DNA of 64,000 nt from an uncultured Bacteroidales bacterium (GTDB lineage: Bacteria; Bacteroidota; Bacteroidia; Bacteroidales; Bacteroidaceae). The position numbers were made by a program, and so were the translations under genes. Below the pieces are notes generated by a model, which did not search any database, had not been told where the DNA came from, and saw nothing but the letters and a program-made list of their open reading frames with translations. The stretch is from NCBI GenBank assembly GCA_902763865.1, contig CACWTR010000005.1, forward strand, positions 1-64,000, read 5' to 3'. Below, in pieces: positions 1 through 64,000 of the stretch; the stretch's first letter is position 1; the number at the start of each line of letters is the position of its first letter.

Positions 1-96
1 TATTGCTGTCCGCTAAAAGTCCAATGAGCACAAATTATCGTCCGCAATGCCGATAAACAGGCGTTGCGGATTCTATTTTTGAAAAGTAAGCCCCCC

Positions 97-1332
97 TTAG
101 TCGAAAAGGCTCGGTTCGTCAGGTGGCGGATATGCCGCTTCAAGGATTCTGAGCCAGTCTTTCTCCGGTTGTTCGAAGAACGTGTAGCAGTTGACATAGT
201 ACATGAGCATGATGCGGAACATGGTGGCAAGATTGGAAAAGCTCCAGCTTCGTCTGATCCGCCCTTGCATGACCATGAGCAGCAGGTTTGCGATGAGCGT
301 CACCCATATCTGTATCTTGATGGCATTTGCGCTCTCTCCGTAGAAGTAACGCAGCGGGAAGTTCTGCTTGAGCTGCTTGAACAGGAGCTCTATTTCCCAG
401 CGCTTGCGATAGATGGCAATGATGTCCTCCACTTCCATGTCCATGTCGTTGGTAAGCAGGGATACAAGCTTTGTCTTCCCCTTCTTGATGTCAGCGTATG
501 TGATGATGCGTGCATGATGTTCGATGTCCTCACCCTCTTTGAGATGCTTTCGGAAGACGACGAGCTGCACGCGGTATTCCATCGGTCCCTCGGGATGCAT
601 GTACATGATATCGCTTTCCGTCTCATAGACCAGGTTTTTCTTCATCTTCGTGACGTAGGTCACTTCCCTTCGGCTGAGTTCCTCGAACTTGGCGTAGTCA
701 ATGTATGCCCTGTCCAGTGCGATGATGTCGCCGCTGGCATAGTTCGAGGGACACAGCATAAAGCTGTCGTTGGTGGCTGCCGAGGTGAAGCGGATGTCCG
801 ACGGAACGCCCTCGTTGGCGTGGATGTTGGCATGCACCTTGATTCCGCCCTTCTTCTTCCCTGTTTTCGGATGCCTGCCCACACCCTTGAAGATGAGGTT
901 GGAGAACAGCGTGATGGTCGTAGAGTCGATGATCTGCAGGCGTTTCAGCCATGCCGGGACCTGCCTGCGTCGGCTGTCCGAGGAAAGTTCGCCCTTATAG
1001 GTGGCATACAAGTCCCTGTATATGGCCTCAAAGACGCACTCCTTGCGGCGGGCATTGGCATCCGACAGGGTTGAGCGGCGGGGCATCAGCCTGATGCCAA
1101 GGTGAGCCAGCTTCCTGGCCTCAGGGAACATCGAGTCCGTAATCTCGCGCAGGGAGTCGAAACGTTTGATGACGGCATAAAGCATAATCACCAAATGTTG
1201 CCATGCATCGAAGTGTTTTACATAACGCTCACCGCCGTTTTCACGGCTGAAACGAAGAATTTTTGCCCTTTCAAGCAAATTTAACAGCTGTCCATACATC
1301 GGCTGTCCGATAAAATGTGTACCTTTGTCCAT
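97..1332 (-). CDS. IS4-family DDE transposase
   Basis: Transposase of the inverted-repeat-bounded element at 1-1441; it would cut and join the element's ends. The frame extends to a TTG at 1368, but the first ATG is at 1332 and a TATCTTTG promoter box lies at 1357-1364, so translation from 1332 is preferred (411 residues; numbering here is from the TTG frame). The DDE residues are visible as D148 in IIDSTTITLF, D219 in ALDRAYID and E327 in the IS4 signature Y320-x2-R323-x3-E327-x6-K334. The protein looks full length with no frameshift, so the element may be active. Family assignment rests on the YREK signature; I cannot name the exact IS. Confidence 0.9.
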   Translation of the reverse strand: MDKGTHFIGQPMYGQLLNLLERAKILRFSRENGGERYVKHFDAWQHLVIMLYAVIKRFDSLREITDSMFPEARKLAHLGIRLMPRRSTLSDANARRKECVFEAIYRDLYATYKGELSSDSRRRQVPAWLKRLQIIDSTTITLFSNLIFKGVGRHPKTGKKKGGIKVHANIHANEGVPSDIRFTSAATNDSFMLCPSNYASGDIIALDRAYIDYAKFEELSRREVTYVTKMKKNLVYETESDIMYMHPEGPMEYRVQLVVFRKHLKEGEDIEHHARIITYADIKKGKTKLVSLLTNDMDMEVEDIIAIYRKRWEIELLFKQLKQNFPLRYFYGESANAIKIQIWVTLIANLLLMVMQGRIRRSWSFSNLATMFRIMLMYYVNCYTFFEQPEKDWLRILEAAYPPPDEPSLFD

Positions 1333-1356
1333 GTTATTGATGTTTTGTAGCGAAAG

Positions 1357-1364
1357 CAAAGATA
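1357..1364 (-). promoter_or_regulatory. Transposase promoter, -7 box TATCTTTG
   Basis: TATCTTTG reads on the minus strand and matches the Bacteroidales -7 consensus TAnnTTTG. It lies 24 bp before the ATG at 1332 and supports that start over the upstream TTG. Confidence 0.6.
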
Positions 1365-1365
1365 A

Positions 1366-1401
1366 CAAAAAAGGCTGAAACCCAAGCGAGGGCTTCAGCC
1401 T
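1366..1401 (-). terminator. IS-internal terminator blocking incoming transcription
   Basis: On the minus strand AGGCTGAAGCCC and GGGTTTCAGCCT form a 12-bp stem (one mismatch) with a 6-nt loop, followed by six T residues. It sits between the IS end and the transposase promoter, so it would stop transcripts entering the IS from outside, a known feature of many IS elements. Confidence 0.65.
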
Positions 1402-1494
1402 AATTTTTATATCGAGAAAAAAGTTTTAGCGGACAGCAATAATACATCCCCTCTTTCCTGTAAGAGCACGTCCTTTTCCTGCAAAGAACACGTC

Positions 1495-1600
1495 CATAAA
1501 GTTATTTTCAAAGCTTGAAAATCAATTTTCACGTCATGAAAATCTATTTTCACGGTTTGAAAATTAATTTTCACGTCATGAAAATAAGTTTTGTGTCGTG
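1495..1600. repeat. Array of four 19-bp palindromes at 21-bp spacing (copy 1)
   Basis: Four 19-bp units of the form ATTTTCA-n5-TGAAAAT start at 1504, 1525, 1546 and 1567, an exact 21-bp period with 2-bp linkers. The units are ATTTTCAAAGCTTGAAAAT, ATTTTCACGTCATGAAAAT (twice) and ATTTTCACGGTTTGAAAAT. A second array with the same geometry and the same left flank (CATAAAGTTATTTTCAAAGC) lies at 32328-32425. Copy 1 lies between the IS and the 3' end of the OmpA-like gene, beyond that gene's terminator. Function unknown. Confidence 0.85.
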
Positions 1601-1671
1601 TCGCGAAGACTTTTCCCGCTGATAAATAAAACAAATGTTACCAGAAGCGTAAGGATTGCCTCGCCGACGGC

Positions 1672-1702
1672 AACAAAAAAGCCCCGCAAAAGCGGGGCTT
1701 CC
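1672..1702 (-). terminator. Rho-independent terminator of the OmpA-like gene
   Basis: The stem is AAGCCCCGC / GCGGGGCTT with a four-base loop, followed on the minus strand by a run of T residues. It starts 29 bp past the stop codon of the OmpA-like gene. Confidence 0.85.
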
Positions 1703-1730
1703 TTATTCACTGATTATGGTATGTCTCTGT

Positions 1731-2831
1731 TTACTTTACAGTAACGTAAACGATACGCTGGCTCTCAGCACCGGCTGCACCGTGAGCGTTGAGGTCAACA
1801 ACCTTCACGCCCCGATCCTCGAGGTAAGCCTTGACTGCATCGCAACGACGCTGTGACAGCTTCTGGTTGTAAGACTTGGAGCCTTCGGGAGAAGCATAGC
1901 CGTCAACTGCAACGGAAGTGCCCTTCTCGATAGCGTTCAGCTTAGCCTTGGCAGTGTTGGTCAGGACAGCCTTGTTCTGAGCGAACTCGATGGTGATGCC
2001 GCCGCCGTTCACACCCTTGGTGACAACCTTTTCTACAACCTTCTCTACAACCTTCTCGACGGGCTTCTCAACAACCTTCTCTACGACCTTTGTAACCTCG
2101 GTGGGCTGAACCACTGCGAAGTGGTGAGTGCCGTTGCTGGTCTTGAAGTGGTAGGTGAGGGCAGCTGTAATCTGGAACACACCGTTGTGGAAGTAAGAAT
2201 TACTTGCTCCATTGTCGCAACCGGTCCTAGCGTAGGAATCTCCTTTATTATTTTTGAACTCCTTAAATACGGGATCATTGTCGCGAGTACCTTTCAGAAG
2301 GGCGGCGGGACGAACGCTGATGGTCCAATTCTTCTGCTTGCCGAGGTTGAAGTCGAAGTCAAGGCCGAGGGTGTAGAGCATACGGTTCAAATCATTGCCG
2401 TCGCTTGTGCCACCATCATAACCGTCAGAGGGGAAGAAGAAACGTCCATAGCCGAGACCGCCGCGGGCCTGAATTTCGAATACACGGGGAGAACCCTTGT
2501 AACCGCCAAACCAGTTCATGAGGTTAATCTTGGTGTTACCCATTACTGCAATGTGGCTGATGTCGTTTGTGCGCCTCCACCAATTCCAGTTCACATCATC
2601 GCCGGCACCAGCCTGCACCTGGAATTCCAAGCTCAGGACGGGAGTAACGCCCTTGGTGAAGTTAATGCCGAACACACCGCCGTTGGGGGTGTCCCAGTCA
2701 TAAAGGTTGGTAGCTGTACCACCTTCTACACCGATAGACCAGTTGTCGAAAAACTTGTGACCAGTGTACTGTGCACTGGCTGTCACTGCCATGCCAAACA
2801 TGCAGGCAAGCACGAGAGTAATCTTTTTCAT
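1731..2831 (-). CDS. OmpA-family outer membrane protein
   Basis: Outer membrane protein expected to anchor the envelope to peptidoglycan. The 366-residue product begins with a signal peptide (MKKITLVLACMFGMAVTASA then Q). An N-terminal region of roughly 220 residues has the alternating aromatic pattern of a small beta-barrel. A low-complexity linker made of repeated VVEKxVEK units follows (about residues 245-270). The C-terminal OmpA-like domain ends the protein, with the typical GYASPEGS and QKLSQRRCDAVKAYL segments that contact peptidoglycan. It is monocistronic, with its own promoter at 2904-2911 and its own terminator. The family is common and often abundant in Bacteroidales. Confidence 0.9.
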   Translation of the reverse strand: MKKITLVLACMFGMAVTASAQYTGHKFFDNWSIGVEGGTATNLYDWDTPNGGVFGINFTKGVTPVLSLEFQVQAGAGDDVNWNWWRRTNDISHIAVMGNTKINLMNWFGGYKGSPRVFEIQARGGLGYGRFFFPSDGYDGGTSDGNDLNRMLYTLGLDFDFNLGKQKNWTISVRPAALLKGTRDNDPVFKEFKNNKGDSYARTGCDNGASNSYFHNGVFQITAALTYHFKTSNGTHHFAVVQPTEVTKVVEKVVEKPVEKVVEKVVEKVVTKGVNGGGITIEFAQNKAVLTNTAKAKLNAIEKGTSVAVDGYASPEGSKSYNQKLSQRRCDAVKAYLEDRGVKVVDLNAHGAAGAESQRIVYVTVK

Positions 2832-2903
2832 GTTCTTAACAGTTTTTTTACTATATTATTTGTTTCTCTTTCTAACGAAGCTTTTACAGGCTTTTAGACG
2901 CTG

Positions 2904-2911
2904 CAAAATTA
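2904..2911 (-). promoter_or_regulatory. Promoter of the OmpA-like gene, -7 box TAATTTTG
   Basis: TAATTTTG on the minus strand fits TAnnTTTG, with a TTG about 20 bp further upstream. It lies 73 bp before the start codon, which leaves a 5' leader of about 65 nt. Confidence 0.6.
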
Positions 2912-3039
2912 CGTTTTTTTTTAATTATACGCAAGAGTTTAGAGCATTTTTAAGCATTTTGGGCAACTTTTATGCTCTTTCTGGTCCCTTGAGACGTCAA
3001 AACAAGCCTGTAACGGGCATGAAAAGGACGATTCCCCGC

Positions 3040-3879
3040 TTATTGCTTCTTGTCCCTGACAACGAGGATTGACAGCTCGTAGAGCACGTAAAGCGGCACG
3101 AAGACGAGCATGAGGGTGAAGGGGTCGCCGCTGGGCGTGATGATGGCAGCTGCAACGAGCAGCACGACAACGGCGTGGCGCTTGTACTCGCGCAGGAAGC
3201 TCTTCTTCAAGATGCCGAACAGGCTGAGCAGCCAGGCCAGCAGGGGCATCTCGAAGACAATGCCCATGACAAGGATGAGCATCGTGAAGTTGTCGATGTA
3301 GCTTTGCAGGTTGATCTGATTGGTGATGTTGGGGCTCAGGTTGTACTCGACGAGGAACCTGAAGGTGAAGGGGAAGACAAGTGTATAGCCGATGGCACAG
3401 CCGATGTAGAACATCAGCGTACCGCCCAGAAAAGCGGGACGGAGATGGCGGATTTCGTCGTCGAAGAGTGCCGGCTCGATGAACTTCCATATCTCCCATA
3501 TAAAATAAGGAAAGGCAATGACGGCTGCCAGGGAGATGGAGGTCGAGATGTGCGTCATGAACTGGCTGGCGACGTTGATGTTGATGATCTGCACGTCGAA
3601 GTCGGGGGAGAGGCGCACAATGCCCCGCCCGATGGTGTTGAGCCAGCGGTAAGTGAAGAAATCGTTGTTGGTGGGAGCGAGAATGAAACGGTCGAAGATG
3701 TAGGGCATGGCGATGAATGTGCCCACCATGATGACGGCCAGCACACATGCACTGCGGAACAGAGCCCAGCGCAGCACTTCCAGGTGATCCCAAAAGGACA
3801 TCGCACCTTCCTGTTCCTCGTCCTGCCCTGTTGCCTTGTTCTTGTCTTCTATCTCCTCCATAGTCATAAAAGAATTCAT
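3040..3879 (-). CDS. tatC: Sec-independent protein translocase TatC
   Basis: Core receptor of the twin-arginine translocation system, which exports folded proteins across the inner membrane. The 279-residue protein has a charged N-terminus ending in MSFWDHLEVLRWALFR, typical of TatC, then about six hydrophobic segments; the family is usually 240-280 residues. It is the last gene of a minus-strand run that begins with tatA at 7573. Between them lie three sugar-related genes, one of which encodes a protein with a clear twin-arginine signal. A 94-bp gap filled by an inverted repeat separates it from the preceding gene. No tatB is seen, as expected for minimal TatAC systems. Confidence 0.93.
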   Translation of the reverse strand: MNSFMTMEEIEDKNKATGQDEEQEGAMSFWDHLEVLRWALFRSACVLAVIMVGTFIAMPYIFDRFILAPTNNDFFTYRWLNTIGRGIVRLSPDFDVQIININVASQFMTHISTSISLAAVIAFPYFIWEIWKFIEPALFDDEIRHLRPAFLGGTLMFYIGCAIGYTLVFPFTFRFLVEYNLSPNITNQINLQSYIDNFTMLILVMGIVFEMPLLAWLLSLFGILKKSFLREYKRHAVVVLLVAAAIITPSGDPFTLMLVFVPLYVLYELSILVVRDKKQ

Positions 3880-3967
3880 AATTCATAATTCATAATTGCT
3901 TTCCGCAGCCGGAGCTGTCAGGTCCGGCTTTTAATTATGAATTATGAACTATGAACTATGAATTAAA
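3877..3967. repeat. Large inverted repeat in the tatC upstream gap
   Basis: Left arm: tandem ATTCATA units at 3874-3898. Right arm: tandem ATGAATT/ATGAACT units at 3935-3965. The arms are near-perfect reverse complements over about 24 bp. Between them is a second stem, AGCCGGA/TCCGGCT. The tatC start codon lies inside the left arm, so the structure could affect tatC translation or attenuate read-through from the upstream gene. Confidence 0.7.
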
Positions 3968-3973
3968 TCGGTT

Positions 3974-4861
3974 TTACTTGTTGTAGCTTGCTTTGACGAA
4001 CTTTGCAGCCTTCAGGTAGTCGGCACAAACCTTCATGCCGTCCATGATGTCGGGCCTGTTGCTGCCTTCCAGTTCGACGATGGGGTACTTCAGGCCTGCG
4101 ATGTCGGCATTGTTGAAGATGGCATCAAAGCCAACCATGCCGCTTTCGCCAAACTCTCTGTGGTCCTTGATGTGGAGCAGGATGAAGCGACCGGGGTACT
4201 TCTTGAAGTATTCTACGGGACTGACCTGTCCGCGGACAGCCCAATAGACGTCCATCTGGAAGAACACCTTGTCGGCATCGGTGTGCTCAAGCATGTAGTC
4301 GTACCAGACCTTGCCCTCAACCTTTCCGAACTCGTGGCTGTGGTTGTGGTAGCCAAACTTCATGCCTGCGGCACTGACCATCTCGCCCACCTTGTTCAGG
4401 TACTTGCAGATGACGTCGGCCTCAGCCAGTGTCTTGGGATAGTTGACGCCGGGGTTCACAATGTACTGCATGCCGGCGCGCTTGTGTGCGTCGATGCACT
4501 GTTCCCACCACTTCAGGGCACCGTCGAAGTTGCCGGACTTCAGTTCGGCATCGCTCAGGTTATGGCCTACGTGGCTCGAGAGGACTTTCAGGCCGGCAGC
4601 CTCAATCTCTGCCTTGTACTCTTCGGGAGTGAGCCCGTAGAGCTTCCCGTTGTCGTAGTTGGCAGCCTCGGTTGCGGTGTAGCCCATTGCGGCAAGCCGG
4701 GCAAGTACTTTCTTGTGGTTCTGTGCGAACTTTTCGGGGTTGCCGATGAGTTCGCGCACGCTGTACATCTGGAAGGCCATGTCCTTCTTCTTGGCATCTG
4801 CGTTCATGCCGCAGCTCAGGAACGTTGCGGCCAGGCAGACTATCATGAGTATCTTCTTCAT
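3974..4861 (-). CDS. TIM-barrel sugar isomerase/epimerase-like protein, exported
   Basis: Member of the xylose-isomerase-like TIM barrel (AP endonuclease 2) superfamily; its substrate cannot be read from sequence. I start it at the ATG giving MKKILMIVCL, because the frame upstream (to 4894) has no signal-like start. The N-terminus looks like a lipoprotein or secretion signal, with a Cys at about residue 17 in FLSCG. Barrel motifs include EAANYD, SHVGH, FGYHNHSHEF and the metal-ligand-like HIKDHREFG and VELEGS near the C-terminus. It lies 55 bp after a DUF1080 gene and follows a Gfo/Idh/MocA oxidoreductase. This trio recurs in Bacteroidetes and has been linked to 3-keto-glycoside chemistry; a role in that pathway here is inference. 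Confidence 0.8.
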   Translation of the reverse strand: MKKILMIVCLAATFLSCGMNADAKKKDMAFQMYSVRELIGNPEKFAQNHKKVLARLAAMGYTATEAANYDNGKLYGLTPEEYKAEIEAAGLKVLSSHVGHNLSDAELKSGNFDGALKWWEQCIDAHKRAGMQYIVNPGVNYPKTLAEADVICKYLNKVGEMVSAAGMKFGYHNHSHEFGKVEGKVWYDYMLEHTDADKVFFQMDVYWAVRGQVSPVEYFKKYPGRFILLHIKDHREFGESGMVGFDAIFNNADIAGLKYPIVELEGSNRPDIMDGMKVCADYLKAAKFVKASYNK

Positions 4862-4916
4862 AAGCATTGTGTGCTGTTGTGCATTCTTATACATTATTTA
4901 TAATATGTGCGTGGCA

Positions 4917-5777
4917 TTACTTGAGTACCTTGACGCGGATGTTGCGGTACCAGACCTCGTCGCCGTGGTCTTGCATGCCGAAGTAGCCGGGCTCCTTGCC
5001 GCAGTCCTTCATGATTTCGTATGCGAGGGGCCAGTTCTTCTGGCTGAACTTGGAGGTCTGCACGAGGTCAACCCATGACTTGTCGGCCAGCGTATAGCTC
5101 AGTACCTTTGCGCCGTTCTGGTAGTGAGTGACCTTGCCATTCTTCACGACGATCTTCACCTTGTTCCACTGTCCGGCGGGGTTGGCGTTCTGAGGCTTGG
5201 CTACAATCATGTCGTAGAGGCTTGTGCTCTGACGGATGCCGAGGGTGGCGCCGAGCTTGGCATCGGGGTGACGCTCGTTGTCGAGCACTTGGCACTCGGG
5301 GCAAGAGATATAGATGGGCTGATAGTTGAGCTTGCCGCGGTTGTCGATGGTTTGCGTGATGGTGACGTTGCCGGCCTTTGTCTCTTCAGTCTTGGGCTCG
5401 TCGTTGTTGATGGTGGCTGTCTCCTTGCCGAGGTAGAAGATGCCGGAGTTGCCTCCTTCTGCTATCTTCCACTCAATCTCGAACTCGAAGTTCTTGAACT
5501 TGTGGGCAAAGATGATGTCGCCGCCTTCTCCCGGGCCGCGTCCGTTGAAGTGCAGGCTGCCGTCCTTGATGTTCCATTTGCTGGGAACGTGGTCCTTGCA
5601 GTAGCCGCGCCAACCGTTGAGGCTTGAGCCGTCGAAGAGGACGTAGTAGCCGTCCTTGTCAACCTTGAGCGTGCTGAGGTCAACCTGTGGGTTCTCGATG
5701 ACGACGTACTGAGGCTGTGCCTGTACGCCTGCCGCAGCAGCGAGTGCTGCTGCGGCAAGGATGTTACGTAGTTTCAT
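4917..5777 (-). CDS. Secreted DUF1080 (3-keto-glycoside hydrolase-like) protein
   Basis: DUF1080 proteins have a jelly-roll lectin-like fold, and some cleave 3-keto-glycosides. The start is the ATG giving MKLRNILAAA, followed by an Ala-rich signal peptide ending AGVQAQ; the frame runs on to 5876 but that extension has no coding character. Conserved DUF1080 segments are visible: VLFDGSSLNGWRG near the N-terminus, FEFEIEWKIAEGGNSGIFYLG in the middle and YFGMQDHGDEVWYRNIRVK at the C-terminus. It lies 22 bp after the oxidoreductase gene, so they are co-transcribed. The likely pathway is oxidation of a sugar at C3 by the oxidoreductase and then cleavage by this protein (inference from family knowledge). 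Confidence 0.88.
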   Translation of the reverse strand: MKLRNILAAAALAAAAGVQAQPQYVVIENPQVDLSTLKVDKDGYYVLFDGSSLNGWRGYCKDHVPSKWNIKDGSLHFNGRGPGEGGDIIFAHKFKNFEFEIEWKIAEGGNSGIFYLGKETATINNDEPKTEETKAGNVTITQTIDNRGKLNYQPIYISCPECQVLDNERHPDAKLGATLGIRQSTSLYDMIVAKPQNANPAGQWNKVKIVVKNGKVTHYQNGAKVLSYTLADKSWVDLVQTSKFSQKNWPLAYEIMKDCGKEPGYFGMQDHGDEVWYRNIRVKVLK

Positions 5778-5799
5778 TTTGATTGAACTATAGGGTTGT

Positions 5800-7320
5800 T
5801 TATGCGGGCATGTCGGGCAGCACATAGCCGTTCTGATACTTGGGCTTGATGAGCTCTGCGGCAAACTCGCGTGCATTGACGGGCTCGGTGTAGGTCTTGT
5901 TGAACGTGGGGTGTCCGTCGTGGATGGAGAAGCCGTCCTTGAGCATCGAGCGGACGGTTGCCTTCTCGGGAATGTTGGTGAAGCGCATGTTCTCGCCGTC
6001 CCATTCGAGGGTCTGGTTCAGGCCCTGCAGACGTGTGGCAACAACGCCCATTGCAACCATTTCGTTGAAAGGTCCTGCTTCGCTGAAGTCGGATGCGGTC
6101 CTTGTCCAGTCGGTCTTGCCTGCGCGGATTTCCTTGATGGCACGGATCCAATCGCGCTGATGGCTTTCGGTGACGCGACGGCAGACTTTCGGTGCGTTGG
6201 GCACGCGACCGCTGACGAGGTATGGTTTTTCGCCGTAGCAGCCAACAACGAGGATGTCCTTCGTGCCGTAGAAGATGGCGCCGCCGCCGCTGACGTTGAG
6301 GTCCTTGCCTACGGGCAGGCCGTCGGGACGGAAGGGTACGATGCCGCCGTCGCTCCACGTCACTACTACCTCGGGCATGGCAACCTTCGGGCGGTTGGGA
6401 CGTGCGGGATAGGTGAGCTTAACGACCTGTGCGCTGGGGCAGCAGTCGGACATGAGGGGAGTGGAGCTGCCTTCGGCCTTGATGGGGTATCCGAGGTCAA
6501 GAGCCTTGAAGACGGGGTGCAGGATGTGGCAGGCCATGTCGCCGAGGGCGCCTGTGCCGAAGTCCCACCATCCGCGGAAGTTCCAGGGGTGATAGATGGA
6601 GTTGTATGGGCGCTTGGGTGCGGGGCCGATGAAGGCATCCCAGTTCAGTGTGCTGGGGATTTCGTGTACTTCTTCGGGGCGCTCGAGTCCTTGGGGCCAG
6701 ATGGGTCGGTCGGTGAAGGCATCTACGCGTGTCACTTCGCCGATTTCGCCGTTCCATATCCATTCGCATGTCAGGTTCACGCCTTCGCCGCTGGAGCCTT
6801 GGTTGCCCATCTGTGTGGCGACACCGGCCTTTGCTGCCAGTTTGGTGAGCAGGCGGGATTCATAGACGGTGCGGGTGAGTGGTTTCTCGCAATAGACATG
6901 CTTGCCGGCGGCGAGTGCCTCGGCGCAGATGATGGCGTGTGTGTGGTCGGCAGTACCGCAGATGACGGCATCGGCCTGGTCCAGCAGTTCGGCGTACATC
7001 TTCCTGTAGTCGTTGTAGATTTTCATGTTGGGGAAGAGTTTCTGGTACTCTTCGAGGACGCCTTTTGCGTACTTGAAATCGACGTCGCACATGCCGATGA
7101 ATTCGATGTCGTCATAGACTTCGCCCTTTCCTTTGTAGGTGACGCCGTTGATGTCAGCGTGGCCGCGGCCACCGACGCCTACGGCGAGGAGCTTGATTTT
7201 GCCGGTCGGTACGTTTTTCTTGGCCTTAGCCTTGCCCAGCATGTCTGCGGGAGCCATTGCCAGGGCAGCTGTTGCTGCGGTTCCTGCCTTGAGGAACGAT
7301 CTTCTTGACATGTCTTTCAT
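5800..7320 (-). CDS. Gfo/Idh/MocA-family oxidoreductase with Tat signal
   Basis: NAD(P)-dependent sugar oxidoreductase, 506 residues. The N-terminus holds a textbook twin-arginine signal, SRRSFLKAG at residues 5-13, followed by an Ala-rich hydrophobic stretch. Folded, cofactor-loaded export by Tat is therefore expected. A Rossmann fold follows (KIKLLAVGVGGRGHADI), then the family motif with the conserved lysine, GKHVYCEKPLTRT, and a C-terminal domain containing PWNFRGWWDFGTGALGDM. Its position between tatA (start 7573) and tatC suggests the cluster couples the export machine to this substrate. Downstream DUF1080 and TIM-barrel genes suggest oxidation of a glycoside, probably at C3 (inference). 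It shares the tatA promoter, with 40 bp between the genes. Confidence 0.92.
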   Translation of the reverse strand: MKDMSRRSFLKAGTAATAALAMAPADMLGKAKAKKNVPTGKIKLLAVGVGGRGHADINGVTYKGKGEVYDDIEFIGMCDVDFKYAKGVLEEYQKLFPNMKIYNDYRKMYAELLDQADAVICGTADHTHAIICAEALAAGKHVYCEKPLTRTVYESRLLTKLAAKAGVATQMGNQGSSGEGVNLTCEWIWNGEIGEVTRVDAFTDRPIWPQGLERPEEVHEIPSTLNWDAFIGPAPKRPYNSIYHPWNFRGWWDFGTGALGDMACHILHPVFKALDLGYPIKAEGSSTPLMSDCCPSAQVVKLTYPARPNRPKVAMPEVVVTWSDGGIVPFRPDGLPVGKDLNVSGGGAIFYGTKDILVVGCYGEKPYLVSGRVPNAPKVCRRVTESHQRDWIRAIKEIRAGKTDWTRTASDFSEAGPFNEMVAMGVVATRLQGLNQTLEWDGENMRFTNIPEKATVRSMLKDGFSIHDGHPTFNKTYTEPVNAREFAAELIKPKYQNGYVLPDMPA

Positions 7321-7360
7321 AAGAGAGAGAGTTTGTTTTTGTTGGTGATTTGTAATATGG

Positions 7361-7573
7361 TTATTTTTCTTGTATCTCTTCTTTTTTCTCGGGTTCTGCT
7401 GTGATTTCTTCTTCGATGTCCTTCATGCCTTTCTTGAATTGTGAGACGCCTTTGCCGAGTCCGCGCATGAGTTCGGGGATTTTCTTGCCTCCGAAGAGGA
7501 GTAGGATGACGAGGGCGATGATGATGATTTCTTGGCTGCCGAGGCTGCCGAGGAACAGAAGTTGGTGTGTCAT
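7361..7573 (-). CDS. tatA: Twin-arginine translocase subunit TatA
   Basis: Pore-forming subunit of the Tat exporter. The 70-residue product starts at the ATG giving [15 protein letters not shown]. One membrane helix (about residues 14-27, [14 protein letters not shown]) is followed by the conserved [15 protein letters not shown] hinge and amphipathic helix and a charged tail rich in Glu and Lys. Length and layout are standard for TatA. The frame extends to 7675, but a promoter at 7646-7676 lies inside that extension, so the shorter start is right. It is the first gene of the run tatA, oxidoreductase, DUF1080, TIM barrel, tatC. Confidence 0.93.
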
Positions 7574-7645
7574 ATAATATAATGTATAGTTTGTGTTTGC
7601 TTGTTTTGATGTGGCGCCTGTGTCGGATTTCCGGCTTTCAGCATG

Positions 7646-7676
7646 TAAAGTTAGTAAATTTGTTTGGGCTGACAAA
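7646..7676 (-). promoter_or_regulatory. Promoter of the tatA operon
   Basis: On the minus strand TTTG (7673-7676) and TAACTTTA (7646-7653) are separated by 19 bp. This fits the Bacteroidales -33/-7 layout, with one mismatch to TAnnTTTG. It is the only good promoter seen before the five-gene run. Confidence 0.5.
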
Positions 7677-7726
7677 GCGAACTGATAAGATTTTAACCTT
7701 TTTTTGCACAGATGTGTTGTTTTATA

Positions 7727-7768
7727 CGCAAAAGCCCGTCATGCGGAGTGGCATGACGGGCTTTTTGG
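7727..7768 (-). terminator. Terminator of the TPR gene
   Basis: AAAGCCCGTCATGC pairs with GCATGACGGGCTTT (14 bp, 6-nt loop), and there is a T run on either strand. It lies 19 bp past the TPR gene stop and could also work in the other direction. Confidence 0.85.
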
Positions 7769-7786
7769 GTGTGTAGGGTGAGTAAT

Positions 7787-9196
7787 TTACTTGGCTCCGC
7801 TCTTCCAGAAGGCTTCTTCTGCTGCTTGGCGTGCCTTGAAGTCGTTGTATGCCTTGAGTGCGGCGGCGTTGGCTGCTTGGTTTGCCTGCACTTTCTTGAT
7901 GTTCTCCTTGAGTCGTGTGGCGGAGCCGCTGACGGTGATGTCGGCTTCGGCGGCTTTGTCGCAGTAGGCGATGGCTTCCTGGTACTGTCCGAGCAGGGTG
8001 TAGATGTTGGCTTCCTTGAGGTAGGCTTTGCCGGTGAGGTCAGGGTTGTAGGCTATGCCTTTTTCTGCGTAGGTGAGTGCACCGGTGTATTGTTTGCTCT
8101 TGGTGAGTCCGTTGCAGATGTTCAGGCAGATTGCGCCTCGGCGTGCGTCGCTCGATGCGAGTTCCAGGGCTTTGTTGTAGTACTCGAGCATCTTGTCGAG
8201 CTGTCCTTCCTTCTGCGACTTCTGTGCCAGTCCGATGGCGCTGGTGAACGAGGGTTCGAGTGCGTAGGCTGCTTCGGCGTACTGGTAGTAGATGTCGCTC
8301 TCGTCGCAGTCGTTCTGCTGCATGAGGTTGAGGCTGGAGTTGAGCTTGTTGATGTCGTTCTTGTAGGTGTCGAACTTCTTGGTGTAGATGGCGATGAGCT
8401 GTGTGCTGTCGGCGGCTCCGCTCTGTGCGAATGTCTGTTCGATGGCGGCGAGGGGTGCGTCGTAGGTTGCCACGAGCTTCTGTGCTCTTTCTGCATCGCC
8501 TTCGGCCTGAGCCTCCTTAGCCAGCTGGAGCATCTTCTCGCAGGCGTCCTTGCTGTCGAGGTAGTCCTGGAGGTACTGTTCGCGCATGGTGTTGGGCATT
8601 GCCTTATAGACGGCGTCGCTGACGAGGAAGAATGTCTGGAGGAAGGAGCCTGTGATTTCGCGTCCGCCATGTTCGTTGACCATCTTGATGGCTTCGGAGA
8701 AGTTCTTGTAGCTCTCGCGCAGGTCGAACTTCTGTCCGAGGACGGAGGGGGCGGTCCAGTTGTAGTACTCGGCCTTGACGCTCAGCACGTCGCCCAGGGT
8801 GCTTTTTGTCTTTGCAAAGGAGTTGAGGGCGTCGAGGTTCTTCTGTCGGAGGTCAAAGAGTTCCATCATCTCGTTGAAGTACTTCAGCTTCTTGGCGGGG
8901 TCCTGTTCGGCATTGATGAGGTTGTAGAACATGAACGGGCCTTGGGTGTAGATGCCGTTGACGGCGAAGGGTGCGTACTTCTTGAGCCACTGGAAGTCGA
9001 TGTACATGTCTGCATAGTCCTTGTTTGCACCGGCTTGCTGGAACATGGTGATGTATCCCTTGGCGGTCTTGATGCTGTCTTCGTTGTTGCCCGTGGAGTG
9101 TGTGATGCGGTCTTCCACGGTGCTGCCTTCGAAATTCTGTGCCGTTGCTCCTGTGGTGAACAGCGCGAGCAGGATGGCGATGGTTTGTTTCTTCAT
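7787..9196 (-). CDS. Secreted tetratricopeptide-repeat protein
   Basis: Function unknown beyond a likely periplasmic scaffold role. The start is the ATG giving MKKQTIAILLALFTTGATAQ, a signal peptide; the frame upstream has no coding character. The 469-residue protein is almost wholly helical and carries TPR-like units, clearest in the C-terminal half, such as GAICLNICNGLTKSKQYTGA and KAYLKEANIYTLLGQYQEAI. The last helix (NQAANAAALKAYNDFKARQA) is Ala-rich and could form a coiled coil. It is monocistronic, with a terminator at 7727-7768. A TAATTTTTG sequence at 9255-9263 on the minus strand is a possible, imperfect promoter. Confidence 0.8.
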   Translation of the reverse strand: MKKQTIAILLALFTTGATAQNFEGSTVEDRITHSTGNNEDSIKTAKGYITMFQQAGANKDYADMYIDFQWLKKYAPFAVNGIYTQGPFMFYNLINAEQDPAKKLKYFNEMMELFDLRQKNLDALNSFAKTKSTLGDVLSVKAEYYNWTAPSVLGQKFDLRESYKNFSEAIKMVNEHGGREITGSFLQTFFLVSDAVYKAMPNTMREQYLQDYLDSKDACEKMLQLAKEAQAEGDAERAQKLVATYDAPLAAIEQTFAQSGAADSTQLIAIYTKKFDTYKNDINKLNSSLNLMQQNDCDESDIYYQYAEAAYALEPSFTSAIGLAQKSQKEGQLDKMLEYYNKALELASSDARRGAICLNICNGLTKSKQYTGALTYAEKGIAYNPDLTGKAYLKEANIYTLLGQYQEAIAYCDKAAEADITVSGSATRLKENIKKVQANQAANAAALKAYNDFKARQAAEEAFWKSGAK

Positions 9197-9400
9197 TGTC
9201 TTATTGTAGGTTGTTAAAGTGACGCTTGTGTTCGTTTTCGTTTTCATTGGTACGCAAAAATTACGGTTCTGCAATGGAATGATGCCTAAATGAAACTTTA
9301 TTTGCACGAATCAGATTCATTTTAACTTATCTTTGCACGTGTCGGGAGCTCTGGCGACGAGTGCCGGCGGCATTGCCGGAGCGAGCTCCTTCCGGGGGAG

Positions 9401-9497
9401 ACGCGTCGTGTCCGTTGCTTCATCGCGATGAAGCAATTGCATCTACATGTATGTGCAATCACTCCATCGCGATGAAGCAATCGGCGCGTCGTGTTAC
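9401..9497. repeat. Palindrome cluster flanked by CGCGTCGTGT repeats
   Basis: The 400-bp gap between the TPR gene and the antiporter gene holds a perfect 22-bp palindrome at 9415-9436 (left half TTGCTTCATCG). A looser inverted repeat follows (ATTGCA at 9434-9439 with TGCAAT at 9454-9459), then a half copy of the first palindrome, ATCGCGATGAAGCAA, at 9466-9480. The cluster is bracketed by the direct repeat CGCGTCGTGT (9402-9411 and 9486-9495). The same CGTCGTGT word recurs in other intergenic repeats at 19.6, 46.6 and 56.0 kb. Confidence 0.7.
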
Positions 9498-9567
9498 GAT
9501 TGTGTTTCAAAACTGTCTTGCGGCGAATTTTTTCAGGTCGGATGGAACTTTATTCCTTTTTTTGTCG

Positions 9568-9575
9568 TAAATTTG
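9568..9575 (+). promoter_or_regulatory. Antiporter promoter, -7 box TAAATTTG
   Basis: TAAATTTG matches TAnnTTTG and lies 22 bp before the start codon at 9598. Confidence 0.55.
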
Positions 9576-9597
9576 CACTCGCTTAAAAGAAAACAGT

Positions 9598-10530
9598 ATG
9601 CTAATCGAGATTATTCTGATTGTAGTGGGCATTGCCGTAGTGCTCTGGGGTGCTGACCGCTTTACGGACGGAGCGAGCGGTCTGGCACGACGTCTGAAGG
9701 TGAGTGAACTCGTTATAGGACTGACGGTTGTGGCGCTTGGTACGAGCTTGCCGGAGTTCATCGTCAGCTTCATGAGTGTGCTGCGCGGCAGCGGCGACAT
9801 GAGTGTGGGCAACGTCGTGGGCAGCAATATCTTCAACGGGCTTGTCGTAGTAGGCTGCTCGGCCATCCTGATAAACCTCAAGGTGGATAAGGCGCTTCTT
9901 CGCCGCGACATACCTCTGACGCTTGTTGCCTCTGTCCTGCTGCTGGCCTTTGTTGCCAGCGACAATAGCCTTTCCCGCGTTGAGGCGGTGGTCCTGCTTG
10001 CCTTCTTCGGCATCTATTCGTGGGTGACGTACCGGGTTGCCATGCAGGACCGTCGGGCAGCCGGCGAGGTGAAGGAGGAGACGACGCCGATGCCCAAGCT
10101 CCTGCTGCTCATTGCGGTAGGCATTGCAGCCCTGGTTGTCGGCGGTCGGGTCTTGGTGGATAATGCGGCTGCCGTTGCCCGAGAGTTCCACGTCAGCGAG
10201 AGTGTCATCGGCCTGACCATCCTGGCCGCTGGCACCAGTCTGCCGGAGCTGGTGACGAGCATGGTGGCAGCCCGAAAGGGCAGCGAAGGCCTCGCCTTGG
10301 GCAATGCCTTAGGCAGCAACATCTTCAATATCGCTTTCGTGCTGGGCATCTGCGGCAGTGTCTCGCCCCTGACGGTGACGGACATCACCCTGGTGGATTG
10401 GGGCATGCTGGTCGGCAGCACCCTCCTGCTCTGGCTGCTGGCCTGGACGGGAAAGAAGCTGAACCGCGGCGAGGGCACGGTGCTCGTTTGCGCCTATCTT
10501 GCCTACCTCGTCTGGCTGCTGGCAAGGTGA
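9598..10530 (+). CDS. Calcium/sodium antiporter (CaCA family, YrbG-like)
   Basis: Inner membrane cation exchanger, 310 residues with about ten hydrophobic segments. The two inverted alpha repeats that define the CaCA superfamily are both present: GTSLPEFIVS in the first half with GNVVGSNIFNGL after it, and GTSLPELVTS in the second half with GNALGSNIFNIAF. Length and symmetry match bacterial YrbG-type proteins. The start ATG gives MLIEIILIVVG, the first membrane helix. It stands alone, with a promoter box 22 bp upstream. The transported ions are inferred from the family only. Confidence 0.92.
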   Translation: MLIEIILIVVGIAVVLWGADRFTDGASGLARRLKVSELVIGLTVVALGTSLPEFIVSFMSVLRGSGDMSVGNVVGSNIFNGLVVVGCSAILINLKVDKALLRRDIPLTLVASVLLLAFVASDNSLSRVEAVVLLAFFGIYSWVTYRVAMQDRRAAGEVKEETTPMPKLLLLIAVGIAALVVGGRVLVDNAAAVAREFHVSESVIGLTILAAGTSLPELVTSMVAARKGSEGLALGNALGSNIFNIAFVLGICGSVSPLTVTDITLVDWGMLVGSTLLLWLLAWTGKKLNRGEGTVLVCAYLAYLVWLLAR

Positions 10531-10610
10531 AGAAGTCCGGCAGCCAACAAATTTAACCTACTTAACGCGAAAAAAGTAATGACTTCCTCGCGCGCATGAA
10601 CATTTTTTAT

Positions 10611-10618
10611 TATCTTTG
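10611..10618 (+). promoter_or_regulatory. Promoter of the M60 peptidase run, -7 box TATCTTTG
   Basis: TATCTTTG is an exact match to the Bacteroidales -7 consensus, 36 bp before the start at 10655. It would drive the four-gene run up to 19539. Confidence 0.65.
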
Positions 10619-10654
10619 TAGCCAGATACAACACTAAACTAAAACTAACAACGC

Positions 10655-13600
10655 ATGAAGAAAACCATCAAACTACTACTCCTGTCATTCCTTTCCCTAC
10701 TCGGAACCACTTCCTCCTGGGCGCAATCGGACGAATTTGCCGGCAAGATAATCAGCCTCGGCAACAATGCGACGACGCTCGAGACGGGGAAGTGGTATGT
10801 CCTCTATAACGCAAAAACCACAACCTACATCGCTGAAGGCGCAGGCAATACGCTTGGCGTCAGCACGTCTTCCCCCGACAACGCCGATGCCCTGTCCAGC
10901 GCCGGCTACCTCGTACAGCTCGAAGAAACGGGTACGGCTGACCGCTATTACCTGAAGACGGGCCTGGGCAACTACTTCCAGAACGTCAACCAAAACGCCA
11001 ACAACGGCACGAGCCCCACTGTGCAGACCAAGTTCTACTACACTGTCACCCCGCTCGCCACGGAGGGACACTGGGCGCTTCGCAGCATCGGTCGCTACTA
11101 CCTGCAGAGTCTGAACGGCAAGCTCGTCGGTTCGACGGCAGCAGGCGGAGCCGACAGCGACCGCGACTGGACTCTGCGCGAGGTCAGCTTCTCCAGTGCC
11201 GATAACCTGACGGGAAAGGCCTACGTCAGCTATATCCTGAGCAGCAAGAACATCGTACGCCTCACGAGCCGCCGCAACAGCGCTGTCCGCCTCTCCGACA
11301 ACGGCACAAGCACCGTGGGCGCTGCCAAGAACGACAAGACGCTGGCCCAGGTCTGGCTCCTCGCCAAGTCGGGCAACGGCTACACCCTGCGCAATGCCAA
11401 CACGGGAAGATACCTGAACGACGACGACAATTTCCGCAGCCCCTCGGCTACGCCCAACACCATCTACATCCAGTTCAGTCCCAACAACGGGACCAACGGC
11501 GCCTACATCAACCTCTCGGAGAAGGCAGACTTCTCCGGTTCCTCCTGCCTGAACTTGGGCAACGACGGCATCACCCTCTTCAAGTGGACCTGTCAGGGAG
11601 ACCAGGGCTGCGACTGGAGCATCGCACTCGCAGAGAACTATACCATCAAGGAGGTGGAGGACAACCTGCTGGCCCAAGGCGGCCTCTCGGAACCCGAGGT
11701 GGGGAAGTACTACCGCATCAAGAACATGGGCAACTCCAGGTACATGAACGAGAACTTCGGGAGCAACGTCCTCACGTGCGAGGCGAAAGATGCCGACAAG
11801 CTCTCGCAGTACTGGACTTTCGTGCAGGCCGCCAATGGCCGCTGCTACCTCCAGAACCTCTGCACGCAGCGCTACGTCGTCCAGCAGAACGGCAGCCTCA
11901 GCGCACAATACCGCACCAACACGTCACGCACGAGCAGCTTCGCCATCCAGCGCACCGCCGACGCAACGTCGCTGACCTACTACATCCTCGATAACAGCAC
12001 CGTCGGACTGCATTGCGACGCGGCAAACAACGTGGTCGGGTGGTACAGCAACGCCACCAACAGCGTCTGGGGCTTCGAGGTTGCAGAACTCGACGACGAG
12101 TTCATCGAGAACGGACGTGCACAGCTCACGGCCTACACCGACCTCGTACAGCACATCGGCACCTACCGGACGGCACTCAACAACCTGTTCCAGGACAATG
12201 CCTGCACCGTCCTCAAGGACGAGGTACAGTCCCTCAGCGATGAAGCCCTTGCAGCGAATGAGGACTTCGCCTCCCTCAACGACAACATGAAAGCGATGGT
12301 CCTCAAGGTGAAGAACAACACCTGGCAGAGCTTCACTTCCTCGACAGGCTACACGCGGGAAGGCTTCGAGAAGTTCTTCCGCGTCCGCGACGACTTCTTC
12401 GTCTATAGCCATAACCAGCAGATGTCGTCCAACAAGTATGCCGGCATGAGCAATGCCTTCGGCAAGCTATCAGGGCCGACGGGTATCGTCGGAAAGGCAG
12501 GAGACATTATATATATATATGCTGACGCCAACCCGAGCCCCGACTGCACTCTGCAGGTAGAGGTCGTGGCGGACAGCGAAAGCCCGGGCGACCACCAGAC
12601 CGGCACCACGACCAACCTGCGTGCCGGACTCAACGCGGTCCTGCTGAGCGAACCCAGCACCATCTATATCTTCTACCAGCTCAACAATCCCGAGAAGTAT
12701 CTGGCAGACTACCCCGCAGCCAAGATACACATCGAGGGCGGACAGGTGCAGGGCTACTTCGACTACACACGAGGCATGACCAATCAGGACTGGACGCTCC
12801 TCTACGAGAAGATGCTTGACAAGAGCATCGTCGTCAACATGAAGAGCGAGCGCGTCGTCTTTGCCATGCTGACCAACCTGGTGAAGGCTGCTGTCGGAAA
12901 GAACGGTGAAGCCGAGGGACTGATGCGCGTCTGGAGCAACTTTGTTGACCTCGAGGAGGACCTCATGGGCTTCAAGGAAGACCTGCAAGGACGCTTCCGC
13001 AACATCTGGAACGCCTTCTCCGTCAATCACGGCTACATGTACTCCACCACATACGGCACCTACTACGAGAACAGCACCATCTCAACCGTCATGAACTACA
13101 ACGCGCTCACCTCGAGCGGCGGAGCCATCTGGGGACCGTCCCACGAAATAGGCCACAACCATCAGGCTTGCTTCAACATCGTCGGCGCCACGGAAGTCAG
13201 CAACAACCTCTTCTCGAATGTCAACGTCTTCCTTCACGGCGTATCCACGACACGCGGGACAAAAGTGACCGACACGCTCGACGACTTCGCAAAGGGTAAA
13301 GGCTGGTTTGGCATGAGCATCTGGGAACAGACACGCTTCTACTTCCAGCTCTACCTCTACTTCCATGCTCAGGGACACAAGCCCGACTTCTATCCTACGC
13401 TCTTCAAGATGCTCCGTCAGGACCCAATCCGCAAGCGTTCCAGCACCTACGATGCCTCCCTCGTCAATGGCGACGGCAATGTGGTGGGCGGCTACCTGAG
13501 CTATGGCAAGCAGGACTACCTGCACATGGCCAAGAAGATGTGCGACGCTGCACAGCTCGACCTCAGCGAACTCTTCGAGGTGAACGGCATGTTCGTGCCC

Positions 13601-14800
13601 TACAATAAGTTCTATGTAGGCGACTATGCCGACTATTGGGTGACGACCACACAACAGGACATCGACGAGGCCCGCGCCTATATGAGCCGCTATCCGAAAG
13701 CCCCCAGCATCTGCTTCATTGACGACCGCATCAAGCCCTCGGACGCTATCTTCGACGGTCCGCTCGAGGGCAGGCCGCGCAGCAAGAACCGAATCGCCTA
13801 CGACGACGGCGAGGTGCCCATCGGCTATGCCGACGTAGGGCAATGGACCGACTTCGTGGACGAGTACCAGACGAGCGGTTACTACTACACCACCTCCACC
13901 AGCTCCGGCGTGACCACCTACTCGGTCAGCGGCAAGGGAGCTATCGGCTACAAGGTCTATGACAACGATGGCAACCTTGTCTATCTCTCCAACAAGAACA
14001 GGTTCTCCTTCCCGTCCAACGTCGCACAGAAGGTGAAGGACGGCTTCAAGATGGTTGCATGCGAAGCCAACGGCTATGAGGTGCTCATCCCTTACGGCCC
14101 CGCGTTGTTCCGCGGCGAGATGACTGCCTACTATGAAGGCGACCCGACTCCCCATACATTATATTACTATGGCACGGGGACGGCAGGCAAGAGCGAGATG
14201 AATCCCCTGCCTGCAAACTCCATTGCCTACGTCATGTCCGACCAGACGGAAAGAAAGCAGCCGACAGCGGAACTGCTCTCTAATACAAACGTCGTCGATG
14301 GCGAAGGCAATGCACAGCAGCTCGTCATCGATGGCGACAAACCTTTCTTCGTCCCGACCGACTTTAAGGCAGCCGAGCTTACCTTCACCAAGGGCGGCGA
14401 AGGCAGTCAGGTGCTCCGTCTGCCCTTCGACACGTGGGCAGGCTTAGGCAACATTACCGAGGACGGGACCGTAGATGACGCTTCCGACACATACACGGCA
14501 GGCAGCCCCGTCCTCTTCAATGGCAATGTTGCTATCAGCGAGAAAGAACGCACTGTCAGCGCCGGCACTTTTGCCGAGACGGAGAGCGGCTACATCTATG
14601 ACGGCGCTTCATTTGTCTATGCCGAGAACATCTCGCCCTTCACTTACGTATGGGACGAACCCAACGGCATCAGCGAAGTGAACGGACAAGAGCAGGTCGG
14701 TCATGACGGCTCTGCCATCTACAATATCTCAGGCCAGCGTGTCAGCAAGCCCGTAAAGGGTCTTTACATCACCCGCGGCAAGAAAATAATGATGAAGTAA
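10655..14800 (+). CDS. Secreted M60-like (enhancin/mucinase) metallopeptidase
   Basis: Large secreted zinc peptidase, 1381 residues. After a signal peptide (MKKTIKLLLLSFLSLLGTTSSWAQ) come several repeated lectin-like segments with the pattern G-x-Y-Y-L/I-x-N (for example GKYYRIKNMGNSRYMNENFG), suggesting ricin-type or similar carbohydrate-binding domains. The catalytic core carries HEIGH at residues 830-834 in GPSHEIGHNHQ, with E847 as the likely third zinc ligand. This is the M60/enhancin signature; members cleave mucin-type O-glycoproteins. The C-terminus ends with a sorting-like tail (YNISGQRVSKPVKGLYITRG then KK), shared with three other proteins here. The stop overlaps the next gene's start (TAATG). 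Host glycoprotein degradation is inference from family. Confidence 0.88.
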   Translation: MKKTIKLLLLSFLSLLGTTSSWAQSDEFAGKIISLGNNATTLETGKWYVLYNAKTTTYIAEGAGNTLGVSTSSPDNADALSSAGYLVQLEETGTADRYYLKTGLGNYFQNVNQNANNGTSPTVQTKFYYTVTPLATEGHWALRSIGRYYLQSLNGKLVGSTAAGGADSDRDWTLREVSFSSADNLTGKAYVSYILSSKNIVRLTSRRNSAVRLSDNGTSTVGAAKNDKTLAQVWLLAKSGNGYTLRNANTGRYLNDDDNFRSPSATPNTIYIQFSPNNGTNGAYINLSEKADFSGSSCLNLGNDGITLFKWTCQGDQGCDWSIALAENYTIKEVEDNLLAQGGLSEPEVGKYYRIKNMGNSRYMNENFGSNVLTCEAKDADKLSQYWTFVQAANGRCYLQNLCTQRYVVQQNGSLSAQYRTNTSRTSSFAIQRTADATSLTYYILDNSTVGLHCDAANNVVGWYSNATNSVWGFEVAELDDEFIENGRAQLTAYTDLVQHIGTYRTALNNLFQDNACTVLKDEVQSLSDEALAANEDFASLNDNMKAMVLKVKNNTWQSFTSSTGYTREGFEKFFRVRDDFFVYSHNQQMSSNKYAGMSNAFGKLSGPTGIVGKAGDIIYIYADANPSPDCTLQVEVVADSESPGDHQTGTTTNLRAGLNAVLLSEPSTIYIFYQLNNPEKYLADYPAAKIHIEGGQVQGYFDYTRGMTNQDWTLLYEKMLDKSIVVNMKSERVVFAMLTNLVKAAVGKNGEAEGLMRVWSNFVDLEEDLMGFKEDLQGRFRNIWNAFSVNHGYMYSTTYGTYYENSTISTVMNYNALTSSGGAIWGPSHEIGHNHQACFNIVGATEVSNNLFSNVNVFLHGVSTTRGTKVTDTLDDFAKGKGWFGMSIWEQTRFYFQLYLYFHAQGHKPDFYPTLFKMLRQDPIRKRSSTYDASLVNGDGNVVGGYLSYGKQDYLHMAKKMCDAAQLDLSELFEVNGMFVPYNKFYVGDYADYWVTTTQQDIDEARAYMSRYPKAPSICFIDDRIKPSDAIFDGPLEGRPRSKNRIAYDDGEVPIGYADVGQWTDFVDEYQTSGYYYTTSTSSGVTTYSVSGKGAIGYKVYDNDGNLVYLSNKNRFSFPSNVAQKVKDGFKMVACEANGYEVLIPYGPALFRGEMTAYYEGDPTPHTLYYYGTGTAGKSEMNPLPANSIAYVMSDQTERKQPTAELLSNTNVVDGEGNAQQLVIDGDKPFFVPTDFKAAELTFTKGGEGSQVLRLPFDTWAGLGNITEDGTVDDASDTYTAGSPVLFNGNVAISEKERTVSAGTFAETESGYIYDGASFVYAENISPFTYVWDEPNGISEVNGQEQVGHDGSAIYNISGQRVSKPVKGLYITRGKKIMMK

Positions 14801-16401
14801 TGCAAAAGAAATCACCGAGAAAGCCGCCTAAAGCGGCGGAACAGCATCAGCCGGCATCAGCTCCGGCCAAGCACGGGAGGTGGCTGCCGGCTGCCCTTCC
14901 TGTCTTCTTTGTCTTGACGTGGCTTTGGGCAGCCTGGTACTATGGTTCTGTCTTCCACATCAGTCGGGAGTACAGCTTCTGGTCGGCGGATGTGCGCCTC
15001 ATGGAGTTCATCTTGAGTCAGCCCTACGGTAGTCTTCGCTACCTTGGACGCGCCATGCTGCAGCTCTATAAGTTCCCTTGGCTGGGAGGACTGCTTCTTT
15101 CGCTGATGCTCACCGTCGGCAGTTGGCTGACAGGCTATTGTATGCGGCTCCGCCCATCGTGGCGCTTCGTTCAGTTCCTTCCGGCGCTGACCTACATGGC
15201 CGTAGTCACGTACATGGGTCTGGACATCTTCTTCGAGGCCCGCACCGGTCTGATTCTCGGCATTCCTTTTGTCGCGATAGCCGTTCTCTGCATCTGGGCC
15301 GTCATCATTCGCAGCTTCAGTCGCAAGCCGGTGCATTCCTTTATCTGCACTCCTGCTGACGAGGCGCCGCGGCAGAGCCTGCTCCAGCATGCCGTCGTCG
15401 TTCTTTGCTTGGCAGCCATCGTCGGCTTCGATACGTGGCAGCGCCCCTATGTGCGTGTCATCTGTCAGCTACTCGACATGGAGTACCGGCAGGACTGGGC
15501 CGGCATCCAGAAGCTTGCCCGCAAGAATGCCGCGATGAGCAACCGCCCGATGGCCTGTACCTATGCCGCCTCACTTGTCCAGACGGGGCAGGTGGCCGAG
15601 CGCCTGTTCGACATCCGCATGGACTACGACTCGCTCTACATTCACGGCATGGACTGGAAGTTCAACAACGCGAGTGCCCTCTATGTGCCTGAAGGCAACT
15701 ACTATGGCGGCTTCATACAATCGTCGATGCATGCCTGCATGGAGCAGATGGTGATGACGGGCCCGACCATACGCCTCCTGAAGCTTCTGGTCAAGTGCTC
15801 CCTGATGCGGGAGGAATGGGAGCTTGCCGAGAAGTACCTGACGCTGTTGCGCCGCGTCCCCTTCGAGGGCGCGTTCTGCGAGAAGTACGAACCGATGGTG
15901 CGCCGCATCGACTTGGTTAATGCAGACCGTGAGATGGCAATGATTCGCCTGACGGAACCTATCCACGACAGCTTCGAGAACATGTACCAGCAGCCGCTCT
16001 TCATGGGCTACAACATCTCGCTCATCGAGGGTCGCAGCAGCAATGCCCTCATCAACAGCCTCTGTGCCTGCCTCTACACGAAGGTCATGCCTCAGTTTGT
16101 GGAGCGCCTTGAACCGCTGATGGGCTCTACGCCTCCCAGCATCATCATGGACGGCATCCTGCTGGCCGACAACAAGCATCCCGGCATTGCGAAGCAGTTC
16201 TCCGGTCTCAACTTCCGCAAGCCTCAGCTGCAGACGTTCTTCCAGAACACGCAGCCGTACATGAAGGACCGTCCGCGCTTTGCCTACGAACTGTTCCCTC
16301 GCTACAAGGGCTACTATCCCTACTATTACTTCTTCGGCAACCTGAAGGCCACGCGCAAGGGCTATACGGGCATGTCGTCGAGCAATTCGGGTGTCAACTG
16401 A
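14800..16401 (+). CDS. DUF6057-like integral membrane protein
   Basis: 533 residues. A basic, Pro-rich N-terminus is followed by about five hydrophobic segments in the first 210 residues (starting LPAALPVFFVLTWLWAAWYY). A long soluble helical domain follows (from about residue 215), with repeat-like pairs such as AGIQKLARKNAAMSNRPMAC and WELAEKYLTLLRRVPFEGAF that resemble TPR units. The architecture matches what I know as DUF6057 in Bacteroidetes; no biochemical function is established to my knowledge. Its ATG overlaps the stop of the M60 peptidase gene by one base, so translation is probably coupled. A CXXCH lipoprotein gene follows 70 bp downstream. Confidence 0.7.
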   Translation: MQKKSPRKPPKAAEQHQPASAPAKHGRWLPAALPVFFVLTWLWAAWYYGSVFHISREYSFWSADVRLMEFILSQPYGSLRYLGRAMLQLYKFPWLGGLLLSLMLTVGSWLTGYCMRLRPSWRFVQFLPALTYMAVVTYMGLDIFFEARTGLILGIPFVAIAVLCIWAVIIRSFSRKPVHSFICTPADEAPRQSLLQHAVVVLCLAAIVGFDTWQRPYVRVICQLLDMEYRQDWAGIQKLARKNAAMSNRPMACTYAASLVQTGQVAERLFDIRMDYDSLYIHGMDWKFNNASALYVPEGNYYGGFIQSSMHACMEQMVMTGPTIRLLKLLVKCSLMREEWELAEKYLTLLRRVPFEGAFCEKYEPMVRRIDLVNADREMAMIRLTEPIHDSFENMYQQPLFMGYNISLIEGRSSNALINSLCACLYTKVMPQFVERLEPLMGSTPPSIIMDGILLADNKHPGIAKQFSGLNFRKPQLQTFFQNTQPYMKDRPRFAYELFPRYKGYYPYYYFFGNLKATRKGYTGMSSSNSGVN

Positions 16402-16471
16402 GTGCAGTTCGCGGTTCATGATTCACAATGCATAGTTAATTAGGCAACAAATTCTTCATTCATCACTTCCA

Positions 16472-18088
16472 ATGCGTCGTTATACATTATATATATTATC
16501 AGTTCTGTTCTTGTCTGCTTGCAGCCGGAAGGCCGAGGTGCCGGACCGCTTTACTGAGGCAGATGTCCCGGCTTCTATCTATCCCGACTACCAGGATGTC
16601 GTCGTGCCTCCCAACATTGCTCCGCTCAACTTCATCGTGAGCGATTCGTCGGCCACGTCTTTTGTCGTCCAGTTGCAGGGTGGGGGACAGGAGCTGCTTG
16701 CCGCTGCCGCTGCGAACGGTACGGTGCAGATGGACACCACCCGCTGGCGGGCACTCCTGCTGGCGAGCAAGGGCGCCGAAGTCTCGGTCAGCGTCTATGC
16801 CAGGCACGCCGAGGGCTGGGTGCGCTTCAAGCCCCACAAGTTTGGTGTTGCCGAGGAGCCTATCGATGCCTTCCTCAGCTACCGCCTCATCGAGCCCGGC
16901 TATGAGCTCTATCGTCAGCTGGGCATCTACCAGCGCAACCTGACGACCTTCGACGAGGTGCCCGTCTATGAGAACAACCGCGAGTACAACGACGCCGACA
17001 ACCACTGCGTCAACTGCCACAACTTCCGCATGGGCAGCACGGAGAGCATGCTCTTCCACGTACGCGCCAACCACGGAGGAACCGTCATCGTGCAGAACGG
17101 CAAGGCGCATAAGGTGCAGCTCAAGGACAGCACCATCATCACGAGTGCTGTCTATCCCTCCTGGCACCCTACCGAGAACCTCGTGGCCTTCTCGACCAAC
17201 AAGACGGGCCAGGCCTTCCATCTCTTCTATCCGGAAGCCATCGAGGTCATGGACGAGCGCAGCGACCTGTTGCTCTACGACGTCACGAAGAACGAGGTGA
17301 GCCACATCATCCGCACTGCCGACGACCTGGAGACCTTCCCCTGCTGGTCGCCCGACGGACGTACGCTCTACTACTGTTCCGCCAACCCCAGTCGCTTCAT
17401 CGACCCGACGGCCCCCGACAGCGTTGTCAACCAGTACATCCTTGCCAACTACGACAGCATCCGCTACAACCTGATGTCCATTCCCTTCGAGCCGCAGACG
17501 CGCAGCTTCGGGCGGCCTCGCCTGGAGGTGGAAGCCGAGTCGGAAGGCAAGAGCATCAGCGTGCCGCGCGTCTCGCCCGACGGACGCTATGTCCTCTACA
17601 CGAAGGGCGACTACGGGCAGTTCCACATCTGGCACAAGTCGAGCGACCTCTGGGTGAAAGACTTGCAGACGGACAGCTGTTATGCACTCACCGAGGCCAA
17701 CTCCCCCGACGTCGATAGCTTCCATTCCTGGAGCAGCAACGGGAGGTGGTTCGTCTTCAGCAGCCGCCGCATGGACGGTAACTACACGCGTCCCTTCATA
17801 GCCTATTTCGACAGGCAGGGCCGTGCGCACAAGCCCTTCGTCCTGCCGCAGGAGGATCCCGAGTGGAACATCCTGCTGCTGAAGAGCTACAACGTGCCCG
17901 AGCTGAGTCGCGATGCCGTCTCCATCTCCATGCAGGACCTGCACCAATGCATCTACGAGACCGAAGGCGAGAATGCCACCTACAAACCCAACCCGACGGC
18001 CATCGTTGTCCTCGACGGCAGGACGGGTGCATCCCCTAAGTCAAATACGGACGGGCAGACAGGAGCCAGTCCCAAGAAAACCGAATGA
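16472..18088 (+). CDS. Lipoprotein with PD40/TolB-like propeller and one CXXCH heme motif
   Basis: 538 residues. The signal ends in a lipobox (VLFLSAC, Cys17), so the protein is lipid-anchored. At residues 179-183 there is CVNCH, a c-type heme attachment motif, followed by NFRMGSTESMLFHVR. The C-terminal two thirds contain PD40/WD40-like blades such as YPSWHPTENLVAFSTNK, FPCWSPDGRTLYYCS and PRVSPDGRYVLYT, typical of TolB-like beta-propellers. A single heme motif with a propeller suggests a periplasmic electron carrier or sensor, but this is inference. The C-terminal residues after about 515 are a low-complexity repeat (GASPKS, GASPKK). It overlaps the next gene by ATGA. Confidence 0.8.
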   Translation: MRRYTLYILSVLFLSACSRKAEVPDRFTEADVPASIYPDYQDVVVPPNIAPLNFIVSDSSATSFVVQLQGGGQELLAAAAANGTVQMDTTRWRALLLASKGAEVSVSVYARHAEGWVRFKPHKFGVAEEPIDAFLSYRLIEPGYELYRQLGIYQRNLTTFDEVPVYENNREYNDADNHCVNCHNFRMGSTESMLFHVRANHGGTVIVQNGKAHKVQLKDSTIITSAVYPSWHPTENLVAFSTNKTGQAFHLFYPEAIEVMDERSDLLLYDVTKNEVSHIIRTADDLETFPCWSPDGRTLYYCSANPSRFIDPTAPDSVVNQYILANYDSIRYNLMSIPFEPQTRSFGRPRLEVEAESEGKSISVPRVSPDGRYVLYTKGDYGQFHIWHKSSDLWVKDLQTDSCYALTEANSPDVDSFHSWSSNGRWFVFSSRRMDGNYTRPFIAYFDRQGRAHKPFVLPQEDPEWNILLLKSYNVPELSRDAVSISMQDLHQCIYETEGENATYKPNPTAIVVLDGRTGASPKSNTDGQTGASPKKTE

Positions 18089-19539
18089 ACATGACACGCC
18101 ACATCTTTTCCCTCCTCCTCCTTTCCCTGCTCTCTGTGCCTACGTTAGCAAAGCGGGTGGAAATCTACACGACGACAGCCGACGGCCAGAAGCAACTTGA
18201 GCACACCACCGCGGTGAGCGGATGCAGCCAGTCGCCGTGCCACATTGCCCTCGTGCCCGCTACGGCCTATCAGGAGATGGACGGCTTCGGCTATGCCATC
18301 ACCTACAGCGCTGCCTACAACCTGCTGAAGATGGACCCTGCCGACCGCCATGCCTTCCTCGTCCGCACCTATTCCCCCACCAAGGGCTACGGCATCAGCT
18401 ATGCCCGCATCAGCATCGGCTGCTCCGACTTCTCCAGCACCGAGTACTCGCTCTGCGACAAGCCGGGCCTCGAAAACTTCCGCCTCCATACGGACGAGAC
18501 GCAGTACGTCATCCCCATCCTCAAGGAGATACTGGCCATCAACCCCGACCTGAAGATAATGGCAGCGCCCTGGACCTGCCCCAAGTGGATGAAGGTGAAG
18601 AGCCTGACGGACCGTGTGGGCTACGACTCCTGGACAGCCGGCTCGCTCAACCCCGTCCACTACCAGACGTATGCCGACTACTTTGTGCGCTTCGTGCAGG
18701 CATTCGCCGCCGAGGGCATCCCCGTCTATGCCGTCACACCACAGAATGAACCGCTCAACCGGGGCAACTGCGCCAGCCTCTACATGCCCTGGGCAGAGGA
18801 GGCAGCCTTCGTGAACCACCTCGCCACCGCCTTCGCGCGGGCCGGCATCAAGACGAAAATCTACTGCTTCGACCACAACTACAACTACGACAACATTGCC
18901 GACCAGCAGGACTATCCCGTCAACTTCTTTGCCGCACTCGACCCCGACATGGAGGGGCGCGAGCTGGTTGTGGGCTCTGCCTGGCACGACTACGGAGGCA
19001 ACGTAGCCGAGCTGGACGACATCAACAGCAAGGCTCCCGACAAGGAAGTCATCTTCACCGAGACCAGCATCGGCACCTGGAACGACGGGCGCAACCTCTC
19101 CAAGCGCCTGTTGGCCGACATGCAGAACCTGGTCTATAACACCGTGACGCGGCGCAGCAAGGCCGTCATGGTCTGGAACTTCATGCTCGACCTCAACCGC
19201 GGCCCCAACCTCGACGGCGGCTGCCAGACCTGCTTCGGAGCAGTCGATATCGACCAGAACGACTACCGCACCCTCTCCTTCAACTCGCACTACTTCGTCA
19301 TGGCGCACGCCAGCCTGGCCGCACAGCCCGGCGCCCGGCGCATCGAGGTCAGCATGCCGGGCACGGCGCAGGACATCGGTTGCGTGGCCTTCCGTAACCC
19401 CGACGGCAGCTACGGAGCAGTCCTCATCAACCAAGGCAGCGCCGACCAGCAAGTCTCGATTGGCGTCACCGAGAAACCCGTGGCCCGTGTCACGGTGCCA
19501 GCACGGAGCATCGTCACCGTCACGAGGATAGCCGGATAA
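18085..19539 (+). CDS. Glycoside hydrolase family 30
   Basis: Secreted beta-glycosidase of the GH30 type (glucosylceramidase, beta-glucosidase or xylanase-like). The 484-residue protein has a short signal peptide (to about LAK at residue 23). Catalytic residues are visible: acid/base E222 in VTPQNEP and nucleophile E326 in IFTETSIG. Other GH30 segments include GFGYAITYSAAY, SYARISIGCSDF and APWTCPKWMK. The C-terminal beta-sandwich of the family ends the protein. Its start overlaps the preceding gene's stop by four bases, so it belongs to the same transcript as the M60 peptidase. The shared operon suggests coordinated breakdown of one glycoconjugate; the substrate is unknown. Confidence 0.92.
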   Translation: MNMTRHIFSLLLLSLLSVPTLAKRVEIYTTTADGQKQLEHTTAVSGCSQSPCHIALVPATAYQEMDGFGYAITYSAAYNLLKMDPADRHAFLVRTYSPTKGYGISYARISIGCSDFSSTEYSLCDKPGLENFRLHTDETQYVIPILKEILAINPDLKIMAAPWTCPKWMKVKSLTDRVGYDSWTAGSLNPVHYQTYADYFVRFVQAFAAEGIPVYAVTPQNEPLNRGNCASLYMPWAEEAAFVNHLATAFARAGIKTKIYCFDHNYNYDNIADQQDYPVNFFAALDPDMEGRELVVGSAWHDYGGNVAELDDINSKAPDKEVIFTETSIGTWNDGRNLSKRLLADMQNLVYNTVTRRSKAVMVWNFMLDLNRGPNLDGGCQTCFGAVDIDQNDYRTLSFNSHYFVMAHASLAAQPGARRIEVSMPGTAQDIGCVAFRNPDGSYGAVLINQGSADQQVSIGVTEKPVARVTVPARSIVTVTRIAG

Positions 19540-19600
19540 ATCTTTACACCAAATTCCCTCGCAACACGTCGTGCGGAGAAACACCTCCCGACTTTATGCT

Positions 19601-19642
19601 CATAAGGACGCGTCGTGTTGGCCATAAGCTCACGTCCTTATG
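19601..19642. repeat. Intergenic inverted repeat CATAAGGACG / CGTCCTTATG
   Basis: Ten-base perfect arms at 19601-19610 and 19633-19642 enclose 22 bp containing CGTCGTGTTGGCC. This is the main structure in the 490-bp gap between GH30 and mntA. The rest of the gap shows no gene or tRNA that I can support, apart from the promoter at 19983. Confidence 0.6.
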
Positions 19643-19982
19643 ACCGACACGATGCGTTCTTTTTGTCGAAGTTCCGCAGTCCTTTCTGCCCGAAACCATG
19701 CTCCGTTTTGCAATTCAATGCATCCGGCCAGCACTATCTTCACCTTGGCCTCGTTTTTGCCTCGTTGCAACCCCCTGATATCCACCTGTCCTTCGATTTG
19801 AGCCCACTTTTCCCGCCCCACCTGCCCAAGTGCCACCCGATCAAAAAACAAGCCTCAGAAGCGGTCCCTGTGCGAAAACTTCTGACAACTCAAAGCCCAT
19901 TCCGGAATTTCTCCGAAAAGTCTTTTTATCATCCGAAACTCATTTTTTCTCCTTTTCCCTTTGCTCATATCGGATAAATCGC

Positions 19983-19990
19983 TATCTTTG
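19983..19990 (+). promoter_or_regulatory. Promoter of mntA-hepT, -7 box TATCTTTG
   Basis: Exact TATCTTTG match, 38 bp before the mntA start codon. Confidence 0.6.
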
Positions 19991-20028
19991 CAACAGGATT
20001 GACCGGCATCGGCTAATACGGCGACAGC

Positions 20029-20325
20029 ATGAATAAAGAAGCAATGACAAAGAAGATAGCTGAGTACTTCAAGACGCAACCCGTCCTGAAGGCCTGGCTC
20101 TTTGGCTCCTATTCCCGTGGCGAAGAGAGGCCGGACAGCGATGTGGATATCCTTGTGGCTCTGGATTACAGTGAGCCAATCGGCTTACGATTTTTCGGAA
20201 TGTGGGGTGATTTGGAAAGGCTTTTGAAAAAAGACGTTGACTTGGTGTCGGAGGGTTCGCTTATGCCTTATGCAGAAGAGGATGCCAGCAAAGACAGAAT
20301 CCTAATTTATGAGAGAAGCAATTAG
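20029..20325 (+). CDS. mntA: MntA-type minimal nucleotidyltransferase antitoxin
   Basis: 98-residue nucleotidyltransferase that in known pairs neutralises HepT by adding AMP to a tyrosine. The family motif GSx10DxD is complete: G26-S27, ten residues, then D38-V39-D40 (FGSYSRGEERPDSDVDIL). The downstream partner gene overlaps its 3' end by 17 bp, so they are translated together. The pair is AT-richer than the surrounding secreted-protein genes, which suggests acquisition by transfer. It is driven by a TATCTTTG promoter at 19983. Confidence 0.9.
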   Translation: MNKEAMTKKIAEYFKTQPVLKAWLFGSYSRGEERPDSDVDILVALDYSEPIGLRFFGMWGDLERLLKKDVDLVSEGSLMPYAEEDASKDRILIYERSN

Positions 20326-20689
20326 AGATAGAGAAAGACTACTCCATATCATCAATGCCATTGATACTATATTGGATAGAGTAGAGGGAATGACATTCGA
20401 AGCGCTAAAGGCAGATAGAATAGTCTTTGGTGGTATTGCATATTATACAATGATAATAGGAGAGGCCTCCTATAAACTTACTCGGAATTTCATCGAAAAG
20501 CATCCTGATATCCCATGGCAAAGTATTGCAGACATGCGTCATCACATAGTACATGGATATTATCAAATCGATGTTCGGATTCTATGGAATGTCATACAAA
20601 ATGACCTGCGTCCCCTCAAATCCGAAATAGAGAAAATTATCGCTGAAACCAACTGGAAAGAATGGGAGCAGGCAGGCACGGTCAGGTGA
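20309..20689 (+). CDS. hepT: HepT-like HEPN toxin (DUF86)
   Basis: 126-residue HEPN-fold ribonuclease toxin of a MntA-HepT pair. The active-site motif RX4HXY is intact: R77, H82 and Y84 in MRHHIVHGYYQID. In studied systems the tyrosine is the residue modified by MntA and Arg/His form the RNase site. It starts inside the end of mntA. All key residues are present on both sides, so the pair is probably functional. Confidence 0.9.
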   Translation: MREAIRDRERLLHIINAIDTILDRVEGMTFEALKADRIVFGGIAYYTMIIGEASYKLTRNFIEKHPDIPWQSIADMRHHIVHGYYQIDVRILWNVIQNDLRPLKSEIEKIIAETNWKEWEQAGTVR

Positions 20690-20748
20690 CGTCATACTCT
20701 TGACCGTAAGGTACTAGTGCCCCATCGTGCCTGCTGCCGGTTCTTGCA

Positions 20749-22563
20749 TCACCGTACCATGACTTTCCTGTTTCCTCTGATGTAGAGTCCCGGGTGCAGC
20801 CGGCTGTTTGTAATCCGGCGGCCCTGAAGGTCGTAGATACGTGGTATCCCCTGCTCCTTGTTCCCTTCCGGCAGGGAGATTCCGTCGTCGCCGCCAAGTC
20901 GCATCTCTGCTGCATTCAGTACGTAGTTGTCGTAGGGATTGTCGCGGTTCACCTTGTGGATGAATGCCACGAGGCGACGGGCAGTCCCGCCGAATCCCAC
21001 CTTTTCGGTCATGGGATAGTCGATGCTGTACGTTCCGCCAGCTTCCGTGGTGAGCAGGTCGCCGATGGCTTCCGCGGTGAAGTGGTGGAGGATGACACCA
21101 TTGTGGCGGAACACGTCCTGCAGGTCGGCGGGAGCATCGGGGTCGTTCATGCCCAGTTGCGGATAGGCGGCGGTGGAGATGCCGTCCTCTATCAGGTAGC
21201 ACGACAGGTAGAGCGGTGTGCCCACCAGGTCGCGTGCCACGCGTCCGCTGACGGTTACGCGGCTGCCGTCGCATCCGATGTTCACCTCGGCCATGGCAGG
21301 CATGTCAGCAGCCAGCGCCAGTGCCTGTCTGTAAGGCTCGGGCGACATGTCGCGCACGCCTTGAATGATTTGGGTTTCTCCCTCCAGAATGGCACGGTTG
21401 TACATGATGGCGGGATTGTATTCGTTCTCATATCCGCCAAAGACGTAAAGGATTTCGCGGTCAGGCTGCGTGGTGAACACGTCCTCGTAGAAACCGGAGT
21501 GGTGCGCCACATAGATGTAGCTGCCGTCGTAGTCCTCAAGGGCTTTTTCGAGGAAGTAGGCCATCTGGGGGCAGTTGACGCAACGCTGGCTGGTGAATTC
21601 CTCGATGAGGGGCGTGCGGATGAAATTGTCGTAGGTGACGTAGAGACTGGAGATGCCCGGGCGTCCCGGCTGAGCCTCTTCCCCGTTCATGCGGGTGACG
21701 ATGGCTGTCCATCTGGCCGTGGTGCTCTCGGTGGCACCGGCGCGCAGCTGTTCGCTGACGATGGTGCTGCCGTAGGCGGGCAAGGGCTCGGGCAGGTTGA
21801 TGGTGCGAAGGGTGGGGGAGGCGGCTCCCTCGCCTTGCATGGCTATCTCAATGCTGCGGACGGGGGCATCGGTGAAGTTGTGGATGTAGAGCCCGCCCTC
21901 GAAGTCGCGCTTCGGAGCCACCGTCTGGGGGTGCGTCGTGTTCAGGGCGTAGGCGGTACGCTCGAAGCTGGGGGCGGCTTCCTCTTCCAGAAGGGCCAGA
22001 ATCAGGGGAGTGCCGCGGTCGGCGTATTCCTCCCATTTCTTCTTGTTCAGGTTCACATAGCACGACTGTGGCACGCATGCCGCCGTGAAGACCACGGCGG
22101 GGTAGGGAGTGCCGATGGTCTCGTAGGCCTGAAGACCGAGGAAGAGCGGCTGGTCGCCGATGCTGACGGGTTCATCGAACAGGACATCGTTCCAGCCCGG
22201 AGCGAAGTCGGCATATTGCGTCCGGATGATGGCGGAGACGGAGCCTTGGCTGGCGAGCACTGCGGAGCGCTTCTGGCGAGCCTGACTGTAGGCGGCACGC
22301 AGATAGCAGCGCACGCCCACAATCTTCCGGCCTTTCATGCGGGCTATGGCTGGGTCTGCCGTCGGGTCGAAGCACGTCATGACCTGAACGTACTCGTTGA
22401 TGCCGCCTCCAAGTCCCGCTATCTCCCCGTCGGCGACGCTGGCAGGCGCGTACCCGTAGGGGACTTGCGCAAAGGCGCAGCCGCCGACGGACAGTCGGGA
22501 GTCCGGAGCCGGCGGCAAGACTGCGCAGAGGAGCAGGACGATGGCAGATGCGAGACGCTTCAT
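20749..22563 (-). CDS. Omp28-like secreted protein with CxxC and sorting tail
   Basis: 604 residues, signal peptide at the N-terminus (MKRLASAIVLLLCAVL). The middle of the protein has a thioredoxin-like segment LIEEFTSQRCVNCPQMAYFL, with the CxxC pair at C328 and C331, as in Omp28-related outer membrane proteins. The N-terminal 300 residues look like beta-sandwich domains. The C-terminus ends IYDLQGRRITNSRLHPGLYI then RGNRKVMVR, a sorting-like tail. Its ATG overlaps the stop of the preceding gene by four bases (ATGA), so the two paralogues are translated as a pair. Role unknown; redox activity is possible given the CxxC (inference). Confidence 0.8.
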   Translation of the reverse strand: MKRLASAIVLLLCAVLPPAPDSRLSVGGCAFAQVPYGYAPASVADGEIAGLGGGINEYVQVMTCFDPTADPAIARMKGRKIVGVRCYLRAAYSQARQKRSAVLASQGSVSAIIRTQYADFAPGWNDVLFDEPVSIGDQPLFLGLQAYETIGTPYPAVVFTAACVPQSCYVNLNKKKWEEYADRGTPLILALLEEEAAPSFERTAYALNTTHPQTVAPKRDFEGGLYIHNFTDAPVRSIEIAMQGEGAASPTLRTINLPEPLPAYGSTIVSEQLRAGATESTTARWTAIVTRMNGEEAQPGRPGISSLYVTYDNFIRTPLIEEFTSQRCVNCPQMAYFLEKALEDYDGSYIYVAHHSGFYEDVFTTQPDREILYVFGGYENEYNPAIMYNRAILEGETQIIQGVRDMSPEPYRQALALAADMPAMAEVNIGCDGSRVTVSGRVARDLVGTPLYLSCYLIEDGISTAAYPQLGMNDPDAPADLQDVFRHNGVILHHFTAEAIGDLLTTEAGGTYSIDYPMTEKVGFGGTARRLVAFIHKVNRDNPYDNYVLNAAEMRLGGDDGISLPEGNKEQGIPRIYDLQGRRITNSRLHPGLYIRGNRKVMVR

Positions 22564-24404
22564 TTCCTTACGAGTTTCTTGCCGCCCACGACGTAGATAC
22601 CCTTTCGGAGCGGCGAAAGTACCTGCCTGCCGCTCAGGTCATAGACAGCACGACCCGCCTGCGACTCCTCCCTGAGCGTTTCGCCGATGCCGGTGGCCGG
22701 GGAGATGTCGCCCACTGCTGTGTTGAAGACGTGCATGCGGCGTCCGCCCAGCCCTCCGGCGCGGTGGACGATGCCGACAAGGTAGAGGTTCTCGGCGTTC
22801 CACATCGGATCCAGCAGGGTCTGCACTGTCTCTCCGATGGTGCCGCCGCTTTCGATGGGCAAACCATCGGGTGGGGTCATGATTTCGCGGATGACGTTGG
22901 GGTGCGTGAACATGCCGGCGTACTCCTCCTTCTCATCCTCCGTCCAGAAGAGCTGGCTGTCGCTCTCTACATCGCGTTCCATCAGATAGACGCTCAGTCG
23001 CAGTTTCTCGTCCCCAGGCATGATGTCGGGAGCCACGTCGCCTTCCACCTCAACGGTCAGTGTCTCGTGGTCGGCAGCCAGTGTCCCGCCTAAGGACAGG
23101 CTGACGAATGTGGGGCGTCTGGCTGCTGCGTCGAACACTCCCTGTGCATCGATGGAGCGCGTCAGTACGTCGAACATCGGTGTGGATGTAGTAGCCATCT
23201 GGTAAAGGATGTTCTCCGTAGCCATCGCACGATCTACACTCATTGCGGGGATGCTCACCTTGGACGAGTCGCCGCTGCAGAGCTGTACGGCAAGGGCAGT
23301 GGCATCGTCGTCGCCCGTCATGAACTGGTCGTCGAGGTGCTGGCAAACGAAGGTGATGGAGTTGGCCTTACGGGTAACAGGGTCCTGAATGTAGTCGGTG
23401 AAGTAGCGGGCCGAGCGGTAATTGTTCTCAGACTCGAAGTACTCCACCAGCGGGCGGCGCGAGTACTGAGCTGCCACACTGCGGGGAATGCCAATCATGT
23501 TCAGGGTGCGGACGACGGGGTTGGCAACCTCCTTGCCGTTCACTTTGCTGATGCTCAGTTCCAGGTCGCCCGAATGGAAGCAGTAGATGGGAGCAAGGAA
23601 TATCTTGCTTGTAGCTCCCGAAGCGATGCTCGCCGTAATGGTCTTGCTCCATGACTGGTCGCCCTGGCGGGACGTCACCTCGATGTTGTTGATTTTCTGC
23701 GACCCCATGTTCTTGATGCGCATGATGACATCGCCTGCTTCTTCCGTGAACTGCACACCGTTGTCGGTCAGCAGGTTGATGGCTGGCACGTAGTTGAACG
23801 TTCCCTTGGAGTCCCGGATGATGAGCAGGATGGGCAGTATGCCCCTGTCGTTCATGTCCGCCCAGAGTGGGTTGCCGTCCGCGTCGTTGTCTCCTTCCAC
23901 CCACAGGAAACAGCTGTTGGGCGTGCCCTTCGGGTAGAGCATCGGGATGGCGCAGACGTTCTTCTTCAGGGAGGTGGTGAAGCCCACTATCAGCTGGTCG
24001 AGGTCCTCGGTAATCTCGTAGGAGGTCATCGTCATGTCGTTCCAGCCCGGATAGGGGTCGCTGTAGCTGTAGCGCACACTTTTCTTGCCGGAGGAGAGGT
24101 TCTCGCCGTTGAAGTCCTTGCGCACGAATCCCTCGTATAGACCTGTCTGTGTAGAGGTGTCCCATCCGACGCGCATTCCCGCGATGGTACCTCCTACATA
24201 GGGGGCAAGCATGTCCTTGGTGAGCCGAATGGCACAACCCACCTTGGCATCGAACTGCAGGGACAGCCCGTCGTATTCCCATATCTGGTCTTCGTACTTG
24301 GCATAGCCCACATACACTTTGCCGGAAGTGTTTTGTGCCAGGCCGTGCAGGTTGCCCGCAACGAGCAGGCTCAGTAATAAGAGGTAGGAGCAAATGTGTT
24401 TCAT
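22560..24404 (-). CDS. Omp28-like secreted paralogue lacking the CxxC
   Basis: 614 residues from the ATG giving MKHICSYLLLLSLLVAGNLH, a signal peptide; the longer frame to 24524 has no coding character. The order of blocks mirrors the next gene: a carbohydrate-binding-like N-terminus with PGWNDMTMTS (compare PGWNDVLFDE in the neighbour), then a segment RRPLVEYFESENNYRSARYF in the place where the neighbour has its CxxC. Here both cysteines are missing. The end is VYDLSGRQVLSPLRKGIYVV then GGKKLVRK, the same tail type. It is the upstream member of a translationally coupled pair. It may have kept structure but lost redox chemistry. Confidence 0.75.
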   Translation of the reverse strand: MKHICSYLLLLSLLVAGNLHGLAQNTSGKVYVGYAKYEDQIWEYDGLSLQFDAKVGCAIRLTKDMLAPYVGGTIAGMRVGWDTSTQTGLYEGFVRKDFNGENLSSGKKSVRYSYSDPYPGWNDMTMTSYEITEDLDQLIVGFTTSLKKNVCAIPMLYPKGTPNSCFLWVEGDNDADGNPLWADMNDRGILPILLIIRDSKGTFNYVPAINLLTDNGVQFTEEAGDVIMRIKNMGSQKINNIEVTSRQGDQSWSKTITASIASGATSKIFLAPIYCFHSGDLELSISKVNGKEVANPVVRTLNMIGIPRSVAAQYSRRPLVEYFESENNYRSARYFTDYIQDPVTRKANSITFVCQHLDDQFMTGDDDATALAVQLCSGDSSKVSIPAMSVDRAMATENILYQMATTSTPMFDVLTRSIDAQGVFDAAARRPTFVSLSLGGTLAADHETLTVEVEGDVAPDIMPGDEKLRLSVYLMERDVESDSQLFWTEDEKEEYAGMFTHPNVIREIMTPPDGLPIESGGTIGETVQTLLDPMWNAENLYLVGIVHRAGGLGGRRMHVFNTAVGDISPATGIGETLREESQAGRAVYDLSGRQVLSPLRKGIYVVGGKKLVRK

Positions 24405-24426
24405 ATCAGTTTGTGTTTTGCGTGGT

Positions 24427-26016
24427 TTATTTACATTCAGCGGCTTTCTGCTCGACGGGGAGGCAGGCCTTGTAGGTCTCGATGTACTTGTTGAAGCCGG
24501 CCACGTCCTCTTCCGTGGGAGCAATGCTCACGCCGGTGTTGCCGGCGAAGACTATCTCCTCGAGGTAATCGGCCAGGGAGAGATGTCCCGGGTTGTTCAC
24601 CATGTAGCCGGCCAGCAGGGCGATACCCCAGGCACCGCCTTCTCCGGCAGTCTCCATCACGGAGATAGGAGAGCCCAGAGCTGCAGCCAGCATGCGCTGA
24701 CCTACGCCTGCGGTCTTGAAGTAGCCGCCGTGACCGGTAATGCGATCTACACGGACGTTCTCCTCCTTCAGCAGGATGTCGTTGCCAAACTTCAGCACGG
24801 CGATAGCACCATAGAGGTGTGCACGCATGAAGTTGGCCAGGTTGAACTTGTCGCCCGCTGAACGCAGGAACATGGGGCGTCCTTCCTGCAGACCCGTTAC
24901 GGGCTCACCGCTCACGTAGTTATAGGCCATCAGCCCGCCGCAGTCGGCATCGCCCTCCAGGGCCTTGTTGAACAGTCCCGCATAGAGCTTGTTCATATCC
25001 ACGGGCACGCCCAGCAGCTGCTGGAACTCCTTGAAGAGGCCTACCCAGGCGTTGATGTCGGAGGTGCAGTTGTTGCAATGCACCATAGCCACGAGGCTGC
25101 CGTCGGGTGTCGTCACCAGGTCGATGGGCTCGTATGGCTTGCTCAACGGCTTCTCCAGCACAATCATCGAGAACGAGGACGTGCCGGCGCTCACGTTGCC
25201 TGTACGCTGCTTCACGGCATTGGTGGCGACCATGCCGGTGCCGGCATCGCCCTCTGGAGGACAGACGGGGATGCCTGCCTTCAGGTGTCCGGAGGTGTCG
25301 AGCATCCTGGCACCTTCGGGTGTGAGGAATCCGGCCTGCTCGCCTGCATTGAGGCACTCCGGCAGGATGTCGAGCAGCTTCCAGGAGAAACCCTTTGGCG
25401 CAACGAGCTCGTCGAATTTGCGCACCATCCCGGCATCGTAGGTCTTCGTGCTTGGGTCTATGGGAATCATGCCTGATGCATCGCCTACGCCCAGCACGAA
25501 CTTGCCCGTCACTTGCCAGTGGACATACCCGGCCAGGGTCGTCAGGTACTTGATGTTGCCTACGTGTTCTTCTCCCTCGAGGATGCATTCATAGAGATGG
25601 CTGATGCTCCAGCGCAGGGGAATGTTGTAGTTGAAGAGCTTCGAGAGCTCGGCAGCGGCCTTGCCCGTGTTGGTGTTGCGCCACGTGCGGAAGGGCACAA
25701 GTATCTGCTGCTTTTCGTCGAAGGCCATGTAGCCGTGCATCATGGCCGAGAAGCCGATGGCAGCCAGTGACTCTATCTCGCAGCCATACTGCTTCTGCAC
25801 ATCCCTCCGCAGGTCGGCATAGCAGTCCTGCAGACCATGCCAGACGGCCTCCGTGCTATAGGTCCACAGACCATCTACCAACTGGTTCTCCCATTCGTGG
25901 GAACCTTGTGCTATAGGCTTGTTCTCCTCGTCGATGAGCACAGCCTTGATGCGGGTAGAGCCAAACTCGATACCGAGAATGGCTTTACCGGCTTCTATTG
26001 TCTGTCTTGCAGTCAT
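24427..26016 (-). CDS. araB: FGGY-family L-ribulokinase
   Basis: Phosphorylates L-ribulose in arabinose catabolism. The 529-residue protein is an FGGY carbohydrate kinase: N-terminal ILGIEFGSTRIKAVLIDE is the phosphate-binding loop, and GNVSAGTSSFSMIV and the C-terminal ETAGEGGAWGIALLAGY fit the second lobe. It is not the classical AraB sequence type of enterobacteria; the assignment comes from its place directly behind araA (3-bp gap) and araD, as in Bacteroides. It is the last gene of the minus-strand operon, and the next gene downstream starts 22 bp away on the opposite side of its stop. Confidence 0.88.
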   Translation of the reverse strand: MTARQTIEAGKAILGIEFGSTRIKAVLIDEENKPIAQGSHEWENQLVDGLWTYSTEAVWHGLQDCYADLRRDVQKQYGCEIESLAAIGFSAMMHGYMAFDEKQQILVPFRTWRNTNTGKAAAELSKLFNYNIPLRWSISHLYECILEGEEHVGNIKYLTTLAGYVHWQVTGKFVLGVGDASGMIPIDPSTKTYDAGMVRKFDELVAPKGFSWKLLDILPECLNAGEQAGFLTPEGARMLDTSGHLKAGIPVCPPEGDAGTGMVATNAVKQRTGNVSAGTSSFSMIVLEKPLSKPYEPIDLVTTPDGSLVAMVHCNNCTSDINAWVGLFKEFQQLLGVPVDMNKLYAGLFNKALEGDADCGGLMAYNYVSGEPVTGLQEGRPMFLRSAGDKFNLANFMRAHLYGAIAVLKFGNDILLKEENVRVDRITGHGGYFKTAGVGQRMLAAALGSPISVMETAGEGGAWGIALLAGYMVNNPGHLSLADYLEEIVFAGNTGVSIAPTEEDVAGFNKYIETYKACLPVEQKAAECK

Positions 26017-26019
26017 GTC

Positions 26020-27558
26020 TTACTTCAGTGACTTGTTCAACATGTAGTATATCTCGTTGCCTCGGAGCTGTTGCTTGAACTCGTAGGTCTTCGTGTCCTT
26101 GTTAATTTTGACATACTCGATGCCCAGCATCTCGGCGAAGTCTTCCCAGTATTCTTCCGTAATGTCGTAGGAGAAGGCACTGTGGTGCGTGCCACCAGCC
26201 AGGATCCATGCACCGGCGCCGATCTCGAAGGTGGGTTGAGGCACCCACAGCGCACTGGCGACGGGCAGGTTAGGCATGGGCTTCGGCTCAATGCACTCTA
26301 CCTCCTGAGAAATCAGGCGGAAGCGGTTGCCCAGGTCAACGACGGTAGCCTTGATGCCACGACCCGTCTTCGAAGTGAACACCAGGCGGGCTGTCTGCTG
26401 CTTGCGGATGCCAATGCCGAGGAAGTGTACCTCGAGCTTGGGCTTGTCGCTGGCAATGAGGGGACAAACCTCGAGCATATGGCTCTGCAGACAGCTGGAG
26501 CGGTCACCTGCAAAGTTGAGCGTGTAGTCCTCGAGGAAGGAGCAACCGGTGGGCAGTCCCTGAGAGATTACCCACAGCGTGCGATACAAGCAGGCGGTCT
26601 TCCAGTCGCCTTCGGCGCCGAAGCCGATACCTTCCTCCATCAGGCGCTGGGAAGCCAAGCCGGGAATCTGGTCGAAGCCGCAGAAGTCCGGTGCATCGAT
26701 GTCAGCATCGCCCAGGTCGTCGAAGTTGGTGGTGAAGGCTGTTGCGCCCTCGTCCTTCAGCACGCGGCGTAAAGCAATCTCAGCCTTGGCGCTGTTTCTG
26801 ACTTTCTCCCAATAGACCTCTTCGCCGCTCTCGTCTATCTTGATGGTGTAGAGTTTCTTGTATTCCTCAACGAGGTCATCGGCTTCCTTGTCTGTCACCT
26901 TTTTGTAGTATTCCATCAGGCTGGAGACGGGATAGTAATCTACGTGATAGCCCATCCGCTGCTCGAACTCCACGCGGTCGCCGTCAGTCACGGCTACGTT
27001 GTTCATGTTCATGCCGAACATGAGGCAGCGCACCTGCCTTGCATCGGCCACACCTGCTGCCACACGAGCCCACACGGCAATCTGCTTCTGTGCAGCCTTG
27101 TCCTTCCAGTAGCCGCAAACCACCTTGCGGGCTATGCGCATGCGGGTGCAGATGTGTCCGAACTCGATGTCGCCGTGAGCGCTCTGGTTCAGGTTCATGA
27201 AGTCCATGTCCATCGTCTCCCAGGGAATCTCGGCGTTGTACTGAGTGTGGAAGTGGAGCAGGGGCTTCTGTAGTGCTTGCAGGCCCTTGATCCACATCTT
27301 GGCGGGTGAGAAGGTATGCATCCATGTGATGATGCCGACGCATTTAGCTTCGTTGTTGGCTGCTTTCATCACGTCCTCAACCTCCTTTGAGCTGTTGGCT
27401 GTGCCCTTATAGACAATCTTGATGGGAATGATGCCGCTGGCGTTCAAGCCATCGACCATCTCCTTTGAGTGTCCGTCAACTTTGGTAACGGCATCGCCTC
27501 CGTAAAGGAGCTGTGCACCTGTTACCCACCAAATCTCATACTTGTCAAATGCATTCAT
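26020..27558 (-). CDS. araA: L-arabinose isomerase
   Basis: Converts L-arabinose to L-ribulose. The 512-residue length is standard. Typical segments are YEIWWVTGAQLLYGG at the N-terminus, TWMHTFSPAKMWIKGL, QYNAEIPWETMDMDFMNLNQ, the acidic metal-binding region MEEGIGFGAEGDWKTA, and the histidine-containing C-terminal ILAGGTHHSAFSYD. The gene sits between araD (35 bp upstream) and araB (3 bp downstream), so all three form one operon for entry of arabinose into the pentose phosphate pathway. Confidence 0.96.
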   Translation of the reverse strand: MNAFDKYEIWWVTGAQLLYGGDAVTKVDGHSKEMVDGLNASGIIPIKIVYKGTANSSKEVEDVMKAANNEAKCVGIITWMHTFSPAKMWIKGLQALQKPLLHFHTQYNAEIPWETMDMDFMNLNQSAHGDIEFGHICTRMRIARKVVCGYWKDKAAQKQIAVWARVAAGVADARQVRCLMFGMNMNNVAVTDGDRVEFEQRMGYHVDYYPVSSLMEYYKKVTDKEADDLVEEYKKLYTIKIDESGEEVYWEKVRNSAKAEIALRRVLKDEGATAFTTNFDDLGDADIDAPDFCGFDQIPGLASQRLMEEGIGFGAEGDWKTACLYRTLWVISQGLPTGCSFLEDYTLNFAGDRSSCLQSHMLEVCPLIASDKPKLEVHFLGIGIRKQQTARLVFTSKTGRGIKATVVDLGNRFRLISQEVECIEPKPMPNLPVASALWVPQPTFEIGAGAWILAGGTHHSAFSYDITEEYWEDFAEMLGIEYVKINKDTKTYEFKQQLRGNEIYYMLNKSLK

Positions 27559-27593
27559 AATGTTTGTAGGTTTTTGTTAGTTAATGGTATGTC

Positions 27594-28298
27594 TTATTTC
27601 TTCTTTTGTCCGTAGTAGGCGTTGGGGCCGTGCTTGCGGTTGTAGTGCTTCTCGATGAGCAGGGGATTCATCGTGGTGTCGGGATTTACCGAGAACGAGA
27701 TGAAGGCCATCTTGGCACATTGTTCCATGACCTTTGCGTTGTAAACCGCATTGTCGGGCGATGTGCCCCAGGAGAAGGGGCCGTGGTTCCTGACGAGTAC
27801 GGCAGGCGTGTGGTCGGGGTTAATCTTGCGGATGTTCAGTATCTCGTCAACTATTACGTTGCCCGTCTCCAGCTCGTACTGGCCTTCCACTTCCTCGCGG
27901 GTCATGTCGCGTGTGCAGGGGATGTCCTTGTAGAAGTAGTCGGCATGTGTGGTTCCGATGTTGGGAATGTCGCGGCCAGCCTGCGCGAAGGCTGTGGCGT
28001 AGGTGCTGTGGGTGTGGACGACTCCCCCGATGTTTGGGAATGCCCTGTAGAGCACGAGGTGGGTGGGCGTGTCGCTCGAGGGGTTGAGGTCGCCCTCGAC
28101 CACCTTGCCCGTTTGCAAATCAACGACCACCATGTCGGCAGCCTTCATCGCGTCGTAGCTTACGCCCGACGGTTTGATGACGACCAGTCCTTTCTCGCGG
28201 TCGATACCCGAGACGTTGCCCCAGGTGAAGATGACCAATCCCTGCCTGACCAGGTCCAGGTTGGCCTTGAATACTTTCTCTTTCAGTTCTTCTAGCAT
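27594..28298 (-). CDS. araD: L-ribulose-5-phosphate 4-epimerase
   Basis: Final step of arabinose catabolism, giving D-xylulose 5-phosphate. The 234-residue class II aldolase-like enzyme has [20 protein letters not shown] near the N-terminus, the zinc histidines in [11 protein letters not shown], and [10 protein letters not shown] near the C-terminus. It is the first gene of the araD-araA-araB operon, with a promoter at 28367-28397. A GH5-GH43 enzyme gene runs divergently from the same 244-bp gap, so the two may be co-regulated by arabinose; no regulator gene is in the window. Confidence 0.95.
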
Positions 28299-28366
28299 AG
28301 TATTTCTGTGTAGTGTTATGTGGTCCGAATAGTTCAGTCTGTGCCTTTTCTGTGCACAATCATCCG

Positions 28367-28397
28367 CAAATATACGAATTCTTCTTCAATAATGCAA
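28367..28397 (-). promoter_or_regulatory. araDAB promoter
   Basis: Minus-strand TATATTTG (28367-28374) with a TTG 20 bp upstream (28395-28397) matches the Bacteroidales promoter layout. It lies in the gap shared with the divergent GH5-GH43 gene. Confidence 0.6.
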
Positions 28398-28501
28398 GGA
28401 AATGTCTGTTACATGACACAAAAAACAAATAACTTTGTCGTTTAATGGTTCGTCAACCGGACTTTTATGGGAAAATAATTGGTTGTTGTCTGTAAGTTTG
28501 C

Positions 28502-28509
28502 TAACTTTG
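28502..28509 (+). promoter_or_regulatory. Promoter of the GH5-GH43 gene, -7 box TAACTTTG
   Basis: TAACTTTG matches TAnnTTTG, 33 bp before the start at 28543. It faces away from the araDAB promoter about 130 bp to its left. Confidence 0.6.
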
Positions 28510-28542
28510 CAGTCAGAAAAAGCTTATAACTAACACCAAACT

Positions 28543-31500
28543 ATGAGAAAACTGATTCTTTTCGCGTGGGCAGTCCTGTTTTTCGCAGGTATCAGCGCAC
28601 AGGTCGAGAAGCCGCTGCCTTCTCTGCACGTCGAGGGCAAGTGGCTCTGCGACAGCCACGGCAACCACGTGGTGCTGCATGGTGTGATGGACACGCCAAA
28701 CATGTTTTTCAACGACTGGAAGTGGGGTTCGCCCTGGGACGGCTCCGGCACCGGCTACAATGCTACCGGTGCACAGAAGTGCCTGAACTATTTCGAGAAG
28801 ATATTCAAGGGGCTGGAACAGGCTAACTGCGACGTCTTCCGTCTGCACCTGGACCCGGCCTGGACCAACGACCCCTCTGCTTCCTACGTCTATGCAGGCT
28901 CGGAGGGACAGGCGGAGGGGACCGACGGCGAGGCTGACATCTCGAAGTTCAACCCCACACGCCTGAGGAGCTTCCTCAGCTCGCTCTACTGGCCCCTCAT
29001 CCAGAAGGCGATGAACCATAAGATGTATGTCGTGGTGCGTCCTCCCGGGGTCTGTCCCGGCTCCATCAAGGTGGGCGACTACTACAACGACTATCTCATG
29101 ACGGTCTGGGACATCTTCACCCAGAATGCCAACATCAAGAAATACGCGGGCCAAATCAGCATCGAGCTGGCCAACGAACCCGTCTCGCTCCGCAATGCAG
29201 AGGGAAAGGACGACCCGAAGGCCCTGCACGACTTCTTCCAGCCCATCGTGGATAAAATCCGCGCCAACGGTTTCTCCGGTATCATCTGGGCTCCGGGCAC
29301 GGGCTGGCAAGCCAACTACACGAGCTACGAGTCCTATCCCATCGAGGGCCCCAACATCGGTTATGCCGTCCACGACTACTGCGGCTGGTACGGTTGCAGC
29401 GATAACACCCCTGACCCGCAGAGCAAGATAAACCAGTTCCGCAAGCAAGTGCCCGTCGTGGATACAGCACCCATCATCATTACCGAGGTTGACTGGAGCC
29501 CGACCAATCCCGATGCGGAGGGCCACTACAACGAACATGGTGAATGGGTGCAGCCGAACTATGGCACCTGGGCAACAGGTTCGACGTCGAAATGGGGCAA
29601 GGCCTTCAAGACGATGCTCGACCACTACGGCAACATCTCCATGACGCTCTCGGGCACAGGTTGTCTGATAGACCGCGACATCCTGCTGCAGACGGGTAGG
29701 GTGGAGCCAGCCTTCGGCGGACTGGAAGAAGCCTGCGGCAAAGCCTGCATGGACTGGTATGCCGACTTCTATACCAAGGACTGGGCACATCCCGACTACA
29801 AGGACGTATCGCTCAGCGACCAGGGCAATGGGCGCTACAAGAACCCGCTCATCTTTGCCGACTTCCCGGACCCCGATGTCATTCGTGTAGGCGACACCTA
29901 CTACATGGTCTCTACCACGATGCACCACTTCCCCGGCGCCACCATCCTGAAGTCCGCCGACCTGCTGAATTGGGAATACTGTGCGCAGCCCCTGGAACAG
30001 CTCTCCGCGAAGGACCGCTACAGTCTCCTCGGCGGCGAGAATGCCTATGCCGCTGGCATGTGGGCCTGCTCCATGACCTGGCACAACGGCAAGTTCTATC
30101 TGCTCATCAACGGCAACGATGCCGGAGGATTCGTCCTCACGGCCACCGACCCGGAGGGACGATGGGAGAAGAAAGCCTTGCCGCGCATCTACTACGACCC
30201 CGGCATGCTCTTCGACGGCGGTAAAGTCTATGTGGCCTGCGGCATCGGCAATATACAGATGTGCGAGCTGGACGAGAACTTCAACCTTGTCCGCGAACAG
30301 AACGTCATCCGCGACAAGGAGGGACTGGAGGGGTCGCACCTCTATAAGATAGGCGACTACTATTATATATATGCCACGTACGGCGGCTGGCCCTCCGGTC
30401 AGGCTGTCTTCCGCTCGAAGAACATCTTCGGCCCCTACGAGGAGAGGATGCTGGTGGAGAAGGTCATCAACGGCTCCCCCAACACCGTGCACCAGGGAGC
30501 ACTGGTCGAGACGCAGACCGGCGAATGGTGGACCATCCTCCAGCAGGACCTTGGAGCCCTGGGACGTATGCCTAACCTTCAGCCCGTGAAGTGGGAGGAC
30601 GGGTGGCCCGTCGTCGGTAACAAGGGCGTGCCCTATACCACCTACACCTCCCCCAAGACCGGCACCGCATCGCCCCGCACCGGCCTGCCTACCAACGACA
30701 ACTTCCGTTCCTATCCCCTGGGGATGCAGTGGCAGTGGAACCACAATCCCGACGACGGGGCCTGGAGCCTCTTCGAGCGACAGGGATGGCTGCGGCTCAG
30801 GGCATCGGGATCTGCCAACCGCCTGACGCAGGCACGCAATACGCTGACGCAGCGCATCTTTGCCTTCCACGACAAGGCATCGCAGCCATCGACAGGCACC
30901 ATCCGCCTCGACATCAGGAACCTGCAGGAAGGAGACCGTGCCGGCATCTGCATCCTGCAGGACCCCTACGCCGCCATCGCCGTCGAAGTGAAGGATGGTC
31001 GCCGGCAGCTCGTCTGGTGGCAGGACACCCTGCGCACCGACAACAGCTTCACCCCCACGCAGCAGACAATCCCGACCGATGCCGACAGCATCATCTACCT
31101 GCGCGCAGCCGTCACCTACGGCACCGGCAAGACGCAGTTCTACTACTCGCCCGACGGCAAGACCTTCACAGCACTCGGCGACCAGACCACCTTGCGCTAT
31201 AGCCTCACCGTCTTCGTCGGAGCCCGCTTCGGACTCTTCTGCTACAACACACAGAACGGCAGCAACGGCTATGCCGACTTCGACTGGTTCTCCACCGAAT
31301 CCAGCTTCGACGAATCCACCTACTTCCCTGCCGACTTCGAAGGCTACAGCAAGGACATGCTCACGGCCCAAAAGCTGGAACTCGCAACAAACGAGATGGA
31401 AGTCATGGTGGGCAGCAGCAAACCCTTGAAGCTTACAGCCACCTTTGCCGACGGACACACCGAGGACGTGGCAGCCAAAGCAAGCTACATCAGCGATGCA

Positions 31501-32193
31501 GAGGGAGTTGTAGCCTTCCAGAACGGCAGTGTCCGCGGCCTCGACGAAGGAGAGACGAGCGTCCGCATCATCTACACCGACCCCGTAGGAGGCGAGCTGA
31601 CAGCCAGCCTGAACGTCCGCTCCTCGTTCTTCCCCTTCGGAGCCGAGTACATCAACACCTCGCTCTTCTCCGAAGGCACCTACACCGAAAGCAGCCGTAT
31701 CTTCAAGCCCGGACAGTACGGACAGATGGGATGGGAATATCCCAATGGTGCCGACATGTCGGGCTACAGGTATCTCGTCCTGAACATGAAGCGCATCGCC
31801 AGTGCCGCACACCTCAACATCTTCACCAGCGGCAGCATCTGGGGCGATTGCTGTGCTACGCCCGACTTCGGCTCCAAGAAGCAAGTGGTCATCGACCTCC
31901 AGGCGGCCCGCTACACCAGCGGCGACCGGACAGGCGAACCGCTCGACACGAAAAACGTCCGCATCGTCTCCTTCTGGTCCAACAAGGTCTCCATCGTCGT
32001 CGATGACATGTACCTGACCAACAACGACGACTTCTCCCGTCCCATCCCCGACGGCCTGGAGAGCATCGAGTCCTCACCCGTGGGCGAGGAAATCAGCTAC
32101 GACATAAGTGGTCGCCGCATCGCAGCGCCCCGTAGCGGCCTCACCATCATCCGTCGTTCCGACGGCACGGTCCGCAAAGTCATCCGTAAGTGA
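28543..32193 (+). CDS. Secreted bifunctional GH5-GH43 glycosidase
   Basis: 1216 residues in a modular chain. A signal peptide (MRKLILFAWAVLFFAGISAQ) is followed by a GH5 domain (about 25-415) with acid/base E212 in IELANEP and nucleophile E315 in IIITEVDW. A GH43 five-bladed propeller follows (about 430-720), beginning NPLIFADFPDPDVIRVG with the catalytic Asp near 443 and KEGLEGSHLYK carrying a likely acid Glu. Then come a beta-sandwich domain (about 730-930), a Big-like domain (KLELATNEMEVMVGSSKPLK), another sandwich, and a C-terminal sorting-like tail (SYDISGRRIAAPRSGLTIIR). The pairing suggests attack on an arabinose- or xylose-decorated backbone, which fits the divergent arabinose operon; the exact polymer is unknown. 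Confidence 0.9.
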   Translation: MRKLILFAWAVLFFAGISAQVEKPLPSLHVEGKWLCDSHGNHVVLHGVMDTPNMFFNDWKWGSPWDGSGTGYNATGAQKCLNYFEKIFKGLEQANCDVFRLHLDPAWTNDPSASYVYAGSEGQAEGTDGEADISKFNPTRLRSFLSSLYWPLIQKAMNHKMYVVVRPPGVCPGSIKVGDYYNDYLMTVWDIFTQNANIKKYAGQISIELANEPVSLRNAEGKDDPKALHDFFQPIVDKIRANGFSGIIWAPGTGWQANYTSYESYPIEGPNIGYAVHDYCGWYGCSDNTPDPQSKINQFRKQVPVVDTAPIIITEVDWSPTNPDAEGHYNEHGEWVQPNYGTWATGSTSKWGKAFKTMLDHYGNISMTLSGTGCLIDRDILLQTGRVEPAFGGLEEACGKACMDWYADFYTKDWAHPDYKDVSLSDQGNGRYKNPLIFADFPDPDVIRVGDTYYMVSTTMHHFPGATILKSADLLNWEYCAQPLEQLSAKDRYSLLGGENAYAAGMWACSMTWHNGKFYLLINGNDAGGFVLTATDPEGRWEKKALPRIYYDPGMLFDGGKVYVACGIGNIQMCELDENFNLVREQNVIRDKEGLEGSHLYKIGDYYYIYATYGGWPSGQAVFRSKNIFGPYEERMLVEKVINGSPNTVHQGALVETQTGEWWTILQQDLGALGRMPNLQPVKWEDGWPVVGNKGVPYTTYTSPKTGTASPRTGLPTNDNFRSYPLGMQWQWNHNPDDGAWSLFERQGWLRLRASGSANRLTQARNTLTQRIFAFHDKASQPSTGTIRLDIRNLQEGDRAGICILQDPYAAIAVEVKDGRRQLVWWQDTLRTDNSFTPTQQTIPTDADSIIYLRAAVTYGTGKTQFYYSPDGKTFTALGDQTTLRYSLTVFVGARFGLFCYNTQNGSNGYADFDWFSTESSFDESTYFPADFEGYSKDMLTAQKLELATNEMEVMVGSSKPLKLTATFADGHTEDVAAKASYISDAEGVVAFQNGSVRGLDEGETSVRIIYTDPVGGELTASLNVRSSFFPFGAEYINTSLFSEGTYTESSRIFKPGQYGQMGWEYPNGADMSGYRYLVLNMKRIASAAHLNIFTSGSIWGDCCATPDFGSKKQVVIDLQAARYTSGDRTGEPLDTKNVRIVSFWSNKVSIVVDDMYLTNNDDFSRPIPDGLESIESSPVGEEISYDISGRRIAAPRSGLTIIRRSDGTVRKVIRK

Positions 32194-32207
32194 GAACACC
32201 GGCACCC

Positions 32208-32259
32208 CACAGGCGTGCTCCGCGCACAAGAAACAGGCGCGGAGCACGCCTGTTTCTTT
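32208..32259 (+). terminator. Terminator of the GH5-GH43 gene
   Basis: A 16-bp perfect stem (CAGGCGTGCTCCGCGC at 32210-32225 with its complement at 32237-32252) is followed by TTTCTTT. It begins 15 bp after the stop codon. Confidence 0.85.
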
Positions 32260-32327
32260 GTGGGTTTTCCGAATATGACAACTTCCAAAGAGGCCAGGCA
32301 TCGGCAGACAAACCTCAGCCTCCACGT

Positions 32328-32425
32328 CATAAAGTTATTTTCAAAGCTTGAAAATATATTTTCAAACTTTGAAAATTAATTTTCACGACGTGAAAATATA
32401 TTTTCATGACGTGAAAATAGTTTTA
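32328..32425. repeat. Array of four 19-bp palindromes at 21-bp spacing (copy 2)
   Basis: Units start at 32337, 32358, 32379 and 32400, an exact 21-bp period: ATTTTCAAAGCTTGAAAAT, ATTTTCAAACTTTGAAAAT, ATTTTCACGACGTGAAAAT and ATTTTCATGACGTGAAAAT. The left flank and first unit are identical to the copy at 1495-1600 for 28 bases. It lies in the convergent gap between the GH5-GH43 gene and dinD. No gene is seen in the remaining 100 bp to dinD. Confidence 0.85.
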
Positions 32426-32521
32426 TGCCGCGTCGATATGACTAATTATTCTAAATTTTCTATCAGTTTTCTTGTGAGAACCAATTAACATTTCAGAGTT
32501 ACTCACTAACCCGAAAAAGAG

Positions 32522-33349
32522 TTAATTTTTATTCTTCAACATCTTCTTCTCTTCACTTGCCAAACGTCTCTCTACTTTCTTAACATCCTCTGCTGCCGGC
32601 AGGTTCTCTGGAACGATGCCACGTTCAGTAAGCATCTTGCGAACAGCAGCATTGTTGTCAACATGTTCTTTGGTGATAGCTGTTTCACCCTGCAGGTCTT
32701 TTGTCTGTACGTTGACGCTTGTCATCTCGGCAGCAAAGTCCTTAGCCTTGATGCTGATGGTGGGAAGAAAATCTGCGAGAGGACGACTTTGTGGTATGCC
32801 CATTTTTCGCTTCATCATGTTGGTTCTGAGTCGAAAAAGTGCCTGGTCACCTTTGGAACGGATAACGGCAAAGGTCTGGTCGTTCACGCCACGCTCATAT
32901 AGGATGCCAGAAAGTTTGCGCTCTGTTTCCTGCAACTTGGTGCGGGCCTTGATTCGCTCTACCTCCAGCAGCCGCTGCTCTATTAACTCTGCTTTGCGCG
33001 TTTGCACTGCAAAGTAGGTTTGCGCAAATGCTATCTGCGGTTTTCGGGGGTCTCCGTTCTGAGCTACGAGATAGCAGGCATAACGGGTGAGCATGATGTC
33101 TTCCACCTCTCGCTCTGCTCCGGATCCGATGGTAACCATTTTATTGACGTCAATAAAATGGTCGTTTATCAACTGTCCCACGTTCACACAGGCTTCTTTC
33201 GCTTTATTAATCACTTTGCAGAAGTTCTGCCAAAGGCTGTATCCAAACAGATTTTGCATTTCTCTTGCACTCCAGCATTCCGTGTCATCTATTGTGCAAA
33301 CAGCGTCCTCATAGCTCTTGAATAGAGCAAGTATTTCTTCTTGTTTCAT
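32522..33349 (-). CDS. dinD: DNA damage-inducible protein D-like
   Basis: 275-residue DinD-family protein. The N-terminal half has the BRO-N-like pattern [20 protein letters not shown] and [21 protein letters not shown] helical region follows ([20 protein letters not shown]), then [20 protein letters not shown] and a charged C-terminus. In E. coli dinD is LexA-regulated and the protein affects RecA filaments; whether that holds here is unknown. The gene is AT-richer than the flanking enzymes and lies next to a palindrome array and a gene remnant, so the area looks like a recombination-prone insertion point. A TAACTTTG box lies 173 bp upstream. Confidence 0.85.
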
Positions 33350-33521
33350 ATTTTCTGGTTCTGTATTTACTCGCTATCGTAAAGAGATAGATTATTTCAT
33401 GTGGACTCTTTTGTCCTTATCAGTTCCGTTAATTCCACATCAAGAAGTTCTGGTATTTTGCAGGTTCGACATTGACGCGATTGATGTCTTTGTCCAGGAT
33501 GGAATTCTATTGTTCTTGATA

Positions 33522-33529
33522 CAAAGTTA
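33522..33529 (-). promoter_or_regulatory. Possible dinD promoter, -7 box TAACTTTG
   Basis: Minus-strand TAACTTTG matches the consensus but lies 173 bp before the dinD start. It is the only good box in the 320-bp stretch 33350-33669, in which I see no gene. Confidence 0.4.
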
Positions 33530-33669
33530 CTCATTTTCTCTTAAAGAACACATAAAATGTCTGGGTATTTAGCAAATAATTATGTTTTTATGTTGTTTCC
33601 CCCACTTTTTGCCCCCTTCCTCTGATGTTTGTCTGTCAGTTCTGTCACTTTATGCATAATCAGCATTAA

Positions 33670-33789
33670 CTGTATCATGTACCGTCACCTACAGCTAAAC
33701 GCTACCTTCTTCAGCTTACGGAGTTTGGCTATCTGGAAGCCCACGGGGGCAACAAGAACCGAACCTATCGCAAAAGAGAGAACCTATAA
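33670..33789 (+). pseudogene. C-terminal remnant of a winged-helix protein
   Basis: A short plus-strand frame closed by stops reads ...TAKRYLLQLTEFGYLEAHGG then NKNRTYRKRENL. The pattern TAxRYLxxLxExGxLExxGxNxNRxY resembles the C-terminal winged helix of Fic-family or AAA-4/AlbA-type regulatory proteins. There is no start or upstream domain, so I read it as the leftover end of a lost gene. The match is from memory of the motif, and the parent family is uncertain. Confidence 0.4.
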
Positions 33790-33838
33790 TAAGGTCTCTC
33801 CATTGTAGTATGATGAAGCTGTCGGTTGCTAATCTTTC

Positions 33839-34477
33839 TCAGACGTAGTAGTTGTGGACTTTTTCCCAGGCGATGGTGGTGGCGGGGCCGTGGCCGGTGA
33901 GGACGGTGGTCTCCTCGGGCAGGGGGAAGAGCTTGCGGCTGATGCTGTCCAGCTCGGCCTCGAAGTTGCCGCCGGGCAGGTCGGTGCGCCCTATGCTGCC
34001 CTGGAAGAGCGTGTCGCCGCTGAAAAGAAGTCCGGAGCTGGGGACGTAGAGTGCGGCGGAGCCGGGGGTGTGGCCGGGTGTGTGGATGAGGCGGATGGCT
34101 GTCTGCCCCAGGCGAAGCTCGTCGCCGTCGCTGAGGAAACGCTCTACGGGCGGCATCCCGCCTCCGATGGTCAGGCCGAACTGTGCGGCCATGTGGGGCA
34201 TCTGCCGGTAGGTCTCGGCCTCGTCGATGTGGAAGACGGGCCGCAGCCCGTAGGTGCGATGAATGAAGGGAAGGCCCAGGGTGTGGTCGAAGTGGGCGTG
34301 GGTCTGGAGGGCATACTTGAGCTTCAGGCCGAGGGCTGCGATGCTGCCCTGCAGCAGCTGTTCCTCCTGCCGGTTCCACATGCCGGGGTCCACGATGGCA
34401 GCCTCAAGTGTCTCTTCGTCCCAGAGCAGATAGGTGTTCTCCTGAATCGGATTGAAGGTGAAAGTCTGGTATTTCAT
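33839..34477 (-). CDS. MBL-fold metallo-hydrolase (glyoxalase II-like)
   Basis: 212-residue metallo-beta-lactamase-fold hydrolase. The metal-binding motif HAHFDHTLG is present (THAHFDH), followed by further ligands in LIHTPGHTPGSAALYV and LLFSGDTLFQGSIGRTDLPG, and a final His in VLTGHGPATTIAWEK. Length and motif order match the short glyoxalase II-like group of Bacteroidetes. The start ATG overlaps the rsmG stop by four bases (ATGA), so it is translated after rsmG. The substrate cannot be told from sequence. Confidence 0.9.
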   Translation of the reverse strand: MKYQTFTFNPIQENTYLLWDEETLEAAIVDPGMWNRQEEQLLQGSIAALGLKLKYALQTHAHFDHTLGLPFIHRTYGLRPVFHIDEAETYRQMPHMAAQFGLTIGGGMPPVERFLSDGDELRLGQTAIRLIHTPGHTPGSAALYVPSSGLLFSGDTLFQGSIGRTDLPGGNFEAELDSISRKLFPLPEETTVLTGHGPATTIAWEKVHNYYV

Positions 34478-35100
34478 AGGGGCAGGTAAATCAGTTTCTT
34501 TGTTTCAAAGTATTCTTCCCGGAAGTAATCACTGAGGGGCGTTATCTGTGCGGCTTTTCCGAAGGGCTTGGCTTCCTCCACGAGCTCTCCGCCCTTGAGA
34601 CAGATGAGTCCGCCGGGCAGGGCATTCAGCTGCTCGCGGGAGATTTTTCCGCGGACTATCCTGACGAGGTCTGGCAGGGGCATGACGGCACGCGAGACGA
34701 TGAAATGGAACTGCTCCCTGACCTCTTCGGCACGGCACCATTGCGTCGTGACGTTCTCCAGGCTCAGTGCCTTCGAGACTTCCTGGCAGACGCGAATTTT
34801 CTTGCCGATGGAATCGACGAGGTGGAAGCGGGCTTCGGGAAAGAGGATTGCCAGCGGTATGCCGGGGAAGCCGCCGCCGGTGCCGAGGTCCATGATGCGG
34901 GTGCCGGGCTTGAAGCGGATGAACTCGGCTATGGCAAGGCTGTGCAGGACGTGGTGTTCGTAGAGATTGTCGATGTCCTTGCGCGAGATGACGTTTATCT
35001 TGCTGTTCCAGTCGCGGTAGAGGCCGTCGAGTGCAGCAAACTGCTCTTTCTGCCTGTCCGTCAGCGAGGGAAAGTACTTGGCTAATAATTCGTGGTTCAT
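34474..35100 (-). CDS. rsmG: 16S rRNA (guanine-N7)-methyltransferase RsmG
   Basis: Methylates G527 of 16S rRNA using S-adenosylmethionine. I start it at the ATG giving MNHELLAKYFPSLTDRQKEQ (208 residues, normal for RsmG); the open frame to 35292 is a short-repeat region. SAM-binding motifs are RIMDLGTGGGFPGIPLAILF and FHLVDSIGKKIRVCQEV; FIVSRAVMPLPDLV is the typical RsmG SRA segment. It is followed by, and overlaps, the MBL hydrolase. The repeat at 35100-35175 begins at its start codon. Confidence 0.94.
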   Translation of the reverse strand: MNHELLAKYFPSLTDRQKEQFAALDGLYRDWNSKINVISRKDIDNLYEHHVLHSLAIAEFIRFKPGTRIMDLGTGGGFPGIPLAILFPEARFHLVDSIGKKIRVCQEVSKALSLENVTTQWCRAEEVREQFHFIVSRAVMPLPDLVRIVRGKISREQLNALPGGLICLKGGELVEEAKPFGKAAQITPLSDYFREEYFETKKLIYLPL

Positions 35101-35175
35101 AGGGCTAATGGGACTAATGGGGCAAATTGGCCTCGTGAGGCTCATCGGGTTCATTGGCCTGATAAGCCTCATTGG
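35100..35175. repeat. Short tandem repeat at the rsmG/nhaC junction
   Basis: Degenerate units such as GGGCTAATG, GGACTAATG and GGCCTGATAAGCCTCATTGG run from the rsmG start codon into the 3' end of the antiporter gene. They encode its low-complexity tail and leave no normal intergenic spacer. Confidence 0.6.
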
Positions 35176-36448
35176 AGGTGAGGAAGATGTACAGCAGTGC
35201 CACCCCTCCCAGGACGTAGGGGTAGTAGAGATAGGGGATGATTTCGAGGGGGCCGATGGCTGCCAGTCCGCTGGCGATGAGCATCTGTGCACCGTAGGGG
35301 ATGATGCCCTGGGCCATGCAGCTGAAGGTGTCGAGGATGCTGGCTGCGTGTCGGGGAGCTATGTCGTAGCGTCGTGCCATCTGGCGGGCCAGGGGACCCA
35401 CGCTCAGGATGGCTATCGTGTTGTTGGCCGTGCAGAAGTCGGTCAGCACCACCAGTGCTGCCATGCTCAGCTCGGCACTGCGGCGGCCTGAGATGCGTCT
35501 GCTGAACACCTGCATGAGCCAATCAATGCCTCCCGCCAGGCGGATGACCTGCATGATGCCGGCTGCCATGAGGGTGACGATGATGAGCTCGCTCATGCCC
35601 ATGATGCCGTCGTTGATGGCCCGCAGCCAGCCGAAGAACGTCAGCGCATCCGAGGCGATGCCTATCGCACCGGCCAACAGGGTGGCCGAAGCCAGCACCA
35701 GCATCACGTCCATGCCGCACAGCGCTGCCACTATTATATATATATAAGGTATAATGGCCGGGTAGCAGATGTCGCCCAGGCTGTCAGGCCGGACGTCGGG
35801 GGCATGCATGCAACTGTAGAGCGCCAGGCAGATGAGGGCCGCTGGCAGGGCAATACGGATGTTGGCGCGGAACTTGTCCTTCATCTTGCATCCTAACGTC
35901 TGCGTTGCCACAATCGTTGTGTCGGAGATGAAGCTCAGGTTGTCGCCGAAGTAGGCACCTCCCACCACGATTGCCACCATCATTGCGGCATTGCTGCCCG
36001 TCTGCCCTGCCATGCTGCCGGCAATGGGGACGAGGGCTGCAATGGTGCCGACGCTGGTGCCCGTGGCAAGCGAGATGAAGCATGAGGCCAGGAACAGACT
36101 GCTCAGGACAAAGCCGGGCGGGACTACGGCCAGAGCCAGACGAATGGTGGCATCAATGGCACCCATCTGCTTCGCTGTCGCAGCGAAAGCACCGGCCAGG
36201 ATGAATATCCACAGCATCTGCATCACGCCGGGCGAGGATGCTCCCTCGGCCAGATGAGCAAAGCGCTGCGCCACGGTTTCACCCCTGAGGATGAGCAGGC
36301 CGTAGAGCGAAGCCACAAGGAAACTGGCCGTGAGCGGCACGGCATAGAAGTCGTTCTTGGCAAGGCTCAGAAGCAGGTAGAGCAGCAGGAAAACGGCGAG
36401 CGGACTCAGTGCAAGAAGCCCTTTTCGGGTAGGAATGGCACCTTTCAT
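35114..36448 (-). CDS. nhaC: NhaC-family Na+/H+ antiporter
   Basis: 444-residue membrane transporter with about eleven hydrophobic segments. Signature regions are FISLATGTSVGTIAALVPIA, GGAYFGDNLSFISDTTIVAT and a second-half PYGAQMLIASGLAAIGPLEI. These match the NhaC family, which exchanges Na+ for H+ (and in some members malate-lactate). The last 20 residues (SNEAYQANEPDEPHEANLPH) are low complexity and are encoded by the short tandem repeat at 35100-35175, so the natural C-terminus has been extended. A near-consensus box (TACCTTCG) lies only 5 bp upstream of the start, which would give an almost leaderless message. Confidence 0.88.
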   Translation of the reverse strand: MKGAIPTRKGLLALSPLAVFLLLYLLLSLAKNDFYAVPLTASFLVASLYGLLILRGETVAQRFAHLAEGASSPGVMQMLWIFILAGAFAATAKQMGAIDATIRLALAVVPPGFVLSSLFLASCFISLATGTSVGTIAALVPIAGSMAGQTGSNAAMMVAIVVGGAYFGDNLSFISDTTIVATQTLGCKMKDKFRANIRIALPAALICLALYSCMHAPDVRPDSLGDICYPAIIPYIYIIVAALCGMDVMLVLASATLLAGAIGIASDALTFFGWLRAINDGIMGMSELIIVTLMAAGIMQVIRLAGGIDWLMQVFSRRISGRRSAELSMAALVVLTDFCTANNTIAILSVGPLARQMARRYDIAPRHAASILDTFSCMAQGIIPYGAQMLIASGLAAIGPLEIIPYLYYPYVLGGVALLYIFLTSNEAYQANEPDEPHEANLPH

Positions 36449-36557
36449 GCCGCGAAGGTACGACTTTTTCCCCTTATACAGCCCCTTTTTACTGTAAAAA
36501 CTCTTCTATTGTGAAAAATATACATAGCCCGACGTCATCCGTGCTTCTTTTTTTTCG

Positions 36558-36565
36558 TACCTTTG
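36558..36565 (+). promoter_or_regulatory. kdgK-eda promoter, -7 box TACCTTTG
   Basis: TACCTTTG matches TAnnTTTG, 36 bp before the kdgK start, in the gap divergent from nhaC. Confidence 0.6.
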
Positions 36566-36601
36566 CAGTAACAACTAACAAACAAACAAAGAAAACACAC
36601 A

Positions 36602-37624
36602 ATGGCAAAGATAGTGACAATGGGAGAGATCATGTTGCGTCTCTCCACACCAGGCAACAGCAGGTTCGTCCAGACCGACAGCTTCGACGTGAACTACGGC
36701 GGCGGCGAGGCAAACGTGGCCGTCAGCCTGCAGAATTATGGCAACGAAGCTTATTTCATCAGCAAGGTCCCCGCAAGCGAGATAGGTCAGGCTGCCGTCA
36801 ACAGCCTGCGCCGCTTCGGAGTGCACACAGACCACGTCGTGCGCGGAGGGGGACGGCTAGGCATCTATTATCTGGAGACGGGCTGCAGCCTGCGTCCCAG
36901 CAAGGTCATCTACGACCGGGCACACAGCAGCATCAGCGAGGCGACGCCCGATGACTTCGACTTCGACGAGATTTTCCGTGGTGCCGACTGGTTCCACTGG
37001 AGCGGCATCACACCTGCCTTGAGCGACAGCACGGCTCTGTGCCTCCGGCAGGCGTGCATCGCGGCAAAGAAAGCCGGAGCAATCGTCAGCTGCGACCTCA
37101 ACTATCGCAAGAAACTCTGGTCGCCCGAGAAGGCACAGAGCGTCATGCGCCCCCTCATGCAATACGTTGATGTATGCATCGGCAACGAAGAAGACGCACA
37201 GACGTGCCTTGGCTACCGCCCCGATGCAGACGTGGAGAGCGGCAGGACAGACGCCGAGGGCTACAAGGACATCTTCCGCAAGGCGATGGAGGAGTTCGGC
37301 TTCCGCTACTTCGTGACCACCCTGCGCGAGAGCTTCAGCGCCTCGGACAACGGATGGAAGGCCATGATCTACGACGGCAAGGACTTCTACGTCAGCCGCC
37401 GCTACGAGATAGTGCCCATCGTTGACCGCGTGGGCGGAGGCGACAGCTTCAGCGCCGGCATCATTCACGGACTGGCAAACGGAAGGTCGCAGCAGGAAGC
37501 ACTGGAGTTTGCAGTAGCTGCCAGCGCCCTCAAGCATACGATTCCCGGCGACGTCAACATGGTTTCTATCGCCGAAGTGGAAAGCCTCATGAACGGAGGC
37601 GGGAACGGAAGAGTGGAAAGGTGA
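36602..37624 (+). CDS. kdgK: 2-dehydro-3-deoxygluconokinase (PfkB family)
   Basis: Phosphorylates 2-keto-3-deoxygluconate, the branch point of hexuronate and Entner-Doudoroff catabolism. The 340-residue kinase opens with MAKIVTMGEIMLRLSTPGNS, has the N-terminal PfkB glycine motif VNYGGGEANVAVSL, and the C-terminal signature IVDRVGGGDSFSAGI with its catalytic Asp. The specific role is inferred from the KDPG aldolase gene 55 bp downstream, which uses its product. A hairpin with an 8-bp stem overlaps the stop codon (37624-37645) and may set the relative level of the two genes. Confidence 0.92.
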   Translation: MAKIVTMGEIMLRLSTPGNSRFVQTDSFDVNYGGGEANVAVSLQNYGNEAYFISKVPASEIGQAAVNSLRRFGVHTDHVVRGGGRLGIYYLETGCSLRPSKVIYDRAHSSISEATPDDFDFDEIFRGADWFHWSGITPALSDSTALCLRQACIAAKKAGAIVSCDLNYRKKLWSPEKAQSVMRPLMQYVDVCIGNEEDAQTCLGYRPDADVESGRTDAEGYKDIFRKAMEEFGFRYFVTTLRESFSASDNGWKAMIYDGKDFYVSRRYEIVPIVDRVGGGDSFSAGIIHGLANGRSQQEALEFAVAASALKHTIPGDVNMVSIAEVESLMNGGGNGRVER

Positions 37625-37645
37625 AGTCCGCTTCATGGCGGACTT
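37624..37645 (+). other. Hairpin between kdgK and eda
   Basis: AAGTCCGC and GCGGACTT form a perfect 8-bp stem with loop TTCATG right at the kdgK stop. There is no T run, so it is a weak terminator or a processing/stabilising hairpin. GGATTAG-like short repeats follow up to the eda start. Confidence 0.5.
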
Positions 37646-37679
37646 TGGATTAGGGAATAAGGATTAGAGATTAGAAATC

Positions 37680-38348
37680 ATGGCAAGATTCGATAAGATA
37701 CAAGTCCTGCAGAAAATGCAGGAGACGGGCCTGGTGCCTGTGTTCTACCACAGCGATGCAGAAGTGGCAAAGCAAGTGATAAAGGCATGTTACGCCGGCG
37801 GCATACGTGCCTTCGAGTTTACAAACCGTGGCGACTTCGCACATGAGGTGTTTGCCGAGTGCGTCAAGTTCGCTGCCGTCGAGTGTCCCGAAATGGCAAT
37901 GGGCGTGGGCTCAGTGGTCGATGCTCCCACGGCAGCCCTCTATATTCAGCTGGGTGCCTGCTTCGTGGTCGGCCCTCTACTGAACCCCGAAGTGGCCCGC
38001 GTCTGCAACCGTCGGCTCGTTCCCTATTGTCCGGGATGCGGCAGCGTCAGCGAGATAGGCACAGCTCAGGAGCTTGGTTGCGACCTGACAAAAGTCTTTC
38101 CGGGCGATGTCTATGGTCCCGCCTTTGTGAAGGGCATGATGGCTCCCTGCCCCTGGAGCAAGATTATGGTTACAGGCGGCGTGTCGCCCGACGAAGCGAA
38201 CCTCACCGCTTGGTTCCGTGCCGGAGCATTCTGCGTCGGGATGGGCAGTAAGCTCTTCCCCAAGGACAAGGTACAAGCCAAGGATTGGCAGTACGTCACC
38301 GACCAGTGCCGCCGCTCGCTCCAGTACATCGCACAGGCGAGGGGGTAG
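37680..38348 (+). CDS. eda: KDPG/KHG aldolase
   Basis: Cleaves 2-keto-3-deoxy-6-phosphogluconate to pyruvate and glyceraldehyde 3-phosphate. The 222-residue class I aldolase has [18 protein letters not shown] (substrate-binding Glu/Arg region), the Schiff-base lysine in [12 protein letters not shown], and the phosphate-binding [20 protein letters not shown]. Length is standard. It follows kdgK on the same strand with only 55 bp between, so both steps are made together. Confidence 0.93.
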
Positions 38349-38467
38349 CGAAAATAATTGTGCCGTTCTTGTTACAAATTCCCGGCTCCAGCGTTTATTA
38401 GAGTAGAGAGCACACGAAGAGTACCGTCCATTCTCAGGGCGCACCTCGGTGCTAAAGCATCCGGGAA

Positions 38468-38986
38468 ATGAGCAAGAACTTCCTTATAGAAGCCTACAGG
38501 AAAATGCAACAGCGGTTGCAATCCGGCTTTATACATGCAGGAGTCCTGCGGCAGGGAAGCTGGTCCTTGGACCGAAACCTGCAGGAAGATGCCTTGGGGG
38601 ATGCCTTTTGCAAGCTCTGGTGTACCAACTACGACCCGGCCACAAGGGAGGAAGGAGAAAAATTGCTCTACGCAGCCTCCCGACGAAGGCAGATAAGCCT
38701 GTGGCGTAGCATGAAACGACATCCTCAGGCACCGCTCACGGACATCAGGATTGCCGAGCTCCCGCCCGATACTGAAGCCGAAGAGACTTACCGGCAGGTG
38801 TGGGAAATCATACAGACGCAACTGACACCCCTGCAGGTGGATATCCTCTCGCGTCATGACCTCAACGGCGAAAGCTACAGCGACATAGCCAAGAGGCTCG
38901 GGATGCAGGAGGCGGCAGTCAGAATGCAACTGAGCAGAGCACGCAAGAAAATCAGGGAAATATATAGGAGGAAGAACGATGAATAA
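38468..38986 (+). CDS. ECF-type RNA polymerase sigma factor
   Basis: 172-residue sigma-70 family protein of the extracytoplasmic type. The region 2 part includes LQEDALGDAFCKLWC and LLYAASRRRQISLWRSMKRH; region 4 has the helix-turn-helix YSDIAKRLGMQEAAVRMQLS followed by RARKKI. It overlaps the next gene by eight bases. That gene encodes a single-span membrane protein of the size and layout of an anti-sigma factor, so the pair probably senses an envelope signal. The two following genes encode envelope proteins that may be its targets or sensors (inference). Confidence 0.9.
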   Translation: MSKNFLIEAYRKMQQRLQSGFIHAGVLRQGSWSLDRNLQEDALGDAFCKLWCTNYDPATREEGEKLLYAASRRRQISLWRSMKRHPQAPLTDIRIAELPPDTEAEETYRQVWEIIQTQLTPLQVDILSRHDLNGESYSDIAKRLGMQEAAVRMQLSRARKKIREIYRRKNDE

Positions 38987-39374
38987 GGGAAAGGCACAGC
39001 ACGACTTGTCCTATTGGGAACAGATGGCGGAACGCTACTTCCAGGCAGAGACCACCGAGGCAGAGGAGGCGCAGTTGCGGGACTTCCTAAGCAGCAGCCT
39101 CGCCCTCGATGCACGTTTCGACGAGATACGGGCCACTGTGTCCTTCCTGAGCGTCAGCCGCCCGAAGAAATCCGGTCACAGTTATCCGCTAAAGGCCTTA
39201 GCCATAGCCGCCTGCCTTTGCATAGCAGCTTTCTTGGGATGGTACCAGTATCAGCAGTACAACATCAGCAACGTGCGTGTGGCTGGTGAAACGGTCGAGG
39301 CTGATGCCTCCCTGCTGATGCAGCAGCAGATGGCAGAAGTAATGAACCCCGTTGATTCAAGAACAGGCAGATGA
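38979..39374 (+). CDS. Small single-span membrane protein, probable anti-sigma factor
   Basis: 131 residues. The N-terminal 60 residues are cytoplasmic and helical (DLSYWEQMAERYFQAETTEA). One membrane segment lies at about residues 71-88 (LKALAIAACLCIAAFLGW) and a periplasmic tail of about 40 residues follows. This layout and its eight-base overlap with the sigma gene fit an anti-sigma factor, although I see no conserved zinc or FecR domain. The stop overlaps the start of the next gene (ATGA). Confidence 0.6.
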   Translation: MNKGKAQHDLSYWEQMAERYFQAETTEAEEAQLRDFLSSSLALDARFDEIRATVSFLSVSRPKKSGHSYPLKALAIAACLCIAAFLGWYQYQQYNISNVRVAGETVEADASLLMQQQMAEVMNPVDSRTGR

Positions 39375-39793
39375 AAAGGGTACTTGCGTTCATATTGGTT
39401 CTTGTAGGCGTATGCTCAAGCATGCAGGCCCAAAAAGGACTGGCCATCAAGTCGGCTTTCGATGAACTGGCTGTGAAGGAGAACGCAACGGAGGTGACGG
39501 TAGGTGCAGGAAAGCTGAAGAAGTATCACCTCAGCTTCTTCCATAGCCTGGAGATAAAGACCCCATCGGCCAAAGAACAACAGCAGGTTGAATCGCTGAT
39601 GCAGGAAGATGTCCGGCAGGCCATTCTGTACGAAGAGAACGCCGGCCACAAGCTCTATGAACTTCCCGCACGTGGAGGTCTGCATCGCTACATCTTCTAT
39701 CGTTGTTCCCGGCAGTCCCTTATCCTTATATATATAGAAGGGAAAGCCAGCCTGAAACAGATAAAGTCGAACTTCCTGAAAACAAAGAACTAA
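39371..39793 (+). CDS. Secreted DUF6108-like small protein
   Basis: 140 residues with a signal peptide (MKRVLAFILVLVGVCSSMQAQ). The mature part alternates strands and helices: ENATEVTVGAGKLKKYHLSF, ESLMQEDVRQAILYEENAGH and a final strand LILIYIEGKASLKQIKSN. It resembles a Bacteroidetes family I know as DUF6108, in which no function is established. It overlaps the membrane protein gene by four bases and precedes the large MG2 protein gene by 4 bp, so it belongs to the sigma-factor operon. Confidence 0.6.
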   Translation: MKRVLAFILVLVGVCSSMQAQKGLAIKSAFDELAVKENATEVTVGAGKLKKYHLSFFHSLEIKTPSAKEQQQVESLMQEDVRQAILYEENAGHKLYELPARGGLHRYIFYRCSRQSLILIYIEGKASLKQIKSNFLKTKN

Positions 39794-39797
39794 ATAT

Positions 39798-42700
39798 ATG
39801 AAACGCCGTTGCTACCTATGCGCTATCCTCTTCGTGCTGTTCTGCTGCCCTTCCCTTGTTGCAGCGCAGAGCGATAGCTTGGAGTGGGACTTTACCGACA
39901 TCTTTCAGGGGACAAACGCAAGTCCAGCCCTGCCAACCTCGCTGGAGGGATGGAAGGAACATCTCGACCTGTTCGGCAGGAACATTCCGCAGGAAGAGGT
40001 GTTCGTCCACATGGATAATACATGCTACTTTGCCGGCGACACGCTCTACTTCAAGGCCTATGTGCGCAGAAGCGACACCGGTAAACTCACCAACCTGAGT
40101 CAGCTGCTCTATGCCGAACTGTGGAATCAGGAAGGCTACATGCTGGAGCGTCGGCTGGTGAAGCTGAGGGACGGCCAGGGAACAGGTTCCATCGTCCTGA
40201 ACGACTCACTCTATGGCGGGTTCTATGAGCTGAGGGCCTACACGCGTTGGCAGCTGAACTGGGGCGAATTCCAGCATCCCCATACCTGGCCTGCAGAGCA
40301 ATGGTTCTTCAATAAGAAGATGGCTAAGGAGTTCTATCGCGACTACGAGAAGCTCTACTGCCGCATCTTTCCTCTCTACGACAAGCCGGCAGCCCCCGGC
40401 GTCTATAGTCACGACATGACGGAGCGTCCCCACATGCGCTATTACCGCACCGAAGTGAAGAAGGCCCCGCCCGTCGTGAACCTTTACCCCGAAGGCGGGG
40501 TGATAGTGGAGGGGACGAAGGCGCGTGTGGCTTTTGAGGCAAACGAGGCAGACGGCGAACACATCTCGGGCACGATGCGGCTCTATGGTCGCGGAGGCCG
40601 GCTGCTGCAAGAGCGTCGCACCGAAAACCGCGGACGCGGAACCCTGGAGTTTGACTACGAGCCCGGAGTCACCTACTCGGCCATCTTCACTGCCGACAGC
40701 ACCGGAGCCGTCATACGGCAGCGAGTGCCACAGGCCGAGACAGACGGATGTGCCGTGCGTGCCGACGTGACGGACAGCTTGCTGCTGCTTACCCTGCAGC
40801 CTCGCGGTCAAGCAGCCGGCGAGACGCTTGGTGTGACGGTCATGGTGGGCGGAGCGCTGCACTACTTTCAGAAGTTTCGTGCACAAGACACACAGATAAG
40901 CATCCCTGCGGATTCGCTTCCGACTGGAGTGGCACAGGTGACGGTTTACAATGCCCAGGGACGAGTCTATAGCGACAGGCTTTGCTTTGTCCGCCACCAG
41001 CAGGACATTGCCGGTGCCGACATGCACTTCAGTGGCATTCGGACCAGCTACGAAGCCTTCGACTCCATCCATCTCAGCGTGGAGAACCCGCAGGCCGCAG
41101 GATCTACCATATCGTTGGCCGTCAGGGATGCTTCGACATCGGAGTACCTCTACGACAGCAGCAATATCCTGACCGAGATGCTGCTTTGCAGCCAGATACG
41201 CGGCTTCGTGGAGCAGCCCGACTATTACTTTGAGGCAGACGACGAGTTGCATCGCCGCCACCTGGACTTGCTCCTGATGGTGCAGGGATGGCGCAGGCAC
41301 AACTGGATAACGATGGCTACTCCGGGCATCTTCCGCATCAACCATCCCATAGAGAAGACTCCTGTCTTCTTCGGCGCCGTCTATCGCTACGTTGCCATCG
41401 GGCATGAGGGCATCGACGGGTGGGGCAATATGACTGACCAGGAAATCAAGCACTACGACTTCTCGCGTCCGGAGGGCGGCGAATGGTTCTCGCTCCGGGG
41501 ACGTGGCAAACCGCAGGGAGTGATTCCGCTCCTGGGGAACGCGGGCGAGGAACGCGACAAGCACAATGCCTACAGCTACCTGCTGAAGGACAACGAATCC
41601 GCCACCTTCGACGGACGCAATTACTACGACGAAGGCAACCTGAGGCGTGAGGTGCGCGTCCATGCCGAGTACAGGCAGACATCGAAAGAGGTCGGGCTGA
41701 AGAGTCTCTACGGCGACGTTACTACCCGAAACGGACGCTTCGTGCTGGAGCTTCCCGGCTTCTATCACGACTGCACCTTGGACCTAGCAGCTTCCGACAC
41801 GACGAAGTGGAAGACGTCGAAGCCGGACAGCAAGAAGATGAAGCGTCTCCAGCGCAAGCGCCAGAAGAAGTTGGCAAAGGGACGTGCCGTGCCTATGCTC
41901 GGACATCAGTGGCTCATGCCCGACGAGACGGAGTACCCCGAGTTCTACGTGCGCCTGACTCCCTATTACCCGCGCTTCTGCAAGCCCTTCAGCTATTACC
42001 ACACCCATGTGGCTCCGCCCCGTGAGGGGACGGTGCTGATACCTTCCCTGCGGACGGACCGCACCTTAGCACAGGTGACGGTGCGCAGCAGGCACGGCGG
42101 GCTGCGTGCCTACGACCCTTCGCACCCTGCCGTGGAGCGCGATGCCTACGAACTGTTCAACGAATGTGCCGATGCCGGTTTCACGCCGGCCTGGTTCGCA
42201 GGCAAGCAGTCGTTTGCGCGGTGGGTGCAGCGCCTGCTGGTCGGCGACATGAACATGTACCGCCAATATACCACCTACTACGGTAGGAGTGCTTCCGGCG
42301 GGGGAATCATCGGAGTAAACTTTTCCGAGCCGATGAGCTGGTCGCTCAACCCATACGGCGGAACGCAACACTCGAATGGCCTCGGTCAGCCGCAGGCGCC
42401 TTCCTATACCACCGACGACATGCGGGCCCTTCGCTATGCCGGGCCGGACCCAGCCGATTCCTACGCGGCGATGTCGATGTCGCCCGGCAGTCTGCCATTG
42501 CTGAGCGGAGGCTGGAGCACCTCGAACCCCGGTGCCTACTCGCGTACCGGCCTCGATGCGGTGACCCGCTCGCTCGACTACCTCCGTCACCACGACAAGG
42601 TGCAGCTCATTACTGACTACGCGCCGCGCATGGAAGGCAGCCCTCGCTACATGTCGAGCAACCAGCCAACGGTCGATGTGGGGTTCACTCCGCTCCTCCA

Positions 42701-42980
42701 GGGGAAGCGCAACACCTATCGCGACCGTCACTACGTCCTGCACGGCTTCGATGTCAGCGAGGAGTTCTACAGCCCTTGCTATCGCCAGCGGCCCTTGCCC
42801 GAGCTGAAGGACTATCGGCGCACGCTCTACTGGAACCCGAACCTGGAGCTCGACGGGAACGGACGCGCGGAGGTCACGCTTTGGAACAATAGCTTCTCCA
42901 CCAGCATTACTGTCAGCGCGGAGGGCATCTCGCCGGAGGGAAAGGTGCTGACGGGCATCAGCTATCCGGAGGATAGGTGA
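39798..42980 (+). CDS. Large secreted protein with macroglobulin-like (MG2) domain
   Basis: 1060 residues, signal peptide at the N-terminus (MKRRCYLCAILFVLFCCPSLVAAQ). Residues about 67-160 fit an MG2-type domain: QEEVFVHMDNTCYFAGDTLY, then FKAYVRR and a segment ending GSIVLNDSLYGGFYELRAYT. The rest is a chain of beta-rich modules, with a charged basic patch near residues 675-695 (KKMKRLQRKRQKKLAKG) and an Ala/Ser/Gly-rich region around 880-915. The C-terminus reads like a last macroglobulin-type strand set (GNGRAEVTLWNNSFSTSITV). Similar proteins sit next to TonB-linked outer membrane proteins in Bacteroidetes; precise role unknown. It is fourth in the sigma-factor run. Confidence 0.7.
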   Translation: MKRRCYLCAILFVLFCCPSLVAAQSDSLEWDFTDIFQGTNASPALPTSLEGWKEHLDLFGRNIPQEEVFVHMDNTCYFAGDTLYFKAYVRRSDTGKLTNLSQLLYAELWNQEGYMLERRLVKLRDGQGTGSIVLNDSLYGGFYELRAYTRWQLNWGEFQHPHTWPAEQWFFNKKMAKEFYRDYEKLYCRIFPLYDKPAAPGVYSHDMTERPHMRYYRTEVKKAPPVVNLYPEGGVIVEGTKARVAFEANEADGEHISGTMRLYGRGGRLLQERRTENRGRGTLEFDYEPGVTYSAIFTADSTGAVIRQRVPQAETDGCAVRADVTDSLLLLTLQPRGQAAGETLGVTVMVGGALHYFQKFRAQDTQISIPADSLPTGVAQVTVYNAQGRVYSDRLCFVRHQQDIAGADMHFSGIRTSYEAFDSIHLSVENPQAAGSTISLAVRDASTSEYLYDSSNILTEMLLCSQIRGFVEQPDYYFEADDELHRRHLDLLLMVQGWRRHNWITMATPGIFRINHPIEKTPVFFGAVYRYVAIGHEGIDGWGNMTDQEIKHYDFSRPEGGEWFSLRGRGKPQGVIPLLGNAGEERDKHNAYSYLLKDNESATFDGRNYYDEGNLRREVRVHAEYRQTSKEVGLKSLYGDVTTRNGRFVLELPGFYHDCTLDLAASDTTKWKTSKPDSKKMKRLQRKRQKKLAKGRAVPMLGHQWLMPDETEYPEFYVRLTPYYPRFCKPFSYYHTHVAPPREGTVLIPSLRTDRTLAQVTVRSRHGGLRAYDPSHPAVERDAYELFNECADAGFTPAWFAGKQSFARWVQRLLVGDMNMYRQYTTYYGRSASGGGIIGVNFSEPMSWSLNPYGGTQHSNGLGQPQAPSYTTDDMRALRYAGPDPADSYAAMSMSPGSLPLLSGGWSTSNPGAYSRTGLDAVTRSLDYLRHHDKVQLITDYAPRMEGSPRYMSSNQPTVDVGFTPLLQGKRNTYRDRHYVLHGFDVSEEFYSPCYRQRPLPELKDYRRTLYWNPNLELDGNGRAEVTLWNNSFSTSITVSAEGISPEGKVLTGISYPEDR

Positions 42981-42987
42981 TTGGCTT

Positions 42988-43061
42988 GAGTTTAGAGTTT
43001 AGGGTTTAGAGTTTAGAGACAGTGATTGGAGTTTAGAGTTTAGAGTTTAGAGTTTAGAGAA
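42988..43061. repeat. GAGTTTA tandem repeat before the CarboxypepD-like gene
   Basis: About nine degenerate copies of the heptamer GAGTTTA/GGGTTTA run at 42988-43018 and 43030-43061. They fill the gap between two same-strand genes and end 12 bp before a GTG start, where unit-number changes could alter translation. Confidence 0.75.
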
Positions 43062-43072
43062 AGGGTAGGGAC

Positions 43073-44371
43073 GTGAGACGTTTTGTTTTTCTTCTGTTGA
43101 TGGGCTTGTCTGCTCTGCTGCGGGCGGAGGTGGCGACGGACTCCGTGACGGCTGTCGTGAGGGATGCCGATACGGGTGAGCCTATTCCGTACGTCAGTGT
43201 CTATGTCTCCCCGTCGTGCGGCACCATCAGCAACTACGATGGCGAGTTCAGCCTGCAGTGCCTCCCTTCCGACGTGCTGCGCATAACGAGCATCGGCTAT
43301 CAGCGCGTCACGTGCCTGGCCTCGGAGCTTCCTGCCACCGTCCGGATGAAGCCCATAACGACCACGCTGCGCGAGCTGACCGTGACGGGCCCCAACAACA
43401 TCCTCTACCGGCTGGTGCGCAAGCTGCAGAAGGAAGCCGGCAAGAATAAGAAGGCCGTGGCTGACTACTTCTTCCGCATGACGACTCAGTACCCGGGCAC
43501 CGACGAGCTGGCAGAAGTCTTCCTGACGGCCAAGTCGTGCGTGCAGATACGCGACATCGTCTTCCATAGCGGCAACCGCGGGCTGCTGAAGGAGGACGGC
43601 ATCCTCGACGCTCCCGACCTGAAGGGCCTTGGCCGGACGAATGTCCACGTCTTCCTGCGGCTGGCTCCTGTCCTGGCCTTCTACGACTGGTGGGACTTTG
43701 CCATTGTTCCGGCTGACATTGTCCTGAGCCGGCGCGGGAAGCTCTACGATGCCACCTGCACAACCTTTACCGACGACGACGGGCGGGAAATCGTCAAGGT
43801 GCACCTCACCGGCAAACCCGCCAGCAATTCCTACACGATTCTGGAGGGGACGCTCTACGTAGATAGCAAGAGGTGCGAGATGCTGCGCTTCGACGGACAG
43901 ATGAAGGGGCTGTACGTCAGGATGTACGACAGCGCCCGCAGGCGTGCGTCGGTCGATACGGTGGGCTATACCATGCACGTCGATTACACCCGTCAGCACG
44001 GCTTCACCGAGATTGCCAACATGTCGGGAACCATCGTCAAGGACAAGGTGAGGCTGCGGTACCTTCTCTTCAACCTCGGGGAGAAGGAGATGACGTACAG
44101 CAGGGCGGTTCCCGTGGGCGAAAACATGCTGAAGGCCATTGACAAGGTTGGCTACGACTCCACGCTGTGGGCCATGACGGGCATCGTGAAGCGCACCCGG
44201 ATGGAGGAGCGCATCGCCTTCGGCGACAGTACCTTCTTCCGCACGGACAAGTCCAGGTACGACGTCCCCCCGTCGGCGCAGGAGCAGGGTGCCAACGACT
44301 ATCTTCGCAAGGCCATTGGCCGGCTGAAGGCTGGGGCAATGCAGCTGCATCGCGGCCTGCCCCCGAAATAA
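43073..44371 (+). CDS. Secreted protein with carboxypeptidase-regulatory-like domain
   Basis: 432 residues starting at GTG (GTGAGACG), which is followed at once by a signal peptide (RRFVFLLLMGLSALLRAEVA). Residues about 25-105 form a CarboxypepD_reg-like beta-sandwich: VTAVVRDADTGEPIPYVSVY, then GTISNYDGEFSLQCLPSDVL and RITSIGYQRV. The remaining 320 residues look like a helical and beta domain of the DUF5686-like kind seen in Bacteroidetes outer membrane proteins (RELTVTGPNNILYRLVRKLQ). No plug or barrel is obvious. The GAGTTTA tandem repeat lies just upstream of the start. Confidence 0.75.
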   Translation: MRRFVFLLLMGLSALLRAEVATDSVTAVVRDADTGEPIPYVSVYVSPSCGTISNYDGEFSLQCLPSDVLRITSIGYQRVTCLASELPATVRMKPITTTLRELTVTGPNNILYRLVRKLQKEAGKNKKAVADYFFRMTTQYPGTDELAEVFLTAKSCVQIRDIVFHSGNRGLLKEDGILDAPDLKGLGRTNVHVFLRLAPVLAFYDWWDFAIVPADIVLSRRGKLYDATCTTFTDDDGREIVKVHLTGKPASNSYTILEGTLYVDSKRCEMLRFDGQMKGLYVRMYDSARRRASVDTVGYTMHVDYTRQHGFTEIANMSGTIVKDKVRLRYLLFNLGEKEMTYSRAVPVGENMLKAIDKVGYDSTLWAMTGIVKRTRMEERIAFGDSTFFRTDKSRYDVPPSAQEQGANDYLRKAIGRLKAGAMQLHRGLPPK

Positions 44372-44407
44372 TTCGTGCTTCATCGTCCGTAATTCATATT
44401 TTTTTCG

Positions 44408-44415
44408 TACCTTTG
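44408..44415 (+). promoter_or_regulatory. map promoter, -7 box TACCTTTG
   Basis: TACCTTTG matches the consensus, 25 bp before the map start at 44441. Confidence 0.6.
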
Positions 44416-44440
44416 CGGACAATTTGGAATGTAAAGCTAC

Positions 44441-45313
44441 ATGAAGAAGGCTAAAAAGAAGAAGCAAAGGTGGTTTGTGCCTGCCGGTCTGGAGCCGACG
44501 GAGATGGACCGCATCATCATGGAGTGGGAAGCAAAAGGAAAGCTTGTCCCGACTCCCGGACTCATCCGCACCAAGGAACAGATAGAAGGCATCCGGCGTG
44601 CCGGCGTGCTCAACACTGCCGTGCTCGATGCCGTGGCAGAGAAGATACGCGAGGGCATGACTACCGCGGAGATTGACCGCATTGTCTATGACTTCACGAC
44701 GCGTCACGGCGGCATCCCCGCGCCGCTTAACTTCGAGGGATTCCCCAACAGCTGCTGCACGAGCATCAACGATGTTGTGTGCCACGGCATTCCCAGCGAG
44801 GACGACGTGCTGGAGGAGGGCGACATCATCAACGTCGATTGCACCACCATCCTGGACGGCTACTACGCCGATGCCAGCCGCATGTTCGTCATCGGCAGGA
44901 CGACTCCCGAGCGCCAGCGGCTGGTCGATGTGGCATGGGAGTGCCTCAAGATAGGCGAGCAGGTTTGCTCTCAGCCCTACGTCTTCGTGGGAGACCTGGG
45001 CAACGCCATTGCCCGGCATGCTCACCAGAACGGCTATACCGTGGTGCGCGACCTCTGCGGACACGGCGTGGGCCTTCAGTTCCACGAGGACCCCGACGTG
45101 GAGCACTATGGCAAGAAAGGTACCGGCATGTTGCTCGTGCCGGGCATGACCTTCACCATCGAGCCGATGATAAACGGCGGCGACTGGCAAGTTTGCGGCG
45201 ACGCCGAGGACCCGACGGAATGGATTGTCCTGACCGAAGACGGCGAGGACAGCGCCCAATGGGAACACACCTTCCTCATGACAGAGAACGGAGTAGAAAC
45301 GATAACCCATTAG
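44441..45313 (+). CDS. map: Type I methionine aminopeptidase
   Basis: Removes the initiator methionine from new proteins. The 290-residue form has a Lys-rich N-terminal extension of about 45 residues before the catalytic fold (PGLIRTKEQIEGIRRAGVLN). The five metal ligands are visible: Asp in INVDCT, Asp in YYADASRM, His in LCGHGVGLQFHE, Glu in FTIEPMI and Glu in QWEHTFL. A typical NVVCHG-like segment (NDVVCHGIP) is present. It is followed 15 bp later by tsaD, and the gap is made of TTAGTCCCTA repeats. Confidence 0.95.
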   Translation: MKKAKKKKQRWFVPAGLEPTEMDRIIMEWEAKGKLVPTPGLIRTKEQIEGIRRAGVLNTAVLDAVAEKIREGMTTAEIDRIVYDFTTRHGGIPAPLNFEGFPNSCCTSINDVVCHGIPSEDDVLEEGDIINVDCTTILDGYYADASRMFVIGRTTPERQRLVDVAWECLKIGEQVCSQPYVFVGDLGNAIARHAHQNGYTVVRDLCGHGVGLQFHEDPDVEHYGKKGTGMLLVPGMTFTIEPMINGGDWQVCGDAEDPTEWIVLTEDGEDSAQWEHTFLMTENGVETITH

Positions 45314-45328
45314 TCCCTATTAGTCCCT

Positions 45329-46456
45329 ATGAGTCCTAAAAGTCCCACAACCCCCACATACATCCTCGGCATCGAGAGTTCGTGCGACGACACGTCGGCG
45401 GCTGTGTTGCGCGATGGCATCCTGCTGAGCAACGTCATAGCCAGTCAAGCCGTCCACGAAGCATACGGCGGCGTGGTGCCTGAGCTGGCAAGCCGCGCCC
45501 ACCAGCAGAACATTGTGCCCGTGGTGGATGCTGCCCTGAAGCGGGCCGGCATCGAGCGCGAGCAGCTGTCGGCCATAGCCTTCACCCGAGGCCCCGGCCT
45601 GCTCGGGTCGCTGCTCGTGGGTGTCTCATTCGCCAAGGGGCTGGCCGCATCGCTCGGCATCCCCATGATGGACGTCAATCACCTGCACGGCCATGTCCTG
45701 GCGCACTTCATAAAAGAGGAGCAAGGAGCAGGGAGCAAGGAGCAAGGAGCTGGGGGCAAGGGGCAAGAGGATACTTCCAGGCCTGACAATCCTTCTGCCC
45801 CCTGCCCCTTGCCCACAGCTCCTCAGTTCCCCTTCCTCTGCCTGCTGGTCAGCGGAGGCAACAGCCAGATTATCCTCGTCAAGAGCTATAAGGAGATGGA
45901 AATCATCGGGCAGACCATTGACGACGCTGCGGGCGAGGCCATCGACAAGTGCTCGAAGGTGATGGGCCTCGGCTACCCGGGCGGCCCCATCATAGACCGT
46001 CTGGCACGGCAGGGCAATCCCGATGCCTTCACGTTCTCCAAGCCCAACATACCCGGCTACGACTACAGCTTCAGCGGTCTCAAGACCAGCTTCCTCTATA
46101 ACCTGCGCGACTGGCTCAAGGAGGACCCCGACTTCATCGAGCACCACAAGGAGGACCTTGCCGCATCGCTCGAGAAGACCATCGTCGATATCCTGATGAA
46201 GAAGCTCCGCCTTGCAGCCCGCGACCTGAAGATACGTCAGGTGGCCGTGGCCGGCGGCGTGTCGGCCAACACGGGGCTCCGCAACGCCTTCCACGACTAT
46301 GCCCGTCGCTACGGCTGGCAGGTGTTCATCCCCCGCTTCAGCTATACCACCGACAATGCAGCCATGATAGCCATCGCCGGCTACTTCAAGTACCTCGACC
46401 ACGACTTCTGTCCCATGTCTGCCCCGGCCTACAGCCGCGTCTCGGTTGGCGTGTGA
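45329..46456 (+). CDS. tsaD: tRNA N6-adenosine threonylcarbamoyltransferase with inserted repeat
   Basis: Makes the t6A modification at position 37 of ANN-decoding tRNAs. The 375-residue protein has LGIESSCDDTSAAVL, VVPELASRAHQQNIVP, GPGLLGSLLVG, the metal histidines H118 and H122 in NHLHGH, and C-terminal VAGGVSANTGLR with TTDNAAMIA. Between the conserved blocks HVLAHFIKE and PQFPFLCLLVSGGNSQ there is an extra segment of about 37 residues (130-166), rich in Gly, Gln, Lys, Ser and Pro. It is encoded by tandem GGAGCAA/GGGGCAA repeats. It keeps the frame, so the enzyme is probably active with a surface loop. Its start codon also arises inside a short repeat (45310-45345). Confidence 0.94.
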   Translation: MSPKSPTTPTYILGIESSCDDTSAAVLRDGILLSNVIASQAVHEAYGGVVPELASRAHQQNIVPVVDAALKRAGIEREQLSAIAFTRGPGLLGSLLVGVSFAKGLAASLGIPMMDVNHLHGHVLAHFIKEEQGAGSKEQGAGGKGQEDTSRPDNPSAPCPLPTAPQFPFLCLLVSGGNSQIILVKSYKEMEIIGQTIDDAAGEAIDKCSKVMGLGYPGGPIIDRLARQGNPDAFTFSKPNIPGYDYSFSGLKTSFLYNLRDWLKEDPDFIEHHKEDLAASLEKTIVDILMKKLRLAARDLKIRQVAVAGGVSANTGLRNAFHDYARRYGWQVFIPRFSYTTDNAAMIAIAGYFKYLDHDFCPMSAPAYSRVSVGV

Positions 46457-46493
46457 CAAAATGTAAGCGTTCCCGTTGGGAGGTTTGTCAAAG

Positions 46494-46870
46494 TGTCAAT
46501 TATTGCACACTTCGGAAAAGGGCTCAAAAGGCCCTTTTTCTCGTTGTTTTGGGGGGCGAAACAGGAGCTTGCATCCAACGACTCACGATCCGAAGGCCAA
46601 CACGTCGCGTCGTGTTGACCGAATCGACGCGATGCACTTGGCGGAACTCTGCGACGGAAAAGTGTGCAAAAACGGACGAAAATGCCCTGTTTTGCTATGC
46701 GCGGTTGGCATTTCTTGGGTTTGCGCTTATTTGTCCATGTTTGCAAGTCCTTGGTATATAACGACATCTTGATTTGAGCCATTTTTCCCCCTCGGAGCAG
46801 GAAAAGTGCGTCCGGAGCCGAAAAATGCGATTCTGGAGCAAATGCGAAAAATTGGGGTGTAAGCAAAAAG
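46494..46870. repeat. 377-bp dispersed intergenic repeat, copy A
   Basis: Fills the convergent gap between tsaD and tamB. It matches 55894-56270 in the same orientation, with landmarks at the same offsets: TGTCAATTATTGCACACTTC at 0, GGCCAACACGTCGCGTCGTG at 101, GGAAAAGTGTGCAAAAACGG at 162, GATTTGAGCC at 277 and GTGTAAGCAAAAA at about 363. My hand alignment gives roughly two thirds identical bases without gaps over the first 287. An inverted repeat CAACACG/CGTGTTG sits at its centre. I found no convincing gene in it. Confidence 0.8.
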
Positions 46871-46880
46871 CCGGATTTCC

Positions 46881-49800
46881 TTACTTTTTGTTCTTCCCTG
46901 TGGAGCGGAAGAGCTCCATGAAGCGGGTGAAGTCGCGCTGGAACTTGATGCCGATGCCCTGAGTGGTGAGCGACGACTGCGTGAAGTAGCGGTCGTTGGT
47001 CTGGTTGTAAGCCTTCAGCGAGAAAGGGCTGCGCGGCGAGAGACGATACTGGAGGTCGAAGTCGCCAATGAAACTGCCGGTGTTCATCTTGTACTTGTTC
47101 TCGCGGTAGCCAAAGTTGCCGTTGAACTGCAGCCGGCCCGACAGCATCTTGCCGCTCAGCATTCCCTCCACGTCGAGATGCTCCCATCCCGCCTCGCCTG
47201 TCCGCAGGTTGGTGCCGAAGGACCAGTTGCTTCCGCCCAGCGCCTGCGACATAATCTGGTTGAAGCGCGAGCTGAGGGCACTGCTCAGCACGGAGTTCAT
47301 AGCCACGCCTCCCTTCGTCTGCCTCGTGTCCATCAGCGTGCCGTAGGTGTAGAAACGCCCTACGCCAAGCAGATAGATGGCCTGCATGTCGCGTTCCTCC
47401 TCGCTGCTGAGCATGGAGCGCACCATCTGCTTCTCGTCCTCGTTGGCATTGGGGAGGTCGAAGTCGAAGGTGATGGCCGGGTCCTGGATGATGCCTCCGA
47501 TGCGCATGATGCAATCGACGCGGGTGTTCGCGAGGCCGAGGCCGGTGGAGGACAAGTCGTCGAGCGAGACGTTGAGCACCGTGTGCTTGGCCGTCAGGTT
47601 GAGGGCTGCCTGCATGGCATTCCCGCCGAAGACGACGGTGCCGTCCGGCTGGAAGACGAAGTCCTTCGTGATGAGGTCGCGGATGGACATGCGGTAGTTG
47701 CCTTCGCTGACACGGTAGGTTCCGTAGAGCTGGAAGCGTCCCTTGTTGTAGTAGTTGGCATGCAGCCGTCCGTCGCCATAGATGGAGATGTTGTCGCCCG
47801 TCCGCGGGTCCATGAGCAGGCGTATCTGAGCGTTGGGGTTGGCATTGATGTTGAGGTTCACTCGCAGGTCGGCAGAAGAGGGAAGCGGGGAACCGATGGG
47901 AAAGAGCAGGTCAGGGCTGCTTCCGTCCTTGTCGGAGGGGTTGCCTTCGGGAGTAAGACTTGAAAGCTCGCCCTTCTTCACGTAGGTGACGAAGTCCTCC
48001 TCGCTGACAGCTCCCCGCGAGGCTGCATTATATGTCAGGGTGGTTCCGGGCATGGGGGTGGCCTCCACGTCGATGGTCGTAGTGCCGGGGCCGCCGTAGA
48101 GGTGGACCTGTGCGTCGGCGTATGCGGTGCCGTAGAAGTTCGAGCCGCCCTGGTGCGGGAAGTTATAGCCGAGCAGGTTGTGGGCGTCGATGCTGATGTC
48201 GAAGCTCAAGTCCTTGAGGGCATCGTGCATAAGGTGGGCCTCCACTGTCGCCATGTGTTCGTCCATGCCGGGCATCCCGATGCGGTCGTAGATGCGTGCG
48301 CCGTGGAGCCAGATGTTGTCGGCACGGAGGATGACGCTGTCGCCTGCCAGGTGGTAGTCGGTGCCGATGGCGGGGACGTTCATCTTCATTTCATTGACGT
48401 ACATGTTTCCCTCGAGGTTGACGACATCGAAGGGGCCGAAGATGCGCATCCGTCCGGAGGTGCGTCCCTGCAGGTCGCGGAAGATGTCCTTCGTGAACTT
48501 CTTCAGGAAGGCAAGGTCGAAGTAGCTCGTCTGAATGTTCAGGTTCAGGCCGTCCGTCTCTTCCTTGCCGGGGATGATGGTGCCGTTGAGCTGGGTGTGG
48601 TGCTGCGGTATCGGGCCTCGCATGTCGGCCTCCAGCAGGATGGCACGTTCCTGCTTGCCCCAGTTGGCGTAGAGGTCCATGTTGCCGAGATTGGCTTCGT
48701 TGAAGGTGAAGTCGTGCACCTGCAGGTAAGCATCGGCGAAGGGCTTCTTCATGAGCGACGTGGCATAGATGCTGCCCGTCGCCTTGCCGCCGAAATCGAC
48801 GCTGTGGAAGTTGACCAGGTCCATGACGTAGGCAATGTCGATGTCGGCAAGCTCGGCCCGGAGCGTATCGGAGTCGAGGGCCGAGATGCGCCCGTTGATG
48901 TCGATGTGGCGCTCCGCCTGACTGATGGAGAGATTGCTCACATCGACCACATGGTCGTGGTAGGAAATGGTGGCAGGCTGGATGTGCCATAGCGTGTCGC
49001 CGATGATGACCCGCGAGGAGTTCATTCTGGCATCGAGCATTGTCTGCCCCGTCAGGTCGCGGTGCACGAAACCCGTCAGGCTGATGTCGCCCGTATAGGC
49101 GGCACTGCGTTTGTTGTCCCATCGCAGCCGCGACGTCACCTTGTCGGCGGTGGCGTATGCATCGAAGTTGAGCTCCACGGGTTTGCCCTTCATGATGCGC
49201 TCGAACTGAAGGCTGGTCTGCAGCGATGCCCGCCCGCCTTCCGTCCGGCAGGTGATGTTCTGCAAGTGCTGTCCGGCGGCCTGGAGCGTAGGCACGTTCA
49301 GCTGCATGGCTATCTGGCCTACGGCATCGCTGATAGTGCCGTCCAGCCAGCTCCATGCAGGCACGCGGAGGTCGGTGTCGAGCAGTCGCCCGGCCAGAAG
49401 GGTGTCCCGCACGAGGATGACAAAGCGGAAGTCGTTGCCCGAAGGTTCAGGATGTTTCTCGCCAAGCGCGAAGAGGCTTGGCAAGTTCTGCCGGAAGGGG
49501 AGCAAGAACGTGGCAGGCAGTGTCTTCCAGTTGAATTTGCCGTCGGCCCTCATCCGCAGGAAGTCGCTCCCTATGCGCAGGTGGGTGCCGTCGTCGGCCA
49601 CGTTGCTGGTGAAATCGATGTCGCCTACCTGCAGGTTCCCTTTCTGCTGCGAGGCAAGCTCCAGACCCCTGAGGTGCAGCTCTCCCTGCAGACGGTTCGG
49701 GCTGATGTCGCTGAAGTCGGCCTCTATGCCTACGCTGAAGCGTTCCCCCTCGTAGCGTTTTGTCAGGTTCATGTTGAAGGGCGCAAAGTCCTTCACCCGG

Positions 49801-51281
49801 GCGTTGAGGCTCAGCGAGCGCCTGCCCTGCTGCACCGCACTCTCGAAGTGCAGCTGTCCCTGCAGGTTGAGTTCCTCTATTGCCGTCTCGCCGCTGTAGT
49901 TGTCGCCATTGATGCTGGCGGAGAAAGGAATGTTGCGGTACTCGTAACCTTTATAGGTGAGGTTGGCAAGCTTGCCTCCTATCTGTAGGTTTGCCTGCCT
50001 GTCCTTTGCCGGAAGAGTGCCTGTCACGTTGACCTCTATCGTCGCAGCCGTACCCCTCCCTTCGCCGGACAGATCCAGCAGGTGGCCCAGTCTGACGTCG
50101 CTGGCGCTGATGTCGGCTTCCACCTTCTTCATGCCGTCTATGCGGGCGTCAATGCGTACTGTGCCTTGTTCCGATTCGGTGCGCAGGTCGGTGCGTAGGT
50201 CGCCGTTGCGGTAGGTGATGCTGCCGGATGTCTTGGTGCTGCCCATTCGGGTGAGGACAGGACTGACCTCGTGCGTCCGCCCCTGAAGATTCTCCGCCAG
50301 GAACTGCTGGACGGATGGACCCGTGCACAGCTCCCTGATGTCGGCCTCTACGCTTGGCGATTCCTGCAGCTCGGCGATAGCGGCATCGGACAGCAGCGAG
50401 ATGTTGTCGCCGTTGTCCTTGAGCGAGAGGTTCTGTAGCCGCACGATGCCCTTGTCCAACCGGACAGACGAAGAGACGTTGACAATGTCGTCAAAGGACC
50501 TCAGGGCAGGACTCAGGGCGGCCAGCTCGTGAGGGCAGATATGGGCAGAAAACTTGCCTTCCCCCCGCAACGAATCGAGCCGGATGGGTTCGGCAGCGGA
50601 CAGGAGACGCGCTTTGTCCAGCACGAACTCGGCACTGGCGCTGCTTTCCGGCATCTCAAGAAGGAAGTCGCGAATGCTGGCGTTGTGCTGTCCGGCCCTC
50701 GCCTCGAAGGAAAGCTTTTGCAGGCGAAGCCCACTCTGCTCGCTCAGGGAGAGGTTGCGCAGGTTCACGGCAAGCGTGTCGGGCATGTGTGCCAAGATAC
50801 GTGCCGTCAGGTTCAGCTCCTTGATGTGCAGGTGATCAGGGTTCAGCCTGCCGGGAGTGACAGGTCGTCCGATACGGTCGAAGCTGACTTCTCCGCGCCG
50901 CACGACAAGAGCGCTGATGCCCAGGTCCAGTGGGGTAGAGGTCGTGTCCTGCGACGAGAAGGCATCCACCAGGAATTGGAAGTTGAAGGGAGCCTCGCCG
51001 TCCTTGTAGAGTTTTGCCTGTGCGCCGATAATCTGTGCTGCGGGAATGCGTATCTTCTTCCTTGGCAGCTGCATCAGATCAATCTTTGCTGCAATACGCG
51101 AAGCCCGCAGCATCAGCGTGTCGCTCAGGTCGTAGAGCTTCACGTTGTCCAGTGTGACGTGCCCCGTCATCTTCAGCCGCAGCCTGCCGATGCTGACCCT
51201 TGCACCTGTCTTCTCGGCAAGGTAGCGCGATGCGATGTCGGCTCCCCATGTCTGGACTGCGGGAAGCGATGTCAGCAGCAA
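46881..51281 (-). CDS. tamB: TamB-like translocation and assembly module protein
   Basis: At least 1466 residues of a TamB/DUF490 protein, which spans the periplasm as a long beta-groove and helps insert outer membrane proteins or move lipids. The C-terminal DUF490 part is recognisable (VFGGNAMQAALNLTAKHTVL, GIIQDPAITFDFDLPNANED, LSGRLQFNGNFGYRENKYKM). The start is unusual: the frame is open back to the TAA of glnA at 51372-51374 and includes a good membrane anchor (KYIFRILVGTLVAIQLILLL), but there is no ATG or GTG in it. The TTG at 51281 given here would cut the anchor. The true start is probably a rare codon before the anchor, with coupling to glnA. Confidence 0.88.
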   Translation of the reverse strand: MLLTSLPAVQTWGADIASRYLAEKTGARVSIGRLRLKMTGHVTLDNVKLYDLSDTLMLRASRIAAKIDLMQLPRKKIRIPAAQIIGAQAKLYKDGEAPFNFQFLVDAFSSQDTTSTPLDLGISALVVRRGEVSFDRIGRPVTPGRLNPDHLHIKELNLTARILAHMPDTLAVNLRNLSLSEQSGLRLQKLSFEARAGQHNASIRDFLLEMPESSASAEFVLDKARLLSAAEPIRLDSLRGEGKFSAHICPHELAALSPALRSFDDIVNVSSSVRLDKGIVRLQNLSLKDNGDNISLLSDAAIAELQESPSVEADIRELCTGPSVQQFLAENLQGRTHEVSPVLTRMGSTKTSGSITYRNGDLRTDLRTESEQGTVRIDARIDGMKKVEADISASDVRLGHLLDLSGEGRGTAATIEVNVTGTLPAKDRQANLQIGGKLANLTYKGYEYRNIPFSASINGDNYSGETAIEELNLQGQLHFESAVQQGRRSLSLNARVKDFAPFNMNLTKRYEGERFSVGIEADFSDISPNRLQGELHLRGLELASQQKGNLQVGDIDFTSNVADDGTHLRIGSDFLRMRADGKFNWKTLPATFLLPFRQNLPSLFALGEKHPEPSGNDFRFVILVRDTLLAGRLLDTDLRVPAWSWLDGTISDAVGQIAMQLNVPTLQAAGQHLQNITCRTEGGRASLQTSLQFERIMKGKPVELNFDAYATADKVTSRLRWDNKRSAAYTGDISLTGFVHRDLTGQTMLDARMNSSRVIIGDTLWHIQPATISYHDHVVDVSNLSISQAERHIDINGRISALDSDTLRAELADIDIAYVMDLVNFHSVDFGGKATGSIYATSLMKKPFADAYLQVHDFTFNEANLGNMDLYANWGKQERAILLEADMRGPIPQHHTQLNGTIIPGKEETDGLNLNIQTSYFDLAFLKKFTKDIFRDLQGRTSGRMRIFGPFDVVNLEGNMYVNEMKMNVPAIGTDYHLAGDSVILRADNIWLHGARIYDRIGMPGMDEHMATVEAHLMHDALKDLSFDISIDAHNLLGYNFPHQGGSNFYGTAYADAQVHLYGGPGTTTIDVEATPMPGTTLTYNAASRGAVSEEDFVTYVKKGELSSLTPEGNPSDKDGSSPDLLFPIGSPLPSSADLRVNLNINANPNAQIRLLMDPRTGDNISIYGDGRLHANYYNKGRFQLYGTYRVSEGNYRMSIRDLITKDFVFQPDGTVVFGGNAMQAALNLTAKHTVLNVSLDDLSSTGLGLANTRVDCIMRIGGIIQDPAITFDFDLPNANEDEKQMVRSMLSSEEERDMQAIYLLGVGRFYTYGTLMDTRQTKGGVAMNSVLSSALSSRFNQIMSQALGGSNWSFGTNLRTGEAGWEHLDVEGMLSGKMLSGRLQFNGNFGYRENKYKMNTGSFIGDFDLQYRLSPRSPFSLKAYNQTNDRYFTQSSLTTQGIGIKFQRDFTRFMELFRSTGKNKK

Positions 51282-51371
51282 CAGAATCAGCTGGATGGCT
51301 ACCAGTGTGCCGACGAGGATGCGGAAGATGTATTTCGCGGTGTTGATGGCGACAGGGCTGGTGTTGGATGG

Positions 51372-53564
51372 TTAGTGAATGAAGAGCATCTCGCGGTACT
51401 TCGGCAAGGGCCAAAGTTCATCATCGACGATGAGTTCCAATTGGTCAACGTGGTAGCGTATCTTCTCAATGAGCGGGGCAACGGTGTCGTGATATGCGAT
51501 GGCCCGCTCGCGACCGTCGCGGATGCGGTTTGCCACGCGGCGTGCCTCGATGAGGCGTTCCACGTTCTCAATGATGAAGGTGTTGTGCTCACCCATTTGC
51601 CGGATGAGGTTCAGGTTTGGGCTGTTCAGGCGCTCCGCATCTTCTTTCGGGAATATCTCCGCCATCTTGCGCACGTTGTCGATGAGTTGTGTCTGGTAGC
51701 GTGTGCTGGTCGGGATGATGTGGTTCATGCAGATGTCGCCGAAGATGCGTGCCTCGATCTGTATCTTCTTGATATAGGTGTCGAGCTTGATCTCGTTGCG
51801 TGCCTCCAGTTCAGCCTTTGTCAGGACGTTCATGTCAGAGAACATTCTGACGGTCTCGGGCTTGAGGTACTGGTCAAGGATGAGTGGGGCGCTGGTCTCC
51901 GTATCGAGGCCGCGTCGGGCTGCTTCCTGTTTCCATGCCTCGCTGTAGCCGTTGCCGTCGAAGCGGATAGGCTTGCAGGTCTTGATGTCCTCGCGTACCG
52001 TGGAGAGGATGGCCTTTGTCAGTTCCATTCCCTGACTGATACGGGTATCGACGCGCTGCTTGAAGTCTGTCAGGGCTTCGGCCATAGCTGTGTTCAGGAC
52101 TATCATTGCAGCGGCGCAGTTCTGTTGGCTGCCGACGGCGCGGAACTCGAAGCGGTTGCCGGTGAAGGCAAAGGGTGAGGTGCGGTTGCGGTCGGTGTTG
52201 TCCTGCGTGAGCTCGGGTATCTGGGGAATGTCAAGGCTGAGCGTTTGTTTGCCGGAAAGGTTGATGAGCTCGTCGTCGGTGCTGCTCTCGAGATGTTCGA
52301 GCAGGTCGCTCAGTTGCTTCCCGAGGAAGCTGGAGACGATGGCTGGCGGCGCTTCCGATGCGCCCAGGCGGTGCACGTTGGTAGCGCTGATGATGGAAGC
52401 CTTCAGCAGTCCGTTGTGGCGATAGACGGCCATGAGTGATTCGACGATGAAGGTGACGAAGCGCAGGTTGTCGAGCGGTGCCTTGCCGGGTCCGTGCAGC
52501 AGGATGCCGGTGTCGGTGGAGAGGCTCCAGTTGTTGTGCTTGCCCGAGCCGTTGATGCCGGCAAAGGGCTTTTCGTGGAGCAGGCAACGGAAGCCGTGCT
52601 TGCGAGCCACTTTCTTCATCAGACTCATGATGAGCATATTGTGATCGACGGCAAGGTTTGTTTCCTCGAAGATGGGTGCAAGTTCGAACTGGTTTGGCGC
52701 CACTTCGTTGTGGCGTGTCTTGCAGGGGATGCCAAGCTCCAGAGCTTTTATCTCCAGGTCCTTCATGAAGGCTGCCACGCGCATGGGGATGGAGCCGAAG
52801 TAGTGGTCGTCCATCTGCTGGTTCTTGGCCGAGTCGTGTCCCATCAGTGTGCGTCCTGTCATCATCAGGTCTGGCCTGGCTGCATAGAGTCCTTCATCGA
52901 CGAGGAAGTATTCCTGTTCCCAGCCGAGGTTGCAGACGACGCGTCTGACGTCGGGATAGAAGTAGCGTGCTACGGCTGTGGCAGCTTTGTCAACAGCTTT
53001 GAGCGACTTTTTGAGCGGTGCCTTGTAGTCGAGTGCTTCGCCTGTGTAGGAGATGAAGATGGTTGGAATCATCAGTGTGTCGCCCAGGACGAAGACGGGG
53101 CTTGTGGGGTCCCATGCCGAGTAGCCTCGTGCCTCGAAGGTGGAGCGTATGCCGCCGCTGGGGAATGAACTGGCGTCGGGTTCCTGCTGCACGAGCTGTT
53201 TGCCGGTGAACTCTTCTATCATGCCGCCTTTGCCGTCGTGCTCTACGAAGCCGTCGTGTTTCTCGGCTGTGCCTTCTGTGAGGGGTTGGAACCAGTGTGT
53301 GCAATGTGTTGCGCCGAGTTCCATTGCCCATTTCTTCATGCCTGCAGCAACGGCGTTGGCTGTTGCCATGTCGAGTGAGGCCTCGCCGTCGATGACGTCG
53401 CACATCTTCCCGTAGGCTTCCGGGGGCAGATACTTTTGCATCTTCTGGCGTGTGAATACGTATTTTGCAAAGAATTCGCTGGGCCGTTCTTCGGGGTTGG
53501 GTACTTCGACGGCGCGTTTCTTGAAGGCCTCGCCTACTATCTGAAACCTGAGTGTGCTGGACAT
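51372..53564 (-). CDS. glnA: Type III glutamine synthetase
   Basis: ATP-dependent synthesis of glutamine from glutamate and ammonia. The 730-residue length and the motifs are those of GSIII, found widely in Bacteroidetes: N-terminal RPSEFFAKYVFTRQKMQKYL, the catalytic NLGWEQEYFLVDEGLY, PCKTRHNEVAPNQFELAPIF and FAGINGSGKHNNWSLSTDTG. The protein appears intact. Its TAA stop is directly in frame with tamB and the two genes are almost contiguous. A CATTTACC/CATTTAGC tandem repeat fills the upstream gap to aguB. Confidence 0.96.
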   Translation of the reverse strand: MSSTLRFQIVGEAFKKRAVEVPNPEERPSEFFAKYVFTRQKMQKYLPPEAYGKMCDVIDGEASLDMATANAVAAGMKKWAMELGATHCTHWFQPLTEGTAEKHDGFVEHDGKGGMIEEFTGKQLVQQEPDASSFPSGGIRSTFEARGYSAWDPTSPVFVLGDTLMIPTIFISYTGEALDYKAPLKKSLKAVDKAATAVARYFYPDVRRVVCNLGWEQEYFLVDEGLYAARPDLMMTGRTLMGHDSAKNQQMDDHYFGSIPMRVAAFMKDLEIKALELGIPCKTRHNEVAPNQFELAPIFEETNLAVDHNMLIMSLMKKVARKHGFRCLLHEKPFAGINGSGKHNNWSLSTDTGILLHGPGKAPLDNLRFVTFIVESLMAVYRHNGLLKASIISATNVHRLGASEAPPAIVSSFLGKQLSDLLEHLESSTDDELINLSGKQTLSLDIPQIPELTQDNTDRNRTSPFAFTGNRFEFRAVGSQQNCAAAMIVLNTAMAEALTDFKQRVDTRISQGMELTKAILSTVREDIKTCKPIRFDGNGYSEAWKQEAARRGLDTETSAPLILDQYLKPETVRMFSDMNVLTKAELEARNEIKLDTYIKKIQIEARIFGDICMNHIIPTSTRYQTQLIDNVRKMAEIFPKEDAERLNSPNLNLIRQMGEHNTFIIENVERLIEARRVANRIRDGRERAIAYHDTVAPLIEKIRYHVDQLELIVDDELWPLPKYREMLFIH

Positions 53565-53587
53565 CTTTTTCCTATTTACGAATTAAA

Positions 53588-53703
53588 ACATTTACCATTT
53601 AGCCATTTACCATTTACCATTTAGCCATTTACCATTTAGCCATTTACCATTTACCATTTAGCCATTTACCATTTACTATTTAGCCATTTAGCATTTACCA
53701 TTT
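53588..53703. repeat. CATTTACC/CATTTAGC tandem repeat
   Basis: About fourteen degenerate copies of a heptamer-octamer (CATTTAC, CATTTAGC) fill the whole gap between glnA and aguB and run into the aguB stop codon. No promoter is visible in it. Confidence 0.8.
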
Positions 53704-54613
53704 ATTGGCATTTGTCCGGGTGTTGGCCTGTGCCGGGTTCGTCTATGTATCTTCTGACGATGTCGCCGTATGCGTCTATGCGGCGGTCGCGCAGGAAGGG
53801 CCACCACTGGCGGACACTTTCCGTGCGTGCGAAATCGACTTCTACGATGGCTTTCTCTTCGGCATCCTGACTTGCTTCGTAGAGCAGTTCGCCCTGCTGA
53901 CCGGCCACGAAGCTGCTGCCCCAGAACTGTATGCCTCCGGTTGTTCCGCTTGGGTCCGGCTCGTGGCCGACGCGGTTGACGCTGACTACGGGAATGCCGT
54001 TGGCGATGGCATGGCTGCGCTGGATGGTCATCCAGGCTTGGCGTTGCCGCTGCTGCTCTTCGGGCGTGTCGGTGCTTTCGTAGCCGATGGCGGTGGGGTA
54101 GATGAGGAGGTCTGCTCCCTGCAGGGCCATGAGTCGTGCTCCTTCGGGGTACCATTGGTCCCAGCAGACCTGCAGTCCCAGCCGTCCTACGCTTGTCTGG
54201 ATGGGATGGAAGCCGAGGTCGCCGGGGGAGAAGTAGAACTTCTCGTAGTAGGCAGGGTCGTCGGGGATGTGCATCTTGCGGTGCATGCCGCAGATGCTGC
54301 CGTCGGATTCGAAGACGACTGCCGTGTTGTGATAGAGTCCGGCGGCACGGCGCTCGAAGAGGCTCGTGACGAGTACGACACGGTTCTCTCTTGCCACCTT
54401 TCCGTAGAATTGTGTTGCCTCTCCGGGGATGGGTTGTGCATAGCGGAAGCAGGCTGTGTCCTCTGTCTGGCAGAAGTAGGGGCTGTCGTGCAGTTCCTGC
54501 AGCACGATGAGCTGTGCGCCCCGGCCTGCGAGTTCGGCAATGCCGGAAGCCAGCTTCCTGCGGTTTACTTCGATGTTGTCGGAGCAGCTTTGCTGAATGA
54601 TTCCTATCTTCAT
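53702..54613 (-). CDS. aguB: N-carbamoylputrescine amidase
   Basis: Nitrilase-family enzyme that turns N-carbamoylputrescine into putrescine, CO2 and ammonia. The start is the ATG giving MKIGIIQQSCSDNIEVNRRK (303 residues, normal). The catalytic triad is visible: E40 in IVLQELHDS, K113 in MHRKMHIPDD and C150 in GLQVCWDQWYPE. The agmatine deiminase gene lies 57 bp upstream on the same strand, so the two carry out agmatine to putrescine in sequence. Confidence 0.94.
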   Translation of the reverse strand: MKIGIIQQSCSDNIEVNRRKLASGIAELAGRGAQLIVLQELHDSPYFCQTEDTACFRYAQPIPGEATQFYGKVARENRVVLVTSLFERRAAGLYHNTAVVFESDGSICGMHRKMHIPDDPAYYEKFYFSPGDLGFHPIQTSVGRLGLQVCWDQWYPEGARLMALQGADLLIYPTAIGYESTDTPEEQQRQRQAWMTIQRSHAIANGIPVVSVNRVGHEPDPSGTTGGIQFWGSSFVAGQQGELLYEASQDAEEKAIVEVDFARTESVRQWWPFLRDRRIDAYGDIVRRYIDEPGTGQHPDKCQ

Positions 54614-54670
54614 TGGTCGTTTGGTCGTTTGGGGGATTCTGTGCGGTAGCAAATTCTTCACTATTCACTT

Positions 54671-55723
54671 TTACTTTTCACTTCCCACTTGTCTTGGGAA
54701 CTGCATGGTGCAGCAGTGCAGGCTGCCGTGCTGGATGATGAGGGGCAGGCAGTCGATGCCCAGGATTTCGTGTTGGGGGAAGGCCTTGCTGAGCTGTTCC
54801 TTGGCTACGAGGTCGGTGTCGGGGTTGCCGTAGGTGGGCATCAGGACGGCTCCGTTGATGACGAGGAAGTTGGCATAGGTGGCGGGCAGGCGGTTGCCGT
54901 CTTCGTCGAAGACTGCCTTTGCCATTGGCAGGGGGATGAGCCGGTAGGGGTTGTCGTCCGGAGTGCGGAACGTCTTCAGCTGCTCCTCCATGCGGGTGAG
55001 CTCGTCGTAGTGCTCGTCGCTGGTGTCGAGGCATTGCACGTAGGCAATCGTGTCGTCGGGACAGAAGCGTGCCAGGGTGTCGATGTGGCCGTCGGTGTCA
55101 TCGCCGGCCAGGTTGCCGTGGTCGAGCCAGAGGATGCGCTCGGCGTGGAGCGTCTTGAGCAGACGTTCCTCGATTTGTGCCTGCGAGAGCGGTTGGTTGC
55201 GGTTGGGTGCCAGCAGGCACTGGCTCGTGGTCATGATGGTGCCGCGTCCGTCGCTCTCGATGCTTCCGCCTTCCAGCACGAAGTCCAGGTGGTTCTCGTA
55301 GCGTCCTGTCAGGATGCCTTGCCTTGCCATTCTGCGGCAGATGCAGTTGTCGAACTTGGAAGGGAACTTCTTTCCCCATCCGTTGAACTTGAAGTCGAGC
55401 AGGCGGGAGGATGCTTCGGGCGAGATGAGCGTGAGGAACCCGTGGTCGCGAGCCCATGTGTCGTTGGACGGGGCTTCGCAGAGCACGATGCGGCGCATGT
55501 TTGCGGCTGACAGCGTTTTCCTGAGCAGCCGCTGCACCTCATAGGGCTCCGGCGTGACGATGATGAGTTGTTGTCGCCCGGCAATGGCTTTCGCCATGTC
55601 AAGATAGCATCGGGTGACATCCTTCAGGATGGGTCGCCAGTCGGTGCCGCTATGCGGCCATGTCAGCTGCACGGCACTCTGTTCGTGCCATTCTGCTGGT
55701 AGTGTGAATTTGTTGTTCCTCAC
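54671..55723 (-). CDS. aguA: Agmatine deiminase
   Basis: Converts agmatine to N-carbamoylputrescine. I start it at GTG 55723 (RNNKFTLPAEWHEQSAVQLT): a TATCTTTG promoter box at 55748-55755 lies inside the longer frame to 55780, so that longer start cannot be used. The 350-residue protein has the PAD/AgDI motifs SNDTWARDHGF, FKFNGWGKKFPS, VLEGGSIESDGRG, GHIDTLARF and the catalytic Cys near residue 337 in HGSLHCCTMQ. The family often has HCxTQQ at that place. It is the first gene of the two-gene putrescine unit with aguB. Confidence 0.93.
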   Translation of the reverse strand: MRNNKFTLPAEWHEQSAVQLTWPHSGTDWRPILKDVTRCYLDMAKAIAGRQQLIIVTPEPYEVQRLLRKTLSAANMRRIVLCEAPSNDTWARDHGFLTLISPEASSRLLDFKFNGWGKKFPSKFDNCICRRMARQGILTGRYENHLDFVLEGGSIESDGRGTIMTTSQCLLAPNRNQPLSQAQIEERLLKTLHAERILWLDHGNLAGDDTDGHIDTLARFCPDDTIAYVQCLDTSDEHYDELTRMEEQLKTFRTPDDNPYRLIPLPMAKAVFDEDGNRLPATYANFLVINGAVLMPTYGNPDTDLVAKEQLSKAFPQHEILGIDCLPLIIQHGSLHCCTMQFPRQVGSEK

Positions 55724-55747
55724 CAAGGTATTCTGTTTTTTCGTGCG

Positions 55748-55755
55748 CAAAGATA
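55748..55755 (-). promoter_or_regulatory. aguA promoter, -7 box TATCTTTG
   Basis: Minus-strand TATCTTTG, 24 bp before the GTG start of aguA. It decides the start choice for that gene. Confidence 0.65.
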
Positions 55756-55893
55756 CGAAATAATATCGAGTTGCACACAATCTGAAGGCAGAAAAGACGC
55801 TTCCGACTGAATAATTCTTTCCGAAACAGGGGTGGAATGTCCCCGTGCTTAGGTGTCAATTCGCAACCGGTTAGTGTGGTTATGCTTTCAATA

Positions 55894-56270
55894 TGTCAAT
55901 TATTGCACACTTCGGAAAGGGTCGAAAAAGGGCGGTTTTCGCGTCGGTTTTGCGGGGAAGACGCGGGCTTGCGCCGATAAGCTCACGACGTGTTGGCCAA
56001 CACGTCGCGTCGTGTGGGCCAACGCGACGGGGAGAGCTTAGTGGAACTTCGTGCTGGAAAAGTGTGCAAAAACGGCAGAAATCGCTCCTTTTTGCAAGGT
56101 GGAGTTGGCAGTTTTGTGCTTTGATTTTAAGCAATCCGAATCGTAAGTTGCTGATAGACAATGCTGACTTGATTTGAGCCCCTGCTTATCCTTTGGGGGT
56201 AGGAAAGTATGCCGGAGGGCAAAATAATCGTTCCTGGCGCGTTTGCTCTAAAATGGTGTGTAAGCAAAAA
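55894..56270. repeat. 377-bp dispersed intergenic repeat, copy B
   Basis: Collinear with 46494-46870 in the same orientation and of equal length. It contains a perfect 22-bp palindrome at 55986-56007 (left half CGACGTGTTGG) where copy A has a degenerate inverted repeat. It lies in the divergent gap between aguA and the Nif3-like gene, just upstream of the latter's promoter. Confidence 0.8.
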
Positions 56271-56394
56271 CGGCTGTTTTGCTTTCATTTTGTCAGAATG
56301 CGTCGAATGAGCCAGCCTGTACGGATAAAAGTAAAAAGATGAAGGTTTAGGAAAAATATCGCACTCATTTCTTCCTTAATTCTGAAAATCTTCG

Positions 56395-56402
56395 TACCTT
56401 TG
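56395..56402 (+). promoter_or_regulatory. Nif3-like gene promoter, -7 box TACCTTTG
   Basis: TACCTTTG, 24 bp before the ATG at 56427. The frame open from 56400 overlaps this box, so the shorter start is favoured. Confidence 0.6.
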
Positions 56403-56426
56403 CCGCGCAATAACATACTGTATCGT

Positions 56427-57242
56427 ATGAGCGTAAGAGTTCAAGACGTGATTGGCGCCCTTGAAGATTTCGCGCCTCTGCCTCTGCAGGAAAGCTACGA
56501 TAATGCTGGCTTGCAGGTAGGATTGACAGAGACGGAAGTGTCAGGGGTTTTATTGTGCCTGGACGTAACCGAAGAGGTGATACGCGAGGCACTGGAGCTG
56601 GGCTGCAACATGATAGTGTCGCACCACCCGCTCATCTTCCATGCCCTCAGGCAGCTGACGGATGCAGATGCCGTGCAGCGGTGTGTGCGCCTGGCATTGC
56701 AGAACGACATTGCCATCTATTCGGCCCACACAAATCTGGATGCGGCAGTGGATGGAGTCAACTACATGATGGCCGAAAGGCTGGGGCTGGTGGACGTCGT
56801 GCTGCTTCAGCCCCGGCAGGTGGAAGTCGGCATCGGGACGAGGTCGCGCCTCGTGCAGGCCGGTTCGGGCGTGATAGGCTACCTGCCTCAGGGAGAAGAT
56901 TCGCTCGCCTTCCTGCAAAGGGTGAAACAGGCATTCAGCGTGGAATGCCTGATGCACAACGAGCTGCTGACGCGTCCCGTGCAGAGCGTTGCCATTTGCG
57001 GCGGGGCAGGGGACTTCCTCCTCGGCGAAGCTCTCCACGCAGGAGCCGATGCTTTCCTGACCGGAGAAATGCACTACCACCAGTACTTCGGCCACGACGG
57101 ACAAATACAGATAGGAGTGCTCGGTCACTACCAGAGCGAACAGTACACGACGGACATCTTCTCGACGGTGATAGGCGAGAGGTGCCCCAGGCTGCCGCTC
57201 TTCAAGACAACCGTCTGCACCAACCCCGTCAAGTACCTGTAG
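56427..57242 (+). CDS. Nif3-like dinuclear metal centre protein
   Basis: 271 residues from the ATG giving MSVRVQDVIGALEDFAPLPL. Metal-binding motifs of the Nif3/YbgI family are present: NAGLQVG, NMIVSHHPLIFHAL with its histidine pair, YSAHTNLDAA, and the C-terminal GEMHYHQYFGHDGQ. Some members act as GTP cyclohydrolase 1 type 2; in most the reaction is not settled. It stands 57 bp before a zinc-ribbon coiled-coil gene on the same strand, a pairing that is widespread in bacteria. Confidence 0.92.
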   Translation: MSVRVQDVIGALEDFAPLPLQESYDNAGLQVGLTETEVSGVLLCLDVTEEVIREALELGCNMIVSHHPLIFHALRQLTDADAVQRCVRLALQNDIAIYSAHTNLDAAVDGVNYMMAERLGLVDVVLLQPRQVEVGIGTRSRLVQAGSGVIGYLPQGEDSLAFLQRVKQAFSVECLMHNELLTRPVQSVAICGGAGDFLLGEALHAGADAFLTGEMHYHQYFGHDGQIQIGVLGHYQSEQYTTDIFSTVIGERCPRLPLFKTTVCTNPVKYL

Positions 57243-57299
57243 CCCCCGGCGGAATCAATGCAAACAAAAATCATAACAAGCGAAACATAAATAAAAAAG

Positions 57300-58127
57300 A
57301 TGGCAAGAGAAAAAACAAAGAAAGACCCCGCTGAGTACAGTGTGGAAGAGAAACTGGCAAACCTGTATGCCCTGCAGAGCATGCTCTCCGAAATCGACAG
57401 CATCAAGACCCTCCGCGGCGAACTGCCCCTCGAGGTGCAGGACCTCGAAGATGAAATCGAAGGCATGACGACCCGCATCGAGAAGATCGGCGCCGACATC
57501 GCAGAACTGAAGCGCGAGATAAGCGACCGCAATGCTAAAATCGCCGAGAACAACGCCAGCATCGAGCGCTACAAGCAGCAGATGGACAACGTGCGCAACA
57601 ACCGCGAATTCGACAGCCTGACCAAGCAGGTAGAGTATGCCGAACTCGACAACCAGCTCCACGAAAAGAAAATCCGCGAAGCCAAAGAAGTCGTCGAGGC
57701 AAAGACGGCAGAGATGACCCGCTGCAACCTCGAAGTCAACGACCGGCGCGTGATGCTCGAGACAAAGAAAGAAGAACTCGAGGAAATCGTCAGCGAGACA
57801 AAGGCCGAAGAGGAGAAGCTCCGCGAGCGTGCCAAGAACCTTGAAATCACCATCGAGCCGCGACTGCTCAACGCCTTCAAGCGCATCCGTCGCAACAGCC
57901 GCAACGGCCTGGGCATCGTCTCCGTACAGCGCGACGCATGCTGCGGCTGCTTCAACAAAATTCCGCCACAGCGTCAGCTCGACATCCGCAGCCGCAAGAA
58001 AATCATCGTCTGCGAATACTGCGGACGCATCATGATAGACCGCGAACTGGCCGGACTCCCCTCCGAGGCACAGGACACTCCAAAGAAGAGCGCACGCAAG
58101 TCGAGAGCCAAGAAGGCCGAAGAATAA
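57300..58127 (+). CDS. Coiled-coil protein with C4 zinc ribbon
   Basis: 275 residues. Residues about 10-190 are a long coiled coil (LEDEIEGMTTRIEKIGADIA, AKNLEITIEP). A C-terminal zinc ribbon follows with two cysteine pairs, CCGCFNKIPP and VCEYCGRIM, and a basic tail (KKSARKSRAKK). The architecture is that of the zf-RING_7/CT398-like family, which usually neighbours Nif3-like genes as it does here. The tail suggests nucleic acid binding (inference). It is followed 6 bp later by a solute-binding lipoprotein gene. Confidence 0.88.
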   Translation: MAREKTKKDPAEYSVEEKLANLYALQSMLSEIDSIKTLRGELPLEVQDLEDEIEGMTTRIEKIGADIAELKREISDRNAKIAENNASIERYKQQMDNVRNNREFDSLTKQVEYAELDNQLHEKKIREAKEVVEAKTAEMTRCNLEVNDRRVMLETKKEELEEIVSETKAEEEKLRERAKNLEITIEPRLLNAFKRIRRNSRNGLGIVSVQRDACCGCFNKIPPQRQLDIRSRKKIIVCEYCGRIMIDRELAGLPSEAQDTPKKSARKSRAKKAEE

Positions 58128-58133
58128 AAACCG

Positions 58134-58985
58134 ATGGCAAGAGCTGCGGAAATGGCAAGAAGACCCCTCTGGCTGCTGGTCCTGTTGCTGACCCTGTGCG
58201 GACCGGCACTCCTGTGCGCATGTTCCAAGGGCGACACCGCGACAGAGCAGGACATTTCCTCCAGCGGGAAGGTAGCCGAAATCAAGGCACGGGGCACGTT
58301 GCTCGTCGCTACGACAGGAGACTACCGCCCCCTCTCGTTCCGCGAAAGCGACGGCACCTACTGGGGCTTCGGCATAGAAGTGGCAAAAGAGATAGCCCGG
58401 GGACTGGACGTCGGGATTGCCTTCGTCCAGACCTCGTGGCCCACGCTCTCAGCCGACGTGCTGGCAGAACCCCAGACCTTCGACCTTGCCATTGGCGGCA
58501 TCACCATCACCGATGCCCGAAAGGAGACCATGCAGATGAGCGAAGGCTACCTGGCAAACGGCAAGACCATCCTCTGCCGCACCGCCGAGGCCGACCGCTA
58601 CCGCTCCCTCTCCGACATTGACCAGCCCGGAGTGAAGGTCATGGTGAACCCCGGCGGACTCAACGAGAAGTTCGCACGCCAGAACCTCAGCAAGGCCACC
58701 ATCCTCGTCCATCCGCAGAACGAAGAGATACCGTCGCTCATCGCCGAGGGCGAGGCCGACATCATGATAACGGAAATAACCGAAGCCCCCTACTACGTGC
58801 AGGCCGACAGCCGCCTTGCCGCCCCCCTGCTCGCCGCCCCCTTCACCCGCGGACAGATAGGCGTCCTCATGCGCAAAGGGCAGACCGACCTCATGCAGAC
58901 GGTGAACAGCACCATCCGCAGGATGAAACAGGACGGCACCCTCCGCCGCCTCCATGAAAAGTACGGACTGATATATGCCTACTGA
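58134..58985 (+). CDS. Solute-binding lipoprotein, PheC/SBP_bac_3-like
   Basis: 283 residues. The N-terminal signal contains a lipobox (ALLCACSKG). The rest is a family 3 periplasmic binding fold: IKARGTLLVATTGDYRPLSF, then GFGIEVAKEIARGL, DLAIGGITITDARKETMQMS and C-terminal MKQDGTLRRLHEKYGLIYAY. The pattern GDYRPLSF and GGITIT also fits periplasmic cyclohexadienyl dehydratase (PheC), so it could be an enzyme rather than a transport receptor; no permease gene is nearby. It is the last gene of the GC-rich part of the window. Confidence 0.85.
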   Translation: MARAAEMARRPLWLLVLLLTLCGPALLCACSKGDTATEQDISSSGKVAEIKARGTLLVATTGDYRPLSFRESDGTYWGFGIEVAKEIARGLDVGIAFVQTSWPTLSADVLAEPQTFDLAIGGITITDARKETMQMSEGYLANGKTILCRTAEADRYRSLSDIDQPGVKVMVNPGGLNEKFARQNLSKATILVHPQNEEIPSLIAEGEADIMITEITEAPYYVQADSRLAAPLLAAPFTRGQIGVLMRKGQTDLMQTVNSTIRRMKQDGTLRRLHEKYGLIYAY

Positions 58986-59156
58986 GGCGTAACAGTGTCC
59001 CCCATCCCCTCCCTTCTTGCATCCTTCTTCAATTGTAGAGGCTTAATGTCGCGCCCCTTCCATGCCTTGGAGAAGAAGCAAAAAAGCACTCCACCTCTAC
59101 CACCTCATCAGGGAGTATAAGCTAATGACATGGTGGGACTGAGTAGGGTGGTTAAG

Positions 59157-59774
59157 TTATAGCAATGATTTGTAGAAATCAACCACCTCTCTCATTGATG
59201 CAATATACATTCTCAATCTCCTTCCGTCAAGCGGTGTCCGCTTGCCATCCATCCAACTCAGTTCTTGGAATTCCCGACAGAACGTCTCGTAGTCTATCTT
59301 GCCCTGTTGATACCATAGCAACGCGTCGGCATAGACAGAGTAATACAGATTGCAGAACGGCTTGAAGAAGATGAAGTGTTCATCGTCTGCATAGACCTTC
59401 TTACAGAACTCCTCTACAACGCTTGGCACAAAGTGTTCATCGGCATATTCTTCCACAAGTTGCTTGAACTCCTTGTAAGTATCAATACATTCATTCACAC
59501 TTTCTTCCTTTGTTTGCAAGAAGTCCAACGGTGAGGAATGAATGACAGTCAACTGGTTCATCATTGCTGCCATCCGTTCCGCCTGCTGATAGGAAGTCTT
59601 CTCTTCACTCATGAACAACTCTCTATGAAGCATCGCCAAGTGATACTTACCGTAAGTCTGTGTCAACTTACAGGCCAACGTCACATCGAGCGCACGCCGT
59701 TGATAGCGTTCTGGCAATCCCTGTTGTGGATTCAGGTGACGGAGAGTCTTTTCAGAGAAGTATCTGATGTGCAT
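59157..59774 (-). CDS. Conserved-looking hypothetical helical protein
   Basis: I do not recognise the family. From the ATG at 59774 (MHIRYFSEKTLRHLNPQQGL) the protein is 205 residues and mostly helical, with segments such as ALDVTLACKLTQTYGKYHLA, LFMSEEKTSYQQAERMAAMM and a C-terminal YIASMREVVDFYKSLL. No signal peptide or membrane segment is seen. An in-frame start further out (59810) lies beyond a TAATTTTG promoter box at 59798-59805 and is excluded. It runs divergently from the CRISPR-iscB locus and lies at the edge of the AT-rich segment, so it may mark the island boundary. Confidence 0.7.
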   Translation of the reverse strand: MHIRYFSEKTLRHLNPQQGLPERYQRRALDVTLACKLTQTYGKYHLAMLHRELFMSEEKTSYQQAERMAAMMNQLTVIHSSPLDFLQTKEESVNECIDTYKEFKQLVEEYADEHFVPSVVEEFCKKVYADDEHFIFFKPFCNLYYSVYADALLWYQQGKIDYETFCREFQELSWMDGKRTPLDGRRLRMYIASMREVVDFYKSLL

Positions 59775-59797
59775 TATGTTCCTGTGTTTTCTATTTG

Positions 59798-59805
59798 CAA
59801 AATTA
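59798..59805 (-). promoter_or_regulatory. Promoter of the hypothetical gene, -7 box TAATTTTG
   Basis: Minus-strand TAATTTTG, 23 bp before the ATG at 59774. It points away from the CRISPR array. Confidence 0.55.
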
Positions 59806-59923
59806 CACATAAAAACCGATATGTCGAAATTAAATGAATTACTTTAGGGATAAAAAAACAAGAAAAGAGCCTCTTTTTCCTAAAATTGTTGGTATAGGCT
59901 GCGATACTTTGACGAGTTTTGTA

Positions 59924-59931
59924 TATCTTTG
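59924..59931 (+). promoter_or_regulatory. Promoter candidate for the CRISPR-omegaRNA-iscB transcript
   Basis: TATCTTTG matches the -7 consensus exactly and lies 69 bp before the first repeat. A 7-bp stem (TTGAAAT at 59935-59941 with ATTTCAA at 59946-59952) follows at the expected transcript start. The AT-rich sequence to 60000 would be the leader. No clear -33 TTTG is seen at the usual spacing. Confidence 0.5.
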
Positions 59932-60000
59932 CACTTGAAATCAAAATTTCAATCACTATAATCATTACGCCTATGAGAACAGACAATAAAATTAATGACT

Positions 60001-60363
60001 AATGTTTTTACCCACAAAAAACGCTGCCACAAACAGCATATACATCTACCCCGCTTTCACGTCAAGCATTGTGTTTACCCACAAAAATGCTGGCACTAAC
60101 AGCGCAGCCTCCGAGCGTCACGAACTAAGCCCATTGTGTTTACCCACAAAAATGCTGGCACAAACAGCGTTACCTTGTGCTCAACAGTAGCGCATTGATT
60201 GTGTTTACCCACAAAAATGCTGGCACTAACAGCGGCGGCAGCGACAATCTCCACATCGACCTATTGTGTTTACCCACAAAAATGCTGGCACTAACAGCCG
60301 TCATGCACATACAAACAATTAGCGAGTATTGTGTTTACCCACAAAAATGCTGGCACTAACAGC
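60001..60363 (+). CRISPR. CRISPR array: six repeats, five spacers, next to iscB
   Basis: The 36-bp repeat begins ATTGTGTTTACCCACAAAAA and ends TGCTGGCACTAACAGC. Copies start at 60068, 60133, 60198, 60263 and 60328, an exact 65-bp period; the copy at 60001-60037 is degenerate. Repeats 2, 4, 5 and 6 are identical; repeat 3 has one change (CACAAAC for CACTAAC), which is shared by repeat 1. Spacers are 30, 29, 29, 29 and 29 bp and unrelated to each other. The repeat can fold into two small hairpins, TTGTG/CACAA and GCTG/CAGC. The degenerate copy marks the left end as the older end. There is no cas1, cas2 or cas9 nearby; the last repeat abuts the omega-RNA region of iscB. Confidence 0.93.
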
Positions 60364-60605
60364 CTATAGTGAGTAAGCCGATTAGCCTCAGTCATTTAAA
60401 CATCATATCGAGAATATGAATATTGAATGAACTACGTTAGAAGTGAATGTATAGGCACCTTGAAATAGTCGTCCAAGTTTCAAGCTCTGCGGTCAGTGAT
60501 TAAAAGGAGCGAAAGCAACGGTGTTGCTGACAAGAAACCACTTTATAACATTGGCGATGGGCGCATAACGGGCATTAGCCCGACTTACAGTATTATAAAG
60601 AATAG
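60328..60605 (+). ncRNA. Omega-RNA (HEARO-type) scaffold of iscB, joined to the last CRISPR repeat
   Basis: IscB nucleases use a structured RNA encoded just before the gene, with the guide at its 5' end. Here 60362-60600 holds a row of perfect stems: GCCTATA/TATAGGC (60362-60368 with 60450-60456) enclosing TCATAT/ATATGA (60403-60408 with 60414-60419); CTTGAAA/TTTCAAG (60459-60465 with 60478-60484); GTCAG/CTGAC (60492-60496 with 60527-60531) around AGCAAC/GTTGCT, which compete for two bases; and CTTTATAA/TTATAAAG (60541-60548 with 60593-60600) enclosing CGGGC/GCCCG (60569-60573 with 60578-60582). The last stem ends 11 nt before the iscB ATG. The first stem uses the last two bases of repeat 6, so spacer 5 (60299-60327) would be the natural guide. 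The 5' boundary is inferred. Confidence 0.75.
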
Positions 60606-60611
60606 TCTCAT

Positions 60612-61865
60612 ATGGTATACGTATTAAATAAGAACAGTCAACCCTTGATGCCAACAGAGCGTCATGGCAAGGTTCGACGTATGCTTCGTGACGGCAAAGC
60701 TCACGTTGTACGACTTGAACCTTTTACCATTCAGTTGGACTATTCTTCTGGAGAAACAATCCAGGAAATATCACTCGGCATAGATGCTGGGAGCAAACAC
60801 ATAGGAGTTTCTGCTACGACTAAGAAGAAAGAACTCTTAGCTATTCAGGTTGAAGAACGAACGGATATAGTGGAGTTGTTGTCAACACGAAGGGAAGCGC
60901 GTCGAACTCGCCGCAATCGCAAGTTACGACACCGTGCGGCACGATTTGACAACCGCCGCCGCAAGGAAGGTTGGTTGACACCAAGTTCAGAAAACAGGGT
61001 AGTGGCACATCTGCGTATCATTCATCTTGTTAATTCCATACTTCCTATAGCAAAGACAACTATAGAAGTTGCACAATTTGATTCACAAAAAATTAAGAAT
61101 GATAAGATTTCTGGTGTTGAATATCAGCAAGGAGAACAGCTTGGTTTCTGGAACGTGAGGGAATATGTACTTGCAAGGGATGGTCATGTATGCCAGCATT
61201 GTAAAGGCAAGTCAAAGGACAAGATACTGAATGTCCACCACATTGAAGGCAGAAAGACAGGAAGTAATGCCCCTAACAATCTTATCACGCTGTGTAAGAC
61301 TTGCCACAAAGCATGCCATGATAGGGAAATAACCCTCAAAGTGCGAAGAGGTACAAGTCTGCGTGATGCTGCTGCAATGTCTATTATGCGATGGGAAGTC
61401 TATAATCGTGCTAAACAAGAATTCAAAAACGTGCATTTGACATACGGATATGTTACAAAGCATACTCGTATTCATAATAACATAGCCAAAACCCATTGTG
61501 CCGATGCACTTTGTATTTCAGGTAATGTGGGAGCTGAACGCCTCTCATGGTTTTATGGAGTTAGGCTGACAAGACGGCATAACCGTTCGTTGCATTTGTT
61601 CAAGCCAAAGAAAGGTGGAATTCGCCAAGGTAATTTGGCTCCTCACTGGATAGGCAAATCACGTCTACAACAATATGACTATGTGGAGTGGAATGGTCAG
61701 AGGGCTTTTGTTTCCGGTAGTTCGAATGGCAGACCATATCTAAAAAACTTTGACGATAAGTATATCATGACACCCAAAGCATCCGTCAACGCTAAGACGG
61801 TAAAGTTCATCAGGCGCAAGCGGGGGAGTATGATAATTGAGCAATTACTAAAAGACAGCATTTGA
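60612..61865 (+). CDS. iscB: IscB RNA-guided nuclease, CRISPR-associated
   Basis: 417 residues, the usual IscB size. The N-terminal PLMP domain is explicit (NKNSQPLMPTERHGKVRRML, PLMP at 11-14). RuvC-I has D58 in LGIDAGSKHIGV; an Arg-rich bridge helix spans about 93-118; RuvC-II has E152 in IEVAQFD. The HNH domain (about 175-245) has the CxxC pairs C194/C197 and C228/C231, H209-H210 in NVHHIEGR and the Asn in NAPNNLITLC. RuvC-III has H295 and D298 in THCADAL. The C-terminal 100 residues are the target-interaction region. All catalytic residues are present, so the nuclease should be active. It follows a CRISPR array and omega-RNA, and precedes an ApeA-like gene by 4 bp. No tnpA is in view. Confidence 0.95.
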   Translation: MVYVLNKNSQPLMPTERHGKVRRMLRDGKAHVVRLEPFTIQLDYSSGETIQEISLGIDAGSKHIGVSATTKKKELLAIQVEERTDIVELLSTRREARRTRRNRKLRHRAARFDNRRRKEGWLTPSSENRVVAHLRIIHLVNSILPIAKTTIEVAQFDSQKIKNDKISGVEYQQGEQLGFWNVREYVLARDGHVCQHCKGKSKDKILNVHHIEGRKTGSNAPNNLITLCKTCHKACHDREITLKVRRGTSLRDAAAMSIMRWEVYNRAKQEFKNVHLTYGYVTKHTRIHNNIAKTHCADALCISGNVGAERLSWFYGVRLTRRHNRSLHLFKPKKGGIRQGNLAPHWIGKSRLQQYDYVEWNGQRAFVSGSSNGRPYLKNFDDKYIMTPKASVNAKTVKFIRRKRGSMIIEQLLKDSI

Positions 61866-61869
61866 AGCA

Positions 61870-63357
61870 ATGAATACTATTAAACCTACAGACGCATACA
61901 AGTCTTTCCTTCACTTTATAAATCTTATTGAGAGCGACAATCCCACTTACACGATAGATTTCTTAAAAAAAGAAAGTTCGTTTTCTGTCGATGCCAAATT
62001 CAAAATTGTAGATAATGGAGATTACGAGCTGTCTTTCTCGACAAAAGAAGTCATTCCTCCCCAAACATTTCACAACTTCCTTACCATTATACAATCTGAA
62101 TTGTATAACATTGTGTTTGAGAATATCTATAACCAGCAAGTACAAATAAAGATAAGTAACTCTGAAAGTTCTGTAGAATATCGAATAACGACAAAATCCT
62201 TTCGCAGTACGATAGAAGACACTTTGGATGATACTTATTTTTGTTCATTTTTTAAATACGACCATAATGTGTTTAATCCAGATAAAACATGTATTTTAGG
62301 TTTCAGCCACAAACCTATTGAGATAAAAATAGAAGAGTGTGAACTAATAATCTTTTGGGGTGACAAGACAGCAACAGATGGCACTACTAAAGATGAAAGA
62401 TACCTAATGTTTTTTTCCAAGAACAAAACTAAACAAACAACATTCAACAGATTGGTTGATGCAATTAGAGTTACATGGGGATTAATTTCGGGGTATTATA
62501 TAGGAAAAAATGTGTATTATTTATCATGTAAGCCGGAATTAGGTTTGAGTGAATTGAACTTTTCCTATAATAACTTACAAGAGGAAATTATTACATATCG
62601 TGGGATGTTAGATTCAAAATTGTACGATAACATACCTGAAGATGAAACGCATCTTACGATTGTTGAGTTTGAACGCTTAGTCACTCTTTTTTATAACAAC
62701 GATTCTTTTCATAGGGCTGGATTATTTCTAATTCACGCAAGCAAAGATGTTGGCTTATCAAAAGGTGGAATGGCTGCTGTAGCATTAGAAACAATTACAG
62801 GAGAAATAGAAAGAAATGTAAACGCGAAGAAGAGAGGTGATACAAACGAGTTTAAATTGCCTGAAGCATTAAATAAAGAACTAGAAAATGTTATTACTCG
62901 ATTCAAAGAGGCAAATAAAATAACCGATAAGCAACAACAACACTACTTAAAGAAATTGGAGAATTTCTCAACTCCTTTTAACTCAGATAAACTATCCAAC
63001 CCGTTTAGACTACTTAAAATTACATTGTCTAAAACAGAAAAAGGCATCATTGAAAATAGAAACAAAATACTGCACGGCAGTTTACCTAAGAAGGGCAGAG
63101 GCTTAGAGTTCGTTGCTAATCTAAATGATGACGAACTTGTATTTTACGTATCCAATAAGTTAATTATGCTTTGTACGATGTTGTTATTCAGAATGGCCGA
63201 CAAAAATATCGACAAACGCATCAATGACTGGGGGGTAACCATTATTGTTAAGAAACACTTGATTGAGAAGGGAAAATATATAGGGAATGGCGGAATAAAA
63301 CATCGAATGATATCTGAAATGAATCCAATGGAAGATTCACCAGAATGGCTGGCATAG
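61870..63357 (+). CDS. ApeA-like protein with C-terminal HEPN domain
   Basis: 495 residues. The N-terminal part (about 1-290) is beta-rich with no signal peptide and resembles the N-terminal domain of ApeA-type anti-phage proteins (SFSVDAKFKIVDNGDYELSF, LVDAIRVTWGLISGYYIGKN). The C-terminal part is helical and ends in a HEPN domain with the RNase motif Rx4H: R397 and H402 in IIENRNKILHGSLP. HEPN proteins of this class act as RNases in defence. The start lies 4 bp after the iscB stop, so the two are almost certainly one operon. It could be an abortive-infection effector or an independent defence gene; the link to IscB is inference. Assignment to ApeA is from motif and length. Confidence 0.8.
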   Translation: MNTIKPTDAYKSFLHFINLIESDNPTYTIDFLKKESSFSVDAKFKIVDNGDYELSFSTKEVIPPQTFHNFLTIIQSELYNIVFENIYNQQVQIKISNSESSVEYRITTKSFRSTIEDTLDDTYFCSFFKYDHNVFNPDKTCILGFSHKPIEIKIEECELIIFWGDKTATDGTTKDERYLMFFSKNKTKQTTFNRLVDAIRVTWGLISGYYIGKNVYYLSCKPELGLSELNFSYNNLQEEIITYRGMLDSKLYDNIPEDETHLTIVEFERLVTLFYNNDSFHRAGLFLIHASKDVGLSKGGMAAVALETITGEIERNVNAKKRGDTNEFKLPEALNKELENVITRFKEANKITDKQQQHYLKKLENFSTPFNSDKLSNPFRLLKITLSKTEKGIIENRNKILHGSLPKKGRGLEFVANLNDDELVFYVSNKLIMLCTMLLFRMADKNIDKRINDWGVTIIVKKHLIEKGKYIGNGGIKHRMISEMNPMEDSPEWLA

Positions 63358-63482
63358 TCAATGCTCACATCAGAAACCTTGTTAGAAACAATGGTTTTAA
63401 TGGCGTATCATTCTCTGAAGCCGTAATAAATTCAGAGGCTTATAAATTAGATATCCAACCTTATAATTTTCCTAATCAATAA
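63345..63482 (+). CDS. 45-residue ORF overlapping the ApeA-like gene
   Basis: ATG at 63345, 13 bp before the end of the ApeA-like stop codon, reading MAGIVNAHIRNLVRNNGFNG and ending DIQPYNFPNQ. The overlap suggests translational coupling. The sequence has no recognisable domain. It may be a small partner, or the start of a gene cut short by a rearrangement; the stop is followed 7 bp later by the end of a convergent gene. Confidence 0.4.
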   Translation: MAGIVNAHIRNLVRNNGFNGVSFSEAVINSEAYKLDIQPYNFPNQ

Positions 63483-63488
63483 CTTATA

Positions 63489-63974
63489 TCATTCATCAAT
63501 GTGTAACGTGATAGCATGATACTCTTTCAGGTACTTTACCAAAGGCTCGTAAGCCGATAATGAACGAGATTTTCGAGGAACGACCTTTATCAAGTCGGCC
63601 AATGACATGCTATAAGTACCAGCATCATAGAACGAGCCGAAGAATTTCTTAAGAGCTTTGATGGACTTCAAATAGTTTTTATTGATGACGCTCTTCTCCA
63701 TGAGAAGTCTTAGTTTTATTTCCAGTTTCATTGACTGATCATCACTAGCAACATCTTCAATAAAACCAGCAATTGGTATTCTCCAGTATTGGTTAGCGAT
63801 AAACGCATCATCTATGTATCCAATAACAGAATTCATGTCAGTACGTATTGCAACTTGATTCTTTTTGTAAAGCTCCCCAAATGTATCGAATGTTACGGTA
63901 TGGCCGATATTCCGCTTTATAAAATCTGAATATCTTTTATACTGTTCGTTGGAACAAATAGTTGATAATATCAA
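63489..63974 (-). CDS. Hypothetical protein, 5' end uncertain
   Basis: 161 residues from a TTG next to an in-frame TGA (63975-63977), so the start is not convincing; the next ATG is about 47 residues in. Either the gene uses TTG or it is a 5'-truncated or frameshifted piece of a longer gene that continues past the window. The sequence is soluble and mixed helical (VASDDQSMKLEIKLRLLMEK, KSIKALKKFFGSFYDAGTYS). It is convergent with the iscB operon and AT-rich like it. I do not recognise a family. Confidence 0.55.
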   Translation of the reverse strand: MILSTICSNEQYKRYSDFIKRNIGHTVTFDTFGELYKKNQVAIRTDMNSVIGYIDDAFIANQYWRIPIAGFIEDVASDDQSMKLEIKLRLLMEKSVINKNYLKSIKALKKFFGSFYDAGTYSMSLADLIKVVPRKSRSLSAYEPLVKYLKEYHAITLHIDE

Positions 63975-64000
63975 ATCAGTTTGATATGGAAGAGTGTATG

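Follow-up and report, generated by a model that had tools for sequence, protein, structure and literature searches.

Do the spacers of a CRISPR-like array guide the IscB nuclease that is encoded next to it? The IscB family is thought to include the ancestor of Cas9, and CRISPR-associated IscB loci with an array beside iscB were reportedly described by Altae-Tran et al. in 2021. In the window, by which we mean the whole analyzed stretch of 64,000 nucleotides, six repeats and five spacers at 60001–60363 adjoin an IscB omega-RNA and an intact iscB gene. We read this locus as a CRISPR-associated IscB in which the last repeat is the predicted 5′ end of the omega-RNA and the spacers are likely exchangeable guides. 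Judging from the sequence, we would put the probability of this reading at about 0.68.

Anatomy of the array and the nuclease

Two related loci provide the basis for comparison. Locus L029/L003, from a genome of the window's genus (G030), encodes an IscB that is 83% identical to that of the window and contains four repeats and three spacers. Locus L007, from a MAG of Prevotella sp. RGIG5145 (sheep abomasum), encodes an IscB that is 88% identical and contains two repeats and one spacer. The window features are listed below; "three loci" refers to the window, L007, and L029.

59924–59931, forward strand: promoter-like box TATCTTTG of the form TAnnTTTG, aligned and kept in all three loci
59932–60000, forward strand: leader, with the motif GCyTATGAGAA (59969–59979) common to all three loci
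60001–60037, forward strand: repeat 1, leader-proximal and divergent, without a spacer on its 5′ side, 36 or 37 nt long according to which base is taken as the first
60038–60067, forward strand: spacer 1, 30 nt
60068–60103, forward strand: repeat 2, 36 nt
60104–60132, forward strand: spacer 2, 29 nt
60133–60168, forward strand: repeat 3, 36 nt, one change
60169–60197, forward strand: spacer 3, 29 nt
60198–60233, forward strand: repeat 4, 36 nt
60234–60262, forward strand: spacer 4, 29 nt
60263–60298, forward strand: repeat 5, 36 nt
60299–60327, forward strand: spacer 5, 29 nt, immediately next to the last repeat and scaffold on their 5′ side, predicted to act as guide in cis
60328–60363, forward strand: repeat 6, 36 nt, predicted to provide the omega-RNA guide adaptor with its 5′ strand and small hairpin
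60331–60569, forward strand: match to HEARO / IscB omega-RNA (RF02033), E = 1e-14, 73.1 bits (gathering score of 83 not reached)
60373–60382, forward strand: anti-repeat GTAAGCCGAT, predicted to supply the 3′ side of the guide-adaptor stem through 10 pairs with ATTG(T)GTTTAC in the repeat
60569–60582, forward strand: terminal hairpin CGGGC-ATTA-GCCCG before iscB, present in the minimum free energy (MFE) fold
60612–61865, forward strand: iscB, 417 aa, with PLMP motif, RuvC and HNH
61870–63357, forward strand: ORF of 495 aa, 4 nt behind iscB, a neighbor outside the conserved unit

We take TAnnTTTG to be the −7-type promoter consensus of Bacteroidota. The box reads TATATTTG in L007 and L029, and no −33 box was identified at the consensus spacing. 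The initial annotation had described six repeats with five unrelated spacers of 29–30 nt, and these are present, with five repeats of 36 nt and a divergent first one. The repeats are regularly placed and the spacers, which differ little in length, are unrelated, as is typical of a CRISPR array: any two of 11 spacers (five from the window, one from L007, three from L029, and two from L083, a phage-contig locus discussed below) agree at no more than 14 positions in ungapped comparison. Repeats 2, 4, 5, and 6 of the window are identical. Within one array, the repeats vary together; four of the six window repeats end in GGCACTAACAGC, and all four repeats of L029 end in GTCATAAACAGC.

The nuclease gene, described at the outset as intact with RuvC, HNH, and PLMP, has kept this description. 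Its 417-aa product matches the NCBIfam model guided_IscB (NF040563) with 349.9 bits at a cut-off of 175, as an OMEGA-IscB protein should, and contains the Pfam domains RRXRR and HNH. The best PDB sequence matches of the protein are solved IscB chains, and Cas9 models gave no match to this effector. Residues D58, E152, H209/H210, H295, and D298, which we presume to be catalytic, do not vary across an aligned set of 19 sequences, that of the window among them. Comparison with L007 gives a dN/dS of 0.10 (dS is saturated in the other pairs), and by this measure iscB is under purifying selection. The structure model of IscB is poor (pLDDT 49), and we give no weight to the Foldseek list obtained with it. 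The predicted fold of the 495-aa neighbor is good (pLDDT 84), and a PDB search with it gave nothing at E 0.001; different genes occupy its place in L007 and L029.

The last repeat and the guide adaptor

The array had been proposed to run directly into a structured RNA. This adjacency holds, but the two elements do not merely adjoin: the HEARO match opens inside the last repeat, so that repeat and omega-RNA overlap. The covariance-model check suggested for this region returned a match of low E-value that stays below the gathering score; it is not reported at the gathering threshold and appears with E-value reporting. With this qualification, the locus has an omega-RNA upstream of iscB as in OMEGA-IscB systems. 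Such systems have just one guide, at the scaffold's 5′ end; the window has five spacers in an array and, at this locus, one scaffold. The same arrangement is found in L007 (70.3 bits) and L003 (64.0 bits). Five single-guide IscB loci from Bacillota or viral contigs reach HEARO scores of 120–150 bits; those of the nearer single-guide relatives L130 and L050 (IscB 61% and 62% identical) are also low, at 71.7 and 69.

In ordinary IscB loci, both those that we compared and as described in PMC9640706, the omega-RNA opens with the guide-adaptor stem immediately behind the guide. The 36-nt repeat of the window opens with the candidate 5′ strand of such a stem (ATTG, a bulged T, GTTTAC) and contains a small GCTG...CAGC hairpin. 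The complementary anti-repeat sits after the last repeat, in one copy at the locus. All ten pairs are standard in three of three loci; since the stem sequence is identical in them, it provides no evidence of covariation. The window contains the anti-repeat 10-mer three times, where 0.09 occurrences would be expected. We rejected the other two copies (20179, reverse strand; 63549, forward strand) as scaffolds, as their surroundings bear no similarity to the scaffold.

The ATTG at the base of the stem is kept in nine of nine repeats that follow a spacer and is altered in three of three first repeats, which follow none. Repeat 1 of the window begins with AATG, which breaks the adaptor-stem pairing. 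For independent repeats, this pattern would have odds of 1 in 220; repeats of one array are not independent, and the figure is indicative only. One would expect such a pattern if the adaptor stem were needed only by repeats with a spacer on their 5′ side.

Folding calculations address which repeat the anti-repeat may pair with. The energy of the repeat:scaffold duplex is not unusual, with 168, 342, and 119 of 1000 shuffles being as good in the three loci, and the best duplex in L007 is a different one. In the single-sequence MFE structure of the last repeat plus scaffold, the hairpin of the repeat itself takes the place of the adaptor stem. In the ensemble fold of 59930–60611, the anti-repeat forms 7.31 expected pairs out of 10 with the last repeat and at most 0.30 with every other one. 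Because this pairing goes to the last repeat, spacer 5 is favored as the guide, and folding lends spacers 1–4 no support.

This almost exclusive pairing is also what one would predict if the last spacer were the sole guide, as in ordinary omega-RNA, and the upstream units a reservoir from which recombination between repeats swaps the spacer beside the scaffold. The single spacer of L007 and the single scaffold of the window fit this explanation as well. It does not readily explain why the adaptor-stem bases are kept in every repeat that follows a spacer, even though recent copying of repeats could have the same effect, and we consider it unlikely.

If the spacers are exchangeable guides, a single transcript from the promoter-like box would span the array, the scaffold, and the iscB mRNA. 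Spacer 5 would be the default guide in cis, and spacers 1–4 would come into use through pairing of their own repeats with that one anti-repeat. This second mode would need processing or help from proteins, and may proceed either by processing to a crRNA plus a tracr-like scaffold or by looping-out of the intervening sequence. The predicted IscB would cut DNA that matches the 3′ part of the spacer, probably in invading elements.

Spacer differences between loci and a possible source of spacers

The three related loci contain nine spacers, none of which is common to them, and yet all three have kept the promoter-like box, the leader, the repeat, the scaffold, and iscB. The homology spans from the promoter-like box to the end of iscB; the flanks beyond differ, with the exception of two short stretches about 4 kb downstream of iscB that are common to the window and L007. 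That the spacers are variable, as opposed to a fixed minisatellite, is borne out by this comparison: since the relatives share no spacer with the window, the array is not a fixed minisatellite. A variant of that idea would see in the array iterated transposon left ends, or a minisatellite formed by slippage, instead of a store of guides. The repeat does lie in the adaptor region of the omega-RNA, which PMC9581776 ties to IS200/IS605 mobility. The regular unit length, the lack of relation among spacers both within and between loci, and a spacer length equal to that of type II-like arrays in the genus make this very improbable.

A search of 139 genomes of the window's genus missed the IscB of L007, which it would have matched; L007 therefore belongs to another genus. 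As its IscB is nevertheless nearer to that of the window than is the IscB of G030, we suggest that the whole array–scaffold–iscB unit moved horizontally. A comparison of the left and right ends of IscB as a mobile unit identified no transposon ends.

Searched against phages and plasmids with E allowed up to 10, the window array matched nothing. Among the 139 genomes of the genus, 137 match it somewhere when E may be as high as 5; once the IscB arrays of G000 and G030 are set aside, these are at best short matches with E 0.025 or worse. The viral contigs contain no exact copy of a 22-mer of spacer 5, a 20-mer of spacer 4, or a 19-mer of spacer 2 (0 each), and a 21-mer of L029 spacer 1 gave 0 matches. 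For the L029 array, we judged as chance the matches in 12 phage records (E 3 or worse), in 21 plasmid records (E 0.2 or worse), and in eight genomes of the genus besides G000 and G030 (pieces of 19–33 nt, E 0.0016–0.013). The 11 spacers yielded short matches only, apart from themselves, in the collected loci (0.9 Mb). Matches of spacer 4 at 20 of 21 nt in G035, G026, and G085 have 7–8 mismatches over the whole spacer and were likewise judged to be chance; in two of these three genomes, the longest frame displayed encodes one and the same protein.

The initial annotation had stated that the locus has no cas genes. This statement stands for the two families searched: searches for Cas1 (PF01867) in G000, G030, G218, and the contig of L083 gave no hit (0 of 4), nor did those for Cas2 of PF09827, the only Cas2 family searched, in G000, G030, and G218 (0 of 3). 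The assembly of the window is 84% complete, which bears on these absences.

Cas1 is present in 44 of the 139 genomes of the genus, and we took one Cas1 neighborhood from each of 14 of these. In eight of the 14 Cas1-side arrays, the repeats measure 36 or 37 nt and follow the pattern GTTGTGGTTTGATG...ACAAC, with GTTGTGGTTTGATGTAGG in place of GTTGTGGTTTGATG in G110. The spacers of these arrays, among the printed intervals, are mostly 29–30 nt long, the exceptions being longer gaps as well in G112 and one of 31 in G080. Two of the eight were checked, and both are accompanied by Cas9 and by type II Cas1 and Cas2. The other six comprise three arrays with 47-nt repeats, two of type V-A-like and one of type I-C-like form, labels that we assume from the form of the repeat. 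Compared with the consensus of type II-like repeats from the genus, the IscB repeats have the same base at 17–19 of 36 positions, a likeness that dinucleotide shuffles seldom reach (p 0.0008–0.009 ungapped, 0.0025–0.021 gapped); it lies mostly in the first nine bases, and positions 10–36 alone are not significant (p 0.06–0.25).

Since both the ruler and the start of the repeat are alike, we suggest that the array was built by type II Cas1–Cas2, either acting in trans or present in a former host. The spacers would then have been acquired with the ruler of the type II systems of the genus, either from Cas1–Cas2 acting in trans or in an ancestor. The same resemblance in repeat length, spacer length, and first nine bases might be taken to mean that the array is an orphan of another CRISPR-Cas system that came to lie beside iscB by chance. 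Against this stand the position of the last repeat within the HEARO match, the conservation of the unit around iscB in three genomes with different surroundings, and the similar layout of L083, which together render it extremely improbable.

The leader-proximal repeat is divergent in three of three loci, unlike in arrays that acquire spacers at the leader end. As this is the repeat that uptake would copy, its divergence counts against ongoing uptake. It would also suit a decaying remnant, that is, a CRISPR-IscB that acquired spacers in the past and no longer uses them, as would the negative searches for Cas1 in G000, G030, and G218 and for spacer targets. The dN/dS of 0.10 against L007, the invariance of the putative catalytic residues, and the near identity of repeats 2–6 speak against decay, and we regard this explanation as quite improbable.

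IscB arrays and the origin of Cas9

An exact 20-mer of the window repeat is absent from the viral contigs (0 matches). The IscB protein finds matches at E 0.001 in 5 of 200 relatives and in 4 of 139 genomes of the genus, among which only those in G000 and G030 exceed short weak matches. At E 1e-30, it is found in 3 of 399 genomes of the family (G000, G030, and a partial one in G485), in 1 of 393 of the order (that of the window itself), and in 1 of 299 of the genus of G218 (G218 itself). The array script was run on 104 IscB loci, 97 of them with at least 500 nt upstream, including the window and several loci from the same contigs; 80 of 94 viral IscB loci were kept. The script flagged the window, L029, and L083 as arrays, and the array of L007 was recognized by eye. 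A 16-nt pair in L012, also flagged, was judged to be chance. Ordinary IscB loci have one adaptor stem and no array, as read by eye in L130 and L050. That CRISPR-linked IscB is rare, as had been asserted, is a statement about the collections searched.

L083 (IMGVR_UViG_3300032007_000052) is a phage contig with three identical 36-nt repeats and two 30-nt spacers, in which the HEARO match begins at the last repeat. GUUUUG, the first six bases of its repeat, and CAAAGC immediately downstream of the last repeat could form a stem, for which the ensemble expects 2.92 of 6 pairs; the MFE structure prefers a hairpin inside the repeat. This repeat differs from that of the window and agrees with the type II-like repeats of the genus at 13–16 of 36 positions, mostly not significantly. 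Our IscB tree has 96 rows, made up of 80 of 105 IscB loci and 16 of the 120 homologues listed among 7999 scored, for which we had protein sequences without genomic context. Array status changes twice on this tree among the locus rows, or four times if the 16 homologues without context are scored as array-free, and no strongly supported fork contains L083. Two origins of IscB arrays are thus likely, though not proven.

The locus shares features with several known systems. As in OMEGA-IscB systems such as OgeuIscB (PMC9640706), the protein has PLMP, RuvC, and HNH, the omega-RNA lies directly upstream, and a guide stands at its 5′ end; unlike in these systems, which have one adaptor stem per locus, the window has a spacer array in which the adaptor strand is repeated. 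The spacer-repeat orientation, the 36-nt repeats, and the spacers of 29–30 nt are as in type II CRISPR-Cas9, the lengths being those of type II arrays of the genus. A candidate repeat:anti-repeat pairing may be a further likeness; it comprises 10 invariant pairs in three of three loci with duplex energies that many shuffles reach. In contrast to type II, the effector is IscB, the scaffold is fused in cis to the last repeat, and Cas1 and Cas2 PF09827 were not found. Type II-D Cas9 (Cas9d) effectors are also compact, near IscB, and mostly without adaptation genes (PMC9755519, PMC11706934), and a shared adaptation module has been reported for type II-D Cas9 (PMC12669027); with 417 aa, a PLMP motif, and a HEARO-type RNA, the window system differs from Cas9d, which has about 600–970 aa (PMC11706934).

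Structural work has equated the repeat:anti-repeat duplex of Cas9 with the guide-adaptor hairpin of IscB (PMC9640706), and part of the omega-RNA guide adaptor has been proposed to have become the CRISPR array or its repeats en route to Cas9 (PMC9581776). The anatomy of the window appears to be as PMC9581776 predicts, and the link to the origin of Cas9 drawn by the initial annotation fits a repeat that corresponds to the 5′ half of the omega-RNA guide adaptor. There is a parallel in TnpB, the ancestor of Cas12, for which PMC12669027 counts about 50 events of association with arrays and/or adaptation modules. The literature, mostly searched without full texts, yielded no description of the repeat/anti-repeat anatomy of IscB arrays. 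This kind of locus is known; new here, unless the anatomy is already contained in the 2021 IscB paper, are the adaptor-strand repeat in three genomes, the different spacers, and the type II ruler of the genus.

A bolder interpretation, doubtful but conceivable, is that the locus replays in the present day the birth of Cas9 immunity. The adaptor strand would have turned into a type II-like repeat, type II Cas1–Cas2 (in trans or in a past host) would have supplied the spacers, and the scaffold of the last repeat would serve as a cis-tracrRNA for all of them, an arrangement that would have arisen at least twice, in Bacteroidota and in the IscB of a phage contig.

The step from adaptor to repeat inferred in PMC9581776 may be readable in the DNA of the three related loci and of a distant phage contig, and IscB relatives that have no array are available for comparison. 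These loci make the transition from OMEGA to CRISPR testable: which of the spacers are used, whether one scaffold in cis serves several repeats, and whether resident type II Cas1–Cas2 feeds an IscB array. An IscB array with swappable guides may show how Cas9 immunity began.

Further IscB loci

On a viral contig (L027, 3988-9837), a ROOL RNA, a tRNA, an IscB locus with its HEARO omega-RNA (Rfam RF02033) and a RAGATH-18 RNA all lie inside 6 kb. A single Clostridiales MAG (JAISZB01 contigs) carries 13 iscB-related loci (L010, L011 and L016-L026), some of them truncated by contig ends. Judged by eye, the region upstream of these genes is of the single-guide type and HEARO-like in most loci. Perhaps these are ordinary IscB elements that multiplied in a recent burst. 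In genome G485, from the window's family, an incomplete iscB (protein 67% identical) lies where a contig ends (L048). Opposite this gene stands an AAA-type ATPase gene, followed by a gene of the defence-island kind, both named by eye.

A possible second IscB element at L083

In the stretch 2304-2785, upstream of its CRISPR array, the distant phage-contig locus L083 contains an additional HEARO match. This match is followed by the initial codons of an apparent second iscB, truncated by the first repeat of the array. The layout looks as if one IscB element had been inserted into another.

Genes neighbouring the IscB unit

Both genomes of the window's genus that carry the IscB unit encode HIRAN-domain proteins downstream of it, on the opposite strand:

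L030 5490-6518, opposite strand: HIRAN-domain protein
L029 17129-18451, opposite strand: HIRAN-domain protein, match slightly below the Pfam cut-off

Directly behind iscB, the next gene follows after 4-14 nt in the window, in L029 (same genus) and in L007 (sheep-abomasum Prevotella MAG), and this gene is a different one in each of the three loci:

Window 61870-63357: gene for a 495-aa protein
L029 16131-16898: gene for a CAP12/TIR protein, PADLOC candidate PDC-S35
L007 6269-6622: gene with a weak Trypco2 match

The 495-aa protein has no Pfam match above cut-off and no PADLOC match; its family search gave 18 proteins, the query counted. The three genes may encode exchangeable, defence-type partners.
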